Source of the DNA: Skermanella mucosa
Lineage (GTDB): Bacteria; Pseudomonadota; Alphaproteobacteria; Azospirillales; Azospirillaceae
Assembly (NCBI RefSeq): GCF_016765655.2
Contig: NZ_CP086106.1
Location: forward strand, 2,352,501-2,416,500
Direction: 5' to 3'
DNA: 64,000 nucleotides
The notes under the pieces were generated by a model. It made no database searches. It saw nothing but the letters and a program-made list of their open reading frames with translations, and had not been told where the DNA came from. The translations under genes and the position numbers were made by a program. Within the stretch, counting starts at the first letter, position 1; each line of letters opens with the position of its first letter. Of the stretch, positions 1-64,000 are shown piece after piece.

Positions 1-899
1 CTCTCGTAGAACCCGTAGAGCACGCCCGGCTCGTCGACCGTGCATTGCGAGAGGAAATGCAGCCCCAACGTCGTCTTCCCGGATCCGGTGGGACCAAACA
101 GTAGCGTGGTCGACGCGGCCGGGTAGCCACCGTGGAGCATCGTGTCGAGCGCTTCCAGACCCGCACTGACCCGACCGGTCGCCTCGTCCTCGGCATCGGA
201 CGGCAGTACGGTCGCCTCTAGGCGCGGGAACACCCTGATGCCGCTGTCTGTGATGCGGAACAGATGTTCCCCCCGCAGAAAGCTACCACCACGCTGCTTG
301 TGGACCGTGATGGAGCGAACAGACCGCAGCCCATGACCGACGTCGCGAAGCTCAATCCAGCCATCCACCATGGTGAACTCTGGCGAGGAGGGCTGCCGCT
401 GCTGATTGGTGAGGATCAGGAGGGTTATGCCAAGCAGGTTGGCCTGCCCCTGGAGTTCGTGGACGAAGGTGCGGAACTCGTGCTCGCTGCCCGCCACGTC
501 ATGGATGACGAAGAGACCATCCAGGATAACGAGCGACGCCTTGCTGCGGCGAGCCTCCTGCGCCAGCAGGCGGATCACTCCGCGCAGGCCTTCCTTGTCG
601 AGCGTCGAATATGCCGAGAGGTAAGTCAGCAGCCGTGGGATCCTGTCCTCCGAATAGAACCCCATCTGCTGCATGTAGCGGATCATCCGGTCGTGGGGCT
701 CTGCAAGCAGGCTCATGTAGAGGGCTGTCTCGCCCTGATCCGTGTGGTTGAAGCAGATCTGGTTGGACAGGATCGTCTTGCCCGTCCCCGGACTGCCTTG
801 GATGATGTAGGCTGCACCTCTGAGCAAGCCGCCATTCAGGACAATGTCCAGTCCTTCGATCCCGGTTAGTATCCGCTCTATGGCAAAACTCATCAGCAT
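1..899 (-). CDS. KaiC-like RecA-superfamily ATPase, C-terminus cut by window edge
   Basis: Reading from ATG at 899 the frame stays open to base 1, so the gene continues beyond the window. The first ATPase domain begins about ten residues in and has a Walker A GSPGTGKT near residue 30, followed by an EPHDR segment and a hydrophobic Walker B-like strand ending LVILDG. A second domain begins around residue 240 with another P-loop, GPTGSGKT. Two tandem RecA/RAD55-like domains are the hallmark of KaiC-family proteins. Outside cyanobacteria these act in signalling and are often encoded next to histidine kinases; no kaiA or kaiB is visible here. The start at 899 has an AGGGA ribosome site about 6 nt upstream; ATG 893 is an alternative. 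Autokinase function cannot be judged from the visible part. Confidence 0.85.
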   Translation of the reverse strand, partial: MLMSFAIERILTGIEGLDIVLNGGLLRGAAYIIQGSPGTGKTILSNQICFNHTDQGETALYMSLLAEPHDRMIRYMQQMGFYSEDRIPRLLTYLSAYSTLDKEGLRGVIRLLAQEARRSKASLVILDGLFVIHDVAGSEHEFRTFVHELQGQANLLGITLLILTNQQRQPSSPEFTMVDGWIELRDVGHGLRSVRSITVHKQRGGSFLRGEHLFRITDSGIRVFPRLEATVLPSDAEDEATGRVSAGLEALDTMLHGGYPAASTTLLFGPTGSGKTTLGLHFLSQCTVDEPGVLYGFYE

Positions 900-1503
900 G
901 GTCCCTGAACTTGCATGCCGCGCCAGCAGGCTTGAGGCGACAGCCTTCTCCTCCGGTGAGCCTATTAAGCCTGTGCACCCAACATTCTGTCTGCAGGTAT
1001 TAGCATCTCTGCTCGCTGTTTGTAAGGCGCGTCCGAGCAAGGCTGTAGAGCATTGTGGCTGAGGTCTCAAAGAATCTTTTTATGCTTCAAAGGAGGCCTG
1101 CTGACCACTCAAGGATTGTCCTAAGCAAGAGGTTTTGCAATGTCGCCTGAATCGGTAAAGGACGGCTTCTGAGATGCTGCCCGAGCCGCTACCGTGTTCA
1201 GAATTGTCGGTCTGAATCAGGCAGAAAAGATTGAATCGGCGCTGCCGACCGGGGCGACGGCAGTTCCTGTACCGACGAGTCCCGCAAATACTTCCAGCTA
1301 ACGAAAATGATTCGGCCTTTGGACAGGTCGATGGCTGGACTGGTATGGAACGACATAATCAAGGTGACGCAAGGGCCGGATGAGCCGTAACCCTTGTCGC
1401 TGTTCCATCCCTCACGGCATCGGATACCATTCGAACCCGAGGGTATGGATGTTCCCGGCGAAGCGTCCGGCCCCTTTCGGGCGGGCCGGACGCTTGCGGA
1501 GTC
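900..1503. other. gene-free stretch of about 600 bp
   Basis: No open frame here has convincing codon use or a recognisable motif. The part next to 900 must carry the promoter of the KaiC-like gene. The part near 1461-1494 holds the terminator of the ABC permease gene. The middle (about 1080-1420) is less GC-rich than its surroundings and could be decayed coding sequence, but I could not match it to anything. Confidence 0.5.
1461..1494 (-). terminator. hairpin terminator of the ABC permease/ATPase operon
   Basis: A perfect 13-bp inverted repeat, AAGCGTCCGGCCC and its complement, has an 8-nt loop. It starts about 10 nt beyond the permease stop codon on the minus strand. There is no clear U-tract. 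Confidence 0.7.
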
Positions 1504-2307
1504 TCAATCCGCCTGTGCCCTCCGCGGCATGAAGCCGCGGGCGGGGTTGTAGCCGTAGATGGCGGCGGCCAGGAACACCGCCAGGGCAAGCGCTGTCCAG
1601 CCCAGCGACTCCCAGTTGATCTGCACGTAGAGGGCGAAGCGGATCAGTTCGACCGCGTGGGTGAACGGGTTGGCGGCGCAGATCTGGTAGAGCAGCACGC
1701 TAGATTCCTGCATCTTCCACAACGGATAGAGCGCCGAGGACAGGAAGAAGGTCGGGAAGATCACGAAGTTCATGACTCCCGCGAAGTTCTCCAGCTGCTT
1801 GATGGTCGAGGACAGCAGCATGCCCACGGCTCCCAGCATCAACCCGCTGACGACCAGGGCCGGCAGCGCCGTCAGGTATCCCAGGGGCGGCATGACAATG
1901 TCGAAGGCGGCGGCGATCGCCAGGAAGGCATATACCTGGAGGATCGACACGGCGGTTCCGGCCAGCAGCTTGGCGGTCAGCAGGAACCAGCGGGGCAGGG
2001 GGCTGACAAGCAGCGTTCGCATGCTGCCCATCTCCCGGTCGTAGACCATGGACAGCGAACTCTGCATCCCGTTGAACAGCTGGATCATCCCGACCAGCCC
2101 CGGGACGATGTATGTCTCGTAGGTGATGTAGGTCTCGTAGGGTGGAATGATCGAGAGGCCGAGCGCCGCCCGGAAGCCGGCCGCGAACACCAGCAGCCAG
2201 ACCAGCGGCCGGACCAGGGCCGCCAGGAAGCGCTCGCGCTGGTGGAGGAACCGCAGCACCTCGCGGATCACGATGCCGTTGAGGGCGCGCCAGTAATGCA
2301 GGTTCAT
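1504..2307 (-). CDS. ABC-2 type transporter permease of the quinoprotein alcohol dehydrogenase cluster
   Basis: A 267-residue integral membrane protein with about six hydrophobic segments. It is the membrane half of an ABC-2 type exporter whose ATPase is the overlapping upstream gene. Start ATG at 2307 overlaps the ATPase stop (ATGA), which makes this start much better than the longer in-frame extension. Family members beside PQQ-dependent dehydrogenases are known as the alcohol-cluster ABC permease (PedC-type). Their substrate is unknown, with export or tolerance of alcohols or aldehydes, or of a cofactor, proposed. Internal motifs include the segment NGMQSSLSMVYDREMGSMR, typical of ABC-2 permeases. 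The direction of transport is inferred from the family. Confidence 0.88.
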   Translation of the reverse strand: MNLHYWRALNGIVIREVLRFLHQRERFLAALVRPLVWLLVFAAGFRAALGLSIIPPYETYITYETYIVPGLVGMIQLFNGMQSSLSMVYDREMGSMRTLLVSPLPRWFLLTAKLLAGTAVSILQVYAFLAIAAAFDIVMPPLGYLTALPALVVSGLMLGAVGMLLSSTIKQLENFAGVMNFVIFPTFFLSSALYPLWKMQESSVLLYQICAANPFTHAVELIRFALYVQINWESLGWTALALAVFLAAAIYGYNPARGFMPRRAQAD

Positions 2308-3041
2308 GCTGCCACCTGGTTGATCAGCCGGTGGAAGGTCTGGGTCAGGTTCGCCGAGGCGTTGGTCCTGTTCACCTCGCTGACGCTGCCGTCGGCCAGG
2401 ATGCGGCCCTTGTGGATCACGACGACCCGGTCGTCGGCATGGACCTCGTCGATCAGGTGGGTCGCCCACAGCACCGCCATGCCCTGGGTCCGGCACAGCT
2501 CGTGGACATGCTCCACGATCCCGCGGCGGGCCGGGACGTCCAGTCCTACGGTCGGCTCGTCCAGCACCAGAAGGTCCGGCCGGTGGAGCAGTGCCCGAGC
2601 CAGTTCGACCCGGCGGCGGTGGCCGCCGTTGAGCTGGCGTACCTTCTCGCCGTCGCGCTCGGCCATGTCGAGACGCTCCAGCGCCTCGTCGATGCGGTTG
2701 GCGGCGTCGCGCCGACCGATGCCGTGCAGCGCAGCGAAGTAATGAAGGTTCTGGCGGACGGTCAGGTCAAGGTCCAGCGTGGGCTGCTGGAACACCACGC
2801 CCATCCGGGCCAGCGCGCGGGTCGGCTGGTCTCGCAACGCGATCCCGCAGACGCGGATGGACCCGCGCGGCGCCTCGAACAGGCGGGTGATCAGGGAGAA
2901 CAGCGTCGTCTTGCCCGCGCCGTTCGGCCCCAGCAGGGCGGTGAACTCGCCCTCGTTCACACGGAAGGACACGTCGTCCAGGGCGAAGCCTCGGCCGTAA
3001 CCGTAGCTGAGCCCTTCGATCTCCAATGCGGGTGCGGTCAT
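2304..3041 (-). CDS. ABC transporter ATP-binding protein, PQQ-dehydrogenase-associated
   Basis: A 245-residue cytoplasmic ATPase that pairs with the permease downstream. Walker A GPNGAGKT lies at residues 38-45. The Q-loop is VVFQQPTLD. The signature is LNGGHRRRVE rather than LSGGQ, Walker B is LLVLDEPTVGLD, and the switch His is in WATHL. The order and length match the DrrA/CcmA-like exporter ATPases found in alcohol quinoprotein clusters. It is translationally coupled to the permease through a 4-nt overlap and lies 52 nt downstream of the beta-propeller gene, so the three minus-strand genes probably form one operon. Confidence 0.92.
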   Translation of the reverse strand: MTAPALEIEGLSYGYGRGFALDDVSFRVNEGEFTALLGPNGAGKTTLFSLITRLFEAPRGSIRVCGIALRDQPTRALARMGVVFQQPTLDLDLTVRQNLHYFAALHGIGRRDAANRIDEALERLDMAERDGEKVRQLNGGHRRRVELARALLHRPDLLVLDEPTVGLDVPARRGIVEHVHELCRTQGMAVLWATHLIDEVHADDRVVVIHKGRILADGSVSEVNRTNASANLTQTFHRLINQVAA

Positions 3042-3093
3042 CTATCCCTTGCGTTTCCTCCGGGCCCGGTTCCAGGCCCCCATCCCTTATAAC

Positions 3094-4065
3094 CTATTCC
3101 TTGATCGCCACACCCCAAGGATAGCGGCCGACCGGGATCGACTTTACCACGGTCATGGCGTCCACATCGATCACCGACACATCGTTGCTCACCCCGTTCG
3201 ACGTGAACAGCCGCTTCTGGTCCGGCGTGAATTCCAGGTGCCAGACGCGGCGGCCGACCAGCAGGTACCTTTCGACCTCGAAGGTCCTGGCGTTGACCAC
3301 GGCCACGTGGTTGGCCGGGCCGAGCGCCACGAAGGCGTAACGCCCGTCATCGGTCAGCTTGACGCCGACCGGCTGGATATTGTCCTTGGCGACGCCTTTG
3401 ATCGCGAATTGGACCGTGTGCTCCACCTTCCGCGTCGCCGTGTCGATCACCGCCACCGTGCCGCCGATCTCCGCCGAGACCCACAGCTTCGACCCGTCCC
3501 TGGAGAATTCGGCGTGGCGCGGCCGCGCGTCCACCAGCGTGTTGTCGACCAGGGACCGCTTTGCCGTGTCGATCCAGTGGACCATGTTGGTCGTTTCCGA
3601 CGTGTTGACCGCCCAGTTGCCGTCCGGGCTGACCGCCATGCCTTCCGGCTCGACGCCGACTTCGATTTGATAGGCGACTTTCCGCTGCGGAATGTCCACG
3701 ACGGTCACGACGTTGTCGTCCTCGTTGGAGACGAACAGATGCTTGCCGTCGGGATGGAGCGCGAACTGCTCCGGGTCCTCGCCCGAGGGAAGGTCGTGCA
3801 GGATCTTCCCGGTCGCGACGTCGAGCACCTGGACGGTATCGTCGTCGCTGGCGCAGATGTAAAGCAGGCTGCCGTCGGCGTTCAGGGTGATCCCGCGCGG
3901 GCGTCTGCCGACCTTGATGGTCTTCGTCACCTGAAGGGTGCCGGCGTCGATCACGCTCAGCGTATTGTCCTTCTCGTTCGAAACGAAAACCGTTTGCCCG
4001 AGCGCCGGCCCGGCCAGAACGGCCGTCACGACTGCCGCCGCCGACGCAACCTTCGCGATCTTCAT
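3094..4065 (-). CDS. periplasmic YVTN-type beta-propeller protein, PQQ-catabolism associated
   Basis: A 323-residue secreted protein. The chosen start (4065) gives a clean signal peptide: basic MKIAK, a hydrophobic Ala/Val core, and likely cleavage after GPALGQ. An AGGGAAAGAAG ribosome site lies just upstream. The mature part consists of repeated blades with YVTN-like signatures such as VFVSNEKDNTLSVID, LFVSNEDDNVVTVVD and LWVSAEIGGTVAVID, about seven in all, as in lactonase-type propellers. This family accompanies PQQ-dependent alcohol dehydrogenases and their ABC exporter. Its biochemical role is not established; a periplasmic binding or scaffold role is inference. Confidence 0.88.
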   Translation of the reverse strand: MKIAKVASAAAVVTAVLAGPALGQTVFVSNEKDNTLSVIDAGTLQVTKTIKVGRRPRGITLNADGSLLYICASDDDTVQVLDVATGKILHDLPSGEDPEQFALHPDGKHLFVSNEDDNVVTVVDIPQRKVAYQIEVGVEPEGMAVSPDGNWAVNTSETTNMVHWIDTAKRSLVDNTLVDARPRHAEFSRDGSKLWVSAEIGGTVAVIDTATRKVEHTVQFAIKGVAKDNIQPVGVKLTDDGRYAFVALGPANHVAVVNARTFEVERYLLVGRRVWHLEFTPDQKRLFTSNGVSNDVSVIDVDAMTVVKSIPVGRYPWGVAIKE

Positions 4066-4311
4066 GACGCTTCTTTCCCTTGGAGCTGACGAACGCGGCC
4101 AAGGTATCGGCATCGGCGGTATGCGGCGCATTAGACTTTGGAACCATGCCGGACCGATCCAGTACTTCGGGCAAAAAGCCTTGTCGCCTCAATACTTGCG
4201 TAATCTCAGCAGCCGCCGGCTCCTACCATAGTCCAATTAGTGCCCGAGCCCGTCCTGGATATGATCCGTCGCAACGAAGCGATCACCGCTGTTTGCGAAA
4301 GGACCTGTTTG
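4066..4311. promoter_or_regulatory. divergent promoter region of the quinoprotein cluster
   Basis: This 246-bp gap separates the leftward propeller/ABC operon from the rightward pedF-led operon, so it must carry two divergent promoters. No convincing -35/-10 pair or repeat could be fixed by eye. An SD-like GAAAGGAC at 4297-4304 serves the cytochrome start at 4312. Confidence 0.5.
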
Positions 4312-4743
4312 ATGAACGCTCGGCTTGTCCGGCTCTCCGCCGCCGCCCTTCTGCTGGGCGGTCTCGTTGCCGCCTCGACCGGCGCCTTCGCCCATGGCGA
4401 CGTCACTCCCCAGGCGGTCGACACCACCGGTCTGGAGCCGCTGGGCAAGGAATGGCGGGAGAGCAATCCCTACCGGGGCAACGAGCGGGCCATCGAGATC
4501 GGCAAGTCGGCGTTCAACCAGAACTGCGCCCGATGCCACGGCCTGGGCGCCATTTCGGGAGGCATCGCGCCGGACCTGCGGTTCCTGGAGCCGGGCGACA
4601 GCGGCGACGAGTGGTTCAAGGAGCGGGTGGTCAACGGCGCGATCCGCAATGGCGTCACCTACATGCCCAAGTTCGACGAAGCCCTGGGGCAGGAAGCGCT
4701 CTGGACGATCCGCGCCTGGCTCGAAACCGTCGCCGAGCAGTGA
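4312..4743 (+). CDS. pedF: cytochrome c-550, PedF type
   Basis: A 143-residue periplasmic c-type cytochrome, the probable electron acceptor of the PQQ alcohol dehydrogenase. Residues 1-27 form a signal peptide ending GAFA. The single haem site is CARCH at residues 72-76, followed by GLGAISGGIAPDLR, the arrangement seen in PedF. A Met in the YMPKFDE segment is the likely distal ligand. The start at 4312 is preferred over upstream in-frame codons because it begins the signal peptide and has a GAAAGGAC ribosome site about 7 nt upstream. It leads the rightward operon of binding protein, SoxYZ-like carrier and hydrolase genes. Confidence 0.9.
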   Translation: MNARLVRLSAAALLLGGLVAASTGAFAHGDVTPQAVDTTGLEPLGKEWRESNPYRGNERAIEIGKSAFNQNCARCHGLGAISGGIAPDLRFLEPGDSGDEWFKERVVNGAIRNGVTYMPKFDEALGQEALWTIRAWLETVAEQ

Positions 4744-4751
4744 GCGTGCCC

Positions 4752-5609
4752 ATGTCGGGAATGATCGCTTCCTGGTGCCGCGCCCTGGCCGCCGCCGTCG
4801 CCCTGACGGTCGCGGCATCCTCCCCGGCCCTGGCCGTGCCGCTGGACGACGTGGTCGCGCGCGGGGTGGTGCGGATCGCCGTCTACCGGGATTTCCCGCC
4901 ATTCTCCTACCGCGAGGGCGGCGTCCTGAAGGGGGCCGACGTCGATCTGGGCAAGGCGATCGGCGAGAAGCTGGGGCTGCGGGTCGATTTCATGGAACTG
5001 ACCGCCGACGAGACCATGGACGACGATCTGCGCAATGCCGTCTGGAAGGGGCCGATCCTGGGCGGCGGCGTCGCCGACATCATGATGCATGTGCCGGTCA
5101 ACCGGTCCTTCGCTCAGCGCAATGATCTGGTCGTCATCTTCGGGCCGTACCAGCGGGAGATCTATGCCGTCGCCCGCGATCCCGCGCGCATTTCCGAAAC
5201 CGCGGGGTTCCCGGTGTTCCAGACCGAGAAGGTCGGGGTCGAGCTGGATACCGTTCCCGATTTCTACCTGAGCGGCGCCTTCGGCGGCCGGCTCGCGGCG
5301 AATGTCGTCCACTACGTCACCGTCGGGCAGGCGGTCGCCGGCCTTCGCGCCGGTGCCGTGGCGGCGGTGTTCGCCCCCTTGAGCGAACTGGAGGGGGCGC
5401 TGGGTCCCGACCGGGCCAAGTTCCCGATCGGATCCATGCCCGCCCCGAACCTGGCCCCCGCGGAATGGCCGATCGGCCTGGCGGTCAAGCACGACGCCCG
5501 CGACCTGGGTTACCGGGTCGGGGACATCGTGACCGAGCTTCTCGAAAGTGGTAAGGTGGCGGAAATCTACGGGAGCCACGGGCTGACGCACAACCGCCCG
5601 GCCCAATAG
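4752..5609 (+). CDS. quinoprotein dehydrogenase-associated periplasmic binding protein (MoxJ/XoxJ-like)
   Basis: A 285-residue secreted protein of the family 3 solute-binding fold, related to MoxJ/XoxJ. A signal peptide ends near ASSPALA. The mature start, VRIAVYRDFPPFSYREGG, is the classic opening of this fold. It lies 8 nt after pedF and upstream of the SoxYZ-like gene. XoxJ-type proteins are thought to help activate or mature PQQ dehydrogenases rather than import a solute, and the absence of a matching importer permease agrees with that. GTG at 4746 and ATG at 4761 are alternative starts. Confidence 0.88.
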   Translation: MSGMIASWCRALAAAVALTVAASSPALAVPLDDVVARGVVRIAVYRDFPPFSYREGGVLKGADVDLGKAIGEKLGLRVDFMELTADETMDDDLRNAVWKGPILGGGVADIMMHVPVNRSFAQRNDLVVIFGPYQREIYAVARDPARISETAGFPVFQTEKVGVELDTVPDFYLSGAFGGRLAANVVHYVTVGQAVAGLRAGAVAAVFAPLSELEGALGPDRAKFPIGSMPAPNLAPAEWPIGLAVKHDARDLGYRVGDIVTELLESGKVAEIYGSHGLTHNRPAQ

Positions 5610-5673
5610 GACGGAAGACCCGAAGCGGACGCTCCCACGAAGCATGGGAGCGCATTGGATAGGGAGATCGCGC

Positions 5674-6480
5674 GTGCTGAAGACCCTTGGCGCAGGCTTG
5701 GTCACGGTGATGCTGGCGACCTCGGCGGTCGCGGCCGAACCCGATCCCCTCCGTTCCGTGATGTGGGACGACATGCATTCCGTGATCCTGGGCGGCGGGC
5801 CGGTCCGGTTCGATGACCGCGTCCTCGTATCCGCCCCGGCGAGTGCCGAGGACGCGCTGAACGTGCCGGTATCGGTCGATGCGACGGCTTTGGGCGCGGT
5901 GGAGGAGATCGTCGTCTTCGCCGACATGAACCCGATCCCGCGGATCCTCAATTATCGCCCGGTCGCGGCCCGTCCGACCATAGCGCTGCGTCTCAAGCTT
6001 CAGCAGGCGACCCCGATCCGGGCGGCGGCCCGCACGCCCGACGGGGTCTGGCACGTGGGCGGTGTGTTCGTCGACGCAGCGGGCGGCGGCTGCACCTCCC
6101 CCGCGCTGGCCCACGGCGATCCGACCTGGGAGCGGCATCTCGGCGAGGTCCAGGCCCGCGCCTGGGCCGGGACGGGGGCGGAGGCTGACTCCACCCGGCT
6201 GCGCCTTCGGGTGCGGCACCCGATGGATACCGGCCTGGCGCCGGGTATCCCGGCCTTCTACCTGGAGGATCTTGCGATCCGGGACGCCGATGGACGCGAA
6301 CTGGCGCGGATCGACAGCTTCGAGCCGGTCTCCGAGAACCCTGTCTTCACCGTCGAGGTGTCGCCGTCGCCCGGCAGCCGGTCCCTCGGGATCAAGGGTC
6401 GAGACAATAACGGCACCGAGATCGAGGCCGAGGTTCCCTTGCCGTGGCGGCAGAGCGCGCTGGACCCCGTCCGGCGATGA
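5674..6480 (+). CDS. quinoprotein dehydrogenase-associated SoxYZ-like carrier protein
   Basis: A 268-residue periplasmic protein resembling a fusion of SoxY and SoxZ, the sulfur-carrier pair of the Sox system. The SoxY-like half carries the signature GGGCTSP with Cys140, the probable carrier residue. The SoxZ-like half runs from about residue 160, with a segment HPMDTG. GTG at 5674 is chosen because AGGGAG lies 7 nt upstream and translation begins directly with a signal peptide ending SAVAA. ATG 5644 would add ten residues. The stop overlaps the next start (ATGA). What is carried in alcohol-oxidising clusters is unknown. Confidence 0.85.
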   Translation: MLKTLGAGLVTVMLATSAVAAEPDPLRSVMWDDMHSVILGGGPVRFDDRVLVSAPASAEDALNVPVSVDATALGAVEEIVVFADMNPIPRILNYRPVAARPTIALRLKLQQATPIRAAARTPDGVWHVGGVFVDAAGGGCTSPALAHGDPTWERHLGEVQARAWAGTGAEADSTRLRLRVRHPMDTGLAPGIPAFYLEDLAIRDADGRELARIDSFEPVSENPVFTVEVSPSPGSRSLGIKGRDNNGTEIEAEVPLPWRQSALDPVRR

Positions 6481-7421
6481 GAGGCGCGCTCAAGGGTGCG
6501 GTCGGGCTGCTGTGCCTGATCCTGATGCCGGCGGACAGCGTCCTTGCCGCCCGGCGGGACTATGGGCTGGAGGCGCGCCGGATCGCGGCCGACACCTATG
6601 TGTTCGAGGGGGCCTCGGAGCATTTCACCGCCGCGAACGGCGGAAACATCCTCAACTCGGGCTTCATCGTCACCGAAGACGGCGTTATCGTCATCCAGAC
6701 CGGGCCCAGCCGCCGCTACGGCGAGGAGATGAGGGCCGCGATCGGCCGGGTGACCCAGCGGCCGATCGCGAAGGTCTTCGTCAGCAACCTTCATCCCGAC
6801 TATTTCCTCGGCTCCCAGGCCTTCGCCGACGTGCCGATCGCCGCCCTTCCCGGCACCATCGACGGCATCCGCAGCGACGGCCGGGCGGTCACCGAGAACA
6901 TGTACCGTCTGATCGGCGACTGGATGCGGGGGACCGAGGTGGTCGTCCCGTCCGAGCCCGTCCTGGGCGCCACCGTCGCCTACGGCGGCCACAGGCTTCG
7001 GTTGATGCCTCTTGCCGGGCACACGGCGGCCGACCTCGCCCTGTTCGACGAGACCACCGGCGTGCTGTTCGCCGGTGGTCTCGTGTTCTCCGACCGCACG
7101 CCGACGACGCCTCACGCCGACATCGCGCGGTGGCTGGTATCGCTCGACCAGTTGGAGTCGCTGGACATCGCCGTCCTGGTTCCCAACCACGGCACAGTCC
7201 GGCCCGACGAAGCCGCGATCGGCCAGACTCGGGATTACCTGACCTGGCTTGACGCGACGCTACGCGAGGCGGCGGAGGCGGGCCTGGACATGAACGAAGT
7301 CATGGCGATCGAGATTCCGACACGATTCGCCGCACTCAACGTCCTTCGGGAGGAGTTCATACGCTCGGTCGCGCATCTCTATCCAGAAATAGAACAATCT
7401 GTATTGCCGCGCGTGAACTAA
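6477..7421 (+). CDS. quinoprotein relay metallo-beta-lactamase-fold hydrolase with altered metal ligands
   Basis: A 314-residue secreted protein with a signal peptide ending PADSVLAA and a metallo-beta-lactamase fold, related to SoxH and to the zinc hydrolase that accompanies SoxYZ-like carriers in quinoprotein clusters. The canonical HxHxDH metal motif reads NLHPDYFLG here, so the first and last His are Leu and Tyr. The usual AGD ligand reads AGG. The GHT and NHG histidines remain. Only about four of seven expected ligands survive. It is coupled to the SoxYZ-like gene by an ATGA overlap. It may bind one metal or have a non-hydrolytic role. Confidence 0.85.
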   Translation: MRGALKGAVGLLCLILMPADSVLAARRDYGLEARRIAADTYVFEGASEHFTAANGGNILNSGFIVTEDGVIVIQTGPSRRYGEEMRAAIGRVTQRPIAKVFVSNLHPDYFLGSQAFADVPIAALPGTIDGIRSDGRAVTENMYRLIGDWMRGTEVVVPSEPVLGATVAYGGHRLRLMPLAGHTAADLALFDETTGVLFAGGLVFSDRTPTTPHADIARWLVSLDQLESLDIAVLVPNHGTVRPDEAAIGQTRDYLTWLDATLREAAEAGLDMNEVMAIEIPTRFAALNVLREEFIRSVAHLYPEIEQSVLPRVN

Positions 7422-7693
7422 ACAGGGCCTGAATCGGACCGACCTGCCTCCTGACGGACGCGGGAAAGCTTTCGTTCGTTCGCATCTATATTATAGCCAT
7501 CTATTGTACTTTTTGCCAATTGCTTGGTTTCGACGTGAGGTTAATCTCCGCGACCAAGGACAAACAGGCCTGCGGGGCCGGGAAGATTTGGCAAAGCCGG
7601 GGCTTGGCTGTCGGGACGGGAGCGTTCCGGCGGCCGGTCGGTGGCGGAGCGGCCCGGTGCCGGCGTCGCGTGCTCTTGAGGGAGGCTGACTTT
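7422..7693 (+). promoter_or_regulatory. upstream region of the PQQ alcohol dehydrogenase gene
   Basis: This 272-bp gap contains an AT-rich patch around 7485-7520 (CATCTATATTATAGCC and TTGTACTTTTTGCC), unlike the GC-rich surroundings and suitable for a promoter. It leaves a leader of about 170 nt before the start codon. GAGGGAGGC at 7678-7686 is the ribosome site. A regulated, separately transcribed dehydrogenase gene is likely, but no defined operator could be recognised. Confidence 0.5.
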
Positions 7694-9466
7694 ATGAAGC
7701 GAATGAAGACGTCTTATGCCGTGGCGGGCGCCGTTGCCGGAGGGCTCGCCTTCGGTCTGGCGACGGGTGCCGCGCAGGCCGCCGGCCCGACCAACGAGGA
7801 CATCCTGAAGGATGCCCAGACTCCCGGCGACGTGCTGACCTATGGCATGGGTCACCAGGGCCAGCGCCACAGCCCGCTGAAGGCGCTGAACACCGACACG
7901 GTCAAGAAGCTGACCCCGGTCTGGGCCTTCTCGTTCGGTGGCGAGAAGCAGCGCGGCCAGGAGTCGCAGCCGATCGTCCATGACGGCACGATCTACGTGA
8001 CCGGCTCCTACTCCCGCCTGTTCGCGCTGGACGCGCGTACCGGCGAGAAGAAGTGGCAGTACGAGGCTCGCCTGCCGGAAGGCATCATGCCGTGCTGCGA
8101 CGTGGTCAACCGCGGCGCCGCCATCCTGGGTGACAAGGTCTATTTCGGCACGCTCGACGCGCGTCTGGTCGCCCTCAACAAGGACACCGGCAAGGTCGTC
8201 TGGAACAAGAAGGTCGCCGACTACCAGGCCGGCTATTCGATGACCGCGGCGCCGCTGATCGTCGACGGCAAGATCATCACCGGCAATTCCGGCGGCGAGT
8301 TCGGCGTGCTGGGCGCGGTCGAGGCCCGTGACGCCGAGACCGGCGAGGTGATCTGGACCCGGCCGACCATCGAGGGGAACATGGGGACCCTCAACGGCAA
8401 GGAAAGCACCATGACCGGCGTCAGGAACGCCACATGGACAGGCGACCTGTGGCAGACCGGCGGCGGCGCCACCTGGCTGGGCGGCACCTACGACCCCGAG
8501 ACCAAGCAGCTCTTCTTCGGCACCGGCAACCCGGCGCCCTGGAACTCGCACCTGCGGCCGGGCGACAACCTGTACACCTCGTCCACCCTGGCGATCAACC
8601 CGGACAACGGCGAGATCAAGTGGCACTTCCAGACCACGCCGCATGACGGATGGGACTTCGACGGCGTCAACGAGTTCATCTCGTTCGACCTGAAGAAGGA
8701 CGGCAAGACCATCAAGGCCGGCGCCAAGGCCGACCGCAACGGCTTCTTCTTCGTAATCGACCGGACCAACGGCAAGTTGCTGAGCGCCACGCCGTTCGTC
8801 ACCCAGACCTCCTGGGCGAAGGGCTTCGACCTCAACACGGGCCGTCCGATCTATGTCGAGGAGAACCGTCCGCCGAACCCGATGGACGGCGGCGGCGCCG
8901 CGGCCGGGCAGGGCAAGCCGATCTTCGCGGCCCCGAGCTTCCTGGGCGGCAAGAACTGGATGCCGATGGCCTACAGCCCGGAGACCGACCTGTTCTACGT
9001 CCCGGCCAACGAGTGGGGCATGGACATCTGGAACGAGCCGATCACCTACAAGAAGGGTGCTGCCTATCTGGGCGCCGGCTTCACCATCAAGCCGCTGTTC
9101 GACGACTATATCGGCGCGCTCCGCGCGGTCGACCCGAAGACCGGCAAGATCGTGTGGGAATACAAGAACCCGGCTCCGCTGTGGGGCGGCGTCCTGACCA
9201 CCGCCGGCAATCTGGTCTTCACCGGCACGCCGGAAGGCTTCCTGAAGGCCTTCGACGCCAAGACCGGCGCCGAGCTGTGGAAGTTCAACACCGGCTCGGG
9301 CATCGTCGGCAGCCCGGTCACCTGGGAGATGGACGGCGAGCAGTATGTCTCGGTCGTGTCCGGCTGGGGCGGCGCCGTCCCGCTGTGGGGCGGCGAGGTC
9401 GCCAAGAAGGTCAAGGACATCAACCAGGGCGGCATGCTCTGGGTGTTCAAGCTGCCGAAGGCCTGA
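7694..9466 (+). CDS. PQQ-dependent alcohol dehydrogenase, lanthanide-type (PedH/ExaF-like)
   Basis: A 590-residue periplasmic quinoprotein with a signal peptide of about 30 residues ending GAAQAA. The eight-bladed propeller is marked by repeats such as [13 protein letters not shown] and [13 protein letters not shown]. Adjacent cysteines in [10 protein letters not shown] form the disulfide ring facing PQQ. The catalytic Asp321 lies in [10 protein letters not shown], and a second Asp two residues on (Asp323) is the established signature of lanthanide-dependent members. Calcium enzymes have Ala, Ser or Thr there. The opening [14 protein letters not shown] and [10 protein letters not shown] resemble PedH/ExaF more than XoxF, so ethanol and other primary alcohols or aldehydes are likelier substrates than methanol. 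Cytochrome PedF is encoded 3 kb upstream. Confidence 0.93.
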
Positions 9467-9506
9467 CGCTCGTTCGGAAGACGGGACGCAGGTCGGGATG
9501 GTTGCG

Positions 9507-9534
9507 GGGGCCGGTGCGAACCGGCCCCTTTCTT
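9507..9534 (+). terminator. rho-independent terminator of the PQQ dehydrogenase gene
   Basis: Stem GGGGCCGGT/ACCGGCCCC (9 bp) closes a GCGA tetraloop and is followed by TTTCTT. It begins 41 nt after the stop codon. Confidence 0.85.
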
Positions 9535-9641
9535 CCCTGAAGAGCCATGCTTTTGTGACGAGTTCCATCTTGCATCGGCCCGTAACCCGAAGCACACTCG
9601 GCTCCCAGGAAACGCCGCTACAACGAGCGCAATAAGCAGCC

Positions 9642-10307
9642 ATGTGCAAGGTTCTGATCGCGGATGATCATCCGCTGTTTCGAGACGCCCTCAAGACTGC
9701 GCTCTCGCTTTCCGTCGAGGGCAGCCTTCCCACGGAAGCCTCCAACCTCGAGGAGGCGATCGAGGCTATCCGCGCGCAGGGCGATTTCGACTTGGCGCTG
9801 CTCGATCTTTCCATGCCGGGGGTGAACGGCTTCAGCGGGCTGCTGGCCCTCCGCGCCCAGTTTCCGGCCCTGCCGGTCGTGATCGTCTCCGCGCACGAGG
9901 ACGCCAAGCTGGTCTATCAGGCGATCGATTACGGCGCCGTCGGCTTCATCCCCAAATCGACCCCGCGTGAGGAGATGGCGGAAGCCCTGCGCACCGTCAT
10001 CAAAGGCAACGTCTATGTTCCCCCCCACATCCAGCGCGAGGAGCGCACGACGGAGTGCAACGGCCGCGACGACGACGCGGAGATCGCCCGCCGGATCGCG
10101 ACCCTGACGGCCCAGCAGCTTCGCGTTCTGGAAATGCTCGGCACCGGCAAGCTGAACAAGGAGATCGCGTTCGAGCTGAACATCGCCGAGACCACGGTCA
10201 AGGCCCATGTCTCCGCGATCCTCCAGAAGCTCAAGGTTTACAGCCGCACCCAGGCGGTCGTCTTCGCCTCCAAGCTCCATTTCGACAGCTTCCAGGGCGC
10301 CCGGTAA
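9642..10307 (+). CDS. NarL/FixJ-family response regulator
   Basis: A 221-residue two-component regulator. The receiver domain (about residues 1-120) has the acidic pair D8-D9, phosphoacceptor D55 in LALLDLSMPG, and Lys in FIPKST. The C-terminal LuxR helix-turn-helix (about 150-210) contains LTAQQLRVLEMLGTGKLNKEIAFELNIAETTVKAH, written here only as a description of its span, with the recognition helix in AETTVKAH. It follows the dehydrogenase terminator by about 100 nt. AgmR/ErbR/PedR-type regulators of the same family control quinoprotein alcohol oxidation in pseudomonads, so a regulatory role for this cluster is a reasonable inference. No partner histidine kinase is visible. Confidence 0.9.
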   Translation: MCKVLIADDHPLFRDALKTALSLSVEGSLPTEASNLEEAIEAIRAQGDFDLALLDLSMPGVNGFSGLLALRAQFPALPVVIVSAHEDAKLVYQAIDYGAVGFIPKSTPREEMAEALRTVIKGNVYVPPHIQREERTTECNGRDDDAEIARRIATLTAQQLRVLEMLGTGKLNKEIAFELNIAETTVKAHVSAILQKLKVYSRTQAVVFASKLHFDSFQGAR

Positions 10308-10339
10308 TCAGCTTCTGGAACGGGTAACAGATTTACTTG

Positions 10340-10367
10340 TCCACAGATGAACGCAGATGGACACAGA
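10340..10367. repeat. left arm of a 28-bp inverted repeat split by the group II intron
   Basis: The arm begins TCCACAGATGAACGCAGATG. Its complement recurs at 12290-12317 with one mismatch (C versus T). Together the arms look like one palindromic intergenic element of the CACAGATGAACGCAGATG type seen in many bacterial genomes. Confidence 0.8.
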
Positions 10368-10724
10368 GAGCGCCGGGAGACCGGCAAGGAGTAGCGGGTG
10401 AAAGTCCTGTACGGTGAAGGAGTAGCGCCCCACACCGGCCCCGAGTCATGCGGCGGCGGTCGTGAGGCTGTCGGCGAAGCGTTGACAGGGGAGCGCATAG
10501 GCCAGCCATTGAGCCGCGTAAGAATCTCGATCCCGGATGCCGACAGGGTTCTGTGCCTGGAAGGCGATACGGCGGGGTGCGTCATGCGAGCACCCCGGCG
10601 GTCCGGCGTGGTCAGAGACCCTGGCATGTGCGGACGCTCCTTGCGCGGGAACCGGGAGATCTTCGGCGTGACCAGAGGCCGATGACCGTCTGGTCCGCAC
10701 CGGGAAGGCGAGGAGCCGTAGCCG

Positions 10725-12248
10725 GTGACGCACGCGCCGAAGAGGTCAGACCCATCCATAGTACCTGTGAAGTCGGCGAACGCGGACGCGGAGCCGGTGG
10801 AGGGAAGGGGTGGGGCCGAGGGGAATGCGTCTCCGCCGCACACGGGCCGGGCTCAGGACCGGGCACCCGTGCTCTCGGGGCTGGAGCGCATACGTCAAGC
10901 GGCACGGGAGCGAAAGGAGGAGCGGTTCACCACCCTTCTGACGCACGTGGATACCGACCTGCTGCGCTTTGCCTATCGGGCATTGAAGCGGGACGCGGCT
11001 CCGGGTGTGGACGGAATGACGTGGCGGGAGTACGCGGAGGGGCTGGAGGAACGGCTGGCGGACCTGAAGGACCGCGTGCATTCCGGCCGCTACCGGGCGC
11101 ACCCGTCACGCCGGCATTTCATTCCCAAGCCGGACGGCCGGATGCGGCCGCTCGGGATCGCGGCACTGGAGGACAAGATCGTCCAGCGGGCGCTGGTGGA
11201 GGTGCTGAACGCCATCTACGAGGAAGACTTCCTCGGCTTCTCCTACGGCTTCCGGCCGGGACGGGGGCAGCACGACGCGCTCGACGCGTTGGCGGTGGCG
11301 ATCGGCGAGTGCCGGGTGAACTGGATCCTGGATGCGGACATCCGGGCGTTCTTCGACAGCATCGACCACATGTGGATCATGCGGTTCCTGGAACACCGGA
11401 TCGGCGATGCCCGCGTCCTGCGGCTGATCCGCAAGTGGCTGACGGTAGGCGTGGTGGACGAGACGGGGAAACGGCAGCCGGCGACGGCCGGCAGCCCGCA
11501 AGGGGCGGTGGCATCGCCACTGCTGGCCAACGTCTATCTCCACTATGTCTACGACCTGTGGACCCGGCAGTGGCGCCATCGCCACGCGACCGGGACCATG
11601 GTCATGGTGCGCTACGCCGACGACACCGTCGTCGGGTTCGAGCACCGGTCGGACGCCGAGCGGTTCCTCGCGGACCTGCGGGAGCGCCTGGCGCGGTTCG
11701 CCCTGGAACTGAACGCCGACAAGACCCGCCTGATCGAGTTCGGCCGGCAGGCAACTGCCGACCGGGCCAAGCGCGGCGCGGGCAAACCGGAGACCTTCGA
11801 CTTCCTGGGCTTCACCCACATCTGTGGGCGGTCCCGGCGTGGCGGCTTCCTGCTGCGACGCCAGACCCGGCGCCAGCGCAAGCAGGCCAAGCTCAAGGAA
11901 ATCAAGGAGGAACTCCGGCGGCGCTGGCACCAGGGCATCCCGGAGCAAGGCCGGTGGTTGGGACAGGTGATGCGCGGCTTCTACGCCTACTTCGCCGTCC
12001 CGACCAACTACCGGGCCCTTGCCAACCTGCGCTACCATGTCGGCGTCCTGTGGATGAGGGCGCTGCGTCGGCGCAGCCAGAAGGACAAGACACCGTGGGA
12101 CAAACTCACGCGCCTTGCCGACTGCTGGCTACCACGGCCGCGCATCATCCATCCCTGGCCCGGAAACCGCTTCCGCGTCAAACACCCAAGGTGGGAGCCG
12201 GATGCCTTAATCGGGCACGTCCGGTTCTGTGCGGGGGGCGCCCGGTAA
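10725..12248 (+). CDS. ltrA: group II intron reverse transcriptase/maturase (LtrA-like)
   Basis: A 507-residue intron-encoded protein that would promote splicing and retrohoming of its own intron. The reverse transcriptase fingers and palm run from about residue 45 to 350. Landmarks are GVDGMTW, RRHFIPKPDGRMRPLGI, YGFRPGRGQHDAL, DADIRAFFDSIDH, the GSPQGAVASPLLANVYLH block, and the catalytic RYADD. A maturase X domain follows. No C-terminal HNH endonuclease domain is present. The last residues (EPDALIGHVRFC) are encoded by domain V, as in many bacterial introns. The start is GTG 10725, with AGGAG about 9 nt upstream. No frameshift or missing catalytic residue was seen, so the element could be active. 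Confidence 0.93.
   Translation: MTHAPKRSDPSIVPVKSANADAEPVEGRGGAEGNASPPHTGRAQDRAPVLSGLERIRQAARERKEERFTTLLTHVDTDLLRFAYRALKRDAAPGVDGMTWREYAEGLEERLADLKDRVHSGRYRAHPSRRHFIPKPDGRMRPLGIAALEDKIVQRALVEVLNAIYEEDFLGFSYGFRPGRGQHDALDALAVAIGECRVNWILDADIRAFFDSIDHMWIMRFLEHRIGDARVLRLIRKWLTVGVVDETGKRQPATAGSPQGAVASPLLANVYLHYVYDLWTRQWRHRHATGTMVMVRYADDTVVGFEHRSDAERFLADLRERLARFALELNADKTRLIEFGRQATADRAKRGAGKPETFDFLGFTHICGRSRRGGFLLRRQTRRQRKQAKLKEIKEELRRRWHQGIPEQGRWLGQVMRGFYAYFAVPTNYRALANLRYHVGVLWMRALRRRSQKDKTPWDKLTRLADCWLPRPRIIHPWPGNRFRVKHPRWEPDALIGHVRFCAGGAR
12195..12227 (+). other. group II intron domain V catalytic hairpin
   Basis: GAGCCGGA pairs with TCCGGTTC. The AGC triad is at 12196-12198, a CG bulge is on the 3' side, and an upper stem TGCC/GGCA closes a 7-nt loop. 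This is the most conserved element of group II ribozymes. Confidence 0.85.
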
Positions 12249-12289
12249 CGGGCGTCCCTACCGCGATTAATTATTCGAGATCTTCCTTA

Positions 12290-12317
12290 TCTGTGTTCAT
12301 CTGCGTTCATCTGTGGA
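12290..12317. repeat. right arm of the intron-split inverted repeat
   Basis: The arm begins TCTGTGTTCATCTGCGTTCA and complements 10340-10367 in 27 of 28 positions. With the intron removed, the two arms would enclose a loop of about 28 bp. Confidence 0.8.
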
Positions 12318-12371
12318 CGACAAGATCACTTCGCACCCAGTGCACTTTTCGGTGATCGATGCTCTGGCCCG

Positions 12372-13082
12372 TCAGAACCCCTGTGCGGGAACAACAGCCG
12401 TGATGTGCCGGGGCGCCGCCATCCGGTCCGCGGCGCGCCGGGGAGGCACCATCATGCTCCGGGAAGGATCCAGGTCGAAGGGCGCTGTCCAGACCTTGGC
12501 GAGCCGGTTGCGGATCTCCGCCCGGGTGAGGTCGTCGAGCAGGATGCGGTGGCTTCCGGCGTCGGGGAAATGGTCGTAGCGCAGGCCGGTTCCGCTGAAG
12601 TCGGCGAACAGCTCGATCGAATGCCCCACATCGACCACGATGACGAAGGGCGGCGGGCCTTCCCGGGCGGGCAGGGCGCGGGCGTAGGCCAGGGCTTGGA
12701 GCCGGGCGTCGTTCATCGTGCGCTCCCAGTGCTTGCCGCCCCGAACCGCCGTGCCGCGCCGGGTCTTCAGAGACACGGTCTTCTGGTCGCTGCCCTGCTT
12801 CGCCTCCAGCACGAAGCAGCCGCGCTTGTATAGGTCGATCCTGCCCGTGCTGACCGCGCCGTAGGCACGTGGATACGCGACTTTCCGTTCGAATACATAG
12901 AGATTGTAGCGGTCGTCGTCCCGCGTGGGGTCGGGCCTGGAAACCCCGATCAGATCGCACAGTTCCGACAGGAACAGCTGGCAGTTCGCGCGCTCACCCG
13001 CGCCGGATTCCTTCCATCGGCTGATGAAGGCTTGAACGGGGTCGGCGATCACCGCGGATGCAAACTTCATGAGGGAACCCAT
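12372..13082 (-). pseudogene. N-terminal remnant of a large restriction-methylation enzyme (type IIL/MmeI-like)
   Basis: The 236 residues match the start of class I SAM-dependent DNA methyltransferase/endonuclease fusions, which usually exceed 1,000 residues. AFISRWKESGAGERANCQLF and LSELCDLIGVSRPDP open the protein. A PD-(D/E)xK nuclease core follows in GRIDLYKRGCFVLEAKQG, with Asp and the Glu-Ala-Lys catalytic set intact. Family-like sequence ends near DLDPSRS, after which about 35 unrelated residues lead to a stop. The methyltransferase and target-recognition domains are absent. The 3' end lies 55 bp from the palindromic repeat, suggesting deletion there. ATG 13070 is an alternative start. 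Confidence 0.7.
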
Positions 13083-13284
13083 GGTGGATGTTCCCGTCAA
13101 AATACATTCGTACTCACACGAAGGCAATTTTACGCATCCGGGTGCGACAGTATTGTTTATTTAGAGAGAAATTTAAGTTTACCCCAATACTTATCGTGAA
13201 ACAATAAATTTAGCAGCCGCGTCACGCTTGTGAATAAGGGTTGAATATAATAGCCCAGTATTCGGTCGGTCGATCGGTGCGAGC
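13083..13284. other. AT-rich intergenic stretch
   Basis: About 200 bp of distinctly AT-rich sequence (for example GTTTATTTAGAGAGAAATTTAAG near 13154) in an otherwise GC-rich region. It lies between the restriction-enzyme remnant and the secreted-protein gene. It contains the remnant's promoter side. No gene or repeat was recognised. The composition supports foreign origin of the remnant. Confidence 0.5.
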
Positions 13285-14460
13285 TTACCGGTCGATACGG
13301 ACGCGCAGGCGCACGAGATTTCGGGTCCAGCCTGTCTTGCATCCATCCATGGTGATTCGGGTCATGTAGATATAGGCGTCGTCGTCCGTGTCCTCGAAGT
13401 TCCGGGACGGGCTGTCGGGATCGACCAGCGATGGATAGACCACCGGCCGGGTGTCGCACCCTTTGTTCAGGGTGACCGGCGTCGGGAACAGCAGCCGGGG
13501 CGGCGACCATGCCAGCAGGTCGGGGCTCGTTCTGTAGAACACGCCATCCACCGTTGCGCCGTCCGCCCCCGTGGGCTGGCGGTGGGTGAACAGGCCGATA
13601 TAGAGGCCGGATGGACGGTGCAGGCTGAGGCTGGTCATCAGCCGCGTCAGGCCGGGAACCGGCGTGCAGGTAGCCGGCGGGCCCGCCGGGTCGGGCTCTT
13701 CCCGATAGGGGTCGATGAAGCGGACGGTGAAACCGTTGCCGTCCCAGGCCCGCCAGGACGCCGGGTCGTCAAGGCGGTCGGTCCGCATCAGGCAGATGCC
13801 GAAAGCCTGCTCGCCCTGCGGGGCGGCGCTCAACATCGTGTAGAAATGGTCGCCGCGCCGGATGATGTTCGCCGGGTTGAACAGGCCGCTCCGCTTGCCG
13901 CGATTGGGATCGTACCGGTACGGGACGCCCGCCACCAGCCGGCGGCCCTCGGGCGCCTTGAAGGTCCGGCCGCCGTCGGTCGAGACGGCGTAGGTGATGG
14001 TGTTGTACCAGCACTCCATGTAGCCCCCGGACGGGCAGAGGGCCGGGCGCCGGTGACCGTGGAACTCGTTGTGGACCAGCGCGTGGACGGTCCTGCCGTC
14101 GAGGGTGTAGGTGCTGGTGATCCAGCCCCGGTCGTCGAAGGCCGAGGGGTCGTCGTCGTTGGCGCCCTCGTACAGGATGTCGCAGGAGTGCCGGAGATGG
14201 TCGAGGTCGGGACCGGCCATGCCCCGGTTGGTCCAGTGGCTGGCGATCAGGCGGACGGTGCCGTCATGGGCTCGGAAGACGCTGGCCGGAACGTCGGGGA
14301 CGTCGAACTTCTCGCAGGCGTCCCGATCATGCTCGAAGACGATCTCCGGCGCCGCTCCCGGCGGAATGGTCAGGGTCAGGGCGGAGGCTCCGGACGCCTG
14401 GAGCATCGGCAGCAGCAACGCCGCCAGCAGGCGGATCGGCGCGGAGCATTTCGGCATCAT
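13285..14460 (-). CDS. secreted protein of unknown function, probable beta-propeller
   Basis: A 391-residue protein with an N-terminal signal peptide: basic start, hydrophobic LLAALLLPML, and likely cleavage after GASA. The mature part has Asp-box-like and propeller-like phrases such as YAVSTDGGRTFKAPEG and YRTSPDLLAWSPPRLL. These are typical of sialidase- or glycoside-hydrolase-like propellers that read out a surface ligand. Six or more cysteines (for example RHSCDIL, ALCPSGGYMECW, NKGCDTRP and MDGCKTGW) suggest disulfides. I do not recognise the family and assign no enzyme activity. It is flanked by AT-rich DNA and a LysR gene and is probably monocistronic. Confidence 0.75.
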   Translation of the reverse strand: MMPKCSAPIRLLAALLLPMLQASGASALTLTIPPGAAPEIVFEHDRDACEKFDVPDVPASVFRAHDGTVRLIASHWTNRGMAGPDLDHLRHSCDILYEGANDDDPSAFDDRGWITSTYTLDGRTVHALVHNEFHGHRRPALCPSGGYMECWYNTITYAVSTDGGRTFKAPEGRRLVAGVPYRYDPNRGKRSGLFNPANIIRRGDHFYTMLSAAPQGEQAFGICLMRTDRLDDPASWRAWDGNGFTVRFIDPYREEPDPAGPPATCTPVPGLTRLMTSLSLHRPSGLYIGLFTHRQPTGADGATVDGVFYRTSPDLLAWSPPRLLFPTPVTLNKGCDTRPVVYPSLVDPDSPSRNFEDTDDDAYIYMTRITMDGCKTGWTRNLVRLRVRIDR

Positions 14461-14518
14461 TCATCTCCGGTTGCTTATTGGACTCTTCCCCTGAACCGGA
14501 GATTTTAGGTGCCGTTGG

Positions 14519-15451
14519 TTAACGGATAGCTGACACCTCGTCCAGGCCGACGTCCCAAGGCGGGACCCCGCGGAAATGCCCGGCCAGGAAATCGACGAAG
14601 CTCCGGACCTTGGGCGACAGGTTGCGGGCATGGGGATAGACCGCGTAGGCACTGGGCTGCGGCAGGGCGTAGTCCGGCAGGACCGTGACCAGCCTGCCGT
14701 CGCGGAGCGCGTCACCGACGATGAAGGTGGGCTGCCGCACGATGCCCTGGCCGGCGATCGCCGCGGCCACCAGCGCGTCGCCGTTGTTGGCCGACAGGCT
14801 GCCGGTCACCCGCACCACGGTCTCCACGCCGTCCGGCCCGACCAGCGTCCAGTCGAGCGGGGTGGGGGAGTAGGTATAGAGCAGGCAGTTGTGCCCGGCG
14901 AGATCCTGGGGCGTGCGCGGCGTTCCATGGCGACCCAGGTAATCGGGGGAGGCGCAGAGGGCGATCCGGATCGGGGCGAGGCGGCGGGCGATCAGGCTGG
15001 AATCGGTCAGGCGGGCGATCCGGATCGCGACGTCGTAGCCTTCCTCCACCAGATCCACCTGCCGGTCGTTGAGTACCAGGTCGATCCGGACCTGGGGGTG
15101 CCGCTCGCTATAGGCGGCCAGGGCGGAAGCGAGATGGGTGCTGCCGAAGCTCATCGGGCCGTTGACCCGCAACGTGCCGCGCGGCTCGGCCTGCAACTCG
15201 CTGGCCACCCGCTCGGCCTCGTTCAACTGGTCCAGGATGCTCGCGCATTTCTCGAAGAAGGCCAGACCCGCTTCGGTCAGGCTCTGCTTGCGGGTCGTGC
15301 GGTTGAGCAGGCGGACGCCCAGCCGGTCTTCCAACTGCTGGATATGGCGGCCGACCATCGCCCGGGACAAGCCGAGATCCTCCGACGCCGCGGCTTGGCT
15401 TCCCAGTTCCACGGTGCGGACGAAGGCGGCCAGGGCGGTGATTCGATCCAT
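14519..15451 (-). CDS. LysR-family transcriptional regulator
   Basis: A 310-residue regulator. The N-terminal winged helix-turn-helix (residues 1-60) contains MDRITALAAFVRTVELGS and LGLSRAMVGRHIQQLEDRLG, typical of the CrgA-like LysR subgroup. A linker helix and the periplasmic-binding-like effector domain (about 90-300) follow. It diverges from the DoxX gene with 169 bp between starts. This is the usual arrangement in which the LysR protein controls its divergent neighbour. The effector is unknown. Confidence 0.92.
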   Translation of the reverse strand: MDRITALAAFVRTVELGSQAAASEDLGLSRAMVGRHIQQLEDRLGVRLLNRTTRKQSLTEAGLAFFEKCASILDQLNEAERVASELQAEPRGTLRVNGPMSFGSTHLASALAAYSERHPQVRIDLVLNDRQVDLVEEGYDVAIRIARLTDSSLIARRLAPIRIALCASPDYLGRHGTPRTPQDLAGHNCLLYTYSPTPLDWTLVGPDGVETVVRVTGSLSANNGDALVAAAIAGQGIVRQPTFIVGDALRDGRLVTVLPDYALPQPSAYAVYPHARNLSPKVRSFVDFLAGHFRGVPPWDVGLDEVSAIR

Positions 15452-15620
15452 GTAGCGGCCTTTCCGATTGTATACGCGGAGTGGCTTATTTATGCATGAA
15501 TGGGCGGATTAACCGCCAGCCGTTTTCAATGCACAGTTCTGTCCATCAGGGGGCCGGACAATCCGCCCCTTTCACCAAAACGGGCCCGAGGGACGGGCCC
15601 CGGATCGGGATGGACTGACA

Positions 15621-16073
15621 ATGAACGCTTCTCACTCGACCCACTCGCAGGCCGATTACGCCGCTCTTCTGCTGCGCGTCAGCCTCGGCATCCTTTTCCT
15701 TGCCCATGCCGGGCTCAAGATCTTCACCTTCACGATTCCGGGCACGGTGCAGTTCTTCGAGACCATCGGCTACCCTGGCTTCTTCGCCTACTTGGTCATC
15801 CTGGGCGAGCTGGGTGGCGGGCTCGCCCTGATCCTGGGCGCCTGGACGCGCGCGGTTTCCATCGCCCTGCTGCCGATCATGATCGGCGCCACGCTCCAGC
15901 ACCTGCCGAACGGCTGGATGTTCGGCAGCACCGGCGGCGGCTGGGAGTTCCCCGCGTTCTGGACGGTGACCCTGGTCGTCCAGGCCCTGCTCGGCGCCGG
16001 CGCCTACGCGCTGAAGCCGGAGAAGCTGCTGGGCTTCGGCGGCGCCGGACGGACCGCGCAGGCCGCCCGCTGA
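15621..16073 (+). CDS. DoxX family membrane protein
   Basis: A 150-residue inner-membrane protein with four hydrophobic helices. The DoxX hallmarks are the opening LLLRVSLGILFLAHAGLKIF and the loop GELGGGLALILGAWTR. DoxX-family proteins are linked to redox or detoxification functions, but their precise activity is generally unknown. It is divergent to the LysR gene, which probably regulates it. It ends at a strong palindromic terminator shared with gap. Confidence 0.9.
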   Translation: MNASHSTHSQADYAALLLRVSLGILFLAHAGLKIFTFTIPGTVQFFETIGYPGFFAYLVILGELGGGLALILGAWTRAVSIALLPIMIGATLQHLPNGWMFGSTGGGWEFPAFWTVTLVVQALLGAGAYALKPEKLLGFGGAGRTAQAAR

Positions 16074-16095
16074 CCGCAGCGTAGTCTCGAACGAA

Positions 16096-16135
16096 AAAGT
16101 GCCCGGGAGCATCGGCCGATGCTCCCGGGCACTTT
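16096..16135. terminator. bidirectional terminator between doxX and gap
   Basis: A perfect 40-bp palindrome with 20-bp arms: AAAGTGCCCGGGAGCATCGG and its exact complement. The A/T ends give a T-tract on either strand. It lies between convergent genes, 22 nt from the DoxX stop and 30 nt from the gap stop. Confidence 0.9.
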
Positions 16136-16165
16136 CAGTCACGTCGGGACTTCAGGTCGGGTTGC

Positions 16166-17173
<1,008 letters not shown>

Positions 17174-17218
17174 CGATTCCTCCTATCCCAATACGTTCGC
17201 GGGCTTTGATGCGCCCGT

Positions 17219-19234
17219 TTACAACTTGGCCTTGGCGGCCGTCACCACGGCATCGGCAGTAATGCCGAAATGCTTGTAGAGATCCTGGTAGGGCGCCGAT
17301 TCGCCGAAGCTCTTCATGCCGACGAATGTCCCCTTGCGGCCGATATAGCGGTCCCAGCCCTGGCGGACCTGGGCCTCGACGGCGATGCGGACCGTGTTCT
17401 CGCCGATCACCTCGTCCTGGTAGGCCTCGTCCTGCTCCTCGAACAGCTCCATGCTGGGCATGGAGACCACGGCCGTGCCGATTCCCTCGGCCTGGAGCGT
17501 CGCGCGGGCCTGAAGGGCGATCTCCACCTCCGACCCGGTGGCGAAGACCGTGACCTTCCGCTCGCCGTCGGCCGGGGCCAGGATATAGGCTCCCTTGGCG
17601 GACAGGTTCTCGGTCGTGTGCTCGGTCCGGACCGTCGGCAGGTTCTGGCGGGTCAGCGCCATCAGCGACGGACGGTGGACGCTCTTCATCGCGATCGCCC
17701 AGCATTCCGCCGTCTCGACCGCGTCGGCCGGGCGGAAGACCAGCAGGTTCGGGATGGTGCGCAGCGCCGGCACGTGCTCGACCGGCTGGTGGGTCGGGCC
17801 GTCCTCGCCCAGGCCGATGCTGTCATGGGTCATGATGAAGATCGTGCGGGACTTCATCAGGGCCGCGAGGCGGATCGCCGGGCGGCAATAGTCGCTGAAG
17901 GTCAGGAAGGTGCCGCCATACGGAATGATCCCGCCATGCAGCGCCATGCCGTTCATCGCCGCCGCCATGCCGTGCTCGCGGACGCCGAAATGGACGTAGC
18001 GGCCGTGGAAGTCGCCGCGCTGGACGGCGCCGGTATTCTTGACGCGGGTGTTGTTGCTGGGCGTCAGGTCGGCGGAGCCGCCGATCAGCTCGGGCACCGC
18101 GGGCACCAGGACGTCGAGAACGTTGCCCGAGGCGACGCGGGTCGCCAGCTTCGGCTTCTCGGCAGAGACCTTGCTCTTGAAGCCGTCGATCACCGCGTCG
18201 AAATCGGCCGGCAGCTCGCCGGAGACGGCGTGCTCGAAGCTCCTGCGCAGGCTGTCGTCGGCGCCGTCCAGGCGGGCCTGCCAGCTCTCCCGCTCGGCCA
18301 CGCCGCGCTGGCCGAAGCCGCGCCAGACCTGGGTGATCTCTTCCGGGACGATGAAGTGCTCGTGGGTCCAGGCCAGCTTCTCGCGGGCGGCCTTGATCTC
18401 GTCGGCGCCCAGCGGCGAGCCGTGGCAATGGTGGGTGCCGCCCTTGGTCGGGGCGCCGTAGCCGATGATGGTCTTGCACGCGATCAGCGACGGCGCGTCG
18501 GTGGTGCGGGCGTATTCGATCGCCGTGGTGATCTGCTGGGGATTGTGACCGTCGATCTCGCGCACGTCCCAGCCATAGGCCCGGAAGCGGTTCAGCGTGT
18601 CGTCGGTGAAGCTGAGGCTGGTCGGGCCGTCGATCGAGATCTGGTTGTCGTCCCACAGGACGATCAGCTTGGACAGGCCCAGGTGGCCGGCGAAGGACGC
18701 CGCCTCGTGGCTGATGCCTTCCATCAGGTCGCCGTCGCTGGCGATCACATAGGTGTAGTGGTCGACCAGGTCGTCGCCGAACCGCGCGTTCAGGATGCGC
18801 TCGGCCAGCGCCATCCCGACCGCGGTGGAGATGCCCTGGCCGAGCGGGCCGGTGGTCGTCTCGATCCCGCCGGACTGGAGCACTTCCGGGTGGCCGGGGG
18901 TCTTGCTGTGGAGCTGGCGGAACCGCTTCAGCTCGTCGATCGTCATCTCCTCGTAGCCGGAGAGATGGAGCAGGCTGTACAGCAGCATCGAGCCATGCCC
19001 GGCCGACAGCACGAAGCGGTCGCGGTCGGGCCATTGCGGCGCCTTGGGATCGAACTTGAGGAACTTGCCGAACAGCACCGTCGCCACGTCGGCCATGCCC
19101 ATCGGCATGCCGGGATGGCCGGATTTCGCGGCCTCGACCGCGTCCATGGCGAGTACGCGAATCGCATTGGCCAACTGCTCGTGCGGAACGCCGGCAGGGC
19201 TTGCGGGGGTCGCGGAGGAGGGCGTCGTCGGCAT
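17219..19234 (-). CDS. tkt: transketolase
   Basis: A 671-residue thiamine-diphosphate enzyme of the pentose phosphate pathway. The N-terminal domain has [13 protein letters not shown] and the ThDP/metal motif [10 protein letters not shown]-type segment (here [10 protein letters not shown]), then DDNQISIDG. The middle pyrimidine-binding domain has [17 protein letters not shown] and the catalytic-loop phrase [19 protein letters not shown]. The C-terminal transketolase domain completes a normal length. ATG 19234 (MPTTPSS) is preferred because upstream codons lack family similarity. It probably forms an operon with gap. It works with zwf/edd/eda further along the window in hexose-pentose interconversion. 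Confidence 0.96.
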
Positions 19235-19424
19235 GGTGACGGGTATCCTGACTAGATTCTGAACGCGCCGTCCCCGGTCGGCCCCGCCGGTTTGGCGAAG
19301 CGGCGACCGGGCTGCGCGCGGCATTGCGACATGGCTTCAAGATTCTGAAACGCGGGCACCATGCCGCCGCCGGTTGCCCACGTCAACACGCGAGATGCCG
19401 GGATGTGGCGTCTGCGAAGCGTGG

Positions 19425-19452
19425 TTGACGGCGGCGCGGGCACGCCTCTAAG
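19425..19452 (+). promoter_or_regulatory. putative promoter of the zapA/6S block
   Basis: TTGACG at 19425-19430 and TCTAAG at 19447-19452 are separated by 16 bp. This fits a housekeeping promoter about 45 nt before the first start codon at 19500. Confidence 0.5.
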
Positions 19453-19499
19453 GTCGGGGCCGACTGGTTTCACTTCTGCGCAGGATCGGCTTCGCCCCG

Positions 19500-19724
19500 A
19501 TGGACCGACTTAAAGCCGCTATGGAAAGCCTCGACATGGCGATCGACCAGCTCGACGCGGCCCTGGACCGCCGGGAGGCCCGCCACGTCGCCGAGCGCGA
19601 CGAACTGGCGCGCGCCTTGGAAGCCGCCCGGGCGGCCGAGGCGGAGGCCAAGGGCGTGGCCGACACCGTCTCGGCGCGCCTGGACACGGCGATCGACCGG
19701 CTGCAGACCGTTTTGGAGGATTAG
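19500..19724 (+). CDS. small coiled-coil protein upstream of zapA
   Basis: A 74-residue, almost entirely helical protein with a regular heptad pattern (MDRLKAAMESLDMAIDQLD, then ARALEAARAAEAEAKG). It resembles the small DUF4164-type coiled-coil proteins encoded immediately before zapA in alphaproteobacteria. It lies 6 nt before zapA and is surely co-transcribed with it. A structural partner role with ZapA in division is inference from position. Confidence 0.8.
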   Translation: MDRLKAAMESLDMAIDQLDAALDRREARHVAERDELARALEAARAAEAEAKGVADTVSARLDTAIDRLQTVLED

Positions 19725-19730
19725 GAGCGG

Positions 19731-20084
19731 ATGCCGCGTGTCGACGTTACGCTGAACGGGCGCAGTTATCTGATCGGCTGCGAGGACGGGCAGGAAGCCC
19801 GCCTGCGCCAGCTCGCCAATTATCTCGACGGGCAGCTGCGCGCCATCGCCGGCCGCGCGCCGACCGCCGGGGAGGCGCAGGCATTGGCCATGGGCGCCCT
19901 GCTGGTGACCGACCAGCTGTTCGACCTGAAGGCGGAGTACGACGCCCTGGCCGCCGGTGCCCGCGAAGCCGCCCCCGGAGAGACGAACGGAATCTCCCCG
20001 GCCGACGAGGACGTGATGGTCGCCGCGGTCGATCATCTGGCAAAACGCATCGGGGATATTGCAGCCAAGCTCGATCGTGCCTAG
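19731..20084 (+). CDS. zapA: cell division protein ZapA
   Basis: A 117-residue FtsZ-associated protein that bundles FtsZ filaments at midcell. The N-terminal beta-hairpin VDVTLNGRSYLIGCEDGQE is followed by helix RLRQLANYLDGQLRAI, the ZapA head. A long C-terminal coiled coil follows (from VTDQLFDLKAEYDAL). The length is normal for the longer alphaproteobacterial forms. The zapA-6S RNA-cyclo-ligase order is conserved in proteobacteria and supports the call. Confidence 0.93.
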   Translation: MPRVDVTLNGRSYLIGCEDGQEARLRQLANYLDGQLRAIAGRAPTAGEAQALAMGALLVTDQLFDLKAEYDALAAGAREAAPGETNGISPADEDVMVAAVDHLAKRIGDIAAKLDRA

Positions 20085-20094
20085 GTTAGGGATC

Positions 20095-20268
20095 GGAAGG
20101 TTGCTGCGCGGTTCGTCAGGCTGCTTTATCCCTGGGGCCGATAACCTATTACTCTCGGGAGCTGTCCCTGCCGGAACCGTGGTTTCGGTACATGGCGCCC
20201 ACCTGCTTAGGCAGGCCGCAGAGGATAGCAATCACGCCAACGGCCAAGCGGCTCCTTCCACTTTCCTT
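20095..20268 (+). ncRNA. ssrS: 6S RNA
   Basis: The position between zapA and the 5-formyl-THF cyclo-ligase gene is the classic site of ssrS. A closing stem forms from GGAAGG...GCTGC (20095-20107) and GCGGCTCCTTCC (20248-20259). The inner part contains CTCGGGAGCTGTCCCTGCCGG, with GGGAGCTGTCCCTG being typical of 6S, bordering the large single-stranded bubble that mimics an open promoter. It ends with a CCTTTTTT tract at 20264-20272. 6S RNA sequesters sigma70 RNA polymerase in stationary phase. The ends are estimates of a few bases. Confidence 0.85.
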
Positions 20269-20294
20269 TTTTCGCGCCCCCCTTTCTCGCGCCG

Positions 20295-20888
20295 ATGACC
20301 GATCCAGCCGACCTTCGCGAAGTGAAGAACGCGGCGCGGGCGTCGGCCAAGCTTCGGCGCGCCGAAGCCTTCGCCTCCGCCGGCATCGACTCCGCCGAGG
20401 CCGTGACTGGCCGGGTTGCCGGGCTGCTAGCCGGAATGCCCAGGCCGTCCGTGGTCGCAGGCTACTGGCCGATCGGCAGCGAGCTTGACGTCAGGCCGGC
20501 CCTGTCCCATCTGGACCTCGACGGTTTCAACTGCGCCCTGCCGGTCGTGACGGCGCGCGGCGAACCCTTGTCGTTCCGCCGCTGGACGCCGCAGACGCCG
20601 ATGGAGCGAAGCGGGCTCGGCATCCTGGCGCCGGCCGCCGGGGAGCCGGAGGTCGAGCCGGACGTGCTGCTGGTGCCCCTGCTGTCGTTCGACCGGGCTG
20701 GTTTCCGGCTGGGCTACGGCGCAGGCTTCTACGACCGCACGCTGGAGCGGCTGCGGCGGGTGAAGCCGGTGACCGCGATCGGAATCGGATTTTCGGCGCA
20801 GGAGGTCGAGGCCGTTCCCCGAGACCGGTACGACCAGCCGCTGGACTGGATCGTGACGGAGACGTCGGCGCTCCGCATTTCAGAATAG
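20295..20888 (+). CDS. 5-formyltetrahydrofolate cyclo-ligase
   Basis: A 197-residue cytoplasmic enzyme (YgfA/MTHFS family) that converts 5-formyl-THF to 5,10-methenyl-THF with ATP. Family motifs are the Arg-rich N-terminal helix, the substrate loop ending GYWPIGSELDVRP, and the C-terminal LLSFDRAGFRLGYGAGFYDRTL, where the Gly-Tyr-Gly-x-Gly-Phe-Tyr-Asp box binds ATP. It lies just downstream of 6S RNA and may be co-transcribed with it. The length is normal. Confidence 0.95.
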   Translation: MTDPADLREVKNAARASAKLRRAEAFASAGIDSAEAVTGRVAGLLAGMPRPSVVAGYWPIGSELDVRPALSHLDLDGFNCALPVVTARGEPLSFRRWTPQTPMERSGLGILAPAAGEPEVEPDVLLVPLLSFDRAGFRLGYGAGFYDRTLERLRRVKPVTAIGIGFSAQEVEAVPRDRYDQPLDWIVTETSALRISE

Positions 20889-20912
20889 ATAGCAAAACAG
20901 ATAGAAGGTGAC

Positions 20913-21731
20913 ATGAGACTCCTGTTCCTGGGCGACGTGGTCGGACGCAGCGGCCGCGAGGCGGCGTTGAAGCGGATCCCCGAGCTGCGCGCCGCGCTGA
21001 AGGTCGATTTCCTGGTGCTGAACGGCGAGAACGCCGCCGGCGGCTTCGGGATCACCGACAAGATCGCCCGGGAGTTCTTCGAGGTCGGCGTCGACTGCAT
21101 CACCACCGGCAACCATGTCTGGGACCAGAAGGAACTGGTCGGGTCGATCGACCGCGAGCCGCGCATCCTGCGCCCGCTGAACTATCCCGACGGCACGCCG
21201 GGCCGGGGAGCCTCGATCTTCCAGCTCCAGGGCGGGCGCAAGGTGCTGGTCATGAACGTCATGGCGCGGCTGTTCATGGACGCCCTGGACGACCCCTTCG
21301 CGGCGGTCGAGAAGGTGGTCCGCCAGCACAGGCTGGGCGGCGGCATCACCGCCGCGGTGTTGGACTTCCACGGCGAGGCGACCAGCGAGAAGATGGCGAT
21401 GGGCCACTATCTGGACGGCCGAGTCTCATTGGTGGTCGGCACCCACTCCCACATCCCGACCGCAGACCTCCAGATCCTGAACGGCGGGACGGCCTTCCAG
21501 TCCGACGCCGGCATGTGCGGCGACTATGACAGCGTGATCGGGATGAAGAAGGAAGTCTCGGTCGCCCGCTTCGTCCGCAAGCTGCCGACGGAGAAGATGA
21601 CCCCGGCGGAGAACGAAGCCACCGTCTGCGGCGTCTTCGTGGAGACCGACGACCGGACGGGGCTTGCCGTCCGGGCGGAGGCGGTGCGGGTCGGCCCGAG
21701 GCTGGCCAACCATCTGCCGGCGGTGGAGTAG
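20913..21731 (+). CDS. YmdB-like metallophosphoesterase (TIGR00282 family)
   Basis: A 272-residue cytoplasmic metallophosphoesterase. Metal-binding motifs are FLGDVVGRSGR at the N-terminus, NGENAAGG, and TTGNHVWDQKE. The C-terminal VVGTHSHIPTAD supplies the last histidines. Bacillus YmdB is a 2',3'-cyclic nucleotide phosphodiesterase that affects biofilm and RNA turnover; the role in alphaproteobacteria is not settled. It starts 24 nt after the cyclo-ligase gene, so an operon is likely. Confidence 0.92.
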   Translation: MRLLFLGDVVGRSGREAALKRIPELRAALKVDFLVLNGENAAGGFGITDKIAREFFEVGVDCITTGNHVWDQKELVGSIDREPRILRPLNYPDGTPGRGASIFQLQGGRKVLVMNVMARLFMDALDDPFAAVEKVVRQHRLGGGITAAVLDFHGEATSEKMAMGHYLDGRVSLVVGTHSHIPTADLQILNGGTAFQSDAGMCGDYDSVIGMKKEVSVARFVRKLPTEKMTPAENEATVCGVFVETDDRTGLAVRAEAVRVGPRLANHLPAVE

Positions 21732-22089
21732 AGGCGCCGGGGAGACACTCTTGCGCGAGATTGTGGGAGTTCATGTCCGGCAGCCGACATCGACGCGCCT
21801 GCTTGTCGGCTGCCGCTTCGCTCTAGCCGACCTACGGCCTGAGTTACACTCCCTCCCAGATCCGGTCTGAATGGGTCGTCTTACGGACCGAACGGGTTAG
21901 CGGCGCCTCAATATCGCCTCATTGGATAATCAATCTGCGGCCCGTGTCCGGCGCTGGCTCGGCTGGCGCCGGCTTGCCGCTCCAGCTGCCGTTCTGTCGC
22001 GTGCGGCCCTGCGCCGGGTGTGGTAGACAGCTGCCATAATCATCCCTATCGACACTCAGAAAAGCCTCTCGAAGGGCAGGTTCAAGCGC
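21732..22089. other. 358-bp intergenic region before yebC
   Basis: It contains a perfect 12-bp inverted repeat (21778-21815), described separately, and GC-rich sequence without a credible gene. The last 60 bp (CATAATCATCCC near 22035) are the likely promoter area for yebC-ruvCAB. No riboswitch or small RNA was recognised. Confidence 0.5.
21778..21815. repeat. 12-bp inverted repeat downstream of the YmdB-like gene
   Basis: CGGCAGCCGACA (21778-21789) and its exact complement (21804-21815) flank a 14-nt loop. CCGACCTACGGC follows shortly afterwards, sharing CCGACCTACG with the palindromic element at 55033-55155. It could be the ymdB-like gene terminator or a decayed intergenic repeat. Confidence 0.6.
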
Positions 22090-22839
22090 ATGGCAGGTCA
22101 TTCACAGTTCAAGAACATCATGCACCGCAAGGGCGCGCAGGACGTCAAGCGCGCCAAGATGTTCAACAAGCTCGCCCGGGAAATCAGCGTCGCGGCCAAG
22201 TCGGGGCTCCCGGATCCCGCCGCCAACCCGCGGCTGCGCGCCGCGATCATCGCGGCCCGGACGCAGAACATGCCGAAGGACCGGATCGACAGGGCGATCA
22301 AGAGCGGCAGCCCGGGCGGCGACGACGCCAACTACGAAGAGGTCCGGTACGAGGGCTACGGTCCCGGCGGCATCGCGCTGATCGTCGAGGCGCTGACCGA
22401 TAACCGCAACCGGACCGCCGCCGAAGTCCGCTCGGCCTTCACCAAGCATGGCGGGTCGCTGGGCGAGACCGGGTCGGTCGCCTTCATGTTCAGCCGCATC
22501 GGCCTGATCGTCTATCCCGCCAAGGCGGCGGAGGCCGAGGCCATGTTCGAGGCGGCGCTGGAGGCCGGGGCCGAGAACGTGGAGTCGACCGACGAGGTCC
22601 ACGAGATCACCACCTCGATGGAGGACATGTCCGCCGTGCGCGACGCGCTGGAGGAGAAGTTCGGCCCGGCGGAGAGCGCCGCGCTGACCTGGAAGCCGGT
22701 CAACACGGTGGCCCCCGACGAGGAAACCGCCGCCAGCCTGCTGAAGCTGATCGACGTGCTGGACGACAACGACGACGTCCAGACCGTGTCGGGTAACTTC
22801 GACATCCCCAACGAGCTGCTGGAGCGGCTGACCGCCTGA
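22090..22839 (+). CDS. yebC: YebC/PmpR-family protein
   Basis: A 249-residue protein of the universally conserved YebC family, with the hallmark opening [23 protein letters not shown] and a GYGPGGIAL segment. Members were annotated as transcription regulators (PmpR). Recent work shows YebC homologues relieve ribosome stalling at proline runs. That is relevant here because the downstream tolA and the distant tonB encode long proline tracts. Its stop overlaps the ruvC start by one base (TGATG), continuing a tightly packed operon with ruvCAB. Confidence 0.96.
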
Positions 22840-23381
22840 TGCGAGCACCGGGACCGTTCAGGCTGGTCGGGCTCGATCCCGGCCTGCGGCACACCGGCTG
22901 GGGCATCATCGATGTCTGCGGCAACCGGATGACCCATGTCGCCAACGGCGCCATCCATTCCGACGGCGACCTCAGCCTCGCCGAGCGGCTGGTGCAGCTC
23001 CATGACGGTCTCAGCGCCGTGATCGAGCGCTGGAAGCCCGACGAGGCGGCGGTCGAGGAGACTTTCGTCAACAAGAACCCGGCGTCCACCCTGAAGCTGG
23101 GCATGGCGCGCGGGGTCGTGCTTCTGGTCCCGGCCAAGGCCGGGCTGCCGGTGGCGGAGTACCCGACGAACCTCGTCAAGAAATCCGTGGTCGGCGCCGG
23201 GCATGCGGACAAGAACCAGGTGCAGGTGATGGTCGGGATGATCCTTCCGGGCGTCGAGATGAAGTCGGCCGACGCCGCCGACGCGCTGGCCGTGGCGATC
23301 TGCCACGCCCACCACGCGGCGACGCGCAACGTGATCGCGGGCGCCCTGGCGATCCCCGGAGTGCGGGGAGGGCGCGCATGA
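22839..23381 (+). CDS. ruvC: Holliday junction endonuclease RuvC
   Basis: A 180-residue resolvase that cuts four-way DNA junctions during recombination repair. Acidic active-site residues lie in [14 protein letters not shown] near the N-terminus, in [11 protein letters not shown], and in [15 protein letters not shown] near the C-terminus. It overlaps yebC by one base and ruvA by four (ATGA). The ruvCAB order is normal for the group. Confidence 0.97.
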
Positions 23382-23992
23382 TCGCCAAGCTGTCCGGCCT
23401 GCTCGACAGCGTCGGCACCGACCACTGCATCGTCGATTGCGGCGGCGTCGGATACCTCGTCTACTGCTCGGCGCGCACGCTGCGGCGGGTCGGCGACACC
23501 GGGGCCGCCGTGTCGCTCCGCACCGAGATGCAGGTGCGCGAGGACGCCATCACCCTGTTCGGCTTCATCGACGCGGCGGAGCGCGACTGGTTCCGCCGCC
23601 TGACCACCGTGCAGGGCGTGGGATCGCGGGTGGCGCTGGCGCTGCTGTCCGTGCTGGAGCCGGACAAGCTGGGGCAGGCCATCGCGGCGCAGGACCGCAC
23701 CGCGCTGGCCCAGGCCGACGGCGTCGGCCCCAAGCTGGCGAACCGCCTGATCAGCGAGCTGAAGGACAAGGTCGCCGACCTGCAGTTCGGCGCCGGTCCG
23801 GCGACGGCGGCGTCCGGAGGCGGGGCGCCGGCCGGGGCGGGGGTCACCAATGACGCGGTCTCGGCGCTGGTCAACCTTGGCTACCGGCGGGCCGAGGCCT
23901 TCGCGGCGGTGGCCCAGGCCGCCCAGAAGGCCGGCCCCGACGCGAAGGTCGAACAGTTGATCATGATGGGACTGAAGGAGCTTAGCGCGTGA
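23378..23992 (+). CDS. ruvA: Holliday junction branch migration protein RuvA
   Basis: A 204-residue junction-binding subunit that forms a tetramer and loads RuvB. Domain I is the N-terminal OB fold ([13 protein letters not shown]). Domain II has the helix-hairpin-helix [16 protein letters not shown] and [20 protein letters not shown] Gly/Ala-rich flexible linker follows, then domain III ([16 protein letters not shown]), which contacts RuvB. It is coupled on both sides by overlapping stop/start codons. Confidence 0.97.
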
Positions 23993-25065
23993 TGGCGGCA
24001 GCCGAGCAGCAGGATCGCATGGTGCAACCCGAACCGATGCAGGGAGAAGCCAAGGGGGATCAGGCGGAAAGCACGATCCGGCCCTTGTCCCTGTCGGAAT
24101 TCGTCGGGCAGCGGCAGGTGCGCGAGAACCTGTCGATCTTCATCCAGGCGGCGCGCGGCCGGAGCGAGGCGCTGGACCATGTCCTGTTCTTCGGGCCGCC
24201 GGGCCTAGGCAAGACCACGCTGGCCCAAATTGTAAGCCGCGAACTGGGCGTGGGGTTCCGGTCCACCTCCGGCCCGGTGATCGCCCGGGCGGGCGACCTG
24301 GCGGCGCTGCTGACCAACCTTCAGCCGCACGACGTGCTGTTCATCGACGAGATCCACCGGCTGTCGCCCGCGGTCGAGGAGATCCTCTACCCGGCGATGG
24401 AGGATTTCCAGCTCGACCTGATCATCGGCGAGGGGCCGGCGGCGCGCTCGATCAAGATCGACCTGCCGCCCTTCACGCTGATCGGCGCCACCACCCGGTC
24501 GGGCCTGATCACCCGCCCACTGCGCGAGCGCTTCGGCATTCCCCTGCGGCTTCAGTTCTACGAGCCGGACGAGCTGGAGCTGATCGTCAGCCGGGCCGCC
24601 CGCGTGCTCGGCCTGGACCTGACCCCGGACGGCGCGTCGGAGATCGCGCTGAGGTCCCGCGGCACGCCGCGCGTGGCCGGGCGCCTGCTGCGCCGGGTGC
24701 GGGACTTCGCGGCGGTCGCGGGCAACGCTGCGGTCGATGCCGCCGCCGCCGACGCGGCGCTGAACAGGCTGGAGGTCGACCGGCTGGGGCTGGACGGCAT
24801 GGACCGGCGCTATCTCGGCTGCATCGCCGGCAACTACGCCGGCGGCCCCGTGGGCGTCGAGACCCTGGCTGCCGCCCTGGGCGAGCAGCGCGACGTGCTG
24901 GAGGAGGTGGTCGAGCCCTACCTGATCCAGCAGGGAATGCTTCAGCGGACACCGCGCGGCCGCATGCTGACCGACGGCGGCTTCCGGTACCTGGGCCTCA
25001 GCGTCCCGCAGATCCCGGCACGCCAGCTCGACCTCCTGGTGCCGGAGGGAGACCCCGATGACTGA
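23992..25065 (+). CDS. ruvB: Holliday junction branch migration ATPase RuvB
   Basis: A 357-residue AAA+ motor of branch migration. Walker A is [12 protein letters not shown], Walker B FIDEIHRL, sensor [18 protein letters not shown] with the Arg finger region, followed by a C-terminal winged helix. The start is ATG 23992, overlapping the ruvA stop as TGATG. GTG 23989, one codon upstream, is equally possible. Its end overlaps ybgC by 8 nt. Confidence 0.97.
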
Positions 25066-25534
25066 AACCTTCGGCGGCGGCATGGACGGCGCGGTACACC
25101 GCCTGCCTGTCCGCGTCTATTACGAGGACACGGACGCCGGCGGCCTCGTGTTCCACGCCAACTACCTGCGCTATGCCGAGCGCGGGCGCACCGAGATGCT
25201 TCGGGCGCTGGGAAGCCGGCATGCGGAGATCGCGGGCGACACGGGTGTGGCCTTTGCGGTACGCAGGTGCGAGATCGACTTCCGGGCCCCGGCGCGGCTC
25301 GACGACCTGCTTGAAGTAGAGACGCGGATCATCGATATCCGCGGCGCCTCCATGGAGTTCGAGCAGACCGTTCTCATGGCCGGCGTGCCGGAGCGCCGGG
25401 TCCTCGTTCGTATTTTGTTAACCGTGTTCTGCATCAATCCGCTGGGTCGGCCCGTGCGGTTGCCGGAGCCGGTCCGGGCCACGCTGGACGCGCTTCGAAC
25501 CCGCGGCGAGACCGATCAAGGCCCTAATAGCTGA
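25058..25534 (+). CDS. ybgC: acyl-CoA thioesterase YbgC, Tol-Pal associated
   Basis: A 158-residue hotdog-fold 4-hydroxybenzoyl-CoA-type thioesterase. The N-terminal active-site segment [29 protein letters not shown] contains the catalytic Asp, given here as a span rather than a motif. ybgC leads the tol-pal cluster in most proteobacteria. It hydrolyses short-chain acyl-CoA or acyl-ACP in some species, and its link to envelope function is unclear. It begins inside the end of ruvB. Confidence 0.94.
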
Positions 25535-25552
25535 AAGGCGAGACCGACTACC

Positions 25553-26272
<720 letters not shown>

Positions 26273-26275
26273 TCC

Positions 26276-26728
26276 ATGGGAGCCCAGCTCGCCGGGAAAT
26301 CCGAAGGGCGCGGCCGACGCCGCGCCTACAAGCAGCTCGCGGAGATCAACGTGACGCCGTTCGTCGACGTCATGCTCGTGCTGCTGATCGTCTTCATGGT
26401 CTCGGCGCCGCTGATGACGGTCGGCGTGCCGGTGGACCTGCCCAAGACGGCGGCGCCGGCCCTGCCGACCGACAGCAAGCCGCTGTTCATCACGGTGGAC
26501 ACCCAGAACCGCATCTTCGTCCAGGAGACCGCCGTCGAACTGGACAACCTCGTCCCGCTGCTGCGCGCGATCACCGAGAACAATCCGGAAGCCCGCGTCC
26601 TGGTGCGGGGCGACAACAGGATCGCTTACGGCACCATGCTCCAGGTGATGGGGACGATCAGCGCCGGCGGTTTCACCAAGGTCGGACTGGTCGCCGAGCT
26701 GCCGCAACCCAAAGCCGCGGCGCGCTAG
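26276..26728 (+). CDS. tolR: Tol-Pal system protein TolR
   Basis: A 150-residue ExbD/TolR family protein with one N-terminal membrane helix. The helix carries the functional Asp in FVDVMLVLLIVFMVSAPLMT, preceded by EINVTP. The periplasmic domain follows. It pairs with TolQ in the proton channel. It is spaced 3 nt from tolQ and 3 nt from tolA. Confidence 0.97.
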   Translation: MGAQLAGKSEGRGRRRAYKQLAEINVTPFVDVMLVLLIVFMVSAPLMTVGVPVDLPKTAAPALPTDSKPLFITVDTQNRIFVQETAVELDNLVPLLRAITENNPEARVLVRGDNRIAYGTMLQVMGTISAGGFTKVGLVAELPQPKAAAR

Positions 26729-26731
26729 ATC

Positions 26732-27880
26732 ATGCGCAATGGCATCATCTTCTCTGTGGTGGTCCACGTGGCGGTCATCGCGATCGCCGTGATGGGTCTG
26801 CCAATGATGCAGAAGCCTATCGAGATCCCGGAATCCATCCCGATCGACATCGTCGATGTCGGCGAACTGACCAATACCCGCATCGACGATTCGCCTCCGG
26901 CACCGCCGCGGCCGCCCCAGGCCAAGCCCGAGCCGGAGCCTGCGCCGCAGCCGCCCCAGCAGCAGCTTGCCCAGGCGGCGCCGGAACCCGCGCCGGTGCC
27001 GCCGCGGCCGCCCGAACCGCCCAAGGTCGCGGAACCGCCGCCCGCCCCGCGCGAGCCGGCGCCGCCCCAACGGCAGCCCGAACCTCCGCCGCCGCCCCGC
27101 CCGGTCCCGCCGCCTCCGGCTCCCGCCCCGCCGCCGCCCAAGGCGCCGGAGCCCGAACCCGAGCCCCCGAGGCCGGACCCGCCGAAGCAGGAACCGGCCC
27201 CAAAGCCGGAGCCGAAGAAGCCCGAGCCTCCCAAGCCCGAGCCCCCGAAGCCGGAACCGCCGAAGCAGGAACCGAAGAAACCGGAACCGCCGAAGCCGGA
27301 GCCACCCAAGGAGGTCAAGAAGCCCGAGCCTGCCAAGCAGGAGGCGAAGAAGCCCGAGCCTGCCAAGCCCGAGGCGCCGAAGAAGGCCGAGCCGGAGAAG
27401 AAGCAGCCAGACGCCAAGCAGGATTTCGCGAGCGTCCTGAAGAACCTTCAGAACCTCAAGCCGGAGCCGTCGAACGCCCCGGCCCAGCCGCAGCGCCAGC
27501 AGCCGGCACCGTCGGCCCCGTCGCAGCAGCAGGCCGCCAGCAACGCGACGAAGCTCTCGGACCGCCTGACGGCGAGCCAGGAGGACGCGGTTCGCCGGAC
27601 GGTCGAGGCGTGCTGGAACGTCGATCCCGGTCTCCTGGGGATCAACGAGATCACGGTCGAGATCCGCCTGGAGATCGGCCGGGACGGGCAGGTCATGCGG
27701 GCGGAGGTCGTGGACAAGGCGCGCATGGCGCGCGACCGCGCGTTCCGCACCGTCGCCGAATCGGCGCAGCGCGCCGTGATGAACCCGCGCTGCCGCACGC
27801 TGCCGCTTCCGCCCGACGGCTACGACTTCTGGAAGGACGCCGTCTTCGTCTTCAGCCCGCGTGACATGCTCCGGGGATAG
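26732..27880 (+). CDS. tolA: TolA, periplasm-spanning Tol-Pal protein
   Basis: A 382-residue TonB-like protein. An N-terminal membrane anchor spans residues 5-25 (VVVHVAVIAIAVMGL). The very long region of about residues 50-260 is dominated by Pro, Glu and Lys in repeats such as PPKPEPPKPEPPK and KKPEPAK. Here the usual Ala/Lys-rich helix is replaced by an extended proline-rich stalk. The C-terminal domain (about 275-382) is TolA/TonB-like (VRRTVEACWNVDPGLLGINE). It connects TolQR with TolB and Pal. The DNA repeats cause strong antisense open frames that are not genes. Confidence 0.93.
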   Translation: MRNGIIFSVVVHVAVIAIAVMGLPMMQKPIEIPESIPIDIVDVGELTNTRIDDSPPAPPRPPQAKPEPEPAPQPPQQQLAQAAPEPAPVPPRPPEPPKVAEPPPAPREPAPPQRQPEPPPPPRPVPPPPAPAPPPPKAPEPEPEPPRPDPPKQEPAPKPEPKKPEPPKPEPPKPEPPKQEPKKPEPPKPEPPKEVKKPEPAKQEAKKPEPAKPEAPKKAEPEKKQPDAKQDFASVLKNLQNLKPEPSNAPAQPQRQQPAPSAPSQQQAASNATKLSDRLTASQEDAVRRTVEACWNVDPGLLGINEITVEIRLEIGRDGQVMRAEVVDKARMARDRAFRTVAESAQRAVMNPRCRTLPLPPDGYDFWKDAVFVFSPRDMLRG

Positions 27881-27889
27881 CGGACCTAT

Positions 27890-27922
27890 GGGTACCTTGA
27901 TTATGCCACGATCAAGGTGCCC
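27890..27922 (+). terminator. hairpin between tolA and tolB
   Basis: GGGTACCTTGAT (27890-27901) pairs with ATCAAGGTGCCC (27911-27922) over 12 bp, including one T-G wobble. The loop is 9 nt. No T-run follows, so it may attenuate transcription or stabilise the tolQRA message rather than end it. Confidence 0.55.
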
Positions 27923-28000
27923 ATTCGGTGCATCCGCAGAGTGCTCCAGGGGACGCCCGTTCCCGCAAGAACAACGATCATAGTAAGGCATGACCCGATC

Positions 28001-29353
28001 ATGATTGCATTTCCATACCATCTGGTCCTGCTTGCCCGCCGTCTGGCGCTGGCCGTCCTGGTCATCACGCTGGCCGGAGCGGCCGGTGCCCGGGCCGAGC
28101 TGCGCCTAGACATCACGCGCGGCAAGGTCGAGCCGATGCCGATCGCGATTGCGAACTTCGCCGGCCAGGGAGGGACCGAGACCCAGGTCGGCCGAGACAT
28201 CGCCCAGGTCGTGTCCGCCAACCTGGAGCGTTCCGGGCTGTTCCGGCCGATCGATCCCAAGGCGCTGATCCAGGATCCGCTCTCGCTGCACAACCAAGTG
28301 CGATTCGCCGACCTCAAGGTGATCAACGCGCAGGCGCTGGTCACCGGCTTGGTCCAGGGCCAGCCGGACGGCCGCCTGCGGGTGGAGTTCCGCCTGTGGG
28401 ACGTGCTGGCCGAACAGCAGATGACCGGGCTGGCCTATTTCACCGTGCCGGAGAACTGGCGCCGGGTCGCCCACATCATCTCCGACGCGATCTACAAGCG
28501 GATCACCGGCGAGGAGGGCTATTTCGATACCCGCATCGTCTACATCTCCGAGACGGGGCCGGCCGACAAGCGCATCAAGCGGCTGGCGATCATGGACCAG
28601 GACGGCGAGAACCACCGGTTCCTGACCGACGGCCGGACGCTGGTGCTGACCCCGCGCTTCTCTCCCAGCGCGCCTGAAATCACCTACCTGTCCTATTTCA
28701 ACAACAAGCCGCGGGTCTATCTCTTCAACATCGACACCGGCCGCCAGGAGGTCCTGGGCGATTTTCCCGGCATGACTTTCGCGCCGCGCTTCTCGCCGGA
28801 CGGCAACAAGGTGATCATGAGCCTGGCCACCTCGGGCAACTCCGACATCTACTCGATGGACCTGCGGACACGCCGGGTCGACCAGTTGACCAACAGTCCC
28901 GCGATCGACACCTCGCCCTCCTACTCGCCCGACGGCCAGCGGATCGTCTTCGAGTCGGACCGCGGAGGCACCCAGCAGCTCTACGTGATGGACGCGAACG
29001 GCGGAAATCCGCAGCGGATCACCTTTGGGCAGGGCCGCTATGCAAGCCCGGTATGGTCGCCGCGCGGAGACCTGATCGCCTTCACCAAGATCGCCAACGG
29101 GCGGTTCCATATCGGGGTGATTCGGCCCGATGGTGCCGGCGAAAGGCTGCTGAACGAGGCTTTTCACGTCGAGGGGCCGACCTGGGCCCCGAATGGACGC
29201 GTTCTGATGTTCTTCCGCGAACGTCCGAGCGGGGAGGGGAATCGCAGCAGAACCGCGCGTTTGTACAGCGTCGACTTGACCGGCTTCAATGAACGCGAGG
29301 TCGTCACGCCCCTCGACGCTTCCGATCCCGCTTGGTCGCCCTTGATTCCTTAG
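28001..29353 (+). CDS. tolB: Tol-Pal system beta-propeller protein TolB
   Basis: A 450-residue periplasmic protein. The start ATG 28001 gives a short signal peptide ending AGARAE. The N-terminal D1 domain (about 35-165) starts [17 protein letters not shown]. The C-terminal six-bladed propeller has repeated SPDG-type turns ([39 protein letters not shown]-like). It docks with Pal and TolA. A hairpin lies between tolA and this gene, and the message may be processed or re-initiated here. Confidence 0.95.
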
Positions 29354-29516
29354 CGGTAACCATTTATTTTCGCGGTGCACGATCGACGCTAAGGTTAGAC
29401 AGTCGGGAGATCGGAAACTTTCGGTGGTCTGGATTCGAAGGACTGGGCGTAGATTAGCGTCGGCCCGTTCGCTCTTCCGTGTTTGGTATCGTGTGTCGCT
29501 GTAGGGGGTTTTTCAG
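29354..29516 (+). promoter_or_regulatory. tolB-pal intergenic region
   Basis: This 163-bp gap probably contains a pal promoter, since pal is usually far more abundant than the other Tol proteins. No promoter could be fixed confidently. AGGGGG at 29501-29506 is a strong ribosome site for pal, 10 nt from its ATG. Confidence 0.45.
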
Positions 29517-30011
29517 ATGCGTTTGAAGGTTCTGAGCCTGTTGGCTGCGGTTGTGCTGGTCGCTGCGTGCGAATCCACCCCGCAAGATGCCGGCTCGGCC
29601 GGTGCCGGTGGTGGGGCTACCGCCGGTGCGGCTCCGGTCCGGACTGGTCCGGCTCCGGGCACCCAGGAGGACCTGGTCGTCAATGTCGGCGATCGTGTGT
29701 TCTTCGGTTATGACAAGTTCGACCTGACTCCGGAGGCCCGGGCAACCCTGGACCGTCAGGCCGCTTGGCTGAACCAGTATCCGCGCGTCACCGTGACCGT
29801 CGAAGGTCACGCCGACGAGCGTGGCACCCGCGAGTACAACATCGCGTTGGGCGAGCGTCGCGCCAACTCGGTGAAGAACTACCTGCTGGCGCGTGGCGTC
29901 GATGCCAACCGCATCGCCACCACCAGCTACGGCAAGGAGCGTCCGGCCGTCCTCGGTTCCAACGAGGCCGCCTGGGCGCAGAACCGCCGTGGCGTGACCA
30001 CCGTCAACTAA
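29517..30011 (+). CDS. pal: peptidoglycan-associated lipoprotein Pal
   Basis: A 164-residue outer-membrane lipoprotein. The lipobox VAAC at the end of a short signal sequence places the lipidated Cys at residue 19. A Gly/Ala-rich linker (about 25-50) precedes the OmpA-like peptidoglycan-binding domain. That domain contains RVFFGYDKFDLTPEA, TVEGHADERGTREYN and LGERRANSVKNYL, with the Asp and Arg that hold diaminopimelate. It is the outer anchor of the Tol-Pal bridge. A clear terminator follows. Confidence 0.97.
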   Translation: MRLKVLSLLAAVVLVAACESTPQDAGSAGAGGGATAGAAPVRTGPAPGTQEDLVVNVGDRVFFGYDKFDLTPEARATLDRQAAWLNQYPRVTVTVEGHADERGTREYNIALGERRANSVKNYLLARGVDANRIATTSYGKERPAVLGSNEAAWAQNRRGVTTVN

Positions 30012-30060
30012 GCGGACGGCGGATCGCGACAGCAGCGGATGCAAGTCCGCTGATGAATGG

Positions 30061-30115
30061 GGCGCCACACCAAGCGGATCCTGAACGGGCCGCCGGGTGT
30101 GGCGCCTTATTTTTG
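30061..30115 (+). terminator. terminator downstream of pal
   Basis: GGCGCCACACC (30061-30071) and its perfect complement (30096-30106) form an 11-bp stem, followed directly by TTATTTTTG. The loop is 24 nt. It would separate pal from cpoB. Confidence 0.8.
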
Positions 30116-30248
30116 CCTCCGGTTTCGGGTATCGCGCAGAAATCCGGCCCGCAGGCGGGACGGAGCATCGCCTCCACCGGCAGGCAGTGAAACAGGCACT
30201 ATTTACGCAGCGGCAGGGACGGCCGGGTCCGATCAGGTTCGGGGAACA

Positions 30249-31235
30249 ATGATGGCGGTAGAGGCAATGGTTCGAGCGACGGGTAAAGGGTTGACTGAAG
30301 GGTGCGGCAGGGCGGCGTTGCTTGCCGGCGCCGGGCCGGCCGGCTTCATGCTGACCGGCCTCCTGCTGACGGGACTGATGCTATGGTCCGGGCCGGCGGC
30401 GGCACAGGCCGACATCAACCTCCAGAACCGGCTGAACCGGCTGGAGAACGAGATCCAGACGCTCAACAGGCAGGTCTATCGCGGCGGCACCCCGCCCGCC
30501 GGCTCCTCGGCACCGGGCAGCACTGGCGTCCCGCCCAGCCTGGCGGCGGATTTCGAGATCCGGCTGTCGCGCCTTGAAAGCGAATTGCAGACCCTGACCG
30601 GTAAGTACGAGGAGGCCACGTTCGGCATCACCCAGGCGCGGGAACGGCTGGACAAGCTGGCGTCCGACCTGGAGTACCGCCTGAGCGAGATCGAGAGCAA
30701 GCTGAACGCCGAGCCGGGCGCATCTTCTGCAGAGAGCGCAGCCCCGGCGCCGGCCGTGAGATCGCAGACCCAGGCTGCCGCCGCGCCGGCAAAGCCTGCT
30801 CCCCAGCAACCCCAGCAGCAGGTGACCGCCGCGGCGCGCCTGCCGTCCGGTTCCGCGCAGGAGCAGTACAATTACGCCTTCGGCCTGCTCCGTGCCGCCG
30901 ACTACGCCAACGCGGAGGCGGCCCTGGGACAGTTCGTCAAGAGCCATCCCGACAGCCCGCTGACCGGCAACGCCCAATATTGGCTGGCCGAGACCTACTA
31001 TGTCCGGGGCAAGTACAGCGATGCCGCGGTCGCTTTCGCCGAGGGCTACCAGAAATACCCGAAGGGCTCGAAGGCGGCCGACAACCTCCTGAAGCTGGGC
31101 ATGTCGCTGGGGCAGTTGAACCAGAAGAAGGAAGCCTGCGTCACCTTCCAGCAGCTCAATTCGGAGTTCCCCGACGCTCCCGCGACGATCAAGCGTCGGG
31201 CCGACCAGGAGCGGGGCCGTCTGAACTGCTCGTGA
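30249..31235 (+). CDS. cpoB: cell division coordinator CpoB (YbgF)
   Basis: A 328-residue periplasmic protein. A long N-terminal signal/hydrophobic segment ends GPAAAQA. A coiled-coil trimerisation helix (INLQNRLNRLENEIQTLNRQ) follows, then an Ala/Gln/Pro-rich linker around residues 160-200. The C-terminal TPR domain has YNYAFGLLRAADYANAEAALGQF and LKLGMSLGQLNQKKEACVTF. CpoB coordinates peptidoglycan synthesis with Tol-driven outer-membrane constriction. An earlier in-frame start would extend it through the pal terminator and is rejected. tilS begins 7 nt later. Confidence 0.9.
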   Translation: MMAVEAMVRATGKGLTEGCGRAALLAGAGPAGFMLTGLLLTGLMLWSGPAAAQADINLQNRLNRLENEIQTLNRQVYRGGTPPAGSSAPGSTGVPPSLAADFEIRLSRLESELQTLTGKYEEATFGITQARERLDKLASDLEYRLSEIESKLNAEPGASSAESAAPAPAVRSQTQAAAAPAKPAPQQPQQQVTAAARLPSGSAQEQYNYAFGLLRAADYANAEAALGQFVKSHPDSPLTGNAQYWLAETYYVRGKYSDAAVAFAEGYQKYPKGSKAADNLLKLGMSLGQLNQKKEACVTFQQLNSEFPDAPATIKRRADQERGRLNCS

Positions 31236-31242
31236 GCCTGGG

Positions 31243-32559
31243 ATGACCCATGACGTCTGCGGCGAGTTCTTCGGCCTGATGGACCGCCTGGGGCCGTTCG
31301 AGCCCCGGCCCCGAGTCGCGGTCGGAGTATCCGGAGGACCGGACAGTCTGGCGCTCTGCCTCCTGCTCAAGGCATGGACTGACCGGGCCGGCGGAGCCCT
31401 GCTTGCCCTGACGGTGGATCATGGCCTGCGACATAATGCCGCAGATGAGGCCGTTCGGGTCGGCTCCTGGCTCGCGGCCCGCGGCATCGCCCATGACGTG
31501 CTCCGGTGGGAAGGGGACAAGCCGGTTTCCGGCATACAGGCGGCCGCGCGCGACGCCCGCCACCGGCTCCTCGCGGATCGCTGCCGTTCCGAGGGCATCC
31601 TGCATCTGGCCCTGGCACACCATCTGGAGGACCAGGCCGAAACCATCCTGCTGCGCTTCGCCAAGGGGAGCGGCCCCGACGGCCTCGCCGGGATGTCGCC
31701 GCTCCGGGAGACCGGGGCCGTGCGGATCCTGCGCCCGCTGCTCGGCATGCCGCGGGCGCGCCTGAAGGCGGTCCTCGAAGCGGCGGGCCAGCCCTGGATC
31801 GAAGATCCGTCCAACCGGTCCGCCGCCTATGCGCGGGTGCGGCTTCGCACCATGGCCGACACCCTCGCGAAGGAGGGCTGGACACCGGCCCATGCCGCCG
31901 AAACCGCGCGCCGCGCCGGGCGGACCCGCTCGGCGCTCGAAGTCGCGACGGCGCAACTGCTCGCACGGGCGGTCGAGGTGTGGCCGGAGGGATGCGTCCT
32001 GCTGCGCCCGGAGCCGATCCGGGCAGCACCCGACGATCTGGCGCTGCGCGTCCTGGGCCGCTGCCTCGCGTCGGTCGGAGGCGCCCGGTACCAGCCCCGC
32101 CGCGACGCTGTCGAGCGGTTCCACCGGTCTTTCTCGGGCGGTGCTCCGCCGCGCGGGGCGACCCTGGGCGGATGCCGGATCATGCCGCGCCAGGACGGCA
32201 GGCTCCTGGTGGCGCGGGAGCCGCGTTCCGCGGTCGAGCGCATCGCCATCCGGGGCGGGGCGACGCTTCGCTGGGACGGACGGTTCCTGGTGACGGCGCC
32301 ATCGGGGGCAGGGGGCGTCGTCGCTCCCCTCGGTGCCGCTTCCTGCGCCGGGGCGCTGCCGAAGCATCTGGAAAGACTTCCGGCGGTTGTGCGGGAGACC
32401 TTGCCCGTCCTGCTGCGCGAGGGCGGCGCAAAAAGCTTTCCCCGTTTCGATTTCGCGAATGGAATCAATCCCGAGGAAGAAGCAGGTACCGCATCGGCGA
32501 TCAGGGCTGTATTCGCCCCTCCGGAACCTGTGGCCGCATCCGCATTCGTAGTTGTTTAA
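31243..32559 (+). CDS. tilS: tRNA(Ile)-lysidine synthase
   Basis: A 438-residue N-type ATP pyrophosphatase that converts C34 of the CAU-anticodon tRNA(Ile) to lysidine, allowing AUA decoding. The PP-loop SGGPDS is at about residues 29-34, and HHLEDQAET contains the family HxxDQ-like motif. It lies between cpoB and ftsH, the usual alphaproteobacterial order. It is essential in most bacteria. Confidence 0.95.
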   Translation: MTHDVCGEFFGLMDRLGPFEPRPRVAVGVSGGPDSLALCLLLKAWTDRAGGALLALTVDHGLRHNAADEAVRVGSWLAARGIAHDVLRWEGDKPVSGIQAAARDARHRLLADRCRSEGILHLALAHHLEDQAETILLRFAKGSGPDGLAGMSPLRETGAVRILRPLLGMPRARLKAVLEAAGQPWIEDPSNRSAAYARVRLRTMADTLAKEGWTPAHAAETARRAGRTRSALEVATAQLLARAVEVWPEGCVLLRPEPIRAAPDDLALRVLGRCLASVGGARYQPRRDAVERFHRSFSGGAPPRGATLGGCRIMPRQDGRLLVAREPRSAVERIAIRGGATLRWDGRFLVTAPSGAGGVVAPLGAASCAGALPKHLERLPAVVRETLPVLLREGGAKSFPRFDFANGINPEEEAGTASAIRAVFAPPEPVAASAFVVV

Positions 32560-32579
32560 AACCGGGGCTGCATTATCTA
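32552..32579 (+). promoter_or_regulatory. putative ftsH promoter
   Basis: TTGTTT (32552-32557) and TATCTA (32574-32579) are separated by 16 bp, overlapping the end of tilS. The 117-bp tilS-ftsH gap is unusual in this tight cluster. No clear heat-shock sigma32 pair was found. Confidence 0.45.
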
Positions 32580-32676
32580 ATCTGATGGACTTCCCATGTA
32601 TCGGGATCAAGTGTCGAGGGCTGGCGCCCGGCGTTCATCGAAAGGCGCCGAGGTTGTCCGACGAAAGGCGTGAACC

Positions 32677-34611
<1,935 letters not shown>

Positions 34612-34644
34612 GGCCGGGGACGCAAAGGGCGATTTTTGGTGGAC

Positions 34645-35787
34645 ATGATGGCTCCCATGGGAATGGAGCCGGCAACGAGCCCCGGGTCACTCCGGGGCTT
34701 TTGCTTGTCGGCGGAACGGTCCGGCGCTTCCGTGTATCTGCGGCCGCTGGGCATCCTCGGGCACGAGGCGGCGGGCAGGGCGGTGGACGCCGGTGCGGCG
34801 CTTCCCCTGGCGGGCGGCCCTCTGGCCTTCGGCATGGTCGAGGCGATCGCCAGGACGGGGGGTGAGGGGAAGACCGGCATCCTGCGCGCGATCGGTCCCC
34901 TCGGCGACCTGGCCGGCTGGGCTCCCGCCGCGGACCTCCTGGATGCGCTGTCCCGACCCCGCGCCCCGTTCGCCGGGCTGGCGTTCGACCGGCCCGCCGT
35001 CATGGGTATCGTCAACGTCACTCCCGACAGTTTCAGCGACGGCGGCGACTTTCTGGACCACGACCGCGCCGTCGCCCAGGGCACCGCGCTTCTGGACGCC
35101 GGGGCCGACATCCTGGACGTGGGCGGCGAGTCGACGCGGCCGGGGGCCGATCCGGTTCCGGTGGAGGAGGAGGTCCGGCGGGTCGTGCCGGTCATCCGGC
35201 ACTTCGCGGAGCGGGGGGCGATCGTGTCGATCGACACCCGCCACGCCGCCGTCATGGCGGCGGCGCTGGAGGCGGGGGCCGCGATCGTCAACGACGTCAC
35301 GGCCCTGACCGGCGATCCCGGCAGCCTCGACGTCGCGGCCAAGGCCGGCGTGCCCGTCGTCCTGATGCATATGCGCGGCGAGCCCCGGACCATGCAGCAG
35401 GCGCCGGAGTACACGGACGCTCCCACCGACGTGTACGTCTACCTCGCCGAACGGGTCGCCGCCTGCCTGGAAGCCGGGATGTCCGCCGGGAACCTCTGCG
35501 TCGATCCGGGCATCGGCTTCGGCAAGACGGTCGAGCATAATTTGCAGATCCTGCGCCATGCGGCGCTGTACCATGGGCTGGGCGTGCCGCTGCTGGTCGG
35601 GCTGTCCCGCAAGCGCTTCATCGCGTCGCTCAGCCGGGGCGAGGCGCCGAAGGACCGGATGGCCGGCTCGCTGGCCGGGGCGCTGGCCGCCTTCGACCAA
35701 GGCGCCCAGATCCTCCGCGTCCACGACGTCGCGGAGACCTGCCAGGCCCGCGCCCTGTGGGCAGGACTGCACCTTCGGCGGGTTTGA
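34645..35787 (+). CDS. folP: dihydropteroate synthase
   Basis: The cytoplasmic folate enzyme that joins 4-aminobenzoate to dihydropterin pyrophosphate. The TIM-barrel core begins near AVMGIVNVTPDSFSDGG and continues with GGESTRPGA, NDVTAL, a MHMRG loop, DPGIGFGKT and GLSRKRFI, all pterin or substrate motifs. An N-terminal extension of about 90 residues starts VYLRPLG, typical of alphaproteobacterial forms. The start is uncertain. ATG 34645 would place the ftsH terminator inside the gene, so TTG 34705 or GTG 34732 may be the true start. glmM follows after 61 nt. Confidence 0.92.
   Translation: MMAPMGMEPATSPGSLRGFCLSAERSGASVYLRPLGILGHEAAGRAVDAGAALPLAGGPLAFGMVEAIARTGGEGKTGILRAIGPLGDLAGWAPAADLLDALSRPRAPFAGLAFDRPAVMGIVNVTPDSFSDGGDFLDHDRAVAQGTALLDAGADILDVGGESTRPGADPVPVEEEVRRVVPVIRHFAERGAIVSIDTRHAAVMAAALEAGAAIVNDVTALTGDPGSLDVAAKAGVPVVLMHMRGEPRTMQQAPEYTDAPTDVYVYLAERVAACLEAGMSAGNLCVDPGIGFGKTVEHNLQILRHAALYHGLGVPLLVGLSRKRFIASLSRGEAPKDRMAGSLAGALAAFDQGAQILRVHDVAETCQARALWAGLHLRRV
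34678..34702 (+). terminator. rho-independent terminator of ftsH
   Basis: AGCCCCGG (34678-34685) pairs with CCGGGGCT (34692-34699) across a 6-nt loop and runs into TTTTGCTT. It lies 67 nt after the ftsH stop and inside the longest possible folP reading frame. Confidence 0.75.
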
Positions 35788-35848
35788 AGCCCCGGGCTTG
35801 GCTATCGCCGGCATTTTCGGATAAGAACGGCAAGACTGTTCGAGAGGA

Positions 35849-37222
35849 ATGATGACGCGTAAACTGTTTGGCACCGACGGCATCCGCGGCACGGCCAACA
35901 TCGAGCCGATGACCGCCGAAACCGCCCTCAAGGTCGCCATGGCGACGGCGGTCCAGTTCCATCGGGGCGATCACCGGCATCTGGCGGTGATCGGCAAGGA
36001 CACCCGCCTTTCCGGCTACATGCTGGAGCCGGCCCTGACCGCGGGGCTGATCGCCATGGGCATGGACGTCGTGCTGGTCGGGCCGATGCCGACGCCGGCG
36101 GTCGCGATGCTGACCCGGAGCCTGCGCGCCGATCTCGGCATCATGATCTCGGCCTCCCACAATCCGTTCCAGGACAACGGCATCAAGCTGTTCGGCCCCG
36201 ACGGCTACAAGCTGTCCGACGAGGTCGAGGCGGAGATCGAGGGCCGTCTGGCCGATCCGCTGGGCTCATCGCTGGTCAAGCCGGCGGCGCTGGGCCGGGC
36301 GAGCCGCCTGGAGGACGCCAGCGGCCGTTACATCGAGTTCGTCAAGAACACCTTCCCGCGCGGGCTCCGCCTCGACGGGCTCAAGATCGTGGTCGATTGC
36401 GCCAACGGCGCCGCCTACAAGGTGGCTCCCAAGGTCCTGTGGGAACTCGGGGCGGAGGTCGTCTCGGTCGGCGTCAAGCCCGACGGCATCAACATCAACC
36501 GCCAGTGCGGCGCCACCGCGCCCCAGATGCTCCAGAGCGAGGTGGTCGCCAACGGCGCCGACCTCGGCATCGCGCTGGACGGCGACGCGGACCGGCTGAT
36601 CCTGGTGGACGAGAAGGGCCGGCAGATCGACGGAGACCAGGTGATGGGTCTGGTCGGGCGGTCGTGGTGCGAGTCGGGCAAGCTGAAGGGCAACGGCGTC
36701 GTCGCCACCGTGATGTCCAACCTGGGTCTGGAGCGTTCCCTGAAGGGGCTTGGGCTCGACCTCGTGCGGACACCGGTCGGCGACCGCTACGTGGTCGAGC
36801 ACATGCGCGAGCACGGGTTCAATGTCGGCGGCGAGCAGTCGGGCCATATCGTGCTGAGCGACTACGGCACCACGGGCGACGGGCTGATCGCGGCGCTCCA
36901 GGTCCTTGCCGTGATCCAGGAAAGCGGCCGGCGCGTCAGCGACGTCTGCCGGGTGTTCGAGCCGGTGCCCCAGCTCCTGAAGAACGTCCGGTTCGAGGGG
37001 GGCGCGGCACCGCTGGAGGACGGGCAGGTGAAGGCGGCGATCCGGGACGGCGAGGCGCGGCTGAGCGGCTCCGGCCGGCTGCTGATCCGCAAGTCCGGGA
37101 CCGAGCCGGTCATCCGCGTCATGGCCGAGGGCGACGATGAAGCCTTGGTGAATGCCGTCGTCGGGGATATCGTTCAGCGGATCCAGGAAGCGGCGGTGCG
37201 GCAACAGGAAGCGGCTGAATGA
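35849..37222 (+). CDS. glmM: phosphoglucosamine mutase
   Basis: A 457-residue enzyme that converts glucosamine-6-phosphate to glucosamine-1-phosphate for UDP-GlcNAc and peptidoglycan synthesis. The opening is [14 protein letters not shown]. The phosphorylated Ser103 lies in [14 protein letters not shown]. The metal loop is LDGDADRLI, the sugar loop is GGEQSGHI, and the phosphate site is [20 protein letters not shown] lies just before the start. ftsH-folP-glmM is a conserved block. The stop overlaps the thiD start (ATGA). Confidence 0.97.
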
Positions 37223-38019
37223 GGGGAAGGGTCTTGATCGTCGCCGGCTCCGACAGCGGAGGCGGCGCCGGTATCCAGGGCGACATCAAGACGGTGACGG
37301 CGTTGACCGGCTATGCCGCCACCGCCATCACCGCGCTGACGGCGCAGAACACCCTGGGCGTGTTCGGCATCCATCCGGTGCCGGTGGAGTTCATCGCCCA
37401 GCAGATGCGGCTGGTCCTGGAGGATATCGGGGCCGACGCGATCAAGACCGGCATGCTCCACAGCGGGGAGGTGATCGACACGGTCGCCGACGTGCTGGAG
37501 GAGCTCGGCGGCGATATCCCGCTGGTGGTCGATCCGGTGATGGTCGCGAAGGGCGGAGCCCTGCTGCTCGATCCCGACGCCAGCCACGCGCTGCAGCGCC
37601 GGCTGCTGCCCCGCGCCGACGTGATCACGCCCAACATCCCGGAAGCCCAGGTGCTGAGCGGCCTGGAGATCCTGGACCTGGACGACATGCGCCACGCGGC
37701 CAACCTGATGCTCAGCTACGGCCCCAAGGCCGTGCTCCTGAAGGGCGGCCACATGGAGGGCGAGACGGTCACCGACCTGCTGGTGACCAACGACGGGGAG
37801 GAGGTGTTCACCTCCCGCCGGATCGACACCCTGCATACCCACGGCACCGGCTGCACGCTGGCGTCCGCGATCGCGACCGGCTTGGCCCAGCGGCTGACCT
37901 TGCCGGAGGCGGTGACCCGCGCCCGGAACTATGTGGACCAGGCGATCCGGCAGGCCCCGGGCTATGGCGGCGGCCACGGCCCACTGAACCACGCCTGGAC
38001 CGTCGCGGACGGGTTCTGA
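37219..38019 (+). CDS. thiD: hydroxymethylpyrimidine/phosphomethylpyrimidine kinase
   Basis: A 266-residue ribokinase-like enzyme of thiamine synthesis that phosphorylates HMP and HMP-phosphate. Motifs are [19 protein letters not shown] at the N-terminus, LKGGHMEG, and the anion-hole/catalytic [14 protein letters not shown] near residue 215. It is coupled to glmM by a 4-nt overlap, which is unusual pathway company but a common alphaproteobacterial arrangement. It is convergent with the MocR gene with only 9 bp between them. Confidence 0.95.
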
Positions 38020-38028
38020 CAAGGCCGG

Positions 38029-39435
38029 TCAGACCATCGAAACCGTCGCCCCGACCGGGCTGCACAGCAGGTCGGCGATGACCTCCAGCCCGTGGCGCAC
38101 GTCCTCGCGGCGGGCTGGCATGGACAGGCCGACGCGGACAGCGTGGGGAGCGGCGCCCCGGCCGACCATGAAGACGTCGGCGCCGGTCAGGATGATGCCC
38201 CGGCTGCGGGTCTCGGCCACGAAGTCTTCCCGCCGCCAGGGATCGGGAAGCTTGAGCCAGAGATGCTGCCCGACCGAAGGCACCGCGACGGCCGGGCCGT
38301 CGCGCAGGATCTCCGCCGCCAGGTCGTGGCGCGCTCGGCACTCCCGGCACTGGGTCTCGGCGAAGCGGTCGGCGCTGCCGTCCTCGATCCAGCGGGTCGC
38401 CAACTCGCCCATCAGGGGCGGTACCGCGTAGTTCAGCGCGCGCATCGTGGCCTCCAGGCGCGGCATCAGCCGGGGTGGCGCCACCAGATAGCCGATCCGG
38501 AGGCCCGGCGCGATGCTCTTGGACAGGCTGCTGATGTGCAGCGTGATGTCGGGCGCCAGGACCTGGATCGGCGCAGGCCCGTCCGGCACCAGGAAGCCGA
38601 AGACGTCGTCCTCCACGATGGTGACATCGTACTTCCGCGCGATCTCGATGATCCGCCGCCGCCGCTCCGTCGGCATGATCGCCGTCGTCGGGTTGTGCAG
38701 GGTCGGCACGGTGTAGAGCGCCTTGGGCGCCGACTGCCGGCAGGCCGATTCGAACGCGTCGGGCAGCAACCCTTCGTCGTCCATGGCAAGCCCCTCCAGC
38801 CGCAACCCCAAGGTGGCCGTGAGCGCCTTCATGCCGAAATAGGTCAGCCGTTCCGTCAGGATCAGGTCGCCCGGCCGGGTGACCGTCGTGAAGGCGATGG
38901 CCATGCCGTTCTGCGCGCCGCTGGTGACCAGCACGTTCTCCGGCCCGACCGAAACCTGGTGCCGGGCCAGCCAGCGGGATCCCGCCTCCCGATGGGCGGG
39001 CAGCCCGCCATGGGGCGGGTAGTTGAGCATGTCGGCAAACCCGGCCGGATCCTTCATGCCGGAGAGCAGGGCGGCCAGGGCTTCCGCCACCCCGGCGGCG
39101 CTGGGCGTGCAGAGCGACAGGTCGACCACCGCCGGAGTGTCGCCGGGCGGTGGCGGCAGCTGCGGCCACTCGTCTCCGGCGTTCCGCACGGTCCCCGCCT
39201 TCACGTAGGTGCCCCGGCCGACCTCTCCCCCGATCAGCCCGCGCCGCTCGGCCTCGGCATAGGCGCGCGTGATCGTGCCGACCGTGACCTTGAGGTGGTA
39301 GGCCAGGTCGCGGTGGGTCGGAAGGCGCTCGCCGACGGGAAGCCGGCCGGCGGCGATGTCCGCCGCCAGCGCGTCGGCGATGGCCCGGTAGCGCGGACCG
39401 GGATATCTGTCGAGATCGGGAAGCCAAGTTGTCAT
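38029..39435 (-). CDS. MocR/PdxR-type GntR regulator with aminotransferase domain
   Basis: A 468-residue fusion. The N-terminal GntR winged helix (about 10-80) has YRAIADALAADIAAGRL and GERLPTHRDLAYHLKVTVGTITRAY, given as the domain span. A fold-type I aminotransferase domain (about 110-460) follows, with the PLP lysine in SSLSKSIAPGLRIGY. MocR proteins sense pyridoxal phosphate or amino compounds and usually regulate a divergent gene. ATG 39435 is chosen because the GntR domain begins just after it. Longer forms have no family similarity. A 16-bp palindrome lies 90 bp upstream. Confidence 0.92.
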   Translation of the reverse strand: MTTWLPDLDRYPGPRYRAIADALAADIAAGRLPVGERLPTHRDLAYHLKVTVGTITRAYAEAERRGLIGGEVGRGTYVKAGTVRNAGDEWPQLPPPPGDTPAVVDLSLCTPSAAGVAEALAALLSGMKDPAGFADMLNYPPHGGLPAHREAGSRWLARHQVSVGPENVLVTSGAQNGMAIAFTTVTRPGDLILTERLTYFGMKALTATLGLRLEGLAMDDEGLLPDAFESACRQSAPKALYTVPTLHNPTTAIMPTERRRRIIEIARKYDVTIVEDDVFGFLVPDGPAPIQVLAPDITLHISSLSKSIAPGLRIGYLVAPPRLMPRLEATMRALNYAVPPLMGELATRWIEDGSADRFAETQCRECRARHDLAAEILRDGPAVAVPSVGQHLWLKLPDPWRREDFVAETRSRGIILTGADVFMVGRGAAPHAVRVGLSMPARREDVRHGLEVIADLLCSPVGATVSMV

Positions 39436-39524
39436 GGTGACAATGTATTCATTGACCCCCATCCCAAGCAAGCAATAATCACATTGTCTCGAATGTAGCG
39501 AGGCAGAACGCCAGAGGATGGAGG

Positions 39525-39540
39525 ATTGTATGCATACAAT
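39525..39540. promoter_or_regulatory. probable operator for the MocR regulator
   Basis: ATTGTATGCATACAAT is a perfect 16-bp palindrome overlapping the ATG (39530) of the divergent gene. Smaller dyads CAATG-TATT-CATTG (39441-39454) and ACATT-N6-AATGT (39481-39496) lie between it and the MocR start. GntR-family sites have this short AT-rich palindromic form. Confidence 0.6.
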
Positions 39541-39790
39541 TGACGCCGCCACACCTCCCCGGAAGGGGACGCCGGCAATGACCGCGAAGTCTCTCCGCAT
39601 CGTCGGCGGCATCGCCGTCCGCCAGGTCCTGGCCGTCCTGTCCGCCTTCTTCGAGATCCTGATGACGTGGCGCGAGAACGCCCGCCAGAGGCGGGACCTG
39701 CTTGCGCTCAGCGACGACATGCTGAAGGATATCGGCGTCAGCCGGGCCGAGGCGAATCACGAGGGGAGCAAGCCGTTTTGGCGGAATTGA
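39530..39790 (+). CDS. DUF1127 (YjiS-like) small protein
   Basis: An 86-residue basic protein. The C-terminal DUF1127 motif reads RENARQRRDLLALSDDMLKDIGVSRAEA, given as a span. The short N-terminal part is variable. DUF1127 proteins have been linked to RNA binding, phosphate and stress responses in alphaproteobacteria. ATG 39530 has GGAGG 5 nt upstream and lies inside the palindrome. ATG 39578 with AAGGGG upstream is a possible shorter start. It overlaps the next gene by 13 nt. Confidence 0.8.
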   Translation: MHTIDAATPPRKGTPAMTAKSLRIVGGIAVRQVLAVLSAFFEILMTWRENARQRRDLLALSDDMLKDIGVSRAEANHEGSKPFWRN

Positions 39791-40224
39791 AACCGTTCAT
39801 CGACAGGAGCGGTGCCGAGATCCGGTTCCGGTGCGAACCGGATCTCTCTCCGGTCGAGTTCATCGACGTGTTGCGCCGCTCCGGCCTGGCAGAGCGCCGC
39901 CCGGTCGATCAGCCCGAGCGGATTTCCCGGATGCTGGCACAGGCGGACCTGATCGTTACCGCGCGCGATGGGGACAATCTGATCGGCGTCGCCCGGTCGG
40001 TCACCGATTTCAGCTATTGCTGCTACCTGTCCGACCTGGCGGTGGATCGGCAATGGCAGGGACGGGGCATCGGCCGGGTATTGATGACCCGGACGCGGAC
40101 CGCCGCGGGTGGCGACGCCGTGCGTTGCATCCTGCTGTCAGCCCCTGCGGCGATCGAATTCTACGAAAAGGTGGGGCTGGAACGGCATCCCAACTGTTTC
40201 GACTTCACCAACCTGCCCGATTGA
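39778..40224 (+). CDS. GNAT-family N-acetyltransferase
   Basis: A 148-residue acetyltransferase. The acetyl-CoA-binding motif A lies in LSDLAVDRQWQGRGIGRVLM (Q-x-x-G-x-G). Later SAPAAIEFYEKVGLERH gives motif B. TTG 39778 with AGGGGAG about 9 nt upstream is chosen. It begins inside the DUF1127 gene in another frame, suggesting translational coupling. The substrate is unknown. Confidence 0.85.
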   Translation: MAELKPFIDRSGAEIRFRCEPDLSPVEFIDVLRRSGLAERRPVDQPERISRMLAQADLIVTARDGDNLIGVARSVTDFSYCCYLSDLAVDRQWQGRGIGRVLMTRTRTAAGGDAVRCILLSAPAAIEFYEKVGLERHPNCFDFTNLPD

Positions 40225-40254
40225 GACCCGAACGAGACCGAAGCGAGAGACGCC

Positions 40255-41055
40255 ATGAGCCAACGGATTTATCAGGTCGATGCCTTCACCGACACGGTGT
40301 TCGCCGGCAATCCGGCGGCTGTGATGCCGCTGGACATCTGGCTGCCGGACTCCACGCTGCAGGACCTCGCGGCGGAGAACAACCTGGCCGAAACGGCCTT
40401 CTTCGTCCCGGAAGGGCAGGAGGGCTACCGGCTGCGCTGGTTCACGCCGACCACGGAGGTCGATCTGTGCGGCCACGCGACCCTGGCCTCCGCCTATGTC
40501 ATCATGTCGATCCTGCGCCCCGGCACCGAGCGGGTCGACTTCACTACCCAGACCGCGGGAAACCTGACGGTGACCCGGCGCGGCGACCTCTTCACCCTCG
40601 ATTTCCCGGCCCGCCCGCCCGAGCGGCCGGCGGAAGACCAGGATGCCGTCCGCGCCGATCTCGCCGCGGCGCTCGGCGGCCCGGCTCCGTCCGACCTGCT
40701 GATCGCCCGGGACCACATGGTCGTGTACGATGACGCCGCGTCCATCGCGTCCCTGAAGCCCGACATGGGGGGGCTTTCCCGGCTCGACCGGGGCGTGCTG
40801 GTGACGGCGCCGGGCGGGGACGTCGATTTCGTGTCGCGCTACTTCGCTCCCCACCACGGCATTCCTGAGGACCCGGTCACCGGCTCGACCCACTCCACGC
40901 TGGTGCCCTACTGGGCGGAACGGCTGGGCAAGACCGAATTGTCCGCGCGCCAGCTCTCCGCGCGTGGGGGGCAATTGTGGTGCGAACTGCGCGGCGACCG
41001 AGTCATGATCTCCGGCAAGGCCATGCTTTACATGGAAGGCACCGTCTACCTGTGA
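40255..41055 (+). CDS. PhzF-family isomerase
   Basis: A 266-residue member of the PhzF/diaminopimelate-epimerase fold. The two halves carry YQVDAFTDTVFAGNPAAVM and NNLAETAFFVP with the catalytic Glu. DLCGHATLASAYV and later EDPVTGSTHSTLVPYWAE complete the signature. No phenazine genes are nearby, so a general isomerase role of unknown substrate is inferred. The end overlaps the next gene as GTGA. Confidence 0.9.
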   Translation: MSQRIYQVDAFTDTVFAGNPAAVMPLDIWLPDSTLQDLAAENNLAETAFFVPEGQEGYRLRWFTPTTEVDLCGHATLASAYVIMSILRPGTERVDFTTQTAGNLTVTRRGDLFTLDFPARPPERPAEDQDAVRADLAAALGGPAPSDLLIARDHMVVYDDAASIASLKPDMGGLSRLDRGVLVTAPGGDVDFVSRYFAPHHGIPEDPVTGSTHSTLVPYWAERLGKTELSARQLSARGGQLWCELRGDRVMISGKAMLYMEGTVYL

Positions 41056-41507
41056 CCGACGTCTCGATCACCGAAGCCGCCGGGGACGACGACCTCGGCG
41101 CCGTCCGCGGCCTGCTGATGGACTACGGCAGGGCGCTGGACTTCGCGATCTGCTTCAAGGGCTACGAGCGCGAGGTCGCGGCACTTCCCGGCCTGTGGCT
41201 GCTGGCCCGGCAGGACGGTGAAGCCGTCGGTGTGGTCGGCCTCGCGGCGGCCGCCGACGGCACCGGCGGCTGCGAGATGCGGCGGCTCTATGTCCGCGAC
41301 GACAGGCGCGGATCCGGGCTGGGGCGCCGCCTGTGCGAGGCGGCGCTGGATGAAGCGCGCCGGCGCGGCTATACCGGCATGCATCTGGAGACGTTGCCGT
41401 CCATGGCCGCCGCCCAGGCGCTCTACCGGTCGCTGGGCTTCGAGCCCGTCCCGGCCGGGCCTGCCGGCGCATCGGACGGCATCATCCATCTGACGAAGAG
41501 GCTGTGA
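41052..41507 (+). CDS. GNAT-family N-acetyltransferase
   Basis: A 151-residue acetyltransferase. Motif A is CEMRRLYVRDDRRGSGLGRRL (R-x-x-G-x-G/A) and motif B is AAQALYRSLGFEPV. GTG 41052 overlaps the PhzF stop, so the two are translated together. It is the second acetyltransferase in this small cluster. Pairing of PhzF, GNAT and a MocR regulator suggests amino-compound metabolism, which is inference. Confidence 0.87.
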   Translation: MTDVSITEAAGDDDLGAVRGLLMDYGRALDFAICFKGYEREVAALPGLWLLARQDGEAVGVVGLAAAADGTGGCEMRRLYVRDDRRGSGLGRRLCEAALDEARRRGYTGMHLETLPSMAAAQALYRSLGFEPVPAGPAGASDGIIHLTKRL

Positions 41508-41553
41508 CCACGGCCCGCCACTGGGGCCCGACACTGGGGGAGAGACCAAGCGC

Positions 41554-42018
41554 ATGAAGTCGATGTTTTTCGAGGATTTTCGGGTGGGCGACCGGTTCGG
41601 GACGGCAGGGATCACCCTGACCGAGGCCCAGATCATCGATTTCGCGCTGATGTACGATCCGCAGCCGTTCCATGTGGATGCCGTCGCCGCCGCCAAGGGT
41701 CCCTATGGCGGCCTGATCGCCAGCGGGTTCCAGACCCTGGCGCTGACCTTTCGCCTGCTGCGCGATACCGGCATCATCCATGACAGCAGCATGGGCGGCA
41801 GCGGCGGCGACCAGCTCCGCTGGCTGCGTCCGGTCCGTCCCGGCGACACGCTCAAAGTGGTCGTCGAAGTTATCGAGCTCCAGCCGTCCCGGAGCCGCGA
41901 TGACCGGGGGAAGGTCAGACTTCAATACAATACTTATAATCAGCGTGACGAACAAGTACTTAGCATTCTATTGGATCATATCATTGCGCGGAGAACTCCC
42001 GAAACGATCGCCGTCTAA
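41554..42018 (+). CDS. MaoC-like acyl dehydratase
   Basis: A 154-residue hotdog-fold enoyl-CoA hydratase-like protein. The N-terminus FEDFRVGDRFGTAGITLTEAQIIDFALMYDPQPFHVD is typical of the family, cited as the span of residues 3-40. The catalytic Asp/His hydratase motif is DPQPFHVD, and YGGLIASGFQTLAL follows. It lies 46 nt after the GNAT gene and may be part of the same transcript. Confidence 0.88.
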   Translation: MKSMFFEDFRVGDRFGTAGITLTEAQIIDFALMYDPQPFHVDAVAAAKGPYGGLIASGFQTLALTFRLLRDTGIIHDSSMGGSGGDQLRWLRPVRPGDTLKVVVEVIELQPSRSRDDRGKVRLQYNTYNQRDEQVLSILLDHIIARRTPETIAV

Positions 42019-42083
42019 CATCTATTCTTTTACTGGTCTTTTGGTGTATAAGTGACTTCCTCTGAAGTGGGGATGGCGCTTAC

Positions 42084-43805
42084 ATGCCCGACCGCACGCC
42101 CGTCGAAGTCACTGTCGAATACGAGATGCACATGCTCCAGGACGGGGCATGGCAGCCTGCGGTCGAAGCCCCTTCTGCCGCGACGCTTCTGAAGGCGGCG
42201 CAGAAGGTGCTGGCGCTACGGGGGCTTGACGGAGTCCGGGTGGTGCGCGCCTCGCGCTTCCAGGGGTTCGACCATTCCGACCGCGCGATCCTGCTGAAAT
42301 GGGTGGCGCCCGGCCGGACCGACCCCGATCCCGTCGGCATGCCGACGCTGGGCGGTAGGACGCCCTGCCGCACCCGGCGGGATTTCCATCGGGAGCAGAC
42401 CCGCGACGACATCCGCGTCCTGCTCGCCCGCTTCCTGGAGCCGCGCCGGCTGACCCCGCTGGAGTTGATCCATTCCGTCAGGAACACGACCGAGCTGGCT
42501 TCCGGCAAGGGCATGGTGGAGGGGGCGATCCAGCGCGCCGCGATGGCCCAGGTCCAGGGTGCGAAGGACGCGTCCAAGGCCAGCAAGGCGCGCTACATCG
42601 AACTGATCGACGCGGTCCACAAGGCGATCGAGGCGTTGCACGCCGACGACCGCAAACATGCCATCCCCCAGATCGAAGCCGGCAAGTTCCTCGCGGTGGC
42701 CTGGGAGATCGAGAGCCGCTATCCCGACGGCGAGGACTTCTCCTACCATTGCCTGCGCGCCCTGACCCGTTACCTGATGGGGGCGGGGAGCTGGGCGGAG
42801 AAGCTGTCGCGTCTGGTCCAGCTGGTCCAGCCCGGCCTGGAGGTCCGGCACTACAGGCTGATCGACATGCTGGCGGCGGAGATCCTCGATGCGCCGCCGA
42901 GCCTGCGCGAGCTGCGCGGCGGGCGGTTGCGACCGGACCAGACGGTGATCCTGCTGGCCGAACTGCATGCCGGCACCTTCGGCTATCCTGACGGCGGACC
43001 GGTGATCGGCCTCGCCCAGCTCAACACCCTGATGAAGGCGAACCTGCTGCCCCGCTGCCGCTCGGTGCTGCGCCGACGGCTCCTGGTCGAGCTGTCCGGA
43101 CGGTCGGCCCTGCGGCCCGAGGAGGGCCTGTTCCAGGAGATCGAGGCGGTCAGCGCGCTCGGCCGCTGGCTGTCCGAGGTCAACGCCCAGCTCGGTGCCG
43201 ACGAGGAGATCCGGGCGACCCTTGAGCAGCGGATCGGCTCCGTCCTCACGGAGGCGCGGGTCGCCACGGAGCTGGAGGGGCTGCGCACCCAGTCCGAGCG
43301 CATCGACCGGCTCAGCCGACTGATCCGGATGGTTCCCGGCGAGCCGGACAGGGTGAGGCTGCGGCGGCATCTCACCGGCCTGCTCGTGACCGAGCCGCTG
43401 CTCCGCGAGACGACCGGGGGACGCAGGACCGTGGTCGAGACGGTGGAGGCCCTGGTCGATCTCCAGTCCTCGATCCGTCTCGCCGGCCTCGCCGACGACG
43501 TCGCGGGGCCGATCCTGAACGAGCTGGACGGCGCCGCGCTGGAGGCTCTCCGCAACGGCATCATGGGCGTGAAGAAGCCGCTTGCGGAACGGATCGCCCT
43601 GCTCCTGAAGATCTGCGGGCAGGTCAGCTTCCCGGAGGGGCGCGCCCGCGCCTTCGTCGCCGAAACGCTGGAGCGCGCCATGAAGAGTCCCGATTTCCAG
43701 ACGATCTGGTCCAAGCGCTTCGGCAGCGAGGCGGAGCGCAAGCAGGGCATGGCCAAGCTTCAATCGGCGCTCTGGTCGGTCGGACTCCCGGGTGCTGCGG
43801 CCTGA
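42084..43805 (+). CDS. conserved protein of unknown function, 573 residues
   Basis: A long cytoplasmic protein with no signal peptide or membrane segment. Codon use and third-position GC match the neighbours, so the gene is real. The first 60 residues form a compact alpha/beta piece (VEVTVEYEMHMLQDGAWQP). The rest is almost wholly helical with many Leu/Arg/Glu heptads. No enzymatic motif was recognised. It stands alone between the MaoC gene and serC, probably with its own promoter in the 65-bp AT-rich gap upstream (TCTTTTACTGGTCTTTTGGTGTATAAG). Function is not assigned. Confidence 0.85.
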   Translation: MPDRTPVEVTVEYEMHMLQDGAWQPAVEAPSAATLLKAAQKVLALRGLDGVRVVRASRFQGFDHSDRAILLKWVAPGRTDPDPVGMPTLGGRTPCRTRRDFHREQTRDDIRVLLARFLEPRRLTPLELIHSVRNTTELASGKGMVEGAIQRAAMAQVQGAKDASKASKARYIELIDAVHKAIEALHADDRKHAIPQIEAGKFLAVAWEIESRYPDGEDFSYHCLRALTRYLMGAGSWAEKLSRLVQLVQPGLEVRHYRLIDMLAAEILDAPPSLRELRGGRLRPDQTVILLAELHAGTFGYPDGGPVIGLAQLNTLMKANLLPRCRSVLRRRLLVELSGRSALRPEEGLFQEIEAVSALGRWLSEVNAQLGADEEIRATLEQRIGSVLTEARVATELEGLRTQSERIDRLSRLIRMVPGEPDRVRLRRHLTGLLVTEPLLRETTGGRRTVVETVEALVDLQSSIRLAGLADDVAGPILNELDGAALEALRNGIMGVKKPLAERIALLLKICGQVSFPEGRARAFVAETLERAMKSPDFQTIWSKRFGSEAERKQGMAKLQSALWSVGLPGAAA

Positions 43806-43885
43806 GCCGAAGCGATCCGGAAGGGATGCTTCCTTGCTAATTATCTTGTGCCGCCATGCCGCGGGCGCAGAACGGAATTGCGCCG

Positions 43886-43914
43886 TTGATTTGGCAAAGG
43901 TCGCTAACTAGTAT
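43886..43914 (+). promoter_or_regulatory. serC promoter
   Basis: TTGATT (43886-43891) and TAGTAT (43909-43914) are separated by exactly 17 bp. This is one of the clearest housekeeping promoters in the window. Transcription would start near 43921, just before the two leader hairpins. Confidence 0.7.
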
Positions 43915-43920
43915 CCGCGC

Positions 43921-43971
43921 CGGGCCACAACCCCCCAACGGGTTGCAACTATTCTGCAAGGAATAGCCTCC
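43921..43971 (+). ncRNA. serC-type leader RNA
   Basis: Two small hairpins lie back to back before the serC ATG: CAACCC/GGGTTG (43928-43933 with 43940-43945) and CTATTC/GAATAG (43949-43954 with 43961-43966). The second holds the AAGG of the ribosome site in its loop and 3' arm. The serC motif is a known candidate regulatory RNA upstream of alphaproteobacterial serC-serA operons, with paired hairpins close to the start codon. The match is by layout, not by a covariance search. Confidence 0.6.
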
Positions 43972-45135
43972 ATGAAGCCGACTGCGCGGCCAAAGAATAC
44001 CCATTTCTCCTCCGGTCCCTGTGCGAAGCGTCCCGGCTGGACGCTGGAGGCGCTCTCCGACGCGCTGCTCGGCCGGTCCCACCGCTCCAAGCCCGGCAAG
44101 GCCAAGCTGGCCGAGGTGATCGAGCTCAGCCGGTCGATTCTCGGCATCCCCGCCGACTACCGCATCGGCATCGTCCCGGCCTCCGACACCGGCGCCGTCG
44201 AGATGGCGATGTGGTCGCTGCTGGGCGCCCGGCCGGTCGACATGCTGGCATGGGAAAGCTTCGGCAAGGACTGGGTGACCGACGTGGTCAAGCAGCTGAA
44301 GCTGGCCGACACCCGGACGCTCCAAGCCGATTACGGGTCGCTGCCCGACCTGTCCCAGGTCGATTTCAGCCATGACGTGGTCTTCACCTGGAACGGCACC
44401 ACCTCGGGCGTGCGCGTGCCCGGCGGCGACTGGATCCCGGCCGACCGCGAGGGTCTGGCGATCTGCGACGCGACCTCGGCCGCCTTCGCGATGGACCTGC
44501 CCTGGGACAAGCTGGACGTGGTCACCTGGTCCTGGCAGAAGGTCCTGGGCGGCGAGGCGCAGCACGGCATGTTGGTGCTGAGCCCGCGCGCCGTGGCCCG
44601 GCTGGAGAGCTACAAGCCGTCCTGGCCGATGCCGAAGATTTTCCGCATGACCAAGGATGGCAAGCTCAACGAAGGCATCTTCAAGGGCGAGACGATCAAC
44701 ACGCCGTCCATGCTGGCAGTGGAGGACGCGATCGACGGCCTGAAATGGGCGCAGTCGGTCGGCGGCCTGCCCGGCCTGATCGAGCGCTCCGAAGGCAACC
44801 TCCGCGCACTGGCCGACTGGGTCGCCCGGACCCCCTGGATCGATTTCCTGGCGGTCGAGCCGTCGATCCGCTCCTGCACCTCGATCTGCCTGAAGATCGT
44901 CGATCCGCAGATCACCGCGCTGGACGCCGCCGCCCAGGCCGACGTCGCCAAGAAGGTCGCGGCCCTGCTGGAGAAGGAGGGCGTCGCCCTGGATGCCGCC
45001 TCATACCGCGACGCGCCTCCCGGCCTGCGGATCTGGGGCGGAGCCACCATCGACCGGAGCGACATCGAAGCCCTGATCCCCTGGATCGAGTGGGCGTTCG
45101 AGACCGTAAAGTCGGAAACCGTCAAGGCCGGCTGA
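43972..45135 (+). CDS. serC: phosphoserine transaminase
   Basis: A 387-residue PLP enzyme that converts 3-phosphohydroxypyruvate to phosphoserine. The opening [15 protein letters not shown] is typical of the alphaproteobacterial subtype. The PLP Lys lies in [15 protein letters not shown]. An ETINTPSML segment and the C-terminal [10 protein letters not shown] are also typical. It is the first gene of the serC-serA operon (20 nt gap) with a structured leader. The order of genes is opposite to the pathway order, since SerA acts first. Confidence 0.96.
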
Positions 45136-45155
45136 CCCGGAAGGAAGGTACTGGA

Positions 45156-46733
45156 ATGCCCAAAGTCCTTATTTCGGACAGCCTGAGCCCGCGCGCGGTC
45201 GAGATCTTCCGCGAGCGCGGCGTCGAGGTCGACGTCAAGACCGGCCTGAAGCCCGACGAGCTGAAGGAGATCATCGGCGGCTACGACGGCCTCGCGATCC
45301 GCTCCGCCACCAAGGTGACGAAGGACATCCTGTCCGCCGCCACCAGCCTGAAGGTGGTCGGCCGGGCCGGCATCGGCGTGGACAACGTGGACATCCCGGC
45401 GGCGACCGCGCGCGGCGTCGTCGTGATGAACACGCCGTTCGGCAACTCGATCACCACGGCCGAGCACGCCATCGCCATGATGTTCGCGCTCGCCCGGGAG
45501 ATCCCGGCGGCCAACGCCTCGACCCATGCCGGCAAGTGGGAGAAGAACCGCTTCATGGGCGTCGAGCTGACGGCCAAGGTGCTGGGCGTGGTCGGCTGCG
45601 GCAATATCGGCTCGATCATCGCCGACCGGGCGCTGGGGCTGAAGATGCGCGTCGTGGCCTACGACCCGTTCCTCAGCCACGAACGGGCGGTCGACCTGGG
45701 CGTGGAGAAGGTGGAGCTGGACGACCTGCTGGCCCGCGCCGACTTCATCACCCTGCACACGCCGCTGACTGACGGCACCCGCAACCTGCTCAACGCCGAG
45801 TCGCTGGCGAAGTGCCGGAAGGGCGTCCGGATCATCAACTGCGCGCGCGGCGGCCTGATCGTCGAGGACGACCTGAAGGCGGCGATCGAGAGCGGCCACG
45901 TGGCTGGCGCCGCCCTCGACGTATTCGCGTCCGAGCCGGCGAAGGAGAACCCGCTGTTCGGCATGGAGCAGGTGATCTGCACGCCGCACCTGGGCGCCAG
46001 CACCACCGAGGCGCAGGAGAACGTGGCGCTCCAGGTGGCGGAGCAGATGGCGGACTATCTCGTCTCCGGGGCCGTGGTCAACGCGCTGAACATGCCGTCC
46101 GTCTCGGCGGAGGACGCGCCCAAGCTGCGGCCCTACATGCAGCTGGCCGAACAGCTCGGCAGCTTCGCCGGCCAGATCACCGAGAGCGGCCTGAAGGGCG
46201 TCACGGTCGAGTACGAGGGGCACGTCGCCGAGCTGAATACCCGGCCGCTGACCGCCCTGGTCCTGATGGGCCTGCTGAAGCCGCTGCTGGACAGCGTCAA
46301 CATGGTCAACGCCCCGGTGATCGCGCGCGAGCGGGACATCGAGATCGCGGAGACCAAGCGCGAACGGGCCAGCGACTACCAGACCCTGATGCGCGTGATC
46401 GTCCACACCGAGCAGCGCAACCGGTCCCTGACCGGCACCCTGTTCGGCGGAGAGAAGCCCCGGATCGTCGGCATCGAGGAAGTGCCGATCGAGGCCGAGG
46501 TGTCCAGCCACATGCTGTTCATCCGCAACGAGGACAAGCCCGGCTTCATCGGCCATCTCGGCACGACGCTCGGAAGCGCCGGGGTCAACGTCGCGACCTT
46601 CCACCTGGGCCGCACGGCCCCGGGGGAAAACGCGATCGCCCTGGTGTCGGTCGACCAGCAGATCAGCGACGAGCTTCTGCACAAGATCGGCACCCTGCCC
46701 AGCGTCGTCCGGGCCAAGGCACTGACCTTCTGA
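45156..46733 (+). CDS. serA: D-3-phosphoglycerate dehydrogenase
   Basis: A 525-residue enzyme that commits 3-phosphoglycerate to serine synthesis. The substrate-binding domain starts PKVLISDSLSPRAVEIF. The NAD fold has GVVGCGNIGSIIADRALGL. The catalytic Arg is in NCARGGLIVE and His in CTPHLGAST. The length and the C-terminal ASB plus ACT domains (from about 440, with SHMLFIRNEDKPGFIG) indicate the long, type I form that can be feedback-regulated by serine. AGGAAGG lies before the start. Confidence 0.97.
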   Translation: MPKVLISDSLSPRAVEIFRERGVEVDVKTGLKPDELKEIIGGYDGLAIRSATKVTKDILSAATSLKVVGRAGIGVDNVDIPAATARGVVVMNTPFGNSITTAEHAIAMMFALAREIPAANASTHAGKWEKNRFMGVELTAKVLGVVGCGNIGSIIADRALGLKMRVVAYDPFLSHERAVDLGVEKVELDDLLARADFITLHTPLTDGTRNLLNAESLAKCRKGVRIINCARGGLIVEDDLKAAIESGHVAGAALDVFASEPAKENPLFGMEQVICTPHLGASTTEAQENVALQVAEQMADYLVSGAVVNALNMPSVSAEDAPKLRPYMQLAEQLGSFAGQITESGLKGVTVEYEGHVAELNTRPLTALVLMGLLKPLLDSVNMVNAPVIARERDIEIAETKRERASDYQTLMRVIVHTEQRNRSLTGTLFGGEKPRIVGIEEVPIEAEVSSHMLFIRNEDKPGFIGHLGTTLGSAGVNVATFHLGRTAPGENAIALVSVDQQISDELLHKIGTLPSVVRAKALTF

Positions 46734-46748
46734 CGGAAAGCGAACAGG

Positions 46749-46801
46749 GCGGAGGGTGCGCGTCCCGCGCATCGATGGGCGGCGGGACGCCGCCCCTCCG
46801 C
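46749..46801. terminator. probable bidirectional terminator between serA and the alcohol dehydrogenase gene
   Basis: Outer stem GCGGAGGG/CCCTCCGC (46749-46756 with 46794-46801) encloses an inner stem GTCCCGC/GCGGGAC (46762-46768 with 46782-46788). It fills the gap between two convergent genes. No T-tract is present. Confidence 0.6.
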
Positions 46802-46807
46802 ACCCGT

Positions 46808-47935
46808 TCAGAACATCACGAGCTGGCGTACGGCGGTGCCGTCCGCCAGCTTGTCGAACGCCTCGTTGATCTCGTCCAGCCGGATGCGCTCGCTCATCAG
46901 GGCGTCCACCGGCAGCTTGCCCTTCTTGAACATCCGGATGTAGCGGGGAATGTCGCGCTTGGGCACGCCGCCGCCCAGGTAGCTGCCCTTCAGCGTCCTC
47001 TCCTCCGCAACCAGCGAGACCGCCGGGATCGACATCATCTTGGCGGGGTTGGCGAGGCCGGAGGACACCGTCGTGCCGCCGCGGCGGGTGATCCGATAGG
47101 CCATCTCCAGCGCCGGGGCCGAGCCCGCCATCTCGAACGCGTAATCCACCCCGCCGCCGGTCGCCTGTTTGATCCGGGCCTCCACGTCGGGCGATCCGGC
47201 GTTGAAGACGTCGGTGGCACCCAGCTGCCGCGCCAGGTCCAGCTTGCGGTCGATCATGTCGATGGCGACGATCCGGTCGGCACCGGCCATGATGCAGCCC
47301 AGCATGGCGTTCAGCCCGACTCCGCCCAGACCGATCACCGCCACGCTGGCGCCGGCGAAGACCTTGGCCGTATTGACCACCGCGCCGACGCCGGTCAGCA
47401 CGGCGCAGCCGAACAGCGCCGCCTCGTCGAACGGGATGGTATCGTCGATCTTCACCGCGGACCGGGCGGAGACCACGGCGAACTCGGCGAAGGCCGAGAC
47501 CCCGACATGGTGGTGGACCGGCTGGCCCTGCGGACCGGTGATCCGCATCCCGCCGCCCAGCAGCGTGCCGGCGCCGTTGGCGGCGGCGCCCGGCTCGCAC
47601 AGGGCGGGGCGCCCCTCGGAGCAGGGGCCGCACAGCCCGCAGCTCGGCACGAAGACCAGGGCGACATGGTCGCCCGGCCGGAACTCCTCGACCCCATCGC
47701 CGATTTCCTCGACGATGCCGGCCGCCTCGTGCCCCAGCGCCATGGGCATCGGCCGGGGCCGGTCGCCGTTGATAACGGAAAGGTCGGAATGGCACAGGCC
47801 CGCGGCCTTGATCCGGACCAGCATCTCGCCGCGGCCGGGAGGTGCCAACTCGACCTCCTCGATATGCAGCGGCTTGCTGTCCGCATAGGGCCTGGGAAGC
47901 CCGATCTCGTGCAGTACGGCGGCCTTCGCCCTCAT
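46808..47935 (-). CDS. zinc-dependent alcohol dehydrogenase
   Basis: A 375-residue medium-chain dehydrogenase. Catalytic zinc ligands are Cys48 in AGLCHSDL, His69-Glu70 in GHEAAG, and a later Cys in FGCAVLTGVGAV. The structural zinc loop has Cys99, 102, 105 and 113. The NAD fold has GLGGVGLNAMLG. It resembles the class III/glutathione-type and aryl-alcohol dehydrogenase branch, but the exact substrate is unclear. It is monocistronic and convergent with serA. It could act on aldehydes or alcohols related to the PQQ system, but it lies 37 kb away. Confidence 0.9.
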   Translation of the reverse strand: MRAKAAVLHEIGLPRPYADSKPLHIEEVELAPPGRGEMLVRIKAAGLCHSDLSVINGDRPRPMPMALGHEAAGIVEEIGDGVEEFRPGDHVALVFVPSCGLCGPCSEGRPALCEPGAAANGAGTLLGGGMRITGPQGQPVHHHVGVSAFAEFAVVSARSAVKIDDTIPFDEAALFGCAVLTGVGAVVNTAKVFAGASVAVIGLGGVGLNAMLGCIMAGADRIVAIDMIDRKLDLARQLGATDVFNAGSPDVEARIKQATGGGVDYAFEMAGSAPALEMAYRITRRGGTTVSSGLANPAKMMSIPAVSLVAEERTLKGSYLGGGVPKRDIPRYIRMFKKGKLPVDALMSERIRLDEINEAFDKLADGTAVRQLVMF

Positions 47936-48006
47936 CGCTTCCCCCCTCCGGTATTGGTCTCCTTACCTCATGAATAGCGCATTCCGCCGGCCGCACGGCG
48001 GAAAAT

Positions 48007-49209
48007 TCAGGGCATCCGGCGCAGCACCGTGTCCAGGGTGGCGCTGCCGTCCCGGGCCTGCCAGGACCCTGCCAGGGCGCCGTCGGGGCGCAGCCGGAAG
48101 CGGAGCTGGTTGAGCGCGGGTTCGTCGAACACCAACTCGCCGTCCGCGAAGGAACCCTCGCGGCGCGACGATTCCGCCCGCTCCTGCGCCATCAGGCCGG
48201 AGCCCAGCAGGTAGCTGGCAACGACGCGGTCGCCCTCGACCTGCTCGATGTTCAGCATCACCTCGCGGCCGTTCCGGTAGAACCCGTACCAGGAGCCGGT
48301 CAGGTCGGTCGCCACCGCCGGCTTCACCGACGCCAGCGTCGAGCCGAACCGGGCGTTTCCTCCGCCATTGCCCAGGTCTGCGCTCGGGCGACGGCCCCAG
48401 GAGGTCTCGCAATCGGCCTCGTCGGCGGGCGTGCGGATTTTTCCCGCCACGAAGCGGCCGATGCAGCCGGCGAAACGGCGGGCGAACAGGCCGCTCGCGG
48501 CGGCGGAATGGCCGATCAGGTCGGCCGGCTGGTCGATTATCAGGTCGCGCACCGGCCGGTCGCTGCGGATCGCCCGCGTCATATCCCCGCGGCCGCCTGG
48601 GTCGTAGCCGTCGCCATGGAAGAAGACCATCATCAGCGGCGTCGTCCCGACCTGGCGCAACAGGCGGTAAAGCTCGGTCGCGTTGGCCCGCCAGGTGCCA
48701 TACGAATCGGTGAAGCTGCCATAGGCGGCGGGGGCGGTGGCGACCACCGCGTCGGCGACTCCGTCCTCGGCGACCGCCGCCAGGGCGGCGAAGGCCCCGA
48801 AGCTCTGGCCGGCCAGCCCGATTCGGGCATAGCCCTGGGCGCGCAGGTCGCGGGCGGCCTTGGCGAGCCGGGCTCCCGTTCCGCTCAGGCTGTCGGCGTG
48901 GCGCAGCCGGTTCAGCCGGAAGGTGTCCCAGCCCTGTTCGGCCAGGGCGCGGATATAGGGCGGGGTCGGCGCGCGCGAGTCTTCTTCATGGAGCGACAGG
49001 CCGTGCGCCCAGACGATGGCGCCCGCGGCGCGCTGGGGACCCAGCGAAAGCTGCTCCGGAACGGCCGGCTCCACCCACATGGCCGGTTTCGCCGCCGGCG
49101 TCGCGGCCGTCCCTTGCGGGGGCGCAGCCAGAACGACCGCCAGCCCCATCGCCAGTCCCGCTGCAACTCCCGTCGAAGCCCGCCCCAGCCGGTCCCGAAC
49201 CCATTTCAT
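48007..49209 (-). CDS. secreted alpha/beta-hydrolase-like protein with C-terminal beta domain
   Basis: A 400-residue protein with an N-terminal signal/anchor (residues 1-30, Ala/Val-rich). The alpha/beta hydrolase part (about 60-260) contains IVWAHGLSL, the nucleophile elbow GLAGQSFGAF with Ser, a possible acid in FFHGDGYD, and His in DLIGHSAA. A second domain from about 290 (LTGSWYGFYRNGREVMLNI) looks like a small beta-barrel or lipocalin-type fold, with repeated phrasing in LAGSWQARDGS. The substrate is unknown. It lies 71 nt beyond the alcohol dehydrogenase start. Confidence 0.75.
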   Translation of the reverse strand: MKWVRDRLGRASTGVAAGLAMGLAVVLAAPPQGTAATPAAKPAMWVEPAVPEQLSLGPQRAAGAIVWAHGLSLHEEDSRAPTPPYIRALAEQGWDTFRLNRLRHADSLSGTGARLAKAARDLRAQGYARIGLAGQSFGAFAALAAVAEDGVADAVVATAPAAYGSFTDSYGTWRANATELYRLLRQVGTTPLMMVFFHGDGYDPGGRGDMTRAIRSDRPVRDLIIDQPADLIGHSAAASGLFARRFAGCIGRFVAGKIRTPADEADCETSWGRRPSADLGNGGGNARFGSTLASVKPAVATDLTGSWYGFYRNGREVMLNIEQVEGDRVVASYLLGSGLMAQERAESSRREGSFADGELVFDEPALNQLRFRLRPDGALAGSWQARDGSATLDTVLRRMP

Positions 49210-49413
49210 CGCCGCAACCCGATTCCCATGGTTAATGCTCGGACCCAGGGTCGGGCAGGCGTGGTGAAAAAACGGTTAGTACCGCAATTAATCGGCTGGA
49301 CGGACCGTTACCCGGCACCCTTCCGGTTTGTGTTGTCCCGCAACCGGGCGGGGCGGTAGGCTTCGGCCACGGTCCAGGCCCCTCGACCGCCTTGTCTTCA
49401 CCCTGAAGGCCCC

Positions 49414-51636
49414 ATGTCCGAACCTGCCGCGACAGATGAAGCCGCCCGGTCCCGCATGGCCGAGGGACGCCCGTCGGAGGCCGCCACGATCTACCGCCGC
49501 GCCATCGCCGAACAGCCGGATGACGTCACGCTGTACAACAACATGGCGGCGGCGCTCCGGCGGACGGGTGATCGGTCGGGAGCGCTGGCGGCGCTGGAGC
49601 GGGCCGGCCGGCTGCTGCCGGGACATCCGACGGTGGCGCTGAACCGGGCAGCGCTGCTGGCGGACCTGCGCCGCCCGGCGGAGGCCCGCGACGTGATCGC
49701 CCCCGTGGTGGCGTCCCGCCCCGGCGATGCCGACGCGGCGCTGGTGCTGGCCGGCGCCCTGGCGGACCTGGGCGACTTCACCTCCGCCATCGCCACGTAC
49801 CGGCGCGCGCTCGACCATTCCCCCGACCACCCCGGCCTGCGGCTCAACCTGGGCAACCTGCTGAAGCGGACCGGCGACAGGGCGGGGGCGGCGGACTGCT
49901 ATGGCGCCGTCCTCCGCCGATGGCCCGATCATACCGGCGCGATGCTGGCGGCGTCCGCGCTGCTTCAGGAGGACGGATCGGCCGAGGACGCCGAGAGCCT
50001 CTGCCGCGCCGCCCTCGCCCTGGACCCGAACCTGACGGAGGCGCATCTGCTGCTCGGAAACGGGGCGCTTTCCGCCGGCCGCGCGGCCGAGGCGGCCTCC
50101 CGCTACCGAAGCGCCCTCGCCACCGATCCGGCCCACGGCGGCGCGCAACTCACCCTCGGCACGGCGCTTCAGGAACTGGCCCGCCATGACGAGGCCCGGA
50201 AATGCTTCGGCCGTGCCCTGACGGTCGATCCCCTCGATGCATCCGCCCGGTTCCGCCGCTGCTTCGCCGAACTGCCGATCATCTACCGGGATATGGGCGA
50301 GGTCGACCGGGCGCGGGAAGCCTACGCGGCCCGCCTGGAAGAGCTGGCCGACCATTACGCCGCCGCCCCGACGAAGGAACGAGTGGCGGCCGCGACGGCC
50401 GTGGGCGGCAGCCAGCCCTTCTATCTGGCCTACCAGGGGCGCTGCGACCTCAGCCTGCAGACCCTCTACGGTAACCTTGTCTCCGGCCTCATGGCCGAAC
50501 GGTACCCGGAATTCTCCCGACCGCTGGCTGCCCGGCGCAGGAACGGCGGTCCCCTCAGGGTCGGGTTCGTCGCCGGCCATATCGGCCGGCACTCCGCCGT
50601 GAACGTGTCGCTGCGCGGATGGGCGGACGCGCTCGATCCCGCGCGAGTAGCACTGTTCTGCTATCACACCGGCTCCGGGTCGGACGACGAGACCACCCGG
50701 TTCGCATCGCTCTCGCAGGTTTTCCGCCGGGGGCTGGGCAGGGTGGAGGACTGGGCCGAGGCGATCCGGCGCGACGACCTGGACGCCCTGGTCTTCGGCG
50801 ATGTCGGCATGGACCCGATGGCGGTGCGCCTCGCCGCCCTGCGCCTCGCTCCCGTCCAGGCCATGTCCACCGGCCACCCCGTGACGACCGGCCTGCCGAC
50901 CATGGACCTGTATCTCAGCTCCGCCCTGATGGAGCCGCCGGGCGCGCAGGCCCACTACCGCGAGACGCTGGTGCCGCTGCCGAACCTGGGCTACGCGTAT
51001 CGCCCGCTCGACCCGCCGGCGGTGCCGCTCACCCGCGCCGACCTGGGATTGCCCGAGGACGCGCCGGTCTTCTGGTGCTGCCAGTCCCTCTTCAAGTACC
51101 TGCCGTGCGACGACGACCTGTTCGTCCGGATCGCCGCGCGCCTGCCGGACGCGCTGTTCCTCTTCATCGACTACATGCCGGCGCCGCGCGTGGCGCTCAC
51201 CTTCCGCCGGCGCCTCGCGGCCGCCTTCGCGCGGGCCGGGCTGGATGCCGACCGCCACTGCCGCTTCCTGCCGCAGATGGACCTCGCGCGCTTCCATGCC
51301 GTGGCAGGGCTGACCGACATCTTCCTCGACAATCCCTCCTGGTCCGGACACAACACGGCGCTGGAAGCCTTGCCCCACGGCCTGCCCATCGTCACGCTTC
51401 CAGGCGCGCTGATGCGCCAGCGCCATTCCGCGGCGATCCTGGAGATGATCGGCGTTCGGGAGACGATCGCCCCCTGCCGGGACGGTTATGTCGAGATCGC
51501 GGTTCGCCTGGGGAGCGACCGGCGACTCCGCGCCGACCTGCGCCAAGCAATGCGCCGCGCCGCGCCCCAGGCGTTCCACGACTCCAGCGCCGTGCGGGCG
51601 CTGGAGTCGGTGCTCGAACAAGGGGGTTCAGCGTAG
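49414..51636 (+). CDS. TPR protein with O-GlcNAc-transferase-like (GT41) domain
   Basis: A 740-residue protein. Roughly seven TPRs fill residues 5-280, seen as repeating ALERAGRLLPGHPTVALNRAALLADL-like units (span only), LRLNLGNLLKRTGDRAGAADCY and AQLTLGTALQELARHDEARKCF. The C-terminal half (about 360-730) matches SPINDLY/OGT-type GT41: RVGFVAGHIGRHSAV, STGHPVTTGLPTMDLYLSS, VFWCCQSLFKYLP and FLDNPSWSGHNTALEALPHGLPIVTLPG. The canonical GYPGTTG reads GHPVTTG. In bacteria such proteins may glycosylate surface proteins such as flagellins or adhesins; the target here is unknown. Its end overlaps tonB by 9 nt, convergently. Confidence 0.85.
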   Translation: MSEPAATDEAARSRMAEGRPSEAATIYRRAIAEQPDDVTLYNNMAAALRRTGDRSGALAALERAGRLLPGHPTVALNRAALLADLRRPAEARDVIAPVVASRPGDADAALVLAGALADLGDFTSAIATYRRALDHSPDHPGLRLNLGNLLKRTGDRAGAADCYGAVLRRWPDHTGAMLAASALLQEDGSAEDAESLCRAALALDPNLTEAHLLLGNGALSAGRAAEAASRYRSALATDPAHGGAQLTLGTALQELARHDEARKCFGRALTVDPLDASARFRRCFAELPIIYRDMGEVDRAREAYAARLEELADHYAAAPTKERVAAATAVGGSQPFYLAYQGRCDLSLQTLYGNLVSGLMAERYPEFSRPLAARRRNGGPLRVGFVAGHIGRHSAVNVSLRGWADALDPARVALFCYHTGSGSDDETTRFASLSQVFRRGLGRVEDWAEAIRRDDLDALVFGDVGMDPMAVRLAALRLAPVQAMSTGHPVTTGLPTMDLYLSSALMEPPGAQAHYRETLVPLPNLGYAYRPLDPPAVPLTRADLGLPEDAPVFWCCQSLFKYLPCDDDLFVRIAARLPDALFLFIDYMPAPRVALTFRRRLAAAFARAGLDADRHCRFLPQMDLARFHAVAGLTDIFLDNPSWSGHNTALEALPHGLPIVTLPGALMRQRHSAAILEMIGVRETIAPCRDGYVEIAVRLGSDRRLRADLRQAMRRAAPQAFHDSSAVRALESVLEQGGSA

Positions 51637-52452
51637 CGCGAACTGCACCGGGACGACCAGTTCCAGGCTGCTCCGGCCCAGATCGGCCGGGATTTTCGGC
51701 AGGGGCTGGGCGCGCCGGATCATCTCCAGCACCTCCTCGTCCAGGGCATCGTAGCCGGAGCTTTTCTCCAGGCGGTACGACAGCACGGCACCCTCGGCGT
51801 CCATGGTGAAGCGCAGCAGCGCGGTCCCCTGCTGGCGCATCCGCTGCGAGGATTGCGGATAGCGCTTGTGCCGGTTCAGATGCTGGAGCAGCCGCTGCTG
51901 GAAGCTCGGCATGACCGAGGACTGCGCCACGGCCCGCGGTCTCGCTGGTGCCGGTTCGGCTTCCGCGACCGGGGCGGGAGCGGGCGGCGGAGGTGCTGGG
52001 GCCGGCGGCGCCGGCTCGGGCGGGCGCGGCTGTTCGACCAGCTTGGGGCGCGGCGGCGGCGGTTTCTGCCGCGGCGGCTTGGGCGGCGTGATTTCCGGCA
52101 GCGCCACTTCCGGCTCGACCTGCGGCGGCGGTTCCTCCTCGGGGGGCGGCTCCGGCGGCGGAGGCTCCGGGATCGGCTCCGGCTCCGGCGGGGGCGGCTC
52201 GGGAGGAGGGGGCTCCGGCGGGGGCGGTTCCGGCGGCGGTGGTTCCGGAGGCGGCGGGGGTGGTTCCGGCGCCGGCTCCTCGACCGCAGGCTCCGGCGGG
52301 GGCGGTTCGGGCGGCAGGTCGATCAGGACGGGGCCGGCGACCTCCGCCGGGGGAGGCGGGGTGTCCAGGGCGAGCACGCTGGCCAATATGCCGGCATGGA
52401 CCGCCAGCACGAAGCCGGCGCTCAGGCCCCAGCGCAGGGTATCGGAACTCAT
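51628..52452 (-). CDS. tonB: energy transducer TonB
   Basis: A 274-residue periplasm-spanning protein. The N-terminal anchor is WGLSAGFVLAVHAGILAS with the conserved membrane His at residue 19. A very proline-rich stalk (about 33-165) is dominated by PPPPEP repeats. The C-terminal TonB domain has RYPQSSQRMRQQGTALLRF and SGYDALDEEVLEMIRRAQPLP. It transmits proton-motive energy from ExbBD to outer-membrane iron transporters. Its start overlaps the exbD stop as ATGA. The DNA repeats are codon-driven, not a CRISPR. Confidence 0.94.
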   Translation of the reverse strand: MSSDTLRWGLSAGFVLAVHAGILASVLALDTPPPPAEVAGPVLIDLPPEPPPPEPAVEEPAPEPPPPPPEPPPPEPPPPEPPPPEPPPPEPEPIPEPPPPEPPPEEEPPPQVEPEVALPEITPPKPPRQKPPPPRPKLVEQPRPPEPAPPAPAPPPPAPAPVAEAEPAPARPRAVAQSSVMPSFQQRLLQHLNRHKRYPQSSQRMRQQGTALLRFTMDAEGAVLSYRLEKSSGYDALDEEVLEMIRRAQPLPKIPADLGRSSLELVVPVQFALR

Positions 52453-52895
52453 GGTCTGGCGGCGGCCTGATCGGCTGGAGCCATGCCTTCAAGGCCGACG
52501 AGGGCGATCTTGAGGTACCCGGCGGCGCGCAGGTCGTTCATGACGGACATGAGGTCGCCATAGTCCACCGTCCGGTCGGCCCGCAGGAAGATGCGCTGCT
52601 CGCGGTCGCTGCCGGTCGCCCGATCCAGCGCCGGTGCCAGCGGAGCCCCGCCCAGCGCCTCGTCCCCGATGACCAGGGCTAGGTCGGCCTGGACGGTCAG
52701 GTAGAGTGGCTTGTCCGGCTTGGGCTGCGGCTTGGCGGTGGAGGAGGGGAGGTCCACCGGGACATCGACAGTCGCCAGCGGCGCCGCGACCATGAAGATG
52801 ATCAGCAGGACGAGGATCACGTCGATGAACGGAGTGACGTTGATCTCATGGGTTTCGTCCAGGTCGTCGTCGCCCTGGTCCAGCTTGGCTGCCAT
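52449..52895 (-). CDS. exbD: TonB-system protein ExbD
   Basis: A 148-residue ExbD/TolR family protein. INVTPFIDVILVLLIIFMVAAP, cited as the membrane helix around residues 18-40, contains the functional Asp. The periplasmic domain follows. It lies 4 nt after exbB and overlaps tonB. It is distinct from tolR in the same window and belongs to the iron-uptake block. Confidence 0.95.
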   Translation of the reverse strand: MAAKLDQGDDDLDETHEINVTPFIDVILVLLIIFMVAAPLATVDVPVDLPSSTAKPQPKPDKPLYLTVQADLALVIGDEALGGAPLAPALDRATGSDREQRIFLRADRTVDYGDLMSVMNDLRAAGYLKIALVGLEGMAPADQAAARP

Positions 52896-52899
52896 GGTG

Positions 52900-53859
52900 C
52901 TACTCCGCCGCCTTGCGCAGGGAAACCATCGCGCGGTCCACGTCGCGCGACGCCAGGCGCTGGAGCTCCGCCGCCGCGTCCATCAGCAGGGCCTTGTAGC
53001 CGGCGATGCCGCGGGCGAAGGCGTTGTAGATCACGACGGCCGGGATGGCGGCGACGAGGCCCATGGCGGTGGCGAGCAGCGCCTCGGCGATGCCGGGCGC
53101 CACGACCGCAAGGTTGGTGGTCTGCGCCTCCGAAATCCCTATGAAGCTGTTCATGATGCCCCAGACGGTGCCGAACAGGCCGACGAACGGGGCGGTCGAT
53201 CCGATGGTGGCAAGGATGCCGGTACCCTTCGTCATGCGGCGGCTGGACGAGGCGACAAGGCGTTCCAGGCGCGACGCGATGCGGTCGCGCAATCCCCCCT
53301 TGTCCATCCCGGCGAACCACAGGTCGTGCTCCGCGACGGCGGCCCTGACGAAGCCGTGGACCGGTCCGTAGGCCGGGCGGCTGTGCTCGGCGGCTTCGGC
53401 CAGCGAACGGGCTGATCCGATCGCGCCGAGCGCCCGGGCGACCCGCCGCTTGGCGGCGCCAAGCTCGACCGCCTTGGCGACCAGCACGGTCCAGGTCAGC
53501 ACCGATGCCAGCGCAAGCCCGACCATGACCGACTTCACCACGATGTCGGCCGCCATGAACATGCCCCACGGCGACAGGTCGTGGGCTGCGGGAAGCGGTG
53601 CTGCTTCTTCCATCCCGACGGGTTCTCCCGCGGCAGGATCGGCCACGGCGGGCTCTGAGGGAGCGGGCTCCGCTGTACCGTCAGCCGTGACGGGGGGCGG
53701 GTTGTCCGGGACTTCCTGTGTCGGCTGCCCTTGCGCCGGCTGCTCCTGTGCCGCCGGCGGCGCCTCCGAACTCGGGACCTGACCCAGCGCGGCCGTGGAA
53801 AGGCACATCAGCGATACGATCGTGAGGGTCAGCCAGCGTAAGGCGCGGGGTTTCGTCAT
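52900..53859 (-). CDS. exbB: TonB-system protein ExbB with long N-terminal extension
   Basis: A 319-residue TolQ/ExbB family protein. The chosen start gives a signal-like N-terminus ending STAALGQ, then about 90 residues rich in Pro, Ala and Glu. The membrane core follows with MFMAADIVVKSVMVGLALAS, TIGSTAPFVGLFGTVWGIM and APGIAEALLATAMGLVAAIPAV. The extended periplasmic N-terminus is typical of ExbB types with TolQ-like cores in alphaproteobacteria and Pseudomonas. GGGGAACG lies before ATG 53859. It is the first gene of exbB-exbD-tonB. Confidence 0.93.
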   Translation of the reverse strand: MTKPRALRWLTLTIVSLMCLSTAALGQVPSSEAPPAAQEQPAQGQPTQEVPDNPPPVTADGTAEPAPSEPAVADPAAGEPVGMEEAAPLPAAHDLSPWGMFMAADIVVKSVMVGLALASVLTWTVLVAKAVELGAAKRRVARALGAIGSARSLAEAAEHSRPAYGPVHGFVRAAVAEHDLWFAGMDKGGLRDRIASRLERLVASSSRRMTKGTGILATIGSTAPFVGLFGTVWGIMNSFIGISEAQTTNLAVVAPGIAEALLATAMGLVAAIPAVVIYNAFARGIAGYKALLMDAAAELQRLASRDVDRAMVSLRKAAE

Positions 53860-53929
53860 GCTTCGTTCCCCGGATGGGGTCCCGGACAGTTGGATTGGTG
53901 ATTCATCCATAAGCGACACAGCCCAGGCA

Positions 53930-53956
53930 TGCAAATGATTTTGCGAGTCATTTGCA
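53930..53956. promoter_or_regulatory. Fur-like iron box between exbB and bacterioferritin genes
   Basis: TGCAAATGA (53930-53938) and its exact complement TCATTTGCA (53948-53956) flank a 9-bp spacer. The spacing and the GCAAATGA arms resemble proteobacterial Fur/Irr-type sites. It lies 71 bp upstream of exbB and about 150 bp upstream of bfr, in the only gap between two divergent iron-related operons. Confidence 0.65.
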
Positions 53957-54108
53957 CAAGCGGGAATGATGCGGCCGGGCGAACGGTGCGAGCGGCGCAA
54001 GCCCACAATCTGAACCAGCGTATCGAAACCTTATCGACAAGTATGGGTTGGAACCCGATGATGGGCGTGACGATTCCGTTACCGGCCCGCATGGGGAAGA
54101 GACTGTAG

Positions 54109-54585
54109 ATGAAGGGCGATCCCGCCGCTATTCGCCACCTGAACAAGATCCTGACGGGCAAGCTGACCGCAGTGAACCAGTATTTCCTTCACGCCCGCAT
54201 GCTCAAGGACTGGGGCCTGGAACGCCTGGCGGACCACAGCTACCAGGAATCCATCTCCAAGATGAAGCATGCCGACCGGCTGATCGAGCGCATCCTGTTC
54301 CTGGAAGGCATGCCCAATCTCCAGGACCTCAACAAGATCAAGACCGGCAACGACGTGCCGGAGATGGTCGAGCTGGAGATGGAAACCGAGCAAAACGGCC
54401 GGGAATCCCTGCTGGAAGCGATCGAAGTCACCGAGCAGATCCGGGATTTCATCACGCGCGAGCTCTTCACCGACATCCTCACCGATACCGAGGAGCACAT
54501 CGACTGGCTGACCCACCAACTCCGCCTGATCGACGGCATCGGCCGGGAGAATTATAAGCAGGAGCAGATGTTCAAGGGGTCGTGA
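54109..54585 (+). CDS. bfr: bacterioferritin subunit with degenerate ferroxidase site
   Basis: A 158-residue iron-storage subunit of normal length. The haem ligand Met52 is kept in SKMKHADR. Compared with E. coli Bfr, the ferroxidase ligands Glu18, Glu51 and Glu127 are Lys18, Lys51 and Thr127, while His54, Glu94 and His130 remain. In Neisseria and Magnetospirillum two Bfr subunits share roles, one binding haem and the other oxidising iron. This gene looks like the haem-binding, ferroxidase-poor type. Its partner is not in the window. A Fur-like box lies upstream. Confidence 0.93.
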   Translation: MKGDPAAIRHLNKILTGKLTAVNQYFLHARMLKDWGLERLADHSYQESISKMKHADRLIERILFLEGMPNLQDLNKIKTGNDVPEMVELEMETEQNGRESLLEAIEVTEQIRDFITRELFTDILTDTEEHIDWLTHQLRLIDGIGRENYKQEQMFKGS

Positions 54586-54681
54586 TGCACTACCCCTTGT
54601 GATTTGACTCCGGCGATCCGCGAACCTACCGTGCGTGGGTATTCCGACCGGACGGTTGCCGTATCACCGCGGGGAGCGCGC

Positions 54682-55020
54682 ATGGTGCAAGAGACGATAG
54701 GGGAGCAGCTCGACGATGCCCTCGCTAAACTTGCGACCAAGCAGGATCTGGTGGAACTGCGCTCGGAGTTGAAGCAGGACATGTCTGAGTTGCCGTTCGC
54801 GACCAAGCAGGACCAAGTGGAACTGCGCAACGAGCTTCGCGGTTTCGCGACCAAGCAGGACCACGTCGAACTCCGCAGTGAACTCCATTTGATCGTCAAG
54901 GCTGCGGTGCAGGAACTGGTTCAGGTCATCAATCAGAACACGGATGATTTGTGCAAGGAACTTAACCGTGTCGGTATCCCGGTAAGGACGCGGACTCGGC
55001 ACACGTCATCGGCGGAATGA
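54682..55020 (+). CDS. small coiled-coil protein with three ATKQD repeats
   Basis: A 112-residue helical protein. Three copies of a unit beginning ATKQD and running through VELR start at nucleotides 54733, 54799 and 54847, showing internal DNA duplication. Heptads suggest a coiled coil. The C-terminal third is charged. This layout resembles the DUF1640-type bacterial coiled-coil proteins, but the match is weak. ATG 54682 has GGGGAG 7 nt upstream; a longer frame from 54604 lacks support. No function is assigned. Confidence 0.65.
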   Translation: MVQETIGEQLDDALAKLATKQDLVELRSELKQDMSELPFATKQDQVELRNELRGFATKQDHVELRSELHLIVKAAVQELVQVINQNTDDLCKELNRVGIPVRTRTRHTSSAE

Positions 55021-55032
55021 CTTCGACGAGTT

Positions 55033-55155
55033 CGTAGGTCGGCCTTCGCCCAAAGGGCGAACGCCGACATCCAATCAGGACTGTCGGCATATCTGCATCG
55101 ACGCCCTCGTCGGACGGGGCGTCGGCGTTTGCCTTACGGCGAAGGCCGACCTACG
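55033..55155. repeat. 123-bp palindromic intergenic element (MITE/REP-like)
   Basis: CGTAGGTCGGCCTTCGCC (55033-55050) has its exact 18-bp complement at 55138-55155. The interior is also rich in short dyads (for example CGCCGAC and GTCGGCG). It fills almost the whole gap between convergent genes. The end sequence CGTAGGTCGGCCTTCGCC is of a type recurring in many bacterial genomes as non-coding repeats. Confidence 0.75.
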
Positions 55156-55158
55156 ATT

Positions 55159-55796
55159 TCACTTCCGCAACGCTGCCGCTGCGCGAGCCAGTTCCTCGAT
55201 CCTGCCCCAGTCGCGCGCCTTCACCGCATCGGCCGGTGCCACCCAGGACCCGCCGACGCAGGCGACGTTCGGCAGGGCCAGGTAGTCGGGCGCGTTCTCC
55301 AGCGTGACGCCGCCGGTCGGGCAGAAGCGCACGGCGGGCAGGGGCGCCGCCAGGGCCGCCAGCATCTTGACGCCGCCGGCGGGTCCCGCCGGGAAGAACT
55401 TCATGTGCGTGAAGTTGGCGCCCATCAGGGTCATGACCTCCGAAGCCGTCGCGGCCCCCGGCAGGAACGGCACTTCCGAGTCGGTCGCGGCCCGGACCAA
55501 GTCCGGCGTGCAGCCCGGGCTGACGATGAAGCGGGCGCCGGCATCGACCGCCGCCTCATAATGCTTCGGGGTCAGGATCGTGCCGGCGCCGACGGTGGCC
55601 TCGGGGACCTCCGCCGCGATGGCCCTGATCGCGTTGGGCGACGCCGCCGTGCGCAGGGTCACCTCGATCGCGGGCAGTCCGCCCTTCGCCAGGGCGCGGG
55701 CGAGCGGGACCGCAGTCTCCACGTCGTCGATGGTCAATACGGGGACGACGGGGCCGAGCGCCAGGATGGCGGAGATCGTCTGCATTATTCGGATCC

Positions 55797-55800
<4 letters not shown>
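55159..55800 (-). CDS. eda: KDPG/KHG aldolase
   Basis: A 213-residue class I aldolase that splits 2-keto-3-deoxy-6-phosphogluconate into pyruvate and glyceraldehyde-3-phosphate. The catalytic Glu is in AIEVTLRT and the Schiff-base Lys in HMKFFPAG. Phosphate-binding loops are GAGTIL and FCPTGGV. ATG 55800 overlaps the edd stop as ATGA, which decides the start. It is the last gene of the sugar operon. Downstream lies the palindromic repeat, which may act as its terminator. Confidence 0.96.
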
Positions 55801-57623
<1,823 letters not shown>

Positions 57624-57640
57624 CTCGTCTCTCCTTCGGC

Positions 57641-59136
<1,496 letters not shown>

Positions 59137-59140
<4 letters not shown>

Positions 59141-60156
59141 CCTTCAGCCTCCTTGCTTGTCTTTCCAATACCGGATGGGCCAATCCCGGACGGGCCATTC
59201 CCGGATGGGCCTTGGCCGACCAGCGCCGTTACATCCGCCCGGTGCGGCAGCCCGGGAATGCCGCCCCGCTGCGTCGTCGCCAGAGCACCCGCGGCATTCG
59301 CGAAAAGGCACATGGCATGGAGCAGGTCCGATGTCAGGTGTGCATTCGGGTGTTCGAGCAATCCGGTCAGCAGGCCGGCCATGAAAGCATCGCCCGCCCC
59401 GGTGGTGTCCACGGGATCGACCTTGAAGCTGGGAGCCTTGCCCGCGACCTCCCGCGTCACGAAGGTACAGCCGTGGCGGCCATGCGTCACCACCATCAAG
59501 ACCGTCCCGGCATGCATCAGGCCGCGCGCACCCTCGACCGGGTCCTTCGCCCCGGTCAGGAACTCCAGCTCGTCGTCGCTGAGCTTGACGATGGTGGCCC
59601 GCTCGATCCCTTCGCGGATGGCCTCCCGGGCGCTGTCCGCGGTCGGCCACAGGTCGAGCCGGAGGTTGGCGTCGAACGAGACATGGAGCCCCTGGCCGCG
59701 GGCCGCGTCCACCGCCTGGAGCGTGGCGGCGCAGGAGGCTTCCGGGATCAGCCCGATCGAGCCGAAATGGACCAGCTTCGACTTCGCGATCGCGTCGAAA
59801 TCGACGTCCTCGGGGCAGAAGCCGGCGCTGGGGTCGCCGTAGAACAGGAACTCGCGCTCGGCGTCCTCCGCCAGGGAGACGAAGGCCAGCGGGGTGCGGG
59901 TCCGACGCGAACGGCGCATCAGGCCGACGTCGACGCCGGAATCCTCCAGCGTCTTGATCAGGAAGCGGCCGAATCCGTCCTCGCTGGCCCGCCCCATCAG
60001 CGCGCTGCTGGTTCCCAGCCGGGAGAGGCCCACCGCGACGTTGGCGGGGGCGCCGCCGGGAGCTTTCTGGAACGCGGTGGCCGTCAGCAGATCGGTGCCG
60101 GTGGTCACGGGGACGAAATCGATCAACAGCTCGCCCATGCAGATCGCGTCTGCCAT
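59137..60156 (-). CDS. PfkB-family carbohydrate kinase, probable fructokinase
   Basis: A 339-residue ribokinase-family enzyme. Family signatures are GELLIDFVP at the start, the first PfkB motif in GGAPANVAVGLSRLG, and the catalytic anion-hole DTTGAGDAFMAGLL. GAAG AGG before ATG 60156 is a good ribosome site and the longer frame is rejected. Its placement between a sugar ABC importer and zwf suggests a fructokinase that feeds fructose-6-phosphate, via isomerase, to Zwf. The C-terminus carries a GPSG-type repeat tail. Confidence 0.9.
59171..59215. repeat. three 15-bp tandem repeats in the kinase 3' end
   Basis: Units CCGGATGGGCCAATC, CCGGACGGGCCATTC and CCGGATGGGCCTTGG lie head to tail and encode a Gly-Pro-Ser-Gly-Ile/Asn tail on the minus strand. 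Because 15 is a multiple of three, copy-number changes would keep the frame. Confidence 0.8.
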
Positions 60157-60277
60157 GTGGACCTCTTCGACTGGACGTTGGAATGGGGAAACTGGTTCCG
60201 GGTAAAAAGCCCCGCGCCGCACGAGGAGGATGGCGGACGGCGCGGGGAGAGTTTTCCGGCGGGTCTTCGCTACCCGC

Positions 60278-61225
60278 TTACTTCGACGTCCAGCCCTTGT
60301 ACTGGCCGACATTCTCGCGTGTGATCAGCTCCGCCGGGATCAGCGTGGTGGTCTGCGCCGGCTGCTTGCCCTGCAGGATCTCGTTGCCGACCTCGACCGC
60401 CTTCTGGGCCATCGCGTAGGGGTCCTGGGCGGACGACGCCTGGATCAGGCTGCCTTCCTGCTTCAGGGCGCCCTCGATGTCCGGCGCGCCGTCGACAGAG
60501 GTGATGATCAGGTCGGTGACGTTCAGCTGCTTGGCCGCCAGGTCGGCGCCGATCGCCTGCGGGTCGTTGATCGCGAAGACCGCGTCGATGTTGGGGAATG
60601 CGGTCAGCAGGCCGATCATGACCTCCAGCCCGCCCTCGCGGGAGCCCTTGCCGTTCTGGTTGTCAGAGAGGATCTTGATGTCGGGCGTCTTGGAAAGGGC
60701 CTCCTTGCAGCCGTTGACCCGGTCGATCACGGCGGATACCGGCGGGCCGTTCATGATCACCATGTTGCCCTTGCCGTTCAGCTTCTGCGCGATGTACTCG
60801 CAGGCCTTCACGCCGGCCTCGATGTTGTCGGTGGTGACCGTGGCGGCGGCACCCTTGGCGCTGACATCCACCGCGACGGCGACGATGCCGGCCGCCTTCA
60901 GGCGGACCATGGCCGGCTCGATTGCGACGGGGTCGGCGGCGTTGACCAGCACCATGTCGACGCCCGAGGCGATAAAGTTGTCGATCTGGGTCGATTGCTT
61001 GTTCAGGTCGTAGTCGGACGAGACGACCGTCACGTTGGTGTCCGGACCGCCGATCTCCTTGGCCTTCGCCTCGGCGCCCTTGGCGATCTGCACGAAGAAG
61101 GGATTGCCCAGGCTGCCGACGGTGATGCCCACCGACTTCAGTTCCGCGGCCGAGGCCGGCGCCGCCGCGGCGGCGGTCAGGGCGAGCAGGGCGGTGGCGG
61201 CGAGCAGGGCTGACTTCTTGATCAT
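60278..61225 (-). CDS. sugar ABC transporter substrate-binding protein (ribose/fructose type)
   Basis: A 315-residue periplasmic binding protein. A signal peptide ends PASAAE. The mature start LKSVGITVGSLGNPFFVQIAKGAEA, given as the span, is classic for RbsB/FrcB. NDPQAIGADLAAKQLN and TSVDGAPDIEGAL are typical of the sugar cleft. GGAGGAAA is a strong ribosome site before 61225. Gene order A-C-B plus kinase resembles the rhizobial fructose (frc) system, so fructose is the best guess and ribose-type sugars an alternative. Confidence 0.92.
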   Translation of the reverse strand: MIKKSALLAATALLALTAAAAAPASAAELKSVGITVGSLGNPFFVQIAKGAEAKAKEIGGPDTNVTVVSSDYDLNKQSTQIDNFIASGVDMVLVNAADPVAIEPAMVRLKAAGIVAVAVDVSAKGAAATVTTDNIEAGVKACEYIAQKLNGKGNMVIMNGPPVSAVIDRVNGCKEALSKTPDIKILSDNQNGKGSREGGLEVMIGLLTAFPNIDAVFAINDPQAIGADLAAKQLNVTDLIITSVDGAPDIEGALKQEGSLIQASSAQDPYAMAQKAVEVGNEILQGKQPAQTTTLIPAELITRENVGQYKGWTSK

Positions 61226-61289
61226 GGTGTTTCCTCCGGTTCGGGATCGGTTTGGTTGAAGTTGGGCGGTGCTGGTGTTCAGGCTGGTC

Positions 61290-62306
61290 TCAGGTGCGGG
61301 CGCTCCCCTTGTTGCGGTACCGGTCCAGCGCGACCGCGCCGACGATGACCAGTCCCTTGATGATGAGCTGCCAGACCTCGCTGACATTCATCAGGATCAG
61401 GCCGTTGGACAGCACCGCGATGATCAGCGCGCCCACCAGGGTGCCGAAGATCGAGCCGATGCCGCCGACGAAGCTCGTTCCGCCCAGGATGACCGCGGCG
61501 ATGGCGTCCAGTTCGTAGCCCATGCCGAGCTGCGCGCCGTTGGCCGACAGGGTGCGGGCCGCGGACATGACGCCGGCGAGGCCGGCCAGCATTCCCGACA
61601 TGGCGTAGACGAAGAGCAGCACCGCCCAGACCTTGATGCCCGACAGCCGGGCCGCGTCCGGGTTGCCGCCGACGCCGTAGATCCAGACGCCCAGCACGGT
61701 GCGGCGCAGGATGAACCAGCTGATCGCGACCACCGCCAGGGCGATGACGACCATCCAGGGGATGCCGAACAGCTGGCTGTTGCCGATCCAGGCGAAGGGC
61801 AGGTTGGCGTTGAAGACGGTGGTGTCGTTGGCCGCCAGCCGCGACAGTCCGCGCACCGCGGTCATGGCGCCCAGCGTCACGATGAAGGCCGGCAGGCGGA
61901 AGAAGGCGATCAGGCAGCCGTTGACCGCGCCCAGCGACAGGCCGACCAGAAGCGCCAGCGGGATCGCCAGGTCGGGCATGCCGGTCAGCGTCATGGACAC
62001 GGCGGTGACGGCGGAGACCGCGAGCACCGCGCCGACCGCCAGGTCGATGCCGCCGGTCAGGATCACGAAGGTCAATCCTGTCGCCAGCACGATGTTGATC
62101 GACGCCTGCTGCATCACGATCGAGATGTTCCGGGCGTTCAGGAACTTGCCCGTGGCGAACTCGAACCCGATGCAGATCAGGATCAGCACCGGCAGCATGC
62201 CGACGACCTGGATGATGGTGTTCAGGTTCTGCTTGCGGGCTGCCGCCGCGGCCGACTTCTGCTCGGCGACCTGCGTGTCGGCGCCCATCGTCTTCATCGA
62301 ACACAT
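61290..62306 (-). CDS. sugar ABC transporter permease (RbsC/FrcC type)
   Basis: A 338-residue inner-membrane permease with eight to ten hydrophobic helices. Family motifs are LATGLTFVILTGGIDLAVGAVLA, cited as the span of helices 2-3, TLGAMTAVRGLS, YGVGGNPDAARLSGI (the EAA-like coupling loop), and the C-terminal AAVILGGTSFVGGIGSIFGT. AGGAGG lies 10 nt before ATG 62306. It pairs with the ATPase upstream and the binding protein downstream. Confidence 0.93.
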   Translation of the reverse strand: MCSMKTMGADTQVAEQKSAAAAARKQNLNTIIQVVGMLPVLILICIGFEFATGKFLNARNISIVMQQASINIVLATGLTFVILTGGIDLAVGAVLAVSAVTAVSMTLTGMPDLAIPLALLVGLSLGAVNGCLIAFFRLPAFIVTLGAMTAVRGLSRLAANDTTVFNANLPFAWIGNSQLFGIPWMVVIALAVVAISWFILRRTVLGVWIYGVGGNPDAARLSGIKVWAVLLFVYAMSGMLAGLAGVMSAARTLSANGAQLGMGYELDAIAAVILGGTSFVGGIGSIFGTLVGALIIAVLSNGLILMNVSEVWQLIIKGLVIVGAVALDRYRNKGSART

Positions 62307-62372
62307 GGGAAGACTTCCTCCTGGATTTTCTCTTCGGCTGGCTATCCGGGCCGGCGTTTTTTGCCGGAGCGC

Positions 62373-63947
62373 TCAGAGCTGGACGCCGGTGGCCAGCGCC
62401 ATGATGGCTTCCTGGGTGACGGGAGGGCCGTCGGCCCCGCCGACCTGCCCCTCGATATGTCCCTCGCGCATCACCAGGATCCGGTCGCAGATGCCCATGA
62501 TCTCCGGCAGTTCGCTGGAGATCACCAGGACCGCGACGCCGCTCTGGGCGAGCTGGTCGATGATGCGGTAGATCTCGGCCTTGGCGCCGATGTCGACGCC
62601 GCGCGTGGGCTCGTCGAGGATCATCACGCGCGGCTTGGATTCCAGCCAGCGCGACAGCAGAACCTTCTGCTGGTTGCCGCCGGACAGGGTGCCGACGCCG
62701 ATCGCGGCGCTGGCGACGCGGATCTTCAGCTCGTTGATCGAGCTTTTCGCCCGGTCCACCGCCTTGCGGCGGTTGAGCACGCCGCCGCCGAAGGCGTCGC
62801 GGCCGATCACGCTGAAATTGATGTTGTCCTTGACCGACATGTCCAGGAACAGGCCCTGGTGTTTGCGGTCCTCGGTCAGGTAGGTCAGGCCAGCGTCGAT
62901 GGCGTTCTTCGGCGTCCGGATGTCCACCACCTTGCCGTCGATCCTGACGGTGCCGGCGACCTTGGGGTCGGCGCCGTAGATCAACCGGGCCAGCTCGGTC
63001 CGGCCGGACCCCACAAGCCCCGCCAAGCCCAGCACCTCGCCGGCGTAGAGCGTGAAGCTGGCGGGATGGACTCGCTTGCCGCCATCGGTGACGCCTTCCA
63101 CCGCCAGCATCGGCTGGCCCTTGGCGCGGCCGGCCTTGGCGACGTGGTCGTGCTTGTAGAAGCTGCTTAGATCGCGGCCGACCATCATCTTGACCAGCTT
63201 CTCGGCGGAGATGTCGTCCTTCTCCAACGTGCCGACATAGGTCCCGTCGCGCAGCACCGACACCCGGTCGGACAGCTCGTAGACCTCGGCCATGCGGTGG
63301 CTGATATAGATGATCGCCAGCCCGTCGTCGCGAAGCTGGCGCATCAGGGCGAACAGCCGGTCGGTCTCGCGCGACGACAGGGTGGTCGTCGGCTCGTCCA
63401 TCACCAGGATCTTCGATTTGGAATGGAGCGCCCGGGCGATCTCGACCAGCTGGCGCTCGGCGATGGAAAGCTGCGCCACGATGGTCTCGGGGCCGAAGGT
63501 GGCGCCCAGCCGCTTCAGCACGTCGCGGCAGCTCTCCTTCATGCCGCGCCGGTCGATCAGGCCGCGCCTGGACGGCTCGCGGCCGAAGAAGATGTTCTCC
63601 GCGACGCTGAGGTTCGGCAGCAGGCTGAGCTCCTGGTAGATGATCGCGATGCCGTGCTCGCGCGCCACATGCGGGTTGCTGATGTCGATCACCTGGCCGT
63701 CGATCAGGATCTGCCCGCCGGGATCCGCCTGGTAGGCGCCGGACAGCACCTTCATCAGGGTGCTCTTGCCGGCGCCGTTCTCGCCCATCAGGGACAGGAT
63801 CTCGCCGCCCCAGGCCTTGAGCGCCACGTCGTTGAGCGCCTTGGTGCCGGGAAAGGTCTTGGAGATGCCGCGCATCTCCAGGGTCGGCGGACGCGTATCC
63901 TGTGTCTGCGCACCCTGTGCATGCGGGCCAAGCGCGGTCGCACCCAT
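62373..63947 (-). CDS. sugar ABC transporter ATP-binding protein (RbsA/FrcA type)
   Basis: A 524-residue double ATPase that powers sugar import. The first nucleotide domain has Walker [10 protein letters not shown], signature [16 protein letters not shown] and Walker [13 protein letters not shown]. The second has a degenerate P-loop [10 protein letters not shown], signature [17 protein letters not shown] and Walker [13 protein letters not shown]. This asymmetry is normal for the CUT2 family. It is the first gene of the minus-strand operon that continues to eda. The promoter lies at or beyond the window edge. Confidence 0.94.
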
Positions 63948-64000
63948 GGTTCCCTCCGGTGAAGTCGACTGTCGCCGTTGTTCCGGTCCCCCGACGGGGA

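Follow-up and report, generated by a model that had tools for sequence, protein, structure and literature searches.

Why should Sox-type proteins accompany a quinoprotein alcohol dehydrogenase, and what might they do there? The question is raised by a group of genes at 1504–10307 of the window, the 64,000-nucleotide stretch of Skermanella mucosa DNA analysed here (contig NZ_CP086106.1, positions 2,352,501–2,416,500). The original prediction described a compact quinoprotein island of nine adjacent genes; all nine open reading frames are present in the ORF list of the window, and seven of the nine proteins exceed curated NCBIfam cut-offs. Read from its gene products, the island is a ped/lut-type cluster for periplasmic alcohol oxidation with a lanthanide-type enzyme, and thus of a known kind. 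As anticipated, these families are known to co-occur: the same gene set has been reviewed for Pseudomonas (PMC12997753), where the cluster as such is already described, and section 15 of that review offers only hypotheses for the carrier and the hydrolase, the two roles that had been called unexplained. New here is the conserved loss of the canonical di-metal site in the “zinc metallohydrolase 1” of the island; no description of the altered site was found among the open-access papers listed by the literature searches.

Gene content of the island

Three genes lie on the reverse strand, and their products all score above the cut-offs of curated PQQ-associated models. They encode an ABC-2 permease of the PedC/LutF type (1504–2307; TIGR03861, 431.8 bits, cut-off 241), whose gene overlaps by 4 nt that of an ABC ATPase of the PedB/LutE type (2304–3041; TIGR03864, 363 bits, cut-off 302), and a YVTN beta-propeller of the PedA2 type (3094–4065; TIGR03866, 526.7 bits, cut-off 287). 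The propeller start is a signal-peptide-like ATG picked by eye inside the ORF, and the protein is probably exported. The transporter had been taken for an ABC exporter of unexplained cargo. Its ABC-2 fold stands, but passages of PMC6839425 and PMC7391723 assign the PedA1A2BC and LutAEF transporters to lanthanides and describe a relative of the island transporter as an importer. No gene for a PedA1 binding protein is found among the nine. A PedA1-like protein, 55% identical to that of A. thermophilum, is encoded elsewhere in the same genome (C1:16383–17543), and the 20 kb around its gene contain no match to the nine island proteins.

The remaining six genes are on the forward strand. The first encodes cytochrome c550 PedF (4312–4743; TIGR04494, 205 bits, cut-off 122), its ATG at 4312 having been picked by eye within the ORF. 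It is followed, in the PedG position, by a periplasmic substrate-binding-like protein (4740–5609; Pfam SBP_bac_3, 41.3 bits). The designation of the latter as MoxJ-like was not borne out by similarity, as it matches generic binding-protein models, with no MoxJ/XoxJ model in NCBIfam (E≤0.001), and none of its 27 PDB sequence matches (E≤0.01) is named MxaJ or XoxJ; it is MoxJ/PedG-like by position. Next come a fused SoxY-SoxZ-like carrier (5644–6480; TIGR04557, 216.8 bits, cut-off 140) and an MBL-fold “quinoprotein relay zinc metallohydrolase 1” (6477–7421; TIGR04558, 427.4 bits, cut-off 300), the start of the second overlapping the stop of the first (ATGA). PADLOC returned no defence-system match for either protein, and a defence role was rejected on that ground. 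The PQQ alcohol dehydrogenase (7694–9466; TIGR03075, 813 bits, cut-off 480) is of the PedH/ExaF type. Within a stretch of 11 residues it carries Asp321 and Asp323, the second Asp lying two residues past the catalytic one, which we take to be the motif of lanthanide-type dehydrogenases; it also has a vicinal Cys pair (134–135). Its best PDB sequence matches are 6zcv/6zcw (907 bits), the latter presumably PedH, followed by 1flg (744 bits). The enzyme is thus lanthanide-type by sequence, and would be expected to depend on lanthanides in vivo. The last gene (9642–10307) encodes a response regulator, as predicted, and one of the LuxR type (Response_reg, 85 bits; GerE, 69 bits), although its best NCBIfam model, ErdR, stays below the cut-off (209.6 bits against 390). 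A promoter and terminator scan gave nothing useful.

Altered metal site of the hydrolase

The canonical di-metal site of this family (HxHxDH, H, bridging D, H) reads NxHxDY, H, G, H in the window copy, the residues at the site being Q74, N104, H106, D108, Y109, H182, G201 and H238. Three of the changes are thus H to N, H to Y and D to G, with a further D to Q, and the full di-zinc set is not present. The protein had been labelled a SoxH-like hydrolase; its family membership is secure, the hydrolase label doubtful for this copy. Among 114 homologues (112 distinct, with two duplicates), which include the best 80 of at least 569 confirmed candidate loci and so give no estimate of the frequency of the altered site, the N/Y/G set occurs in 25, namely the window copy, 19 from Azospirillum and five that look betaproteobacterial; 88 have the canonical HxHxDH..H..D..H and one has another odd state. 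The search patterns allowed both site types, and one of 81 hydrolase ORFs (L135, 356 aa) fell below the 200-bit threshold and was left out of the counts. For G246, G019 and G231, three genomes of the second altered clade, the betaproteobacterial label rests on grouping with Malikia and a Rhodocyclaceae MAG.

Decay to a pseudogene was rejected as the cause, given the identical N, Y and G in 25/25 altered copies and a dN/dS of 0.046–0.246 in eight Azospirillum pairs, in which the altered hydrolase is under purifying selection. Of 22 plasmid records, 11 were read: the altered site is found in all five from Azospirillum, and HxHxDH in all six others (in one of these, L294, the D221 position was unmatched by the search pattern). 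Three of the Azospirillum records name the altered protein “zinc metallohydrolase”, a name to which its sequence gives no support. The altered protein is modelled by AlphaFold with a pLDDT of 94.5, and its only cysteine is Cys13, within what is presumed to be the signal peptide. A TIGR04559 paralogue above cut-off is absent from 9 of the 25 altered-hydrolase genomes and partial (212 bits) in a tenth, G306. Some altered-hydrolase genomes contain weaker, sub-cut-off MBL relatives with intact HxHxDH (L221, L222, L229), and these might stand in for the altered protein.

The altered site may have arisen more than once. In a tree of 46 rows the altered sequences form two separate clades (supports 96/93 and 100/99), and a single altered clade appears in 0% of 200 bootstrap trees. 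A quick tree of all 114 rows requires three changes of the altered label; in it the betaproteobacterial-looking rows, five in all, branch stepwise at the base rather than as one clade, in disagreement with the smaller tree. Two independent origins are favoured; convergence as a firm claim was dropped, since the two trees disagree and one altered clade stands in the AU test of the 46-row tree (p = 0.259).

The carrier and its companions

The only cysteine of the carrier lies on an internal GGGC arm. It had been numbered Cys140; counted from the ATG at 5644 it is Cys150, and the arm Cys is invariant in 40/40 and 48/48 homologues. The AlphaFold model (pLDDT 88.7) matches the folds of SoxY (2ox5) and SoxB-bound SoxYZ (4uwq), and Cys150 borders a less confidently modelled segment (pLDDT 80 for residues 141–150 and 68 for 151–160). 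With the SoxYZ of thiosulfate oxidation the protein shares the SoxY fold, profile similarity to SoxZ and a Cys on a glycine-rich arm, but it is fused, with no separate SoxZ, and its arm is internal, whereas the Sox arm is a C-terminal GGCGG. It stays below the cut-offs of the Sox models (SoxY, 53.7 bits against 125; SoxZ, 25.4 against 76), and no soxAX, soxB or soxCD is found among the nine genes of the island.

Fused carriers, counted only if uninterrupted, exceed the cut-off in 33 of 299 sampled genomes; 54 genomes had TIGR04557 matches above it, and 21 were excluded because theirs contained internal stops, being adjoining SoxY-/SoxZ-like frames read through. All 33 carrier genomes have a TIGR04558 match of at least 143.9 bits. 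This is less telling than it seems, since matches of up to 171 bits also occur without a fused carrier (e.g. G082, G219, G292); the TIGR04558 cut-off itself is passed by only 14 of the 299. The hydrolase adjoins the carrier in 34 of 39 loci from the 33 genomes (38 fetched loci and the window), which is more than chance. A CXXCW rhodanese-like protein is above cut-off in 30 genomes, every one of them a carrier genome, and in 0/266 others (Fisher 3.5e-38, genome relatedness ignored). The three carrier genomes of the phylum sample that lack it (G246, G019, G231) all have the altered hydrolase. A link between the altered hydrolase and loss of CXXCW was rejected, as 19 of 21 altered-hydrolase genomes keep it above cut-off; of the 50 canonical-hydrolase genomes searched, 19 have no match above cut-off, so that the protein is not obligatory.

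The carrier also goes with lanthanide-type dehydrogenases, though not strictly. Among the 67 genomes with TIGR03075 above cut-off, 32 have both lanthanide motif and carrier, one the carrier only, 15 the motif only and 19 neither (p = 1.6e-6), so the carrier is accompanied by such an enzyme in 32 of 33 genomes. The lanthanide-type counts are lower bounds: a DNA pattern served to assign the type in 42 genomes, and the best-scoring copy in the 25 pattern-free ones, with the unusual motifs of G147, G244, G268 and G283 counted as non-lanthanide. A strict lanthanide dependence was rejected in view of the 15 motif-only genomes, of the carrier genomes G054 and A. agricola (G308), in which the above-cut-off dehydrogenases that were read are of the non-lanthanide type, and of a Ponticoccus plasmid with carrier, hydrolase and a Ca-type dehydrogenase. 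The lanthanide-type enzyme lies within the fetched stretch in 14 of 39 phylum-sample loci, versus 62 of the 80 loci nearest to the window (the best 80 of at least 569).

A proposed thiol module and its relatives

The reading we prefer, at a probability of roughly 0.4, is a thiol module serving the lanthanide-type dehydrogenase, in which Cys150 would take up sulfur and the hydrolase has been re-tooled in this island. The dehydrogenase, with PQQ and a lanthanide, would oxidise alcohols and pass electrons to PedF, and the divergent PedA2-B-C genes would form part of a lanthanide uptake transporter whose PedA1-like protein is encoded elsewhere. Carrier, MBL-fold protein and, usually, the CXXCW rhodanese-like protein would make up one co-inherited periplasmic module. 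Reactive sulfur species, which the rhodanese might supply, may be captured by the Cys150 arm and so kept away from PQQ and the dehydrogenase cysteines; both the cargo and the direction of transfer are suppositions here. The carrier would be the docking site of the MBL protein, which in most lineages would hydrolyse the adduct. A hypothesis linking PQQ and sulfur is already in print (PMC12997753, section 15), and the confinement of CXXCW to carrier genomes points to sulfur rather than alcohol chemistry. In H. denitrificans, pmpAB, beside such a cluster, showed no thiosulfate response, and its authors set the cluster outside sulfur oxidation; this result counts against a sulfur reading.

In the present island the MBL partner is most likely a non-hydrolytic or re-metallated binding partner, given that the canonical di-metal site is lost while relatives remain under selection. 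A bolder version is doubtful: that in Azospirillaceae and the betaproteobacterial-looking lineage the hydrolase was changed, perhaps on two independent occasions, at the same four places in its site (D to Q/N, H to N, H to Y, D to G), so that it no longer hydrolyses and has a new site richer in oxygen, acting as a carrier-docking pseudo-hydrolase or as a hard-metal (Fe3+ or lanthanide) binding partner of the lanthanide dehydrogenase. If it were true, the relay would work without hydrolysis. Lineages with a site-less hydrolase and an unchanged carrier Cys separate a binding partner from an enzyme.

Formation or repair of the vicinal disulfide of the dehydrogenase by the carrier, rhodanese-like and thioredoxin-like proteins, a hypothesis from PMC12997753, is unlikely. 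All of these are thiol proteins, the Cys pair is present and 3/39 loci have a thioredoxin-like neighbour, but each of the 25 pattern-free genomes, 23 of them carrier-free, also has the pair in its best-scoring dehydrogenase, so that it fails to explain the distribution of the module, and the altered protein has no cysteine beyond that of its presumed signal peptide. Rather improbable is a still-working mono-zinc hydrolase akin to the subclass B2 metallo-beta-lactamases (CphA, Sfh-I). Those enzymes have Asn in place of His at the first ligand position and Cys221 as a ligand. The Asn recurs here, H106, D108, H182 and H238 are invariant in 46/46 hydrolases, and the best fold matches include mono-zinc CphA; of the B2 pair Asn116 and Cys221, however, only the Asn is present, the 221 (bridging-Asp) position being Gly in 25/25 altered copies, with Tyr after the Asp ligand, and identity to the B2 enzymes is 17–18%. 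PQQ is reactive at C5, and the carrier Cys could add to its C5 carbonyl and load the apo-dehydrogenase with PQQ or, where the altered MBL protein takes part, with a metal ion. The pqq genes found in the fetched stretch at 6/39 loci (pqqE by model, pqqB and pqqC by eye and position), pqqABCDE following the A. thermophilum cluster, and carriers without hydrolase beside c8 and pqq genes (L047, L058) or c8 (L057) are consistent with such delivery, which the absence of the carrier from 34 of the 67 TIGR03075 genomes makes quite improbable. Very improbable is an acyl or aldehyde carrier, in which Cys150 would hold alcohol-derived aldehyde during its oxidation to a thioester, to be released by a glyoxalase II-like MBL hydrolase: the fold and the canonical site of 88 of the 114 selected homologues suit it, but the window's branch has altered the hydrolytic site while retaining the Cys, and 9 of the 25 altered-hydrolase genomes have no TIGR04559 paralogue above cut-off, weaker MBL relatives notwithstanding.

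The closest known system is the ped cluster of P. putida KT2440 (PP_2662–PP_2683; PedA1A2BC, PedF, PedG, PP_2677, PP_2678, PedH), which has the same families, the same order of cytochrome, binding protein, carrier, hydrolase and dehydrogenase, and transporter genes within the cluster (PMC12997753, table, sections 14 and 15). The nine genes of the island differ in lacking PedE, PedD, a sensor kinase and a PedA1-like gene, and the hydrolase in its altered site, the Pseudomonas and Stutzerimonas copies in the homologue set being canonical. RB-TnSeq effects for the carrier were minimal, under lanthanide-free conditions, and the role of PP_2677, PP_2678 and their homologues is an open question of rare-earth biology (PMC12997753, section 15) that is now easier to test. 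Methylorubrum extorquens AM1 has carrier, hydrolase and rhodanese homologues (META1p1703–1705; PMC12997753) and a Lut ABC transporter reported to be similar to PedA1A2BC (PMC6839425); its lut/xox system differs in having XoxF where the island has the PedH type. In Methylobacterium-like loci of the sample, TIGR04559-like hydrolases adjoin the carrier, and the same arrangement is found in a second island (L060) of the window's own genome.

The lanthanide-type dehydrogenase island

All nine genes predicted at 1504–10307 are present as described, judging from the open reading frames and from matches to NCBIfam and Pfam profiles. A minus-strand run (permease, ATPase, propeller) diverges from a plus-strand run in the order cytochrome, binding protein, carrier, hydrolase, dehydrogenase and regulator, where an ATGA overlap joins the genes for the fused SoxYZ-like carrier (TIGR04557) and the metallo-β-lactamase (MBL)-fold hydrolase (TIGR04558). 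The label 'MoxJ-like' has no support from profile models or PDB sequence matches, and the carrier residue given as Cys140 is actually Cys150, the sole cysteine of the protein. An open reading frame resembling, by eye, a KaiC-type ATPase (3–1070, minus strand) adjoins the island, and one resembling a group II intron reverse transcriptase, with a YADD motif (10725–12248, plus strand), directly follows the response regulator.

In a PDB sequence search, the structures closest to the dehydrogenase are 6zcv/6zcw, at 907 bits; their entries read quinoprotein ethanol dehydrogenase, and the protein is presumably PedH of P. putida. The structure 1flg is farther away (744 bits). The enzyme carries WDFDG, which we take to be the motif of lanthanide-type enzymes; the other dehydrogenases examined have WDFSG, presumably that of the Ca-type. 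The ABC transporter had been called an exporter, yet its published relative is described as a lanthanide importer: in Wehrmann et al. 2019 (PMC6839425), deletion of pedA1A2BC raised the La3+ need ~100-fold and import was concluded. Data on M. extorquens lut (PMC7391723) are consistent with lanthanide import. The propeller is adjoined in two Azospirillum plasmids by a substrate-binding-protein gene that is missing from the window island. A protein 55% identical to this binding protein is encoded in the same genome, 2.34 Mb from the island, and the 20 kb searched around it held no matches to island proteins.

Overall, the cluster is real and mostly known already, while the altered hydrolase inside it is a new variant.

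The altered hydrolase site

The hydrolase has an MBL fold, modelled at pLDDT 94.5 and matched best by 8d2z, with CphA among the other matches; in it the di-metal motif HxHxDH/H/D/H is replaced by NxHxDY/H/G/H. The site columns were read in 114 homologues (112 distinct), a set that includes the best 80 of 569 candidate loci. The state DHHDHHDH occurs in 84 and EHHDHHDH in 4, while QNHDYHGH is found in 20 (the window and 19 Azospirillum) and NNHDYHGH in 5 (genomes G246, G019 and G231, a Malikia MAG and a Rhodocyclaceae MAG). None of the 114 shows a partial state, except one locus that is altered in another way (L053, DHREFSGH). There, at L053:7666-11983, this single hydrolase with its differently degenerate metal motif is flanked by two carriers. 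The remaining four ligand positions are invariant in all 46 rows of a 46-row alignment, and dN/dS values of 0.046–0.246 in eight pairs indicate continuing purifying selection on the altered Azospirillum hydrolases. No description of the altered site was found in the literature searched, which was chiefly open-access, partly in excerpt, with subscription journals and preprints mostly outside it.

In a 46-row tree, built after each site column had been removed along with its two nearest columns left and right, the altered proteins form two clades, one adjoining canonical Methyloversatilis; an AU test on this tree is compatible with a single altered clade (p 0.259). A quick tree of 114 rows joins the Azospirillaceae clade, with a support of 93 that is not starred, to canonical Caenispirillum plus a Rhodospirillaceae MAG; the remaining five altered rows leave the base stepwise.

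The paralogous family TIGR04559 passes its profile cut-off in 15 of the 25 genomes with altered proteins, is partial in one and is absent above cut-off from nine, so that several genomes have no canonical TIGR04558 or TIGR04559 member passing cut-offs; in these the carrier cysteine is retained. Some of the nine hold weaker MBL relatives with HxHxDH (loci L221, L222, L229), and this motif is kept in all 16 paralogues read (L204–L219). The window's own genome has a second relay (L060, C1:4576300-4596200), comprising a XoxF-like dehydrogenase (FDEWDYDG), a rhodanese-like CXXCW protein, a carrier scoring 255.7 bits and a TIGR04559 hydrolase that scores 371.8 bits and has the canonical metal motif. 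A second CXXCW rhodanese-like gene lies away from both relay islands, at G000:C1:2567790-2568260(-) (L203).

Co-inheritance of the carrier module

In an even sample of 299 genomes from the phylum, 33 have the fused carrier, and all 33 have a hydrolase match of at least 143.9 bits; matches of this level also occur in genomes without the carrier. CXXCW proteins exceed cut-off in 30 genomes, all within the 33. In five of the 39 carrier loci the hydrolase is not adjacent, and in three of these the genome's hydrolase adjoins a lanthanide-type dehydrogenase elsewhere (L182–L184). Across the 67 genomes with TIGR03075, the lanthanide motif and carrier occur together in 32, the carrier alone in 1, the motif alone in 15 and neither in 19 (p 1.6e-6, treating genomes as independent though they are related). 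Locally the link is weaker: a lanthanide-type dehydrogenase lies in the fetched stretch of 14 of the 39 carrier loci, and of 62 of the 80 nearest-set loci (best 80 of 569). The dehydrogenase read in one carrier genome, G308 (A. agricola), is Ca-type. Carrier and hydrolase occur with no PQQ dehydrogenase in the fetched stretches from A. doebereinerae and A. agricola (L085, L086), and likewise on a Dinoroseobacter plasmid (L293), where the stretch ends at the record start. On a small conjugative plasmid from Sphingobium (L294), a lone TIGR04558-type hydrolase is flanked by Tn3 and IS1380 transposases, and the fetched stretch has no annotated carrier.

A small cysteine protein, c8 (motif CSCS(I/V)D; no NCBIfam match in the one copy scanned), is found within the fetched stretch of 12 of the 39 carrier loci, for example at L199:8912-9283 (minus strand), L045:9142-9588 (plus strand) and near 9200 in L060. 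In L199 and L200, Methylobacterium-like by gene order, it occupies the place of orf6 (META1p1746) in AM1, preceded by xoxFGJ and then, on a count by eye, some three further genes, and followed by one gene, then pqqE. Gene order, the sole basis here, offers the lead that c8 is orf6 of M. extorquens AM1. According to PMC7391723, deletion of orf6 lowered growth on methanol with La3+ to 0.03 from 0.16 per hour, and its authors state that the need appears only with La3+.

Carrier cargo and comparison with known systems

The N-terminal half of the carrier has the SoxY fold (2ox5, TM 0.83 by target, 27% identity in a model fold search), and the C-terminal half matches the SoxZ profile. Its cysteine is kept in 40 of 40 carriers from the 39 loci and in all 48 rows of a second alignment. 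In the model (pLDDT 88.7), Cys150 borders a lower-confidence stretch between the two domains, which may be read as an arm anchored on either side, in contrast to the free C-terminal arm of SoxY.

A thioredoxin-like protein accompanies the carrier in 3 of the 39 loci. Sulfur species are the favoured cargo, since carrier, rhodanese-like and thioredoxin-like proteins are all thiol proteins, CXXCW is confined to carrier genomes, and SoxYZ chemistry points the same way. The altered hydrolase site makes it less likely, in this branch, that the carrier instead bears acyl groups. PMC12997753 describes PP_2666, PP_2677 and PP_2678 (the latter two being the KT2440 carrier and hydrolase homologues) as conserved alongside enzymes that depend on lanthanides and PQQ, and proposes that they help to form disulfides, stabilise the cofactor or shield PQQ from sulfur nucleophiles. 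Disulfide service to the dehydrogenase loses support, since genomes that lack the carrier module have dehydrogenases with the CC pair just the same. The hypothetical PQQ-protection role, already in print there, fits best, and the gene set of the ped cluster, as given in that review, matches the window island.
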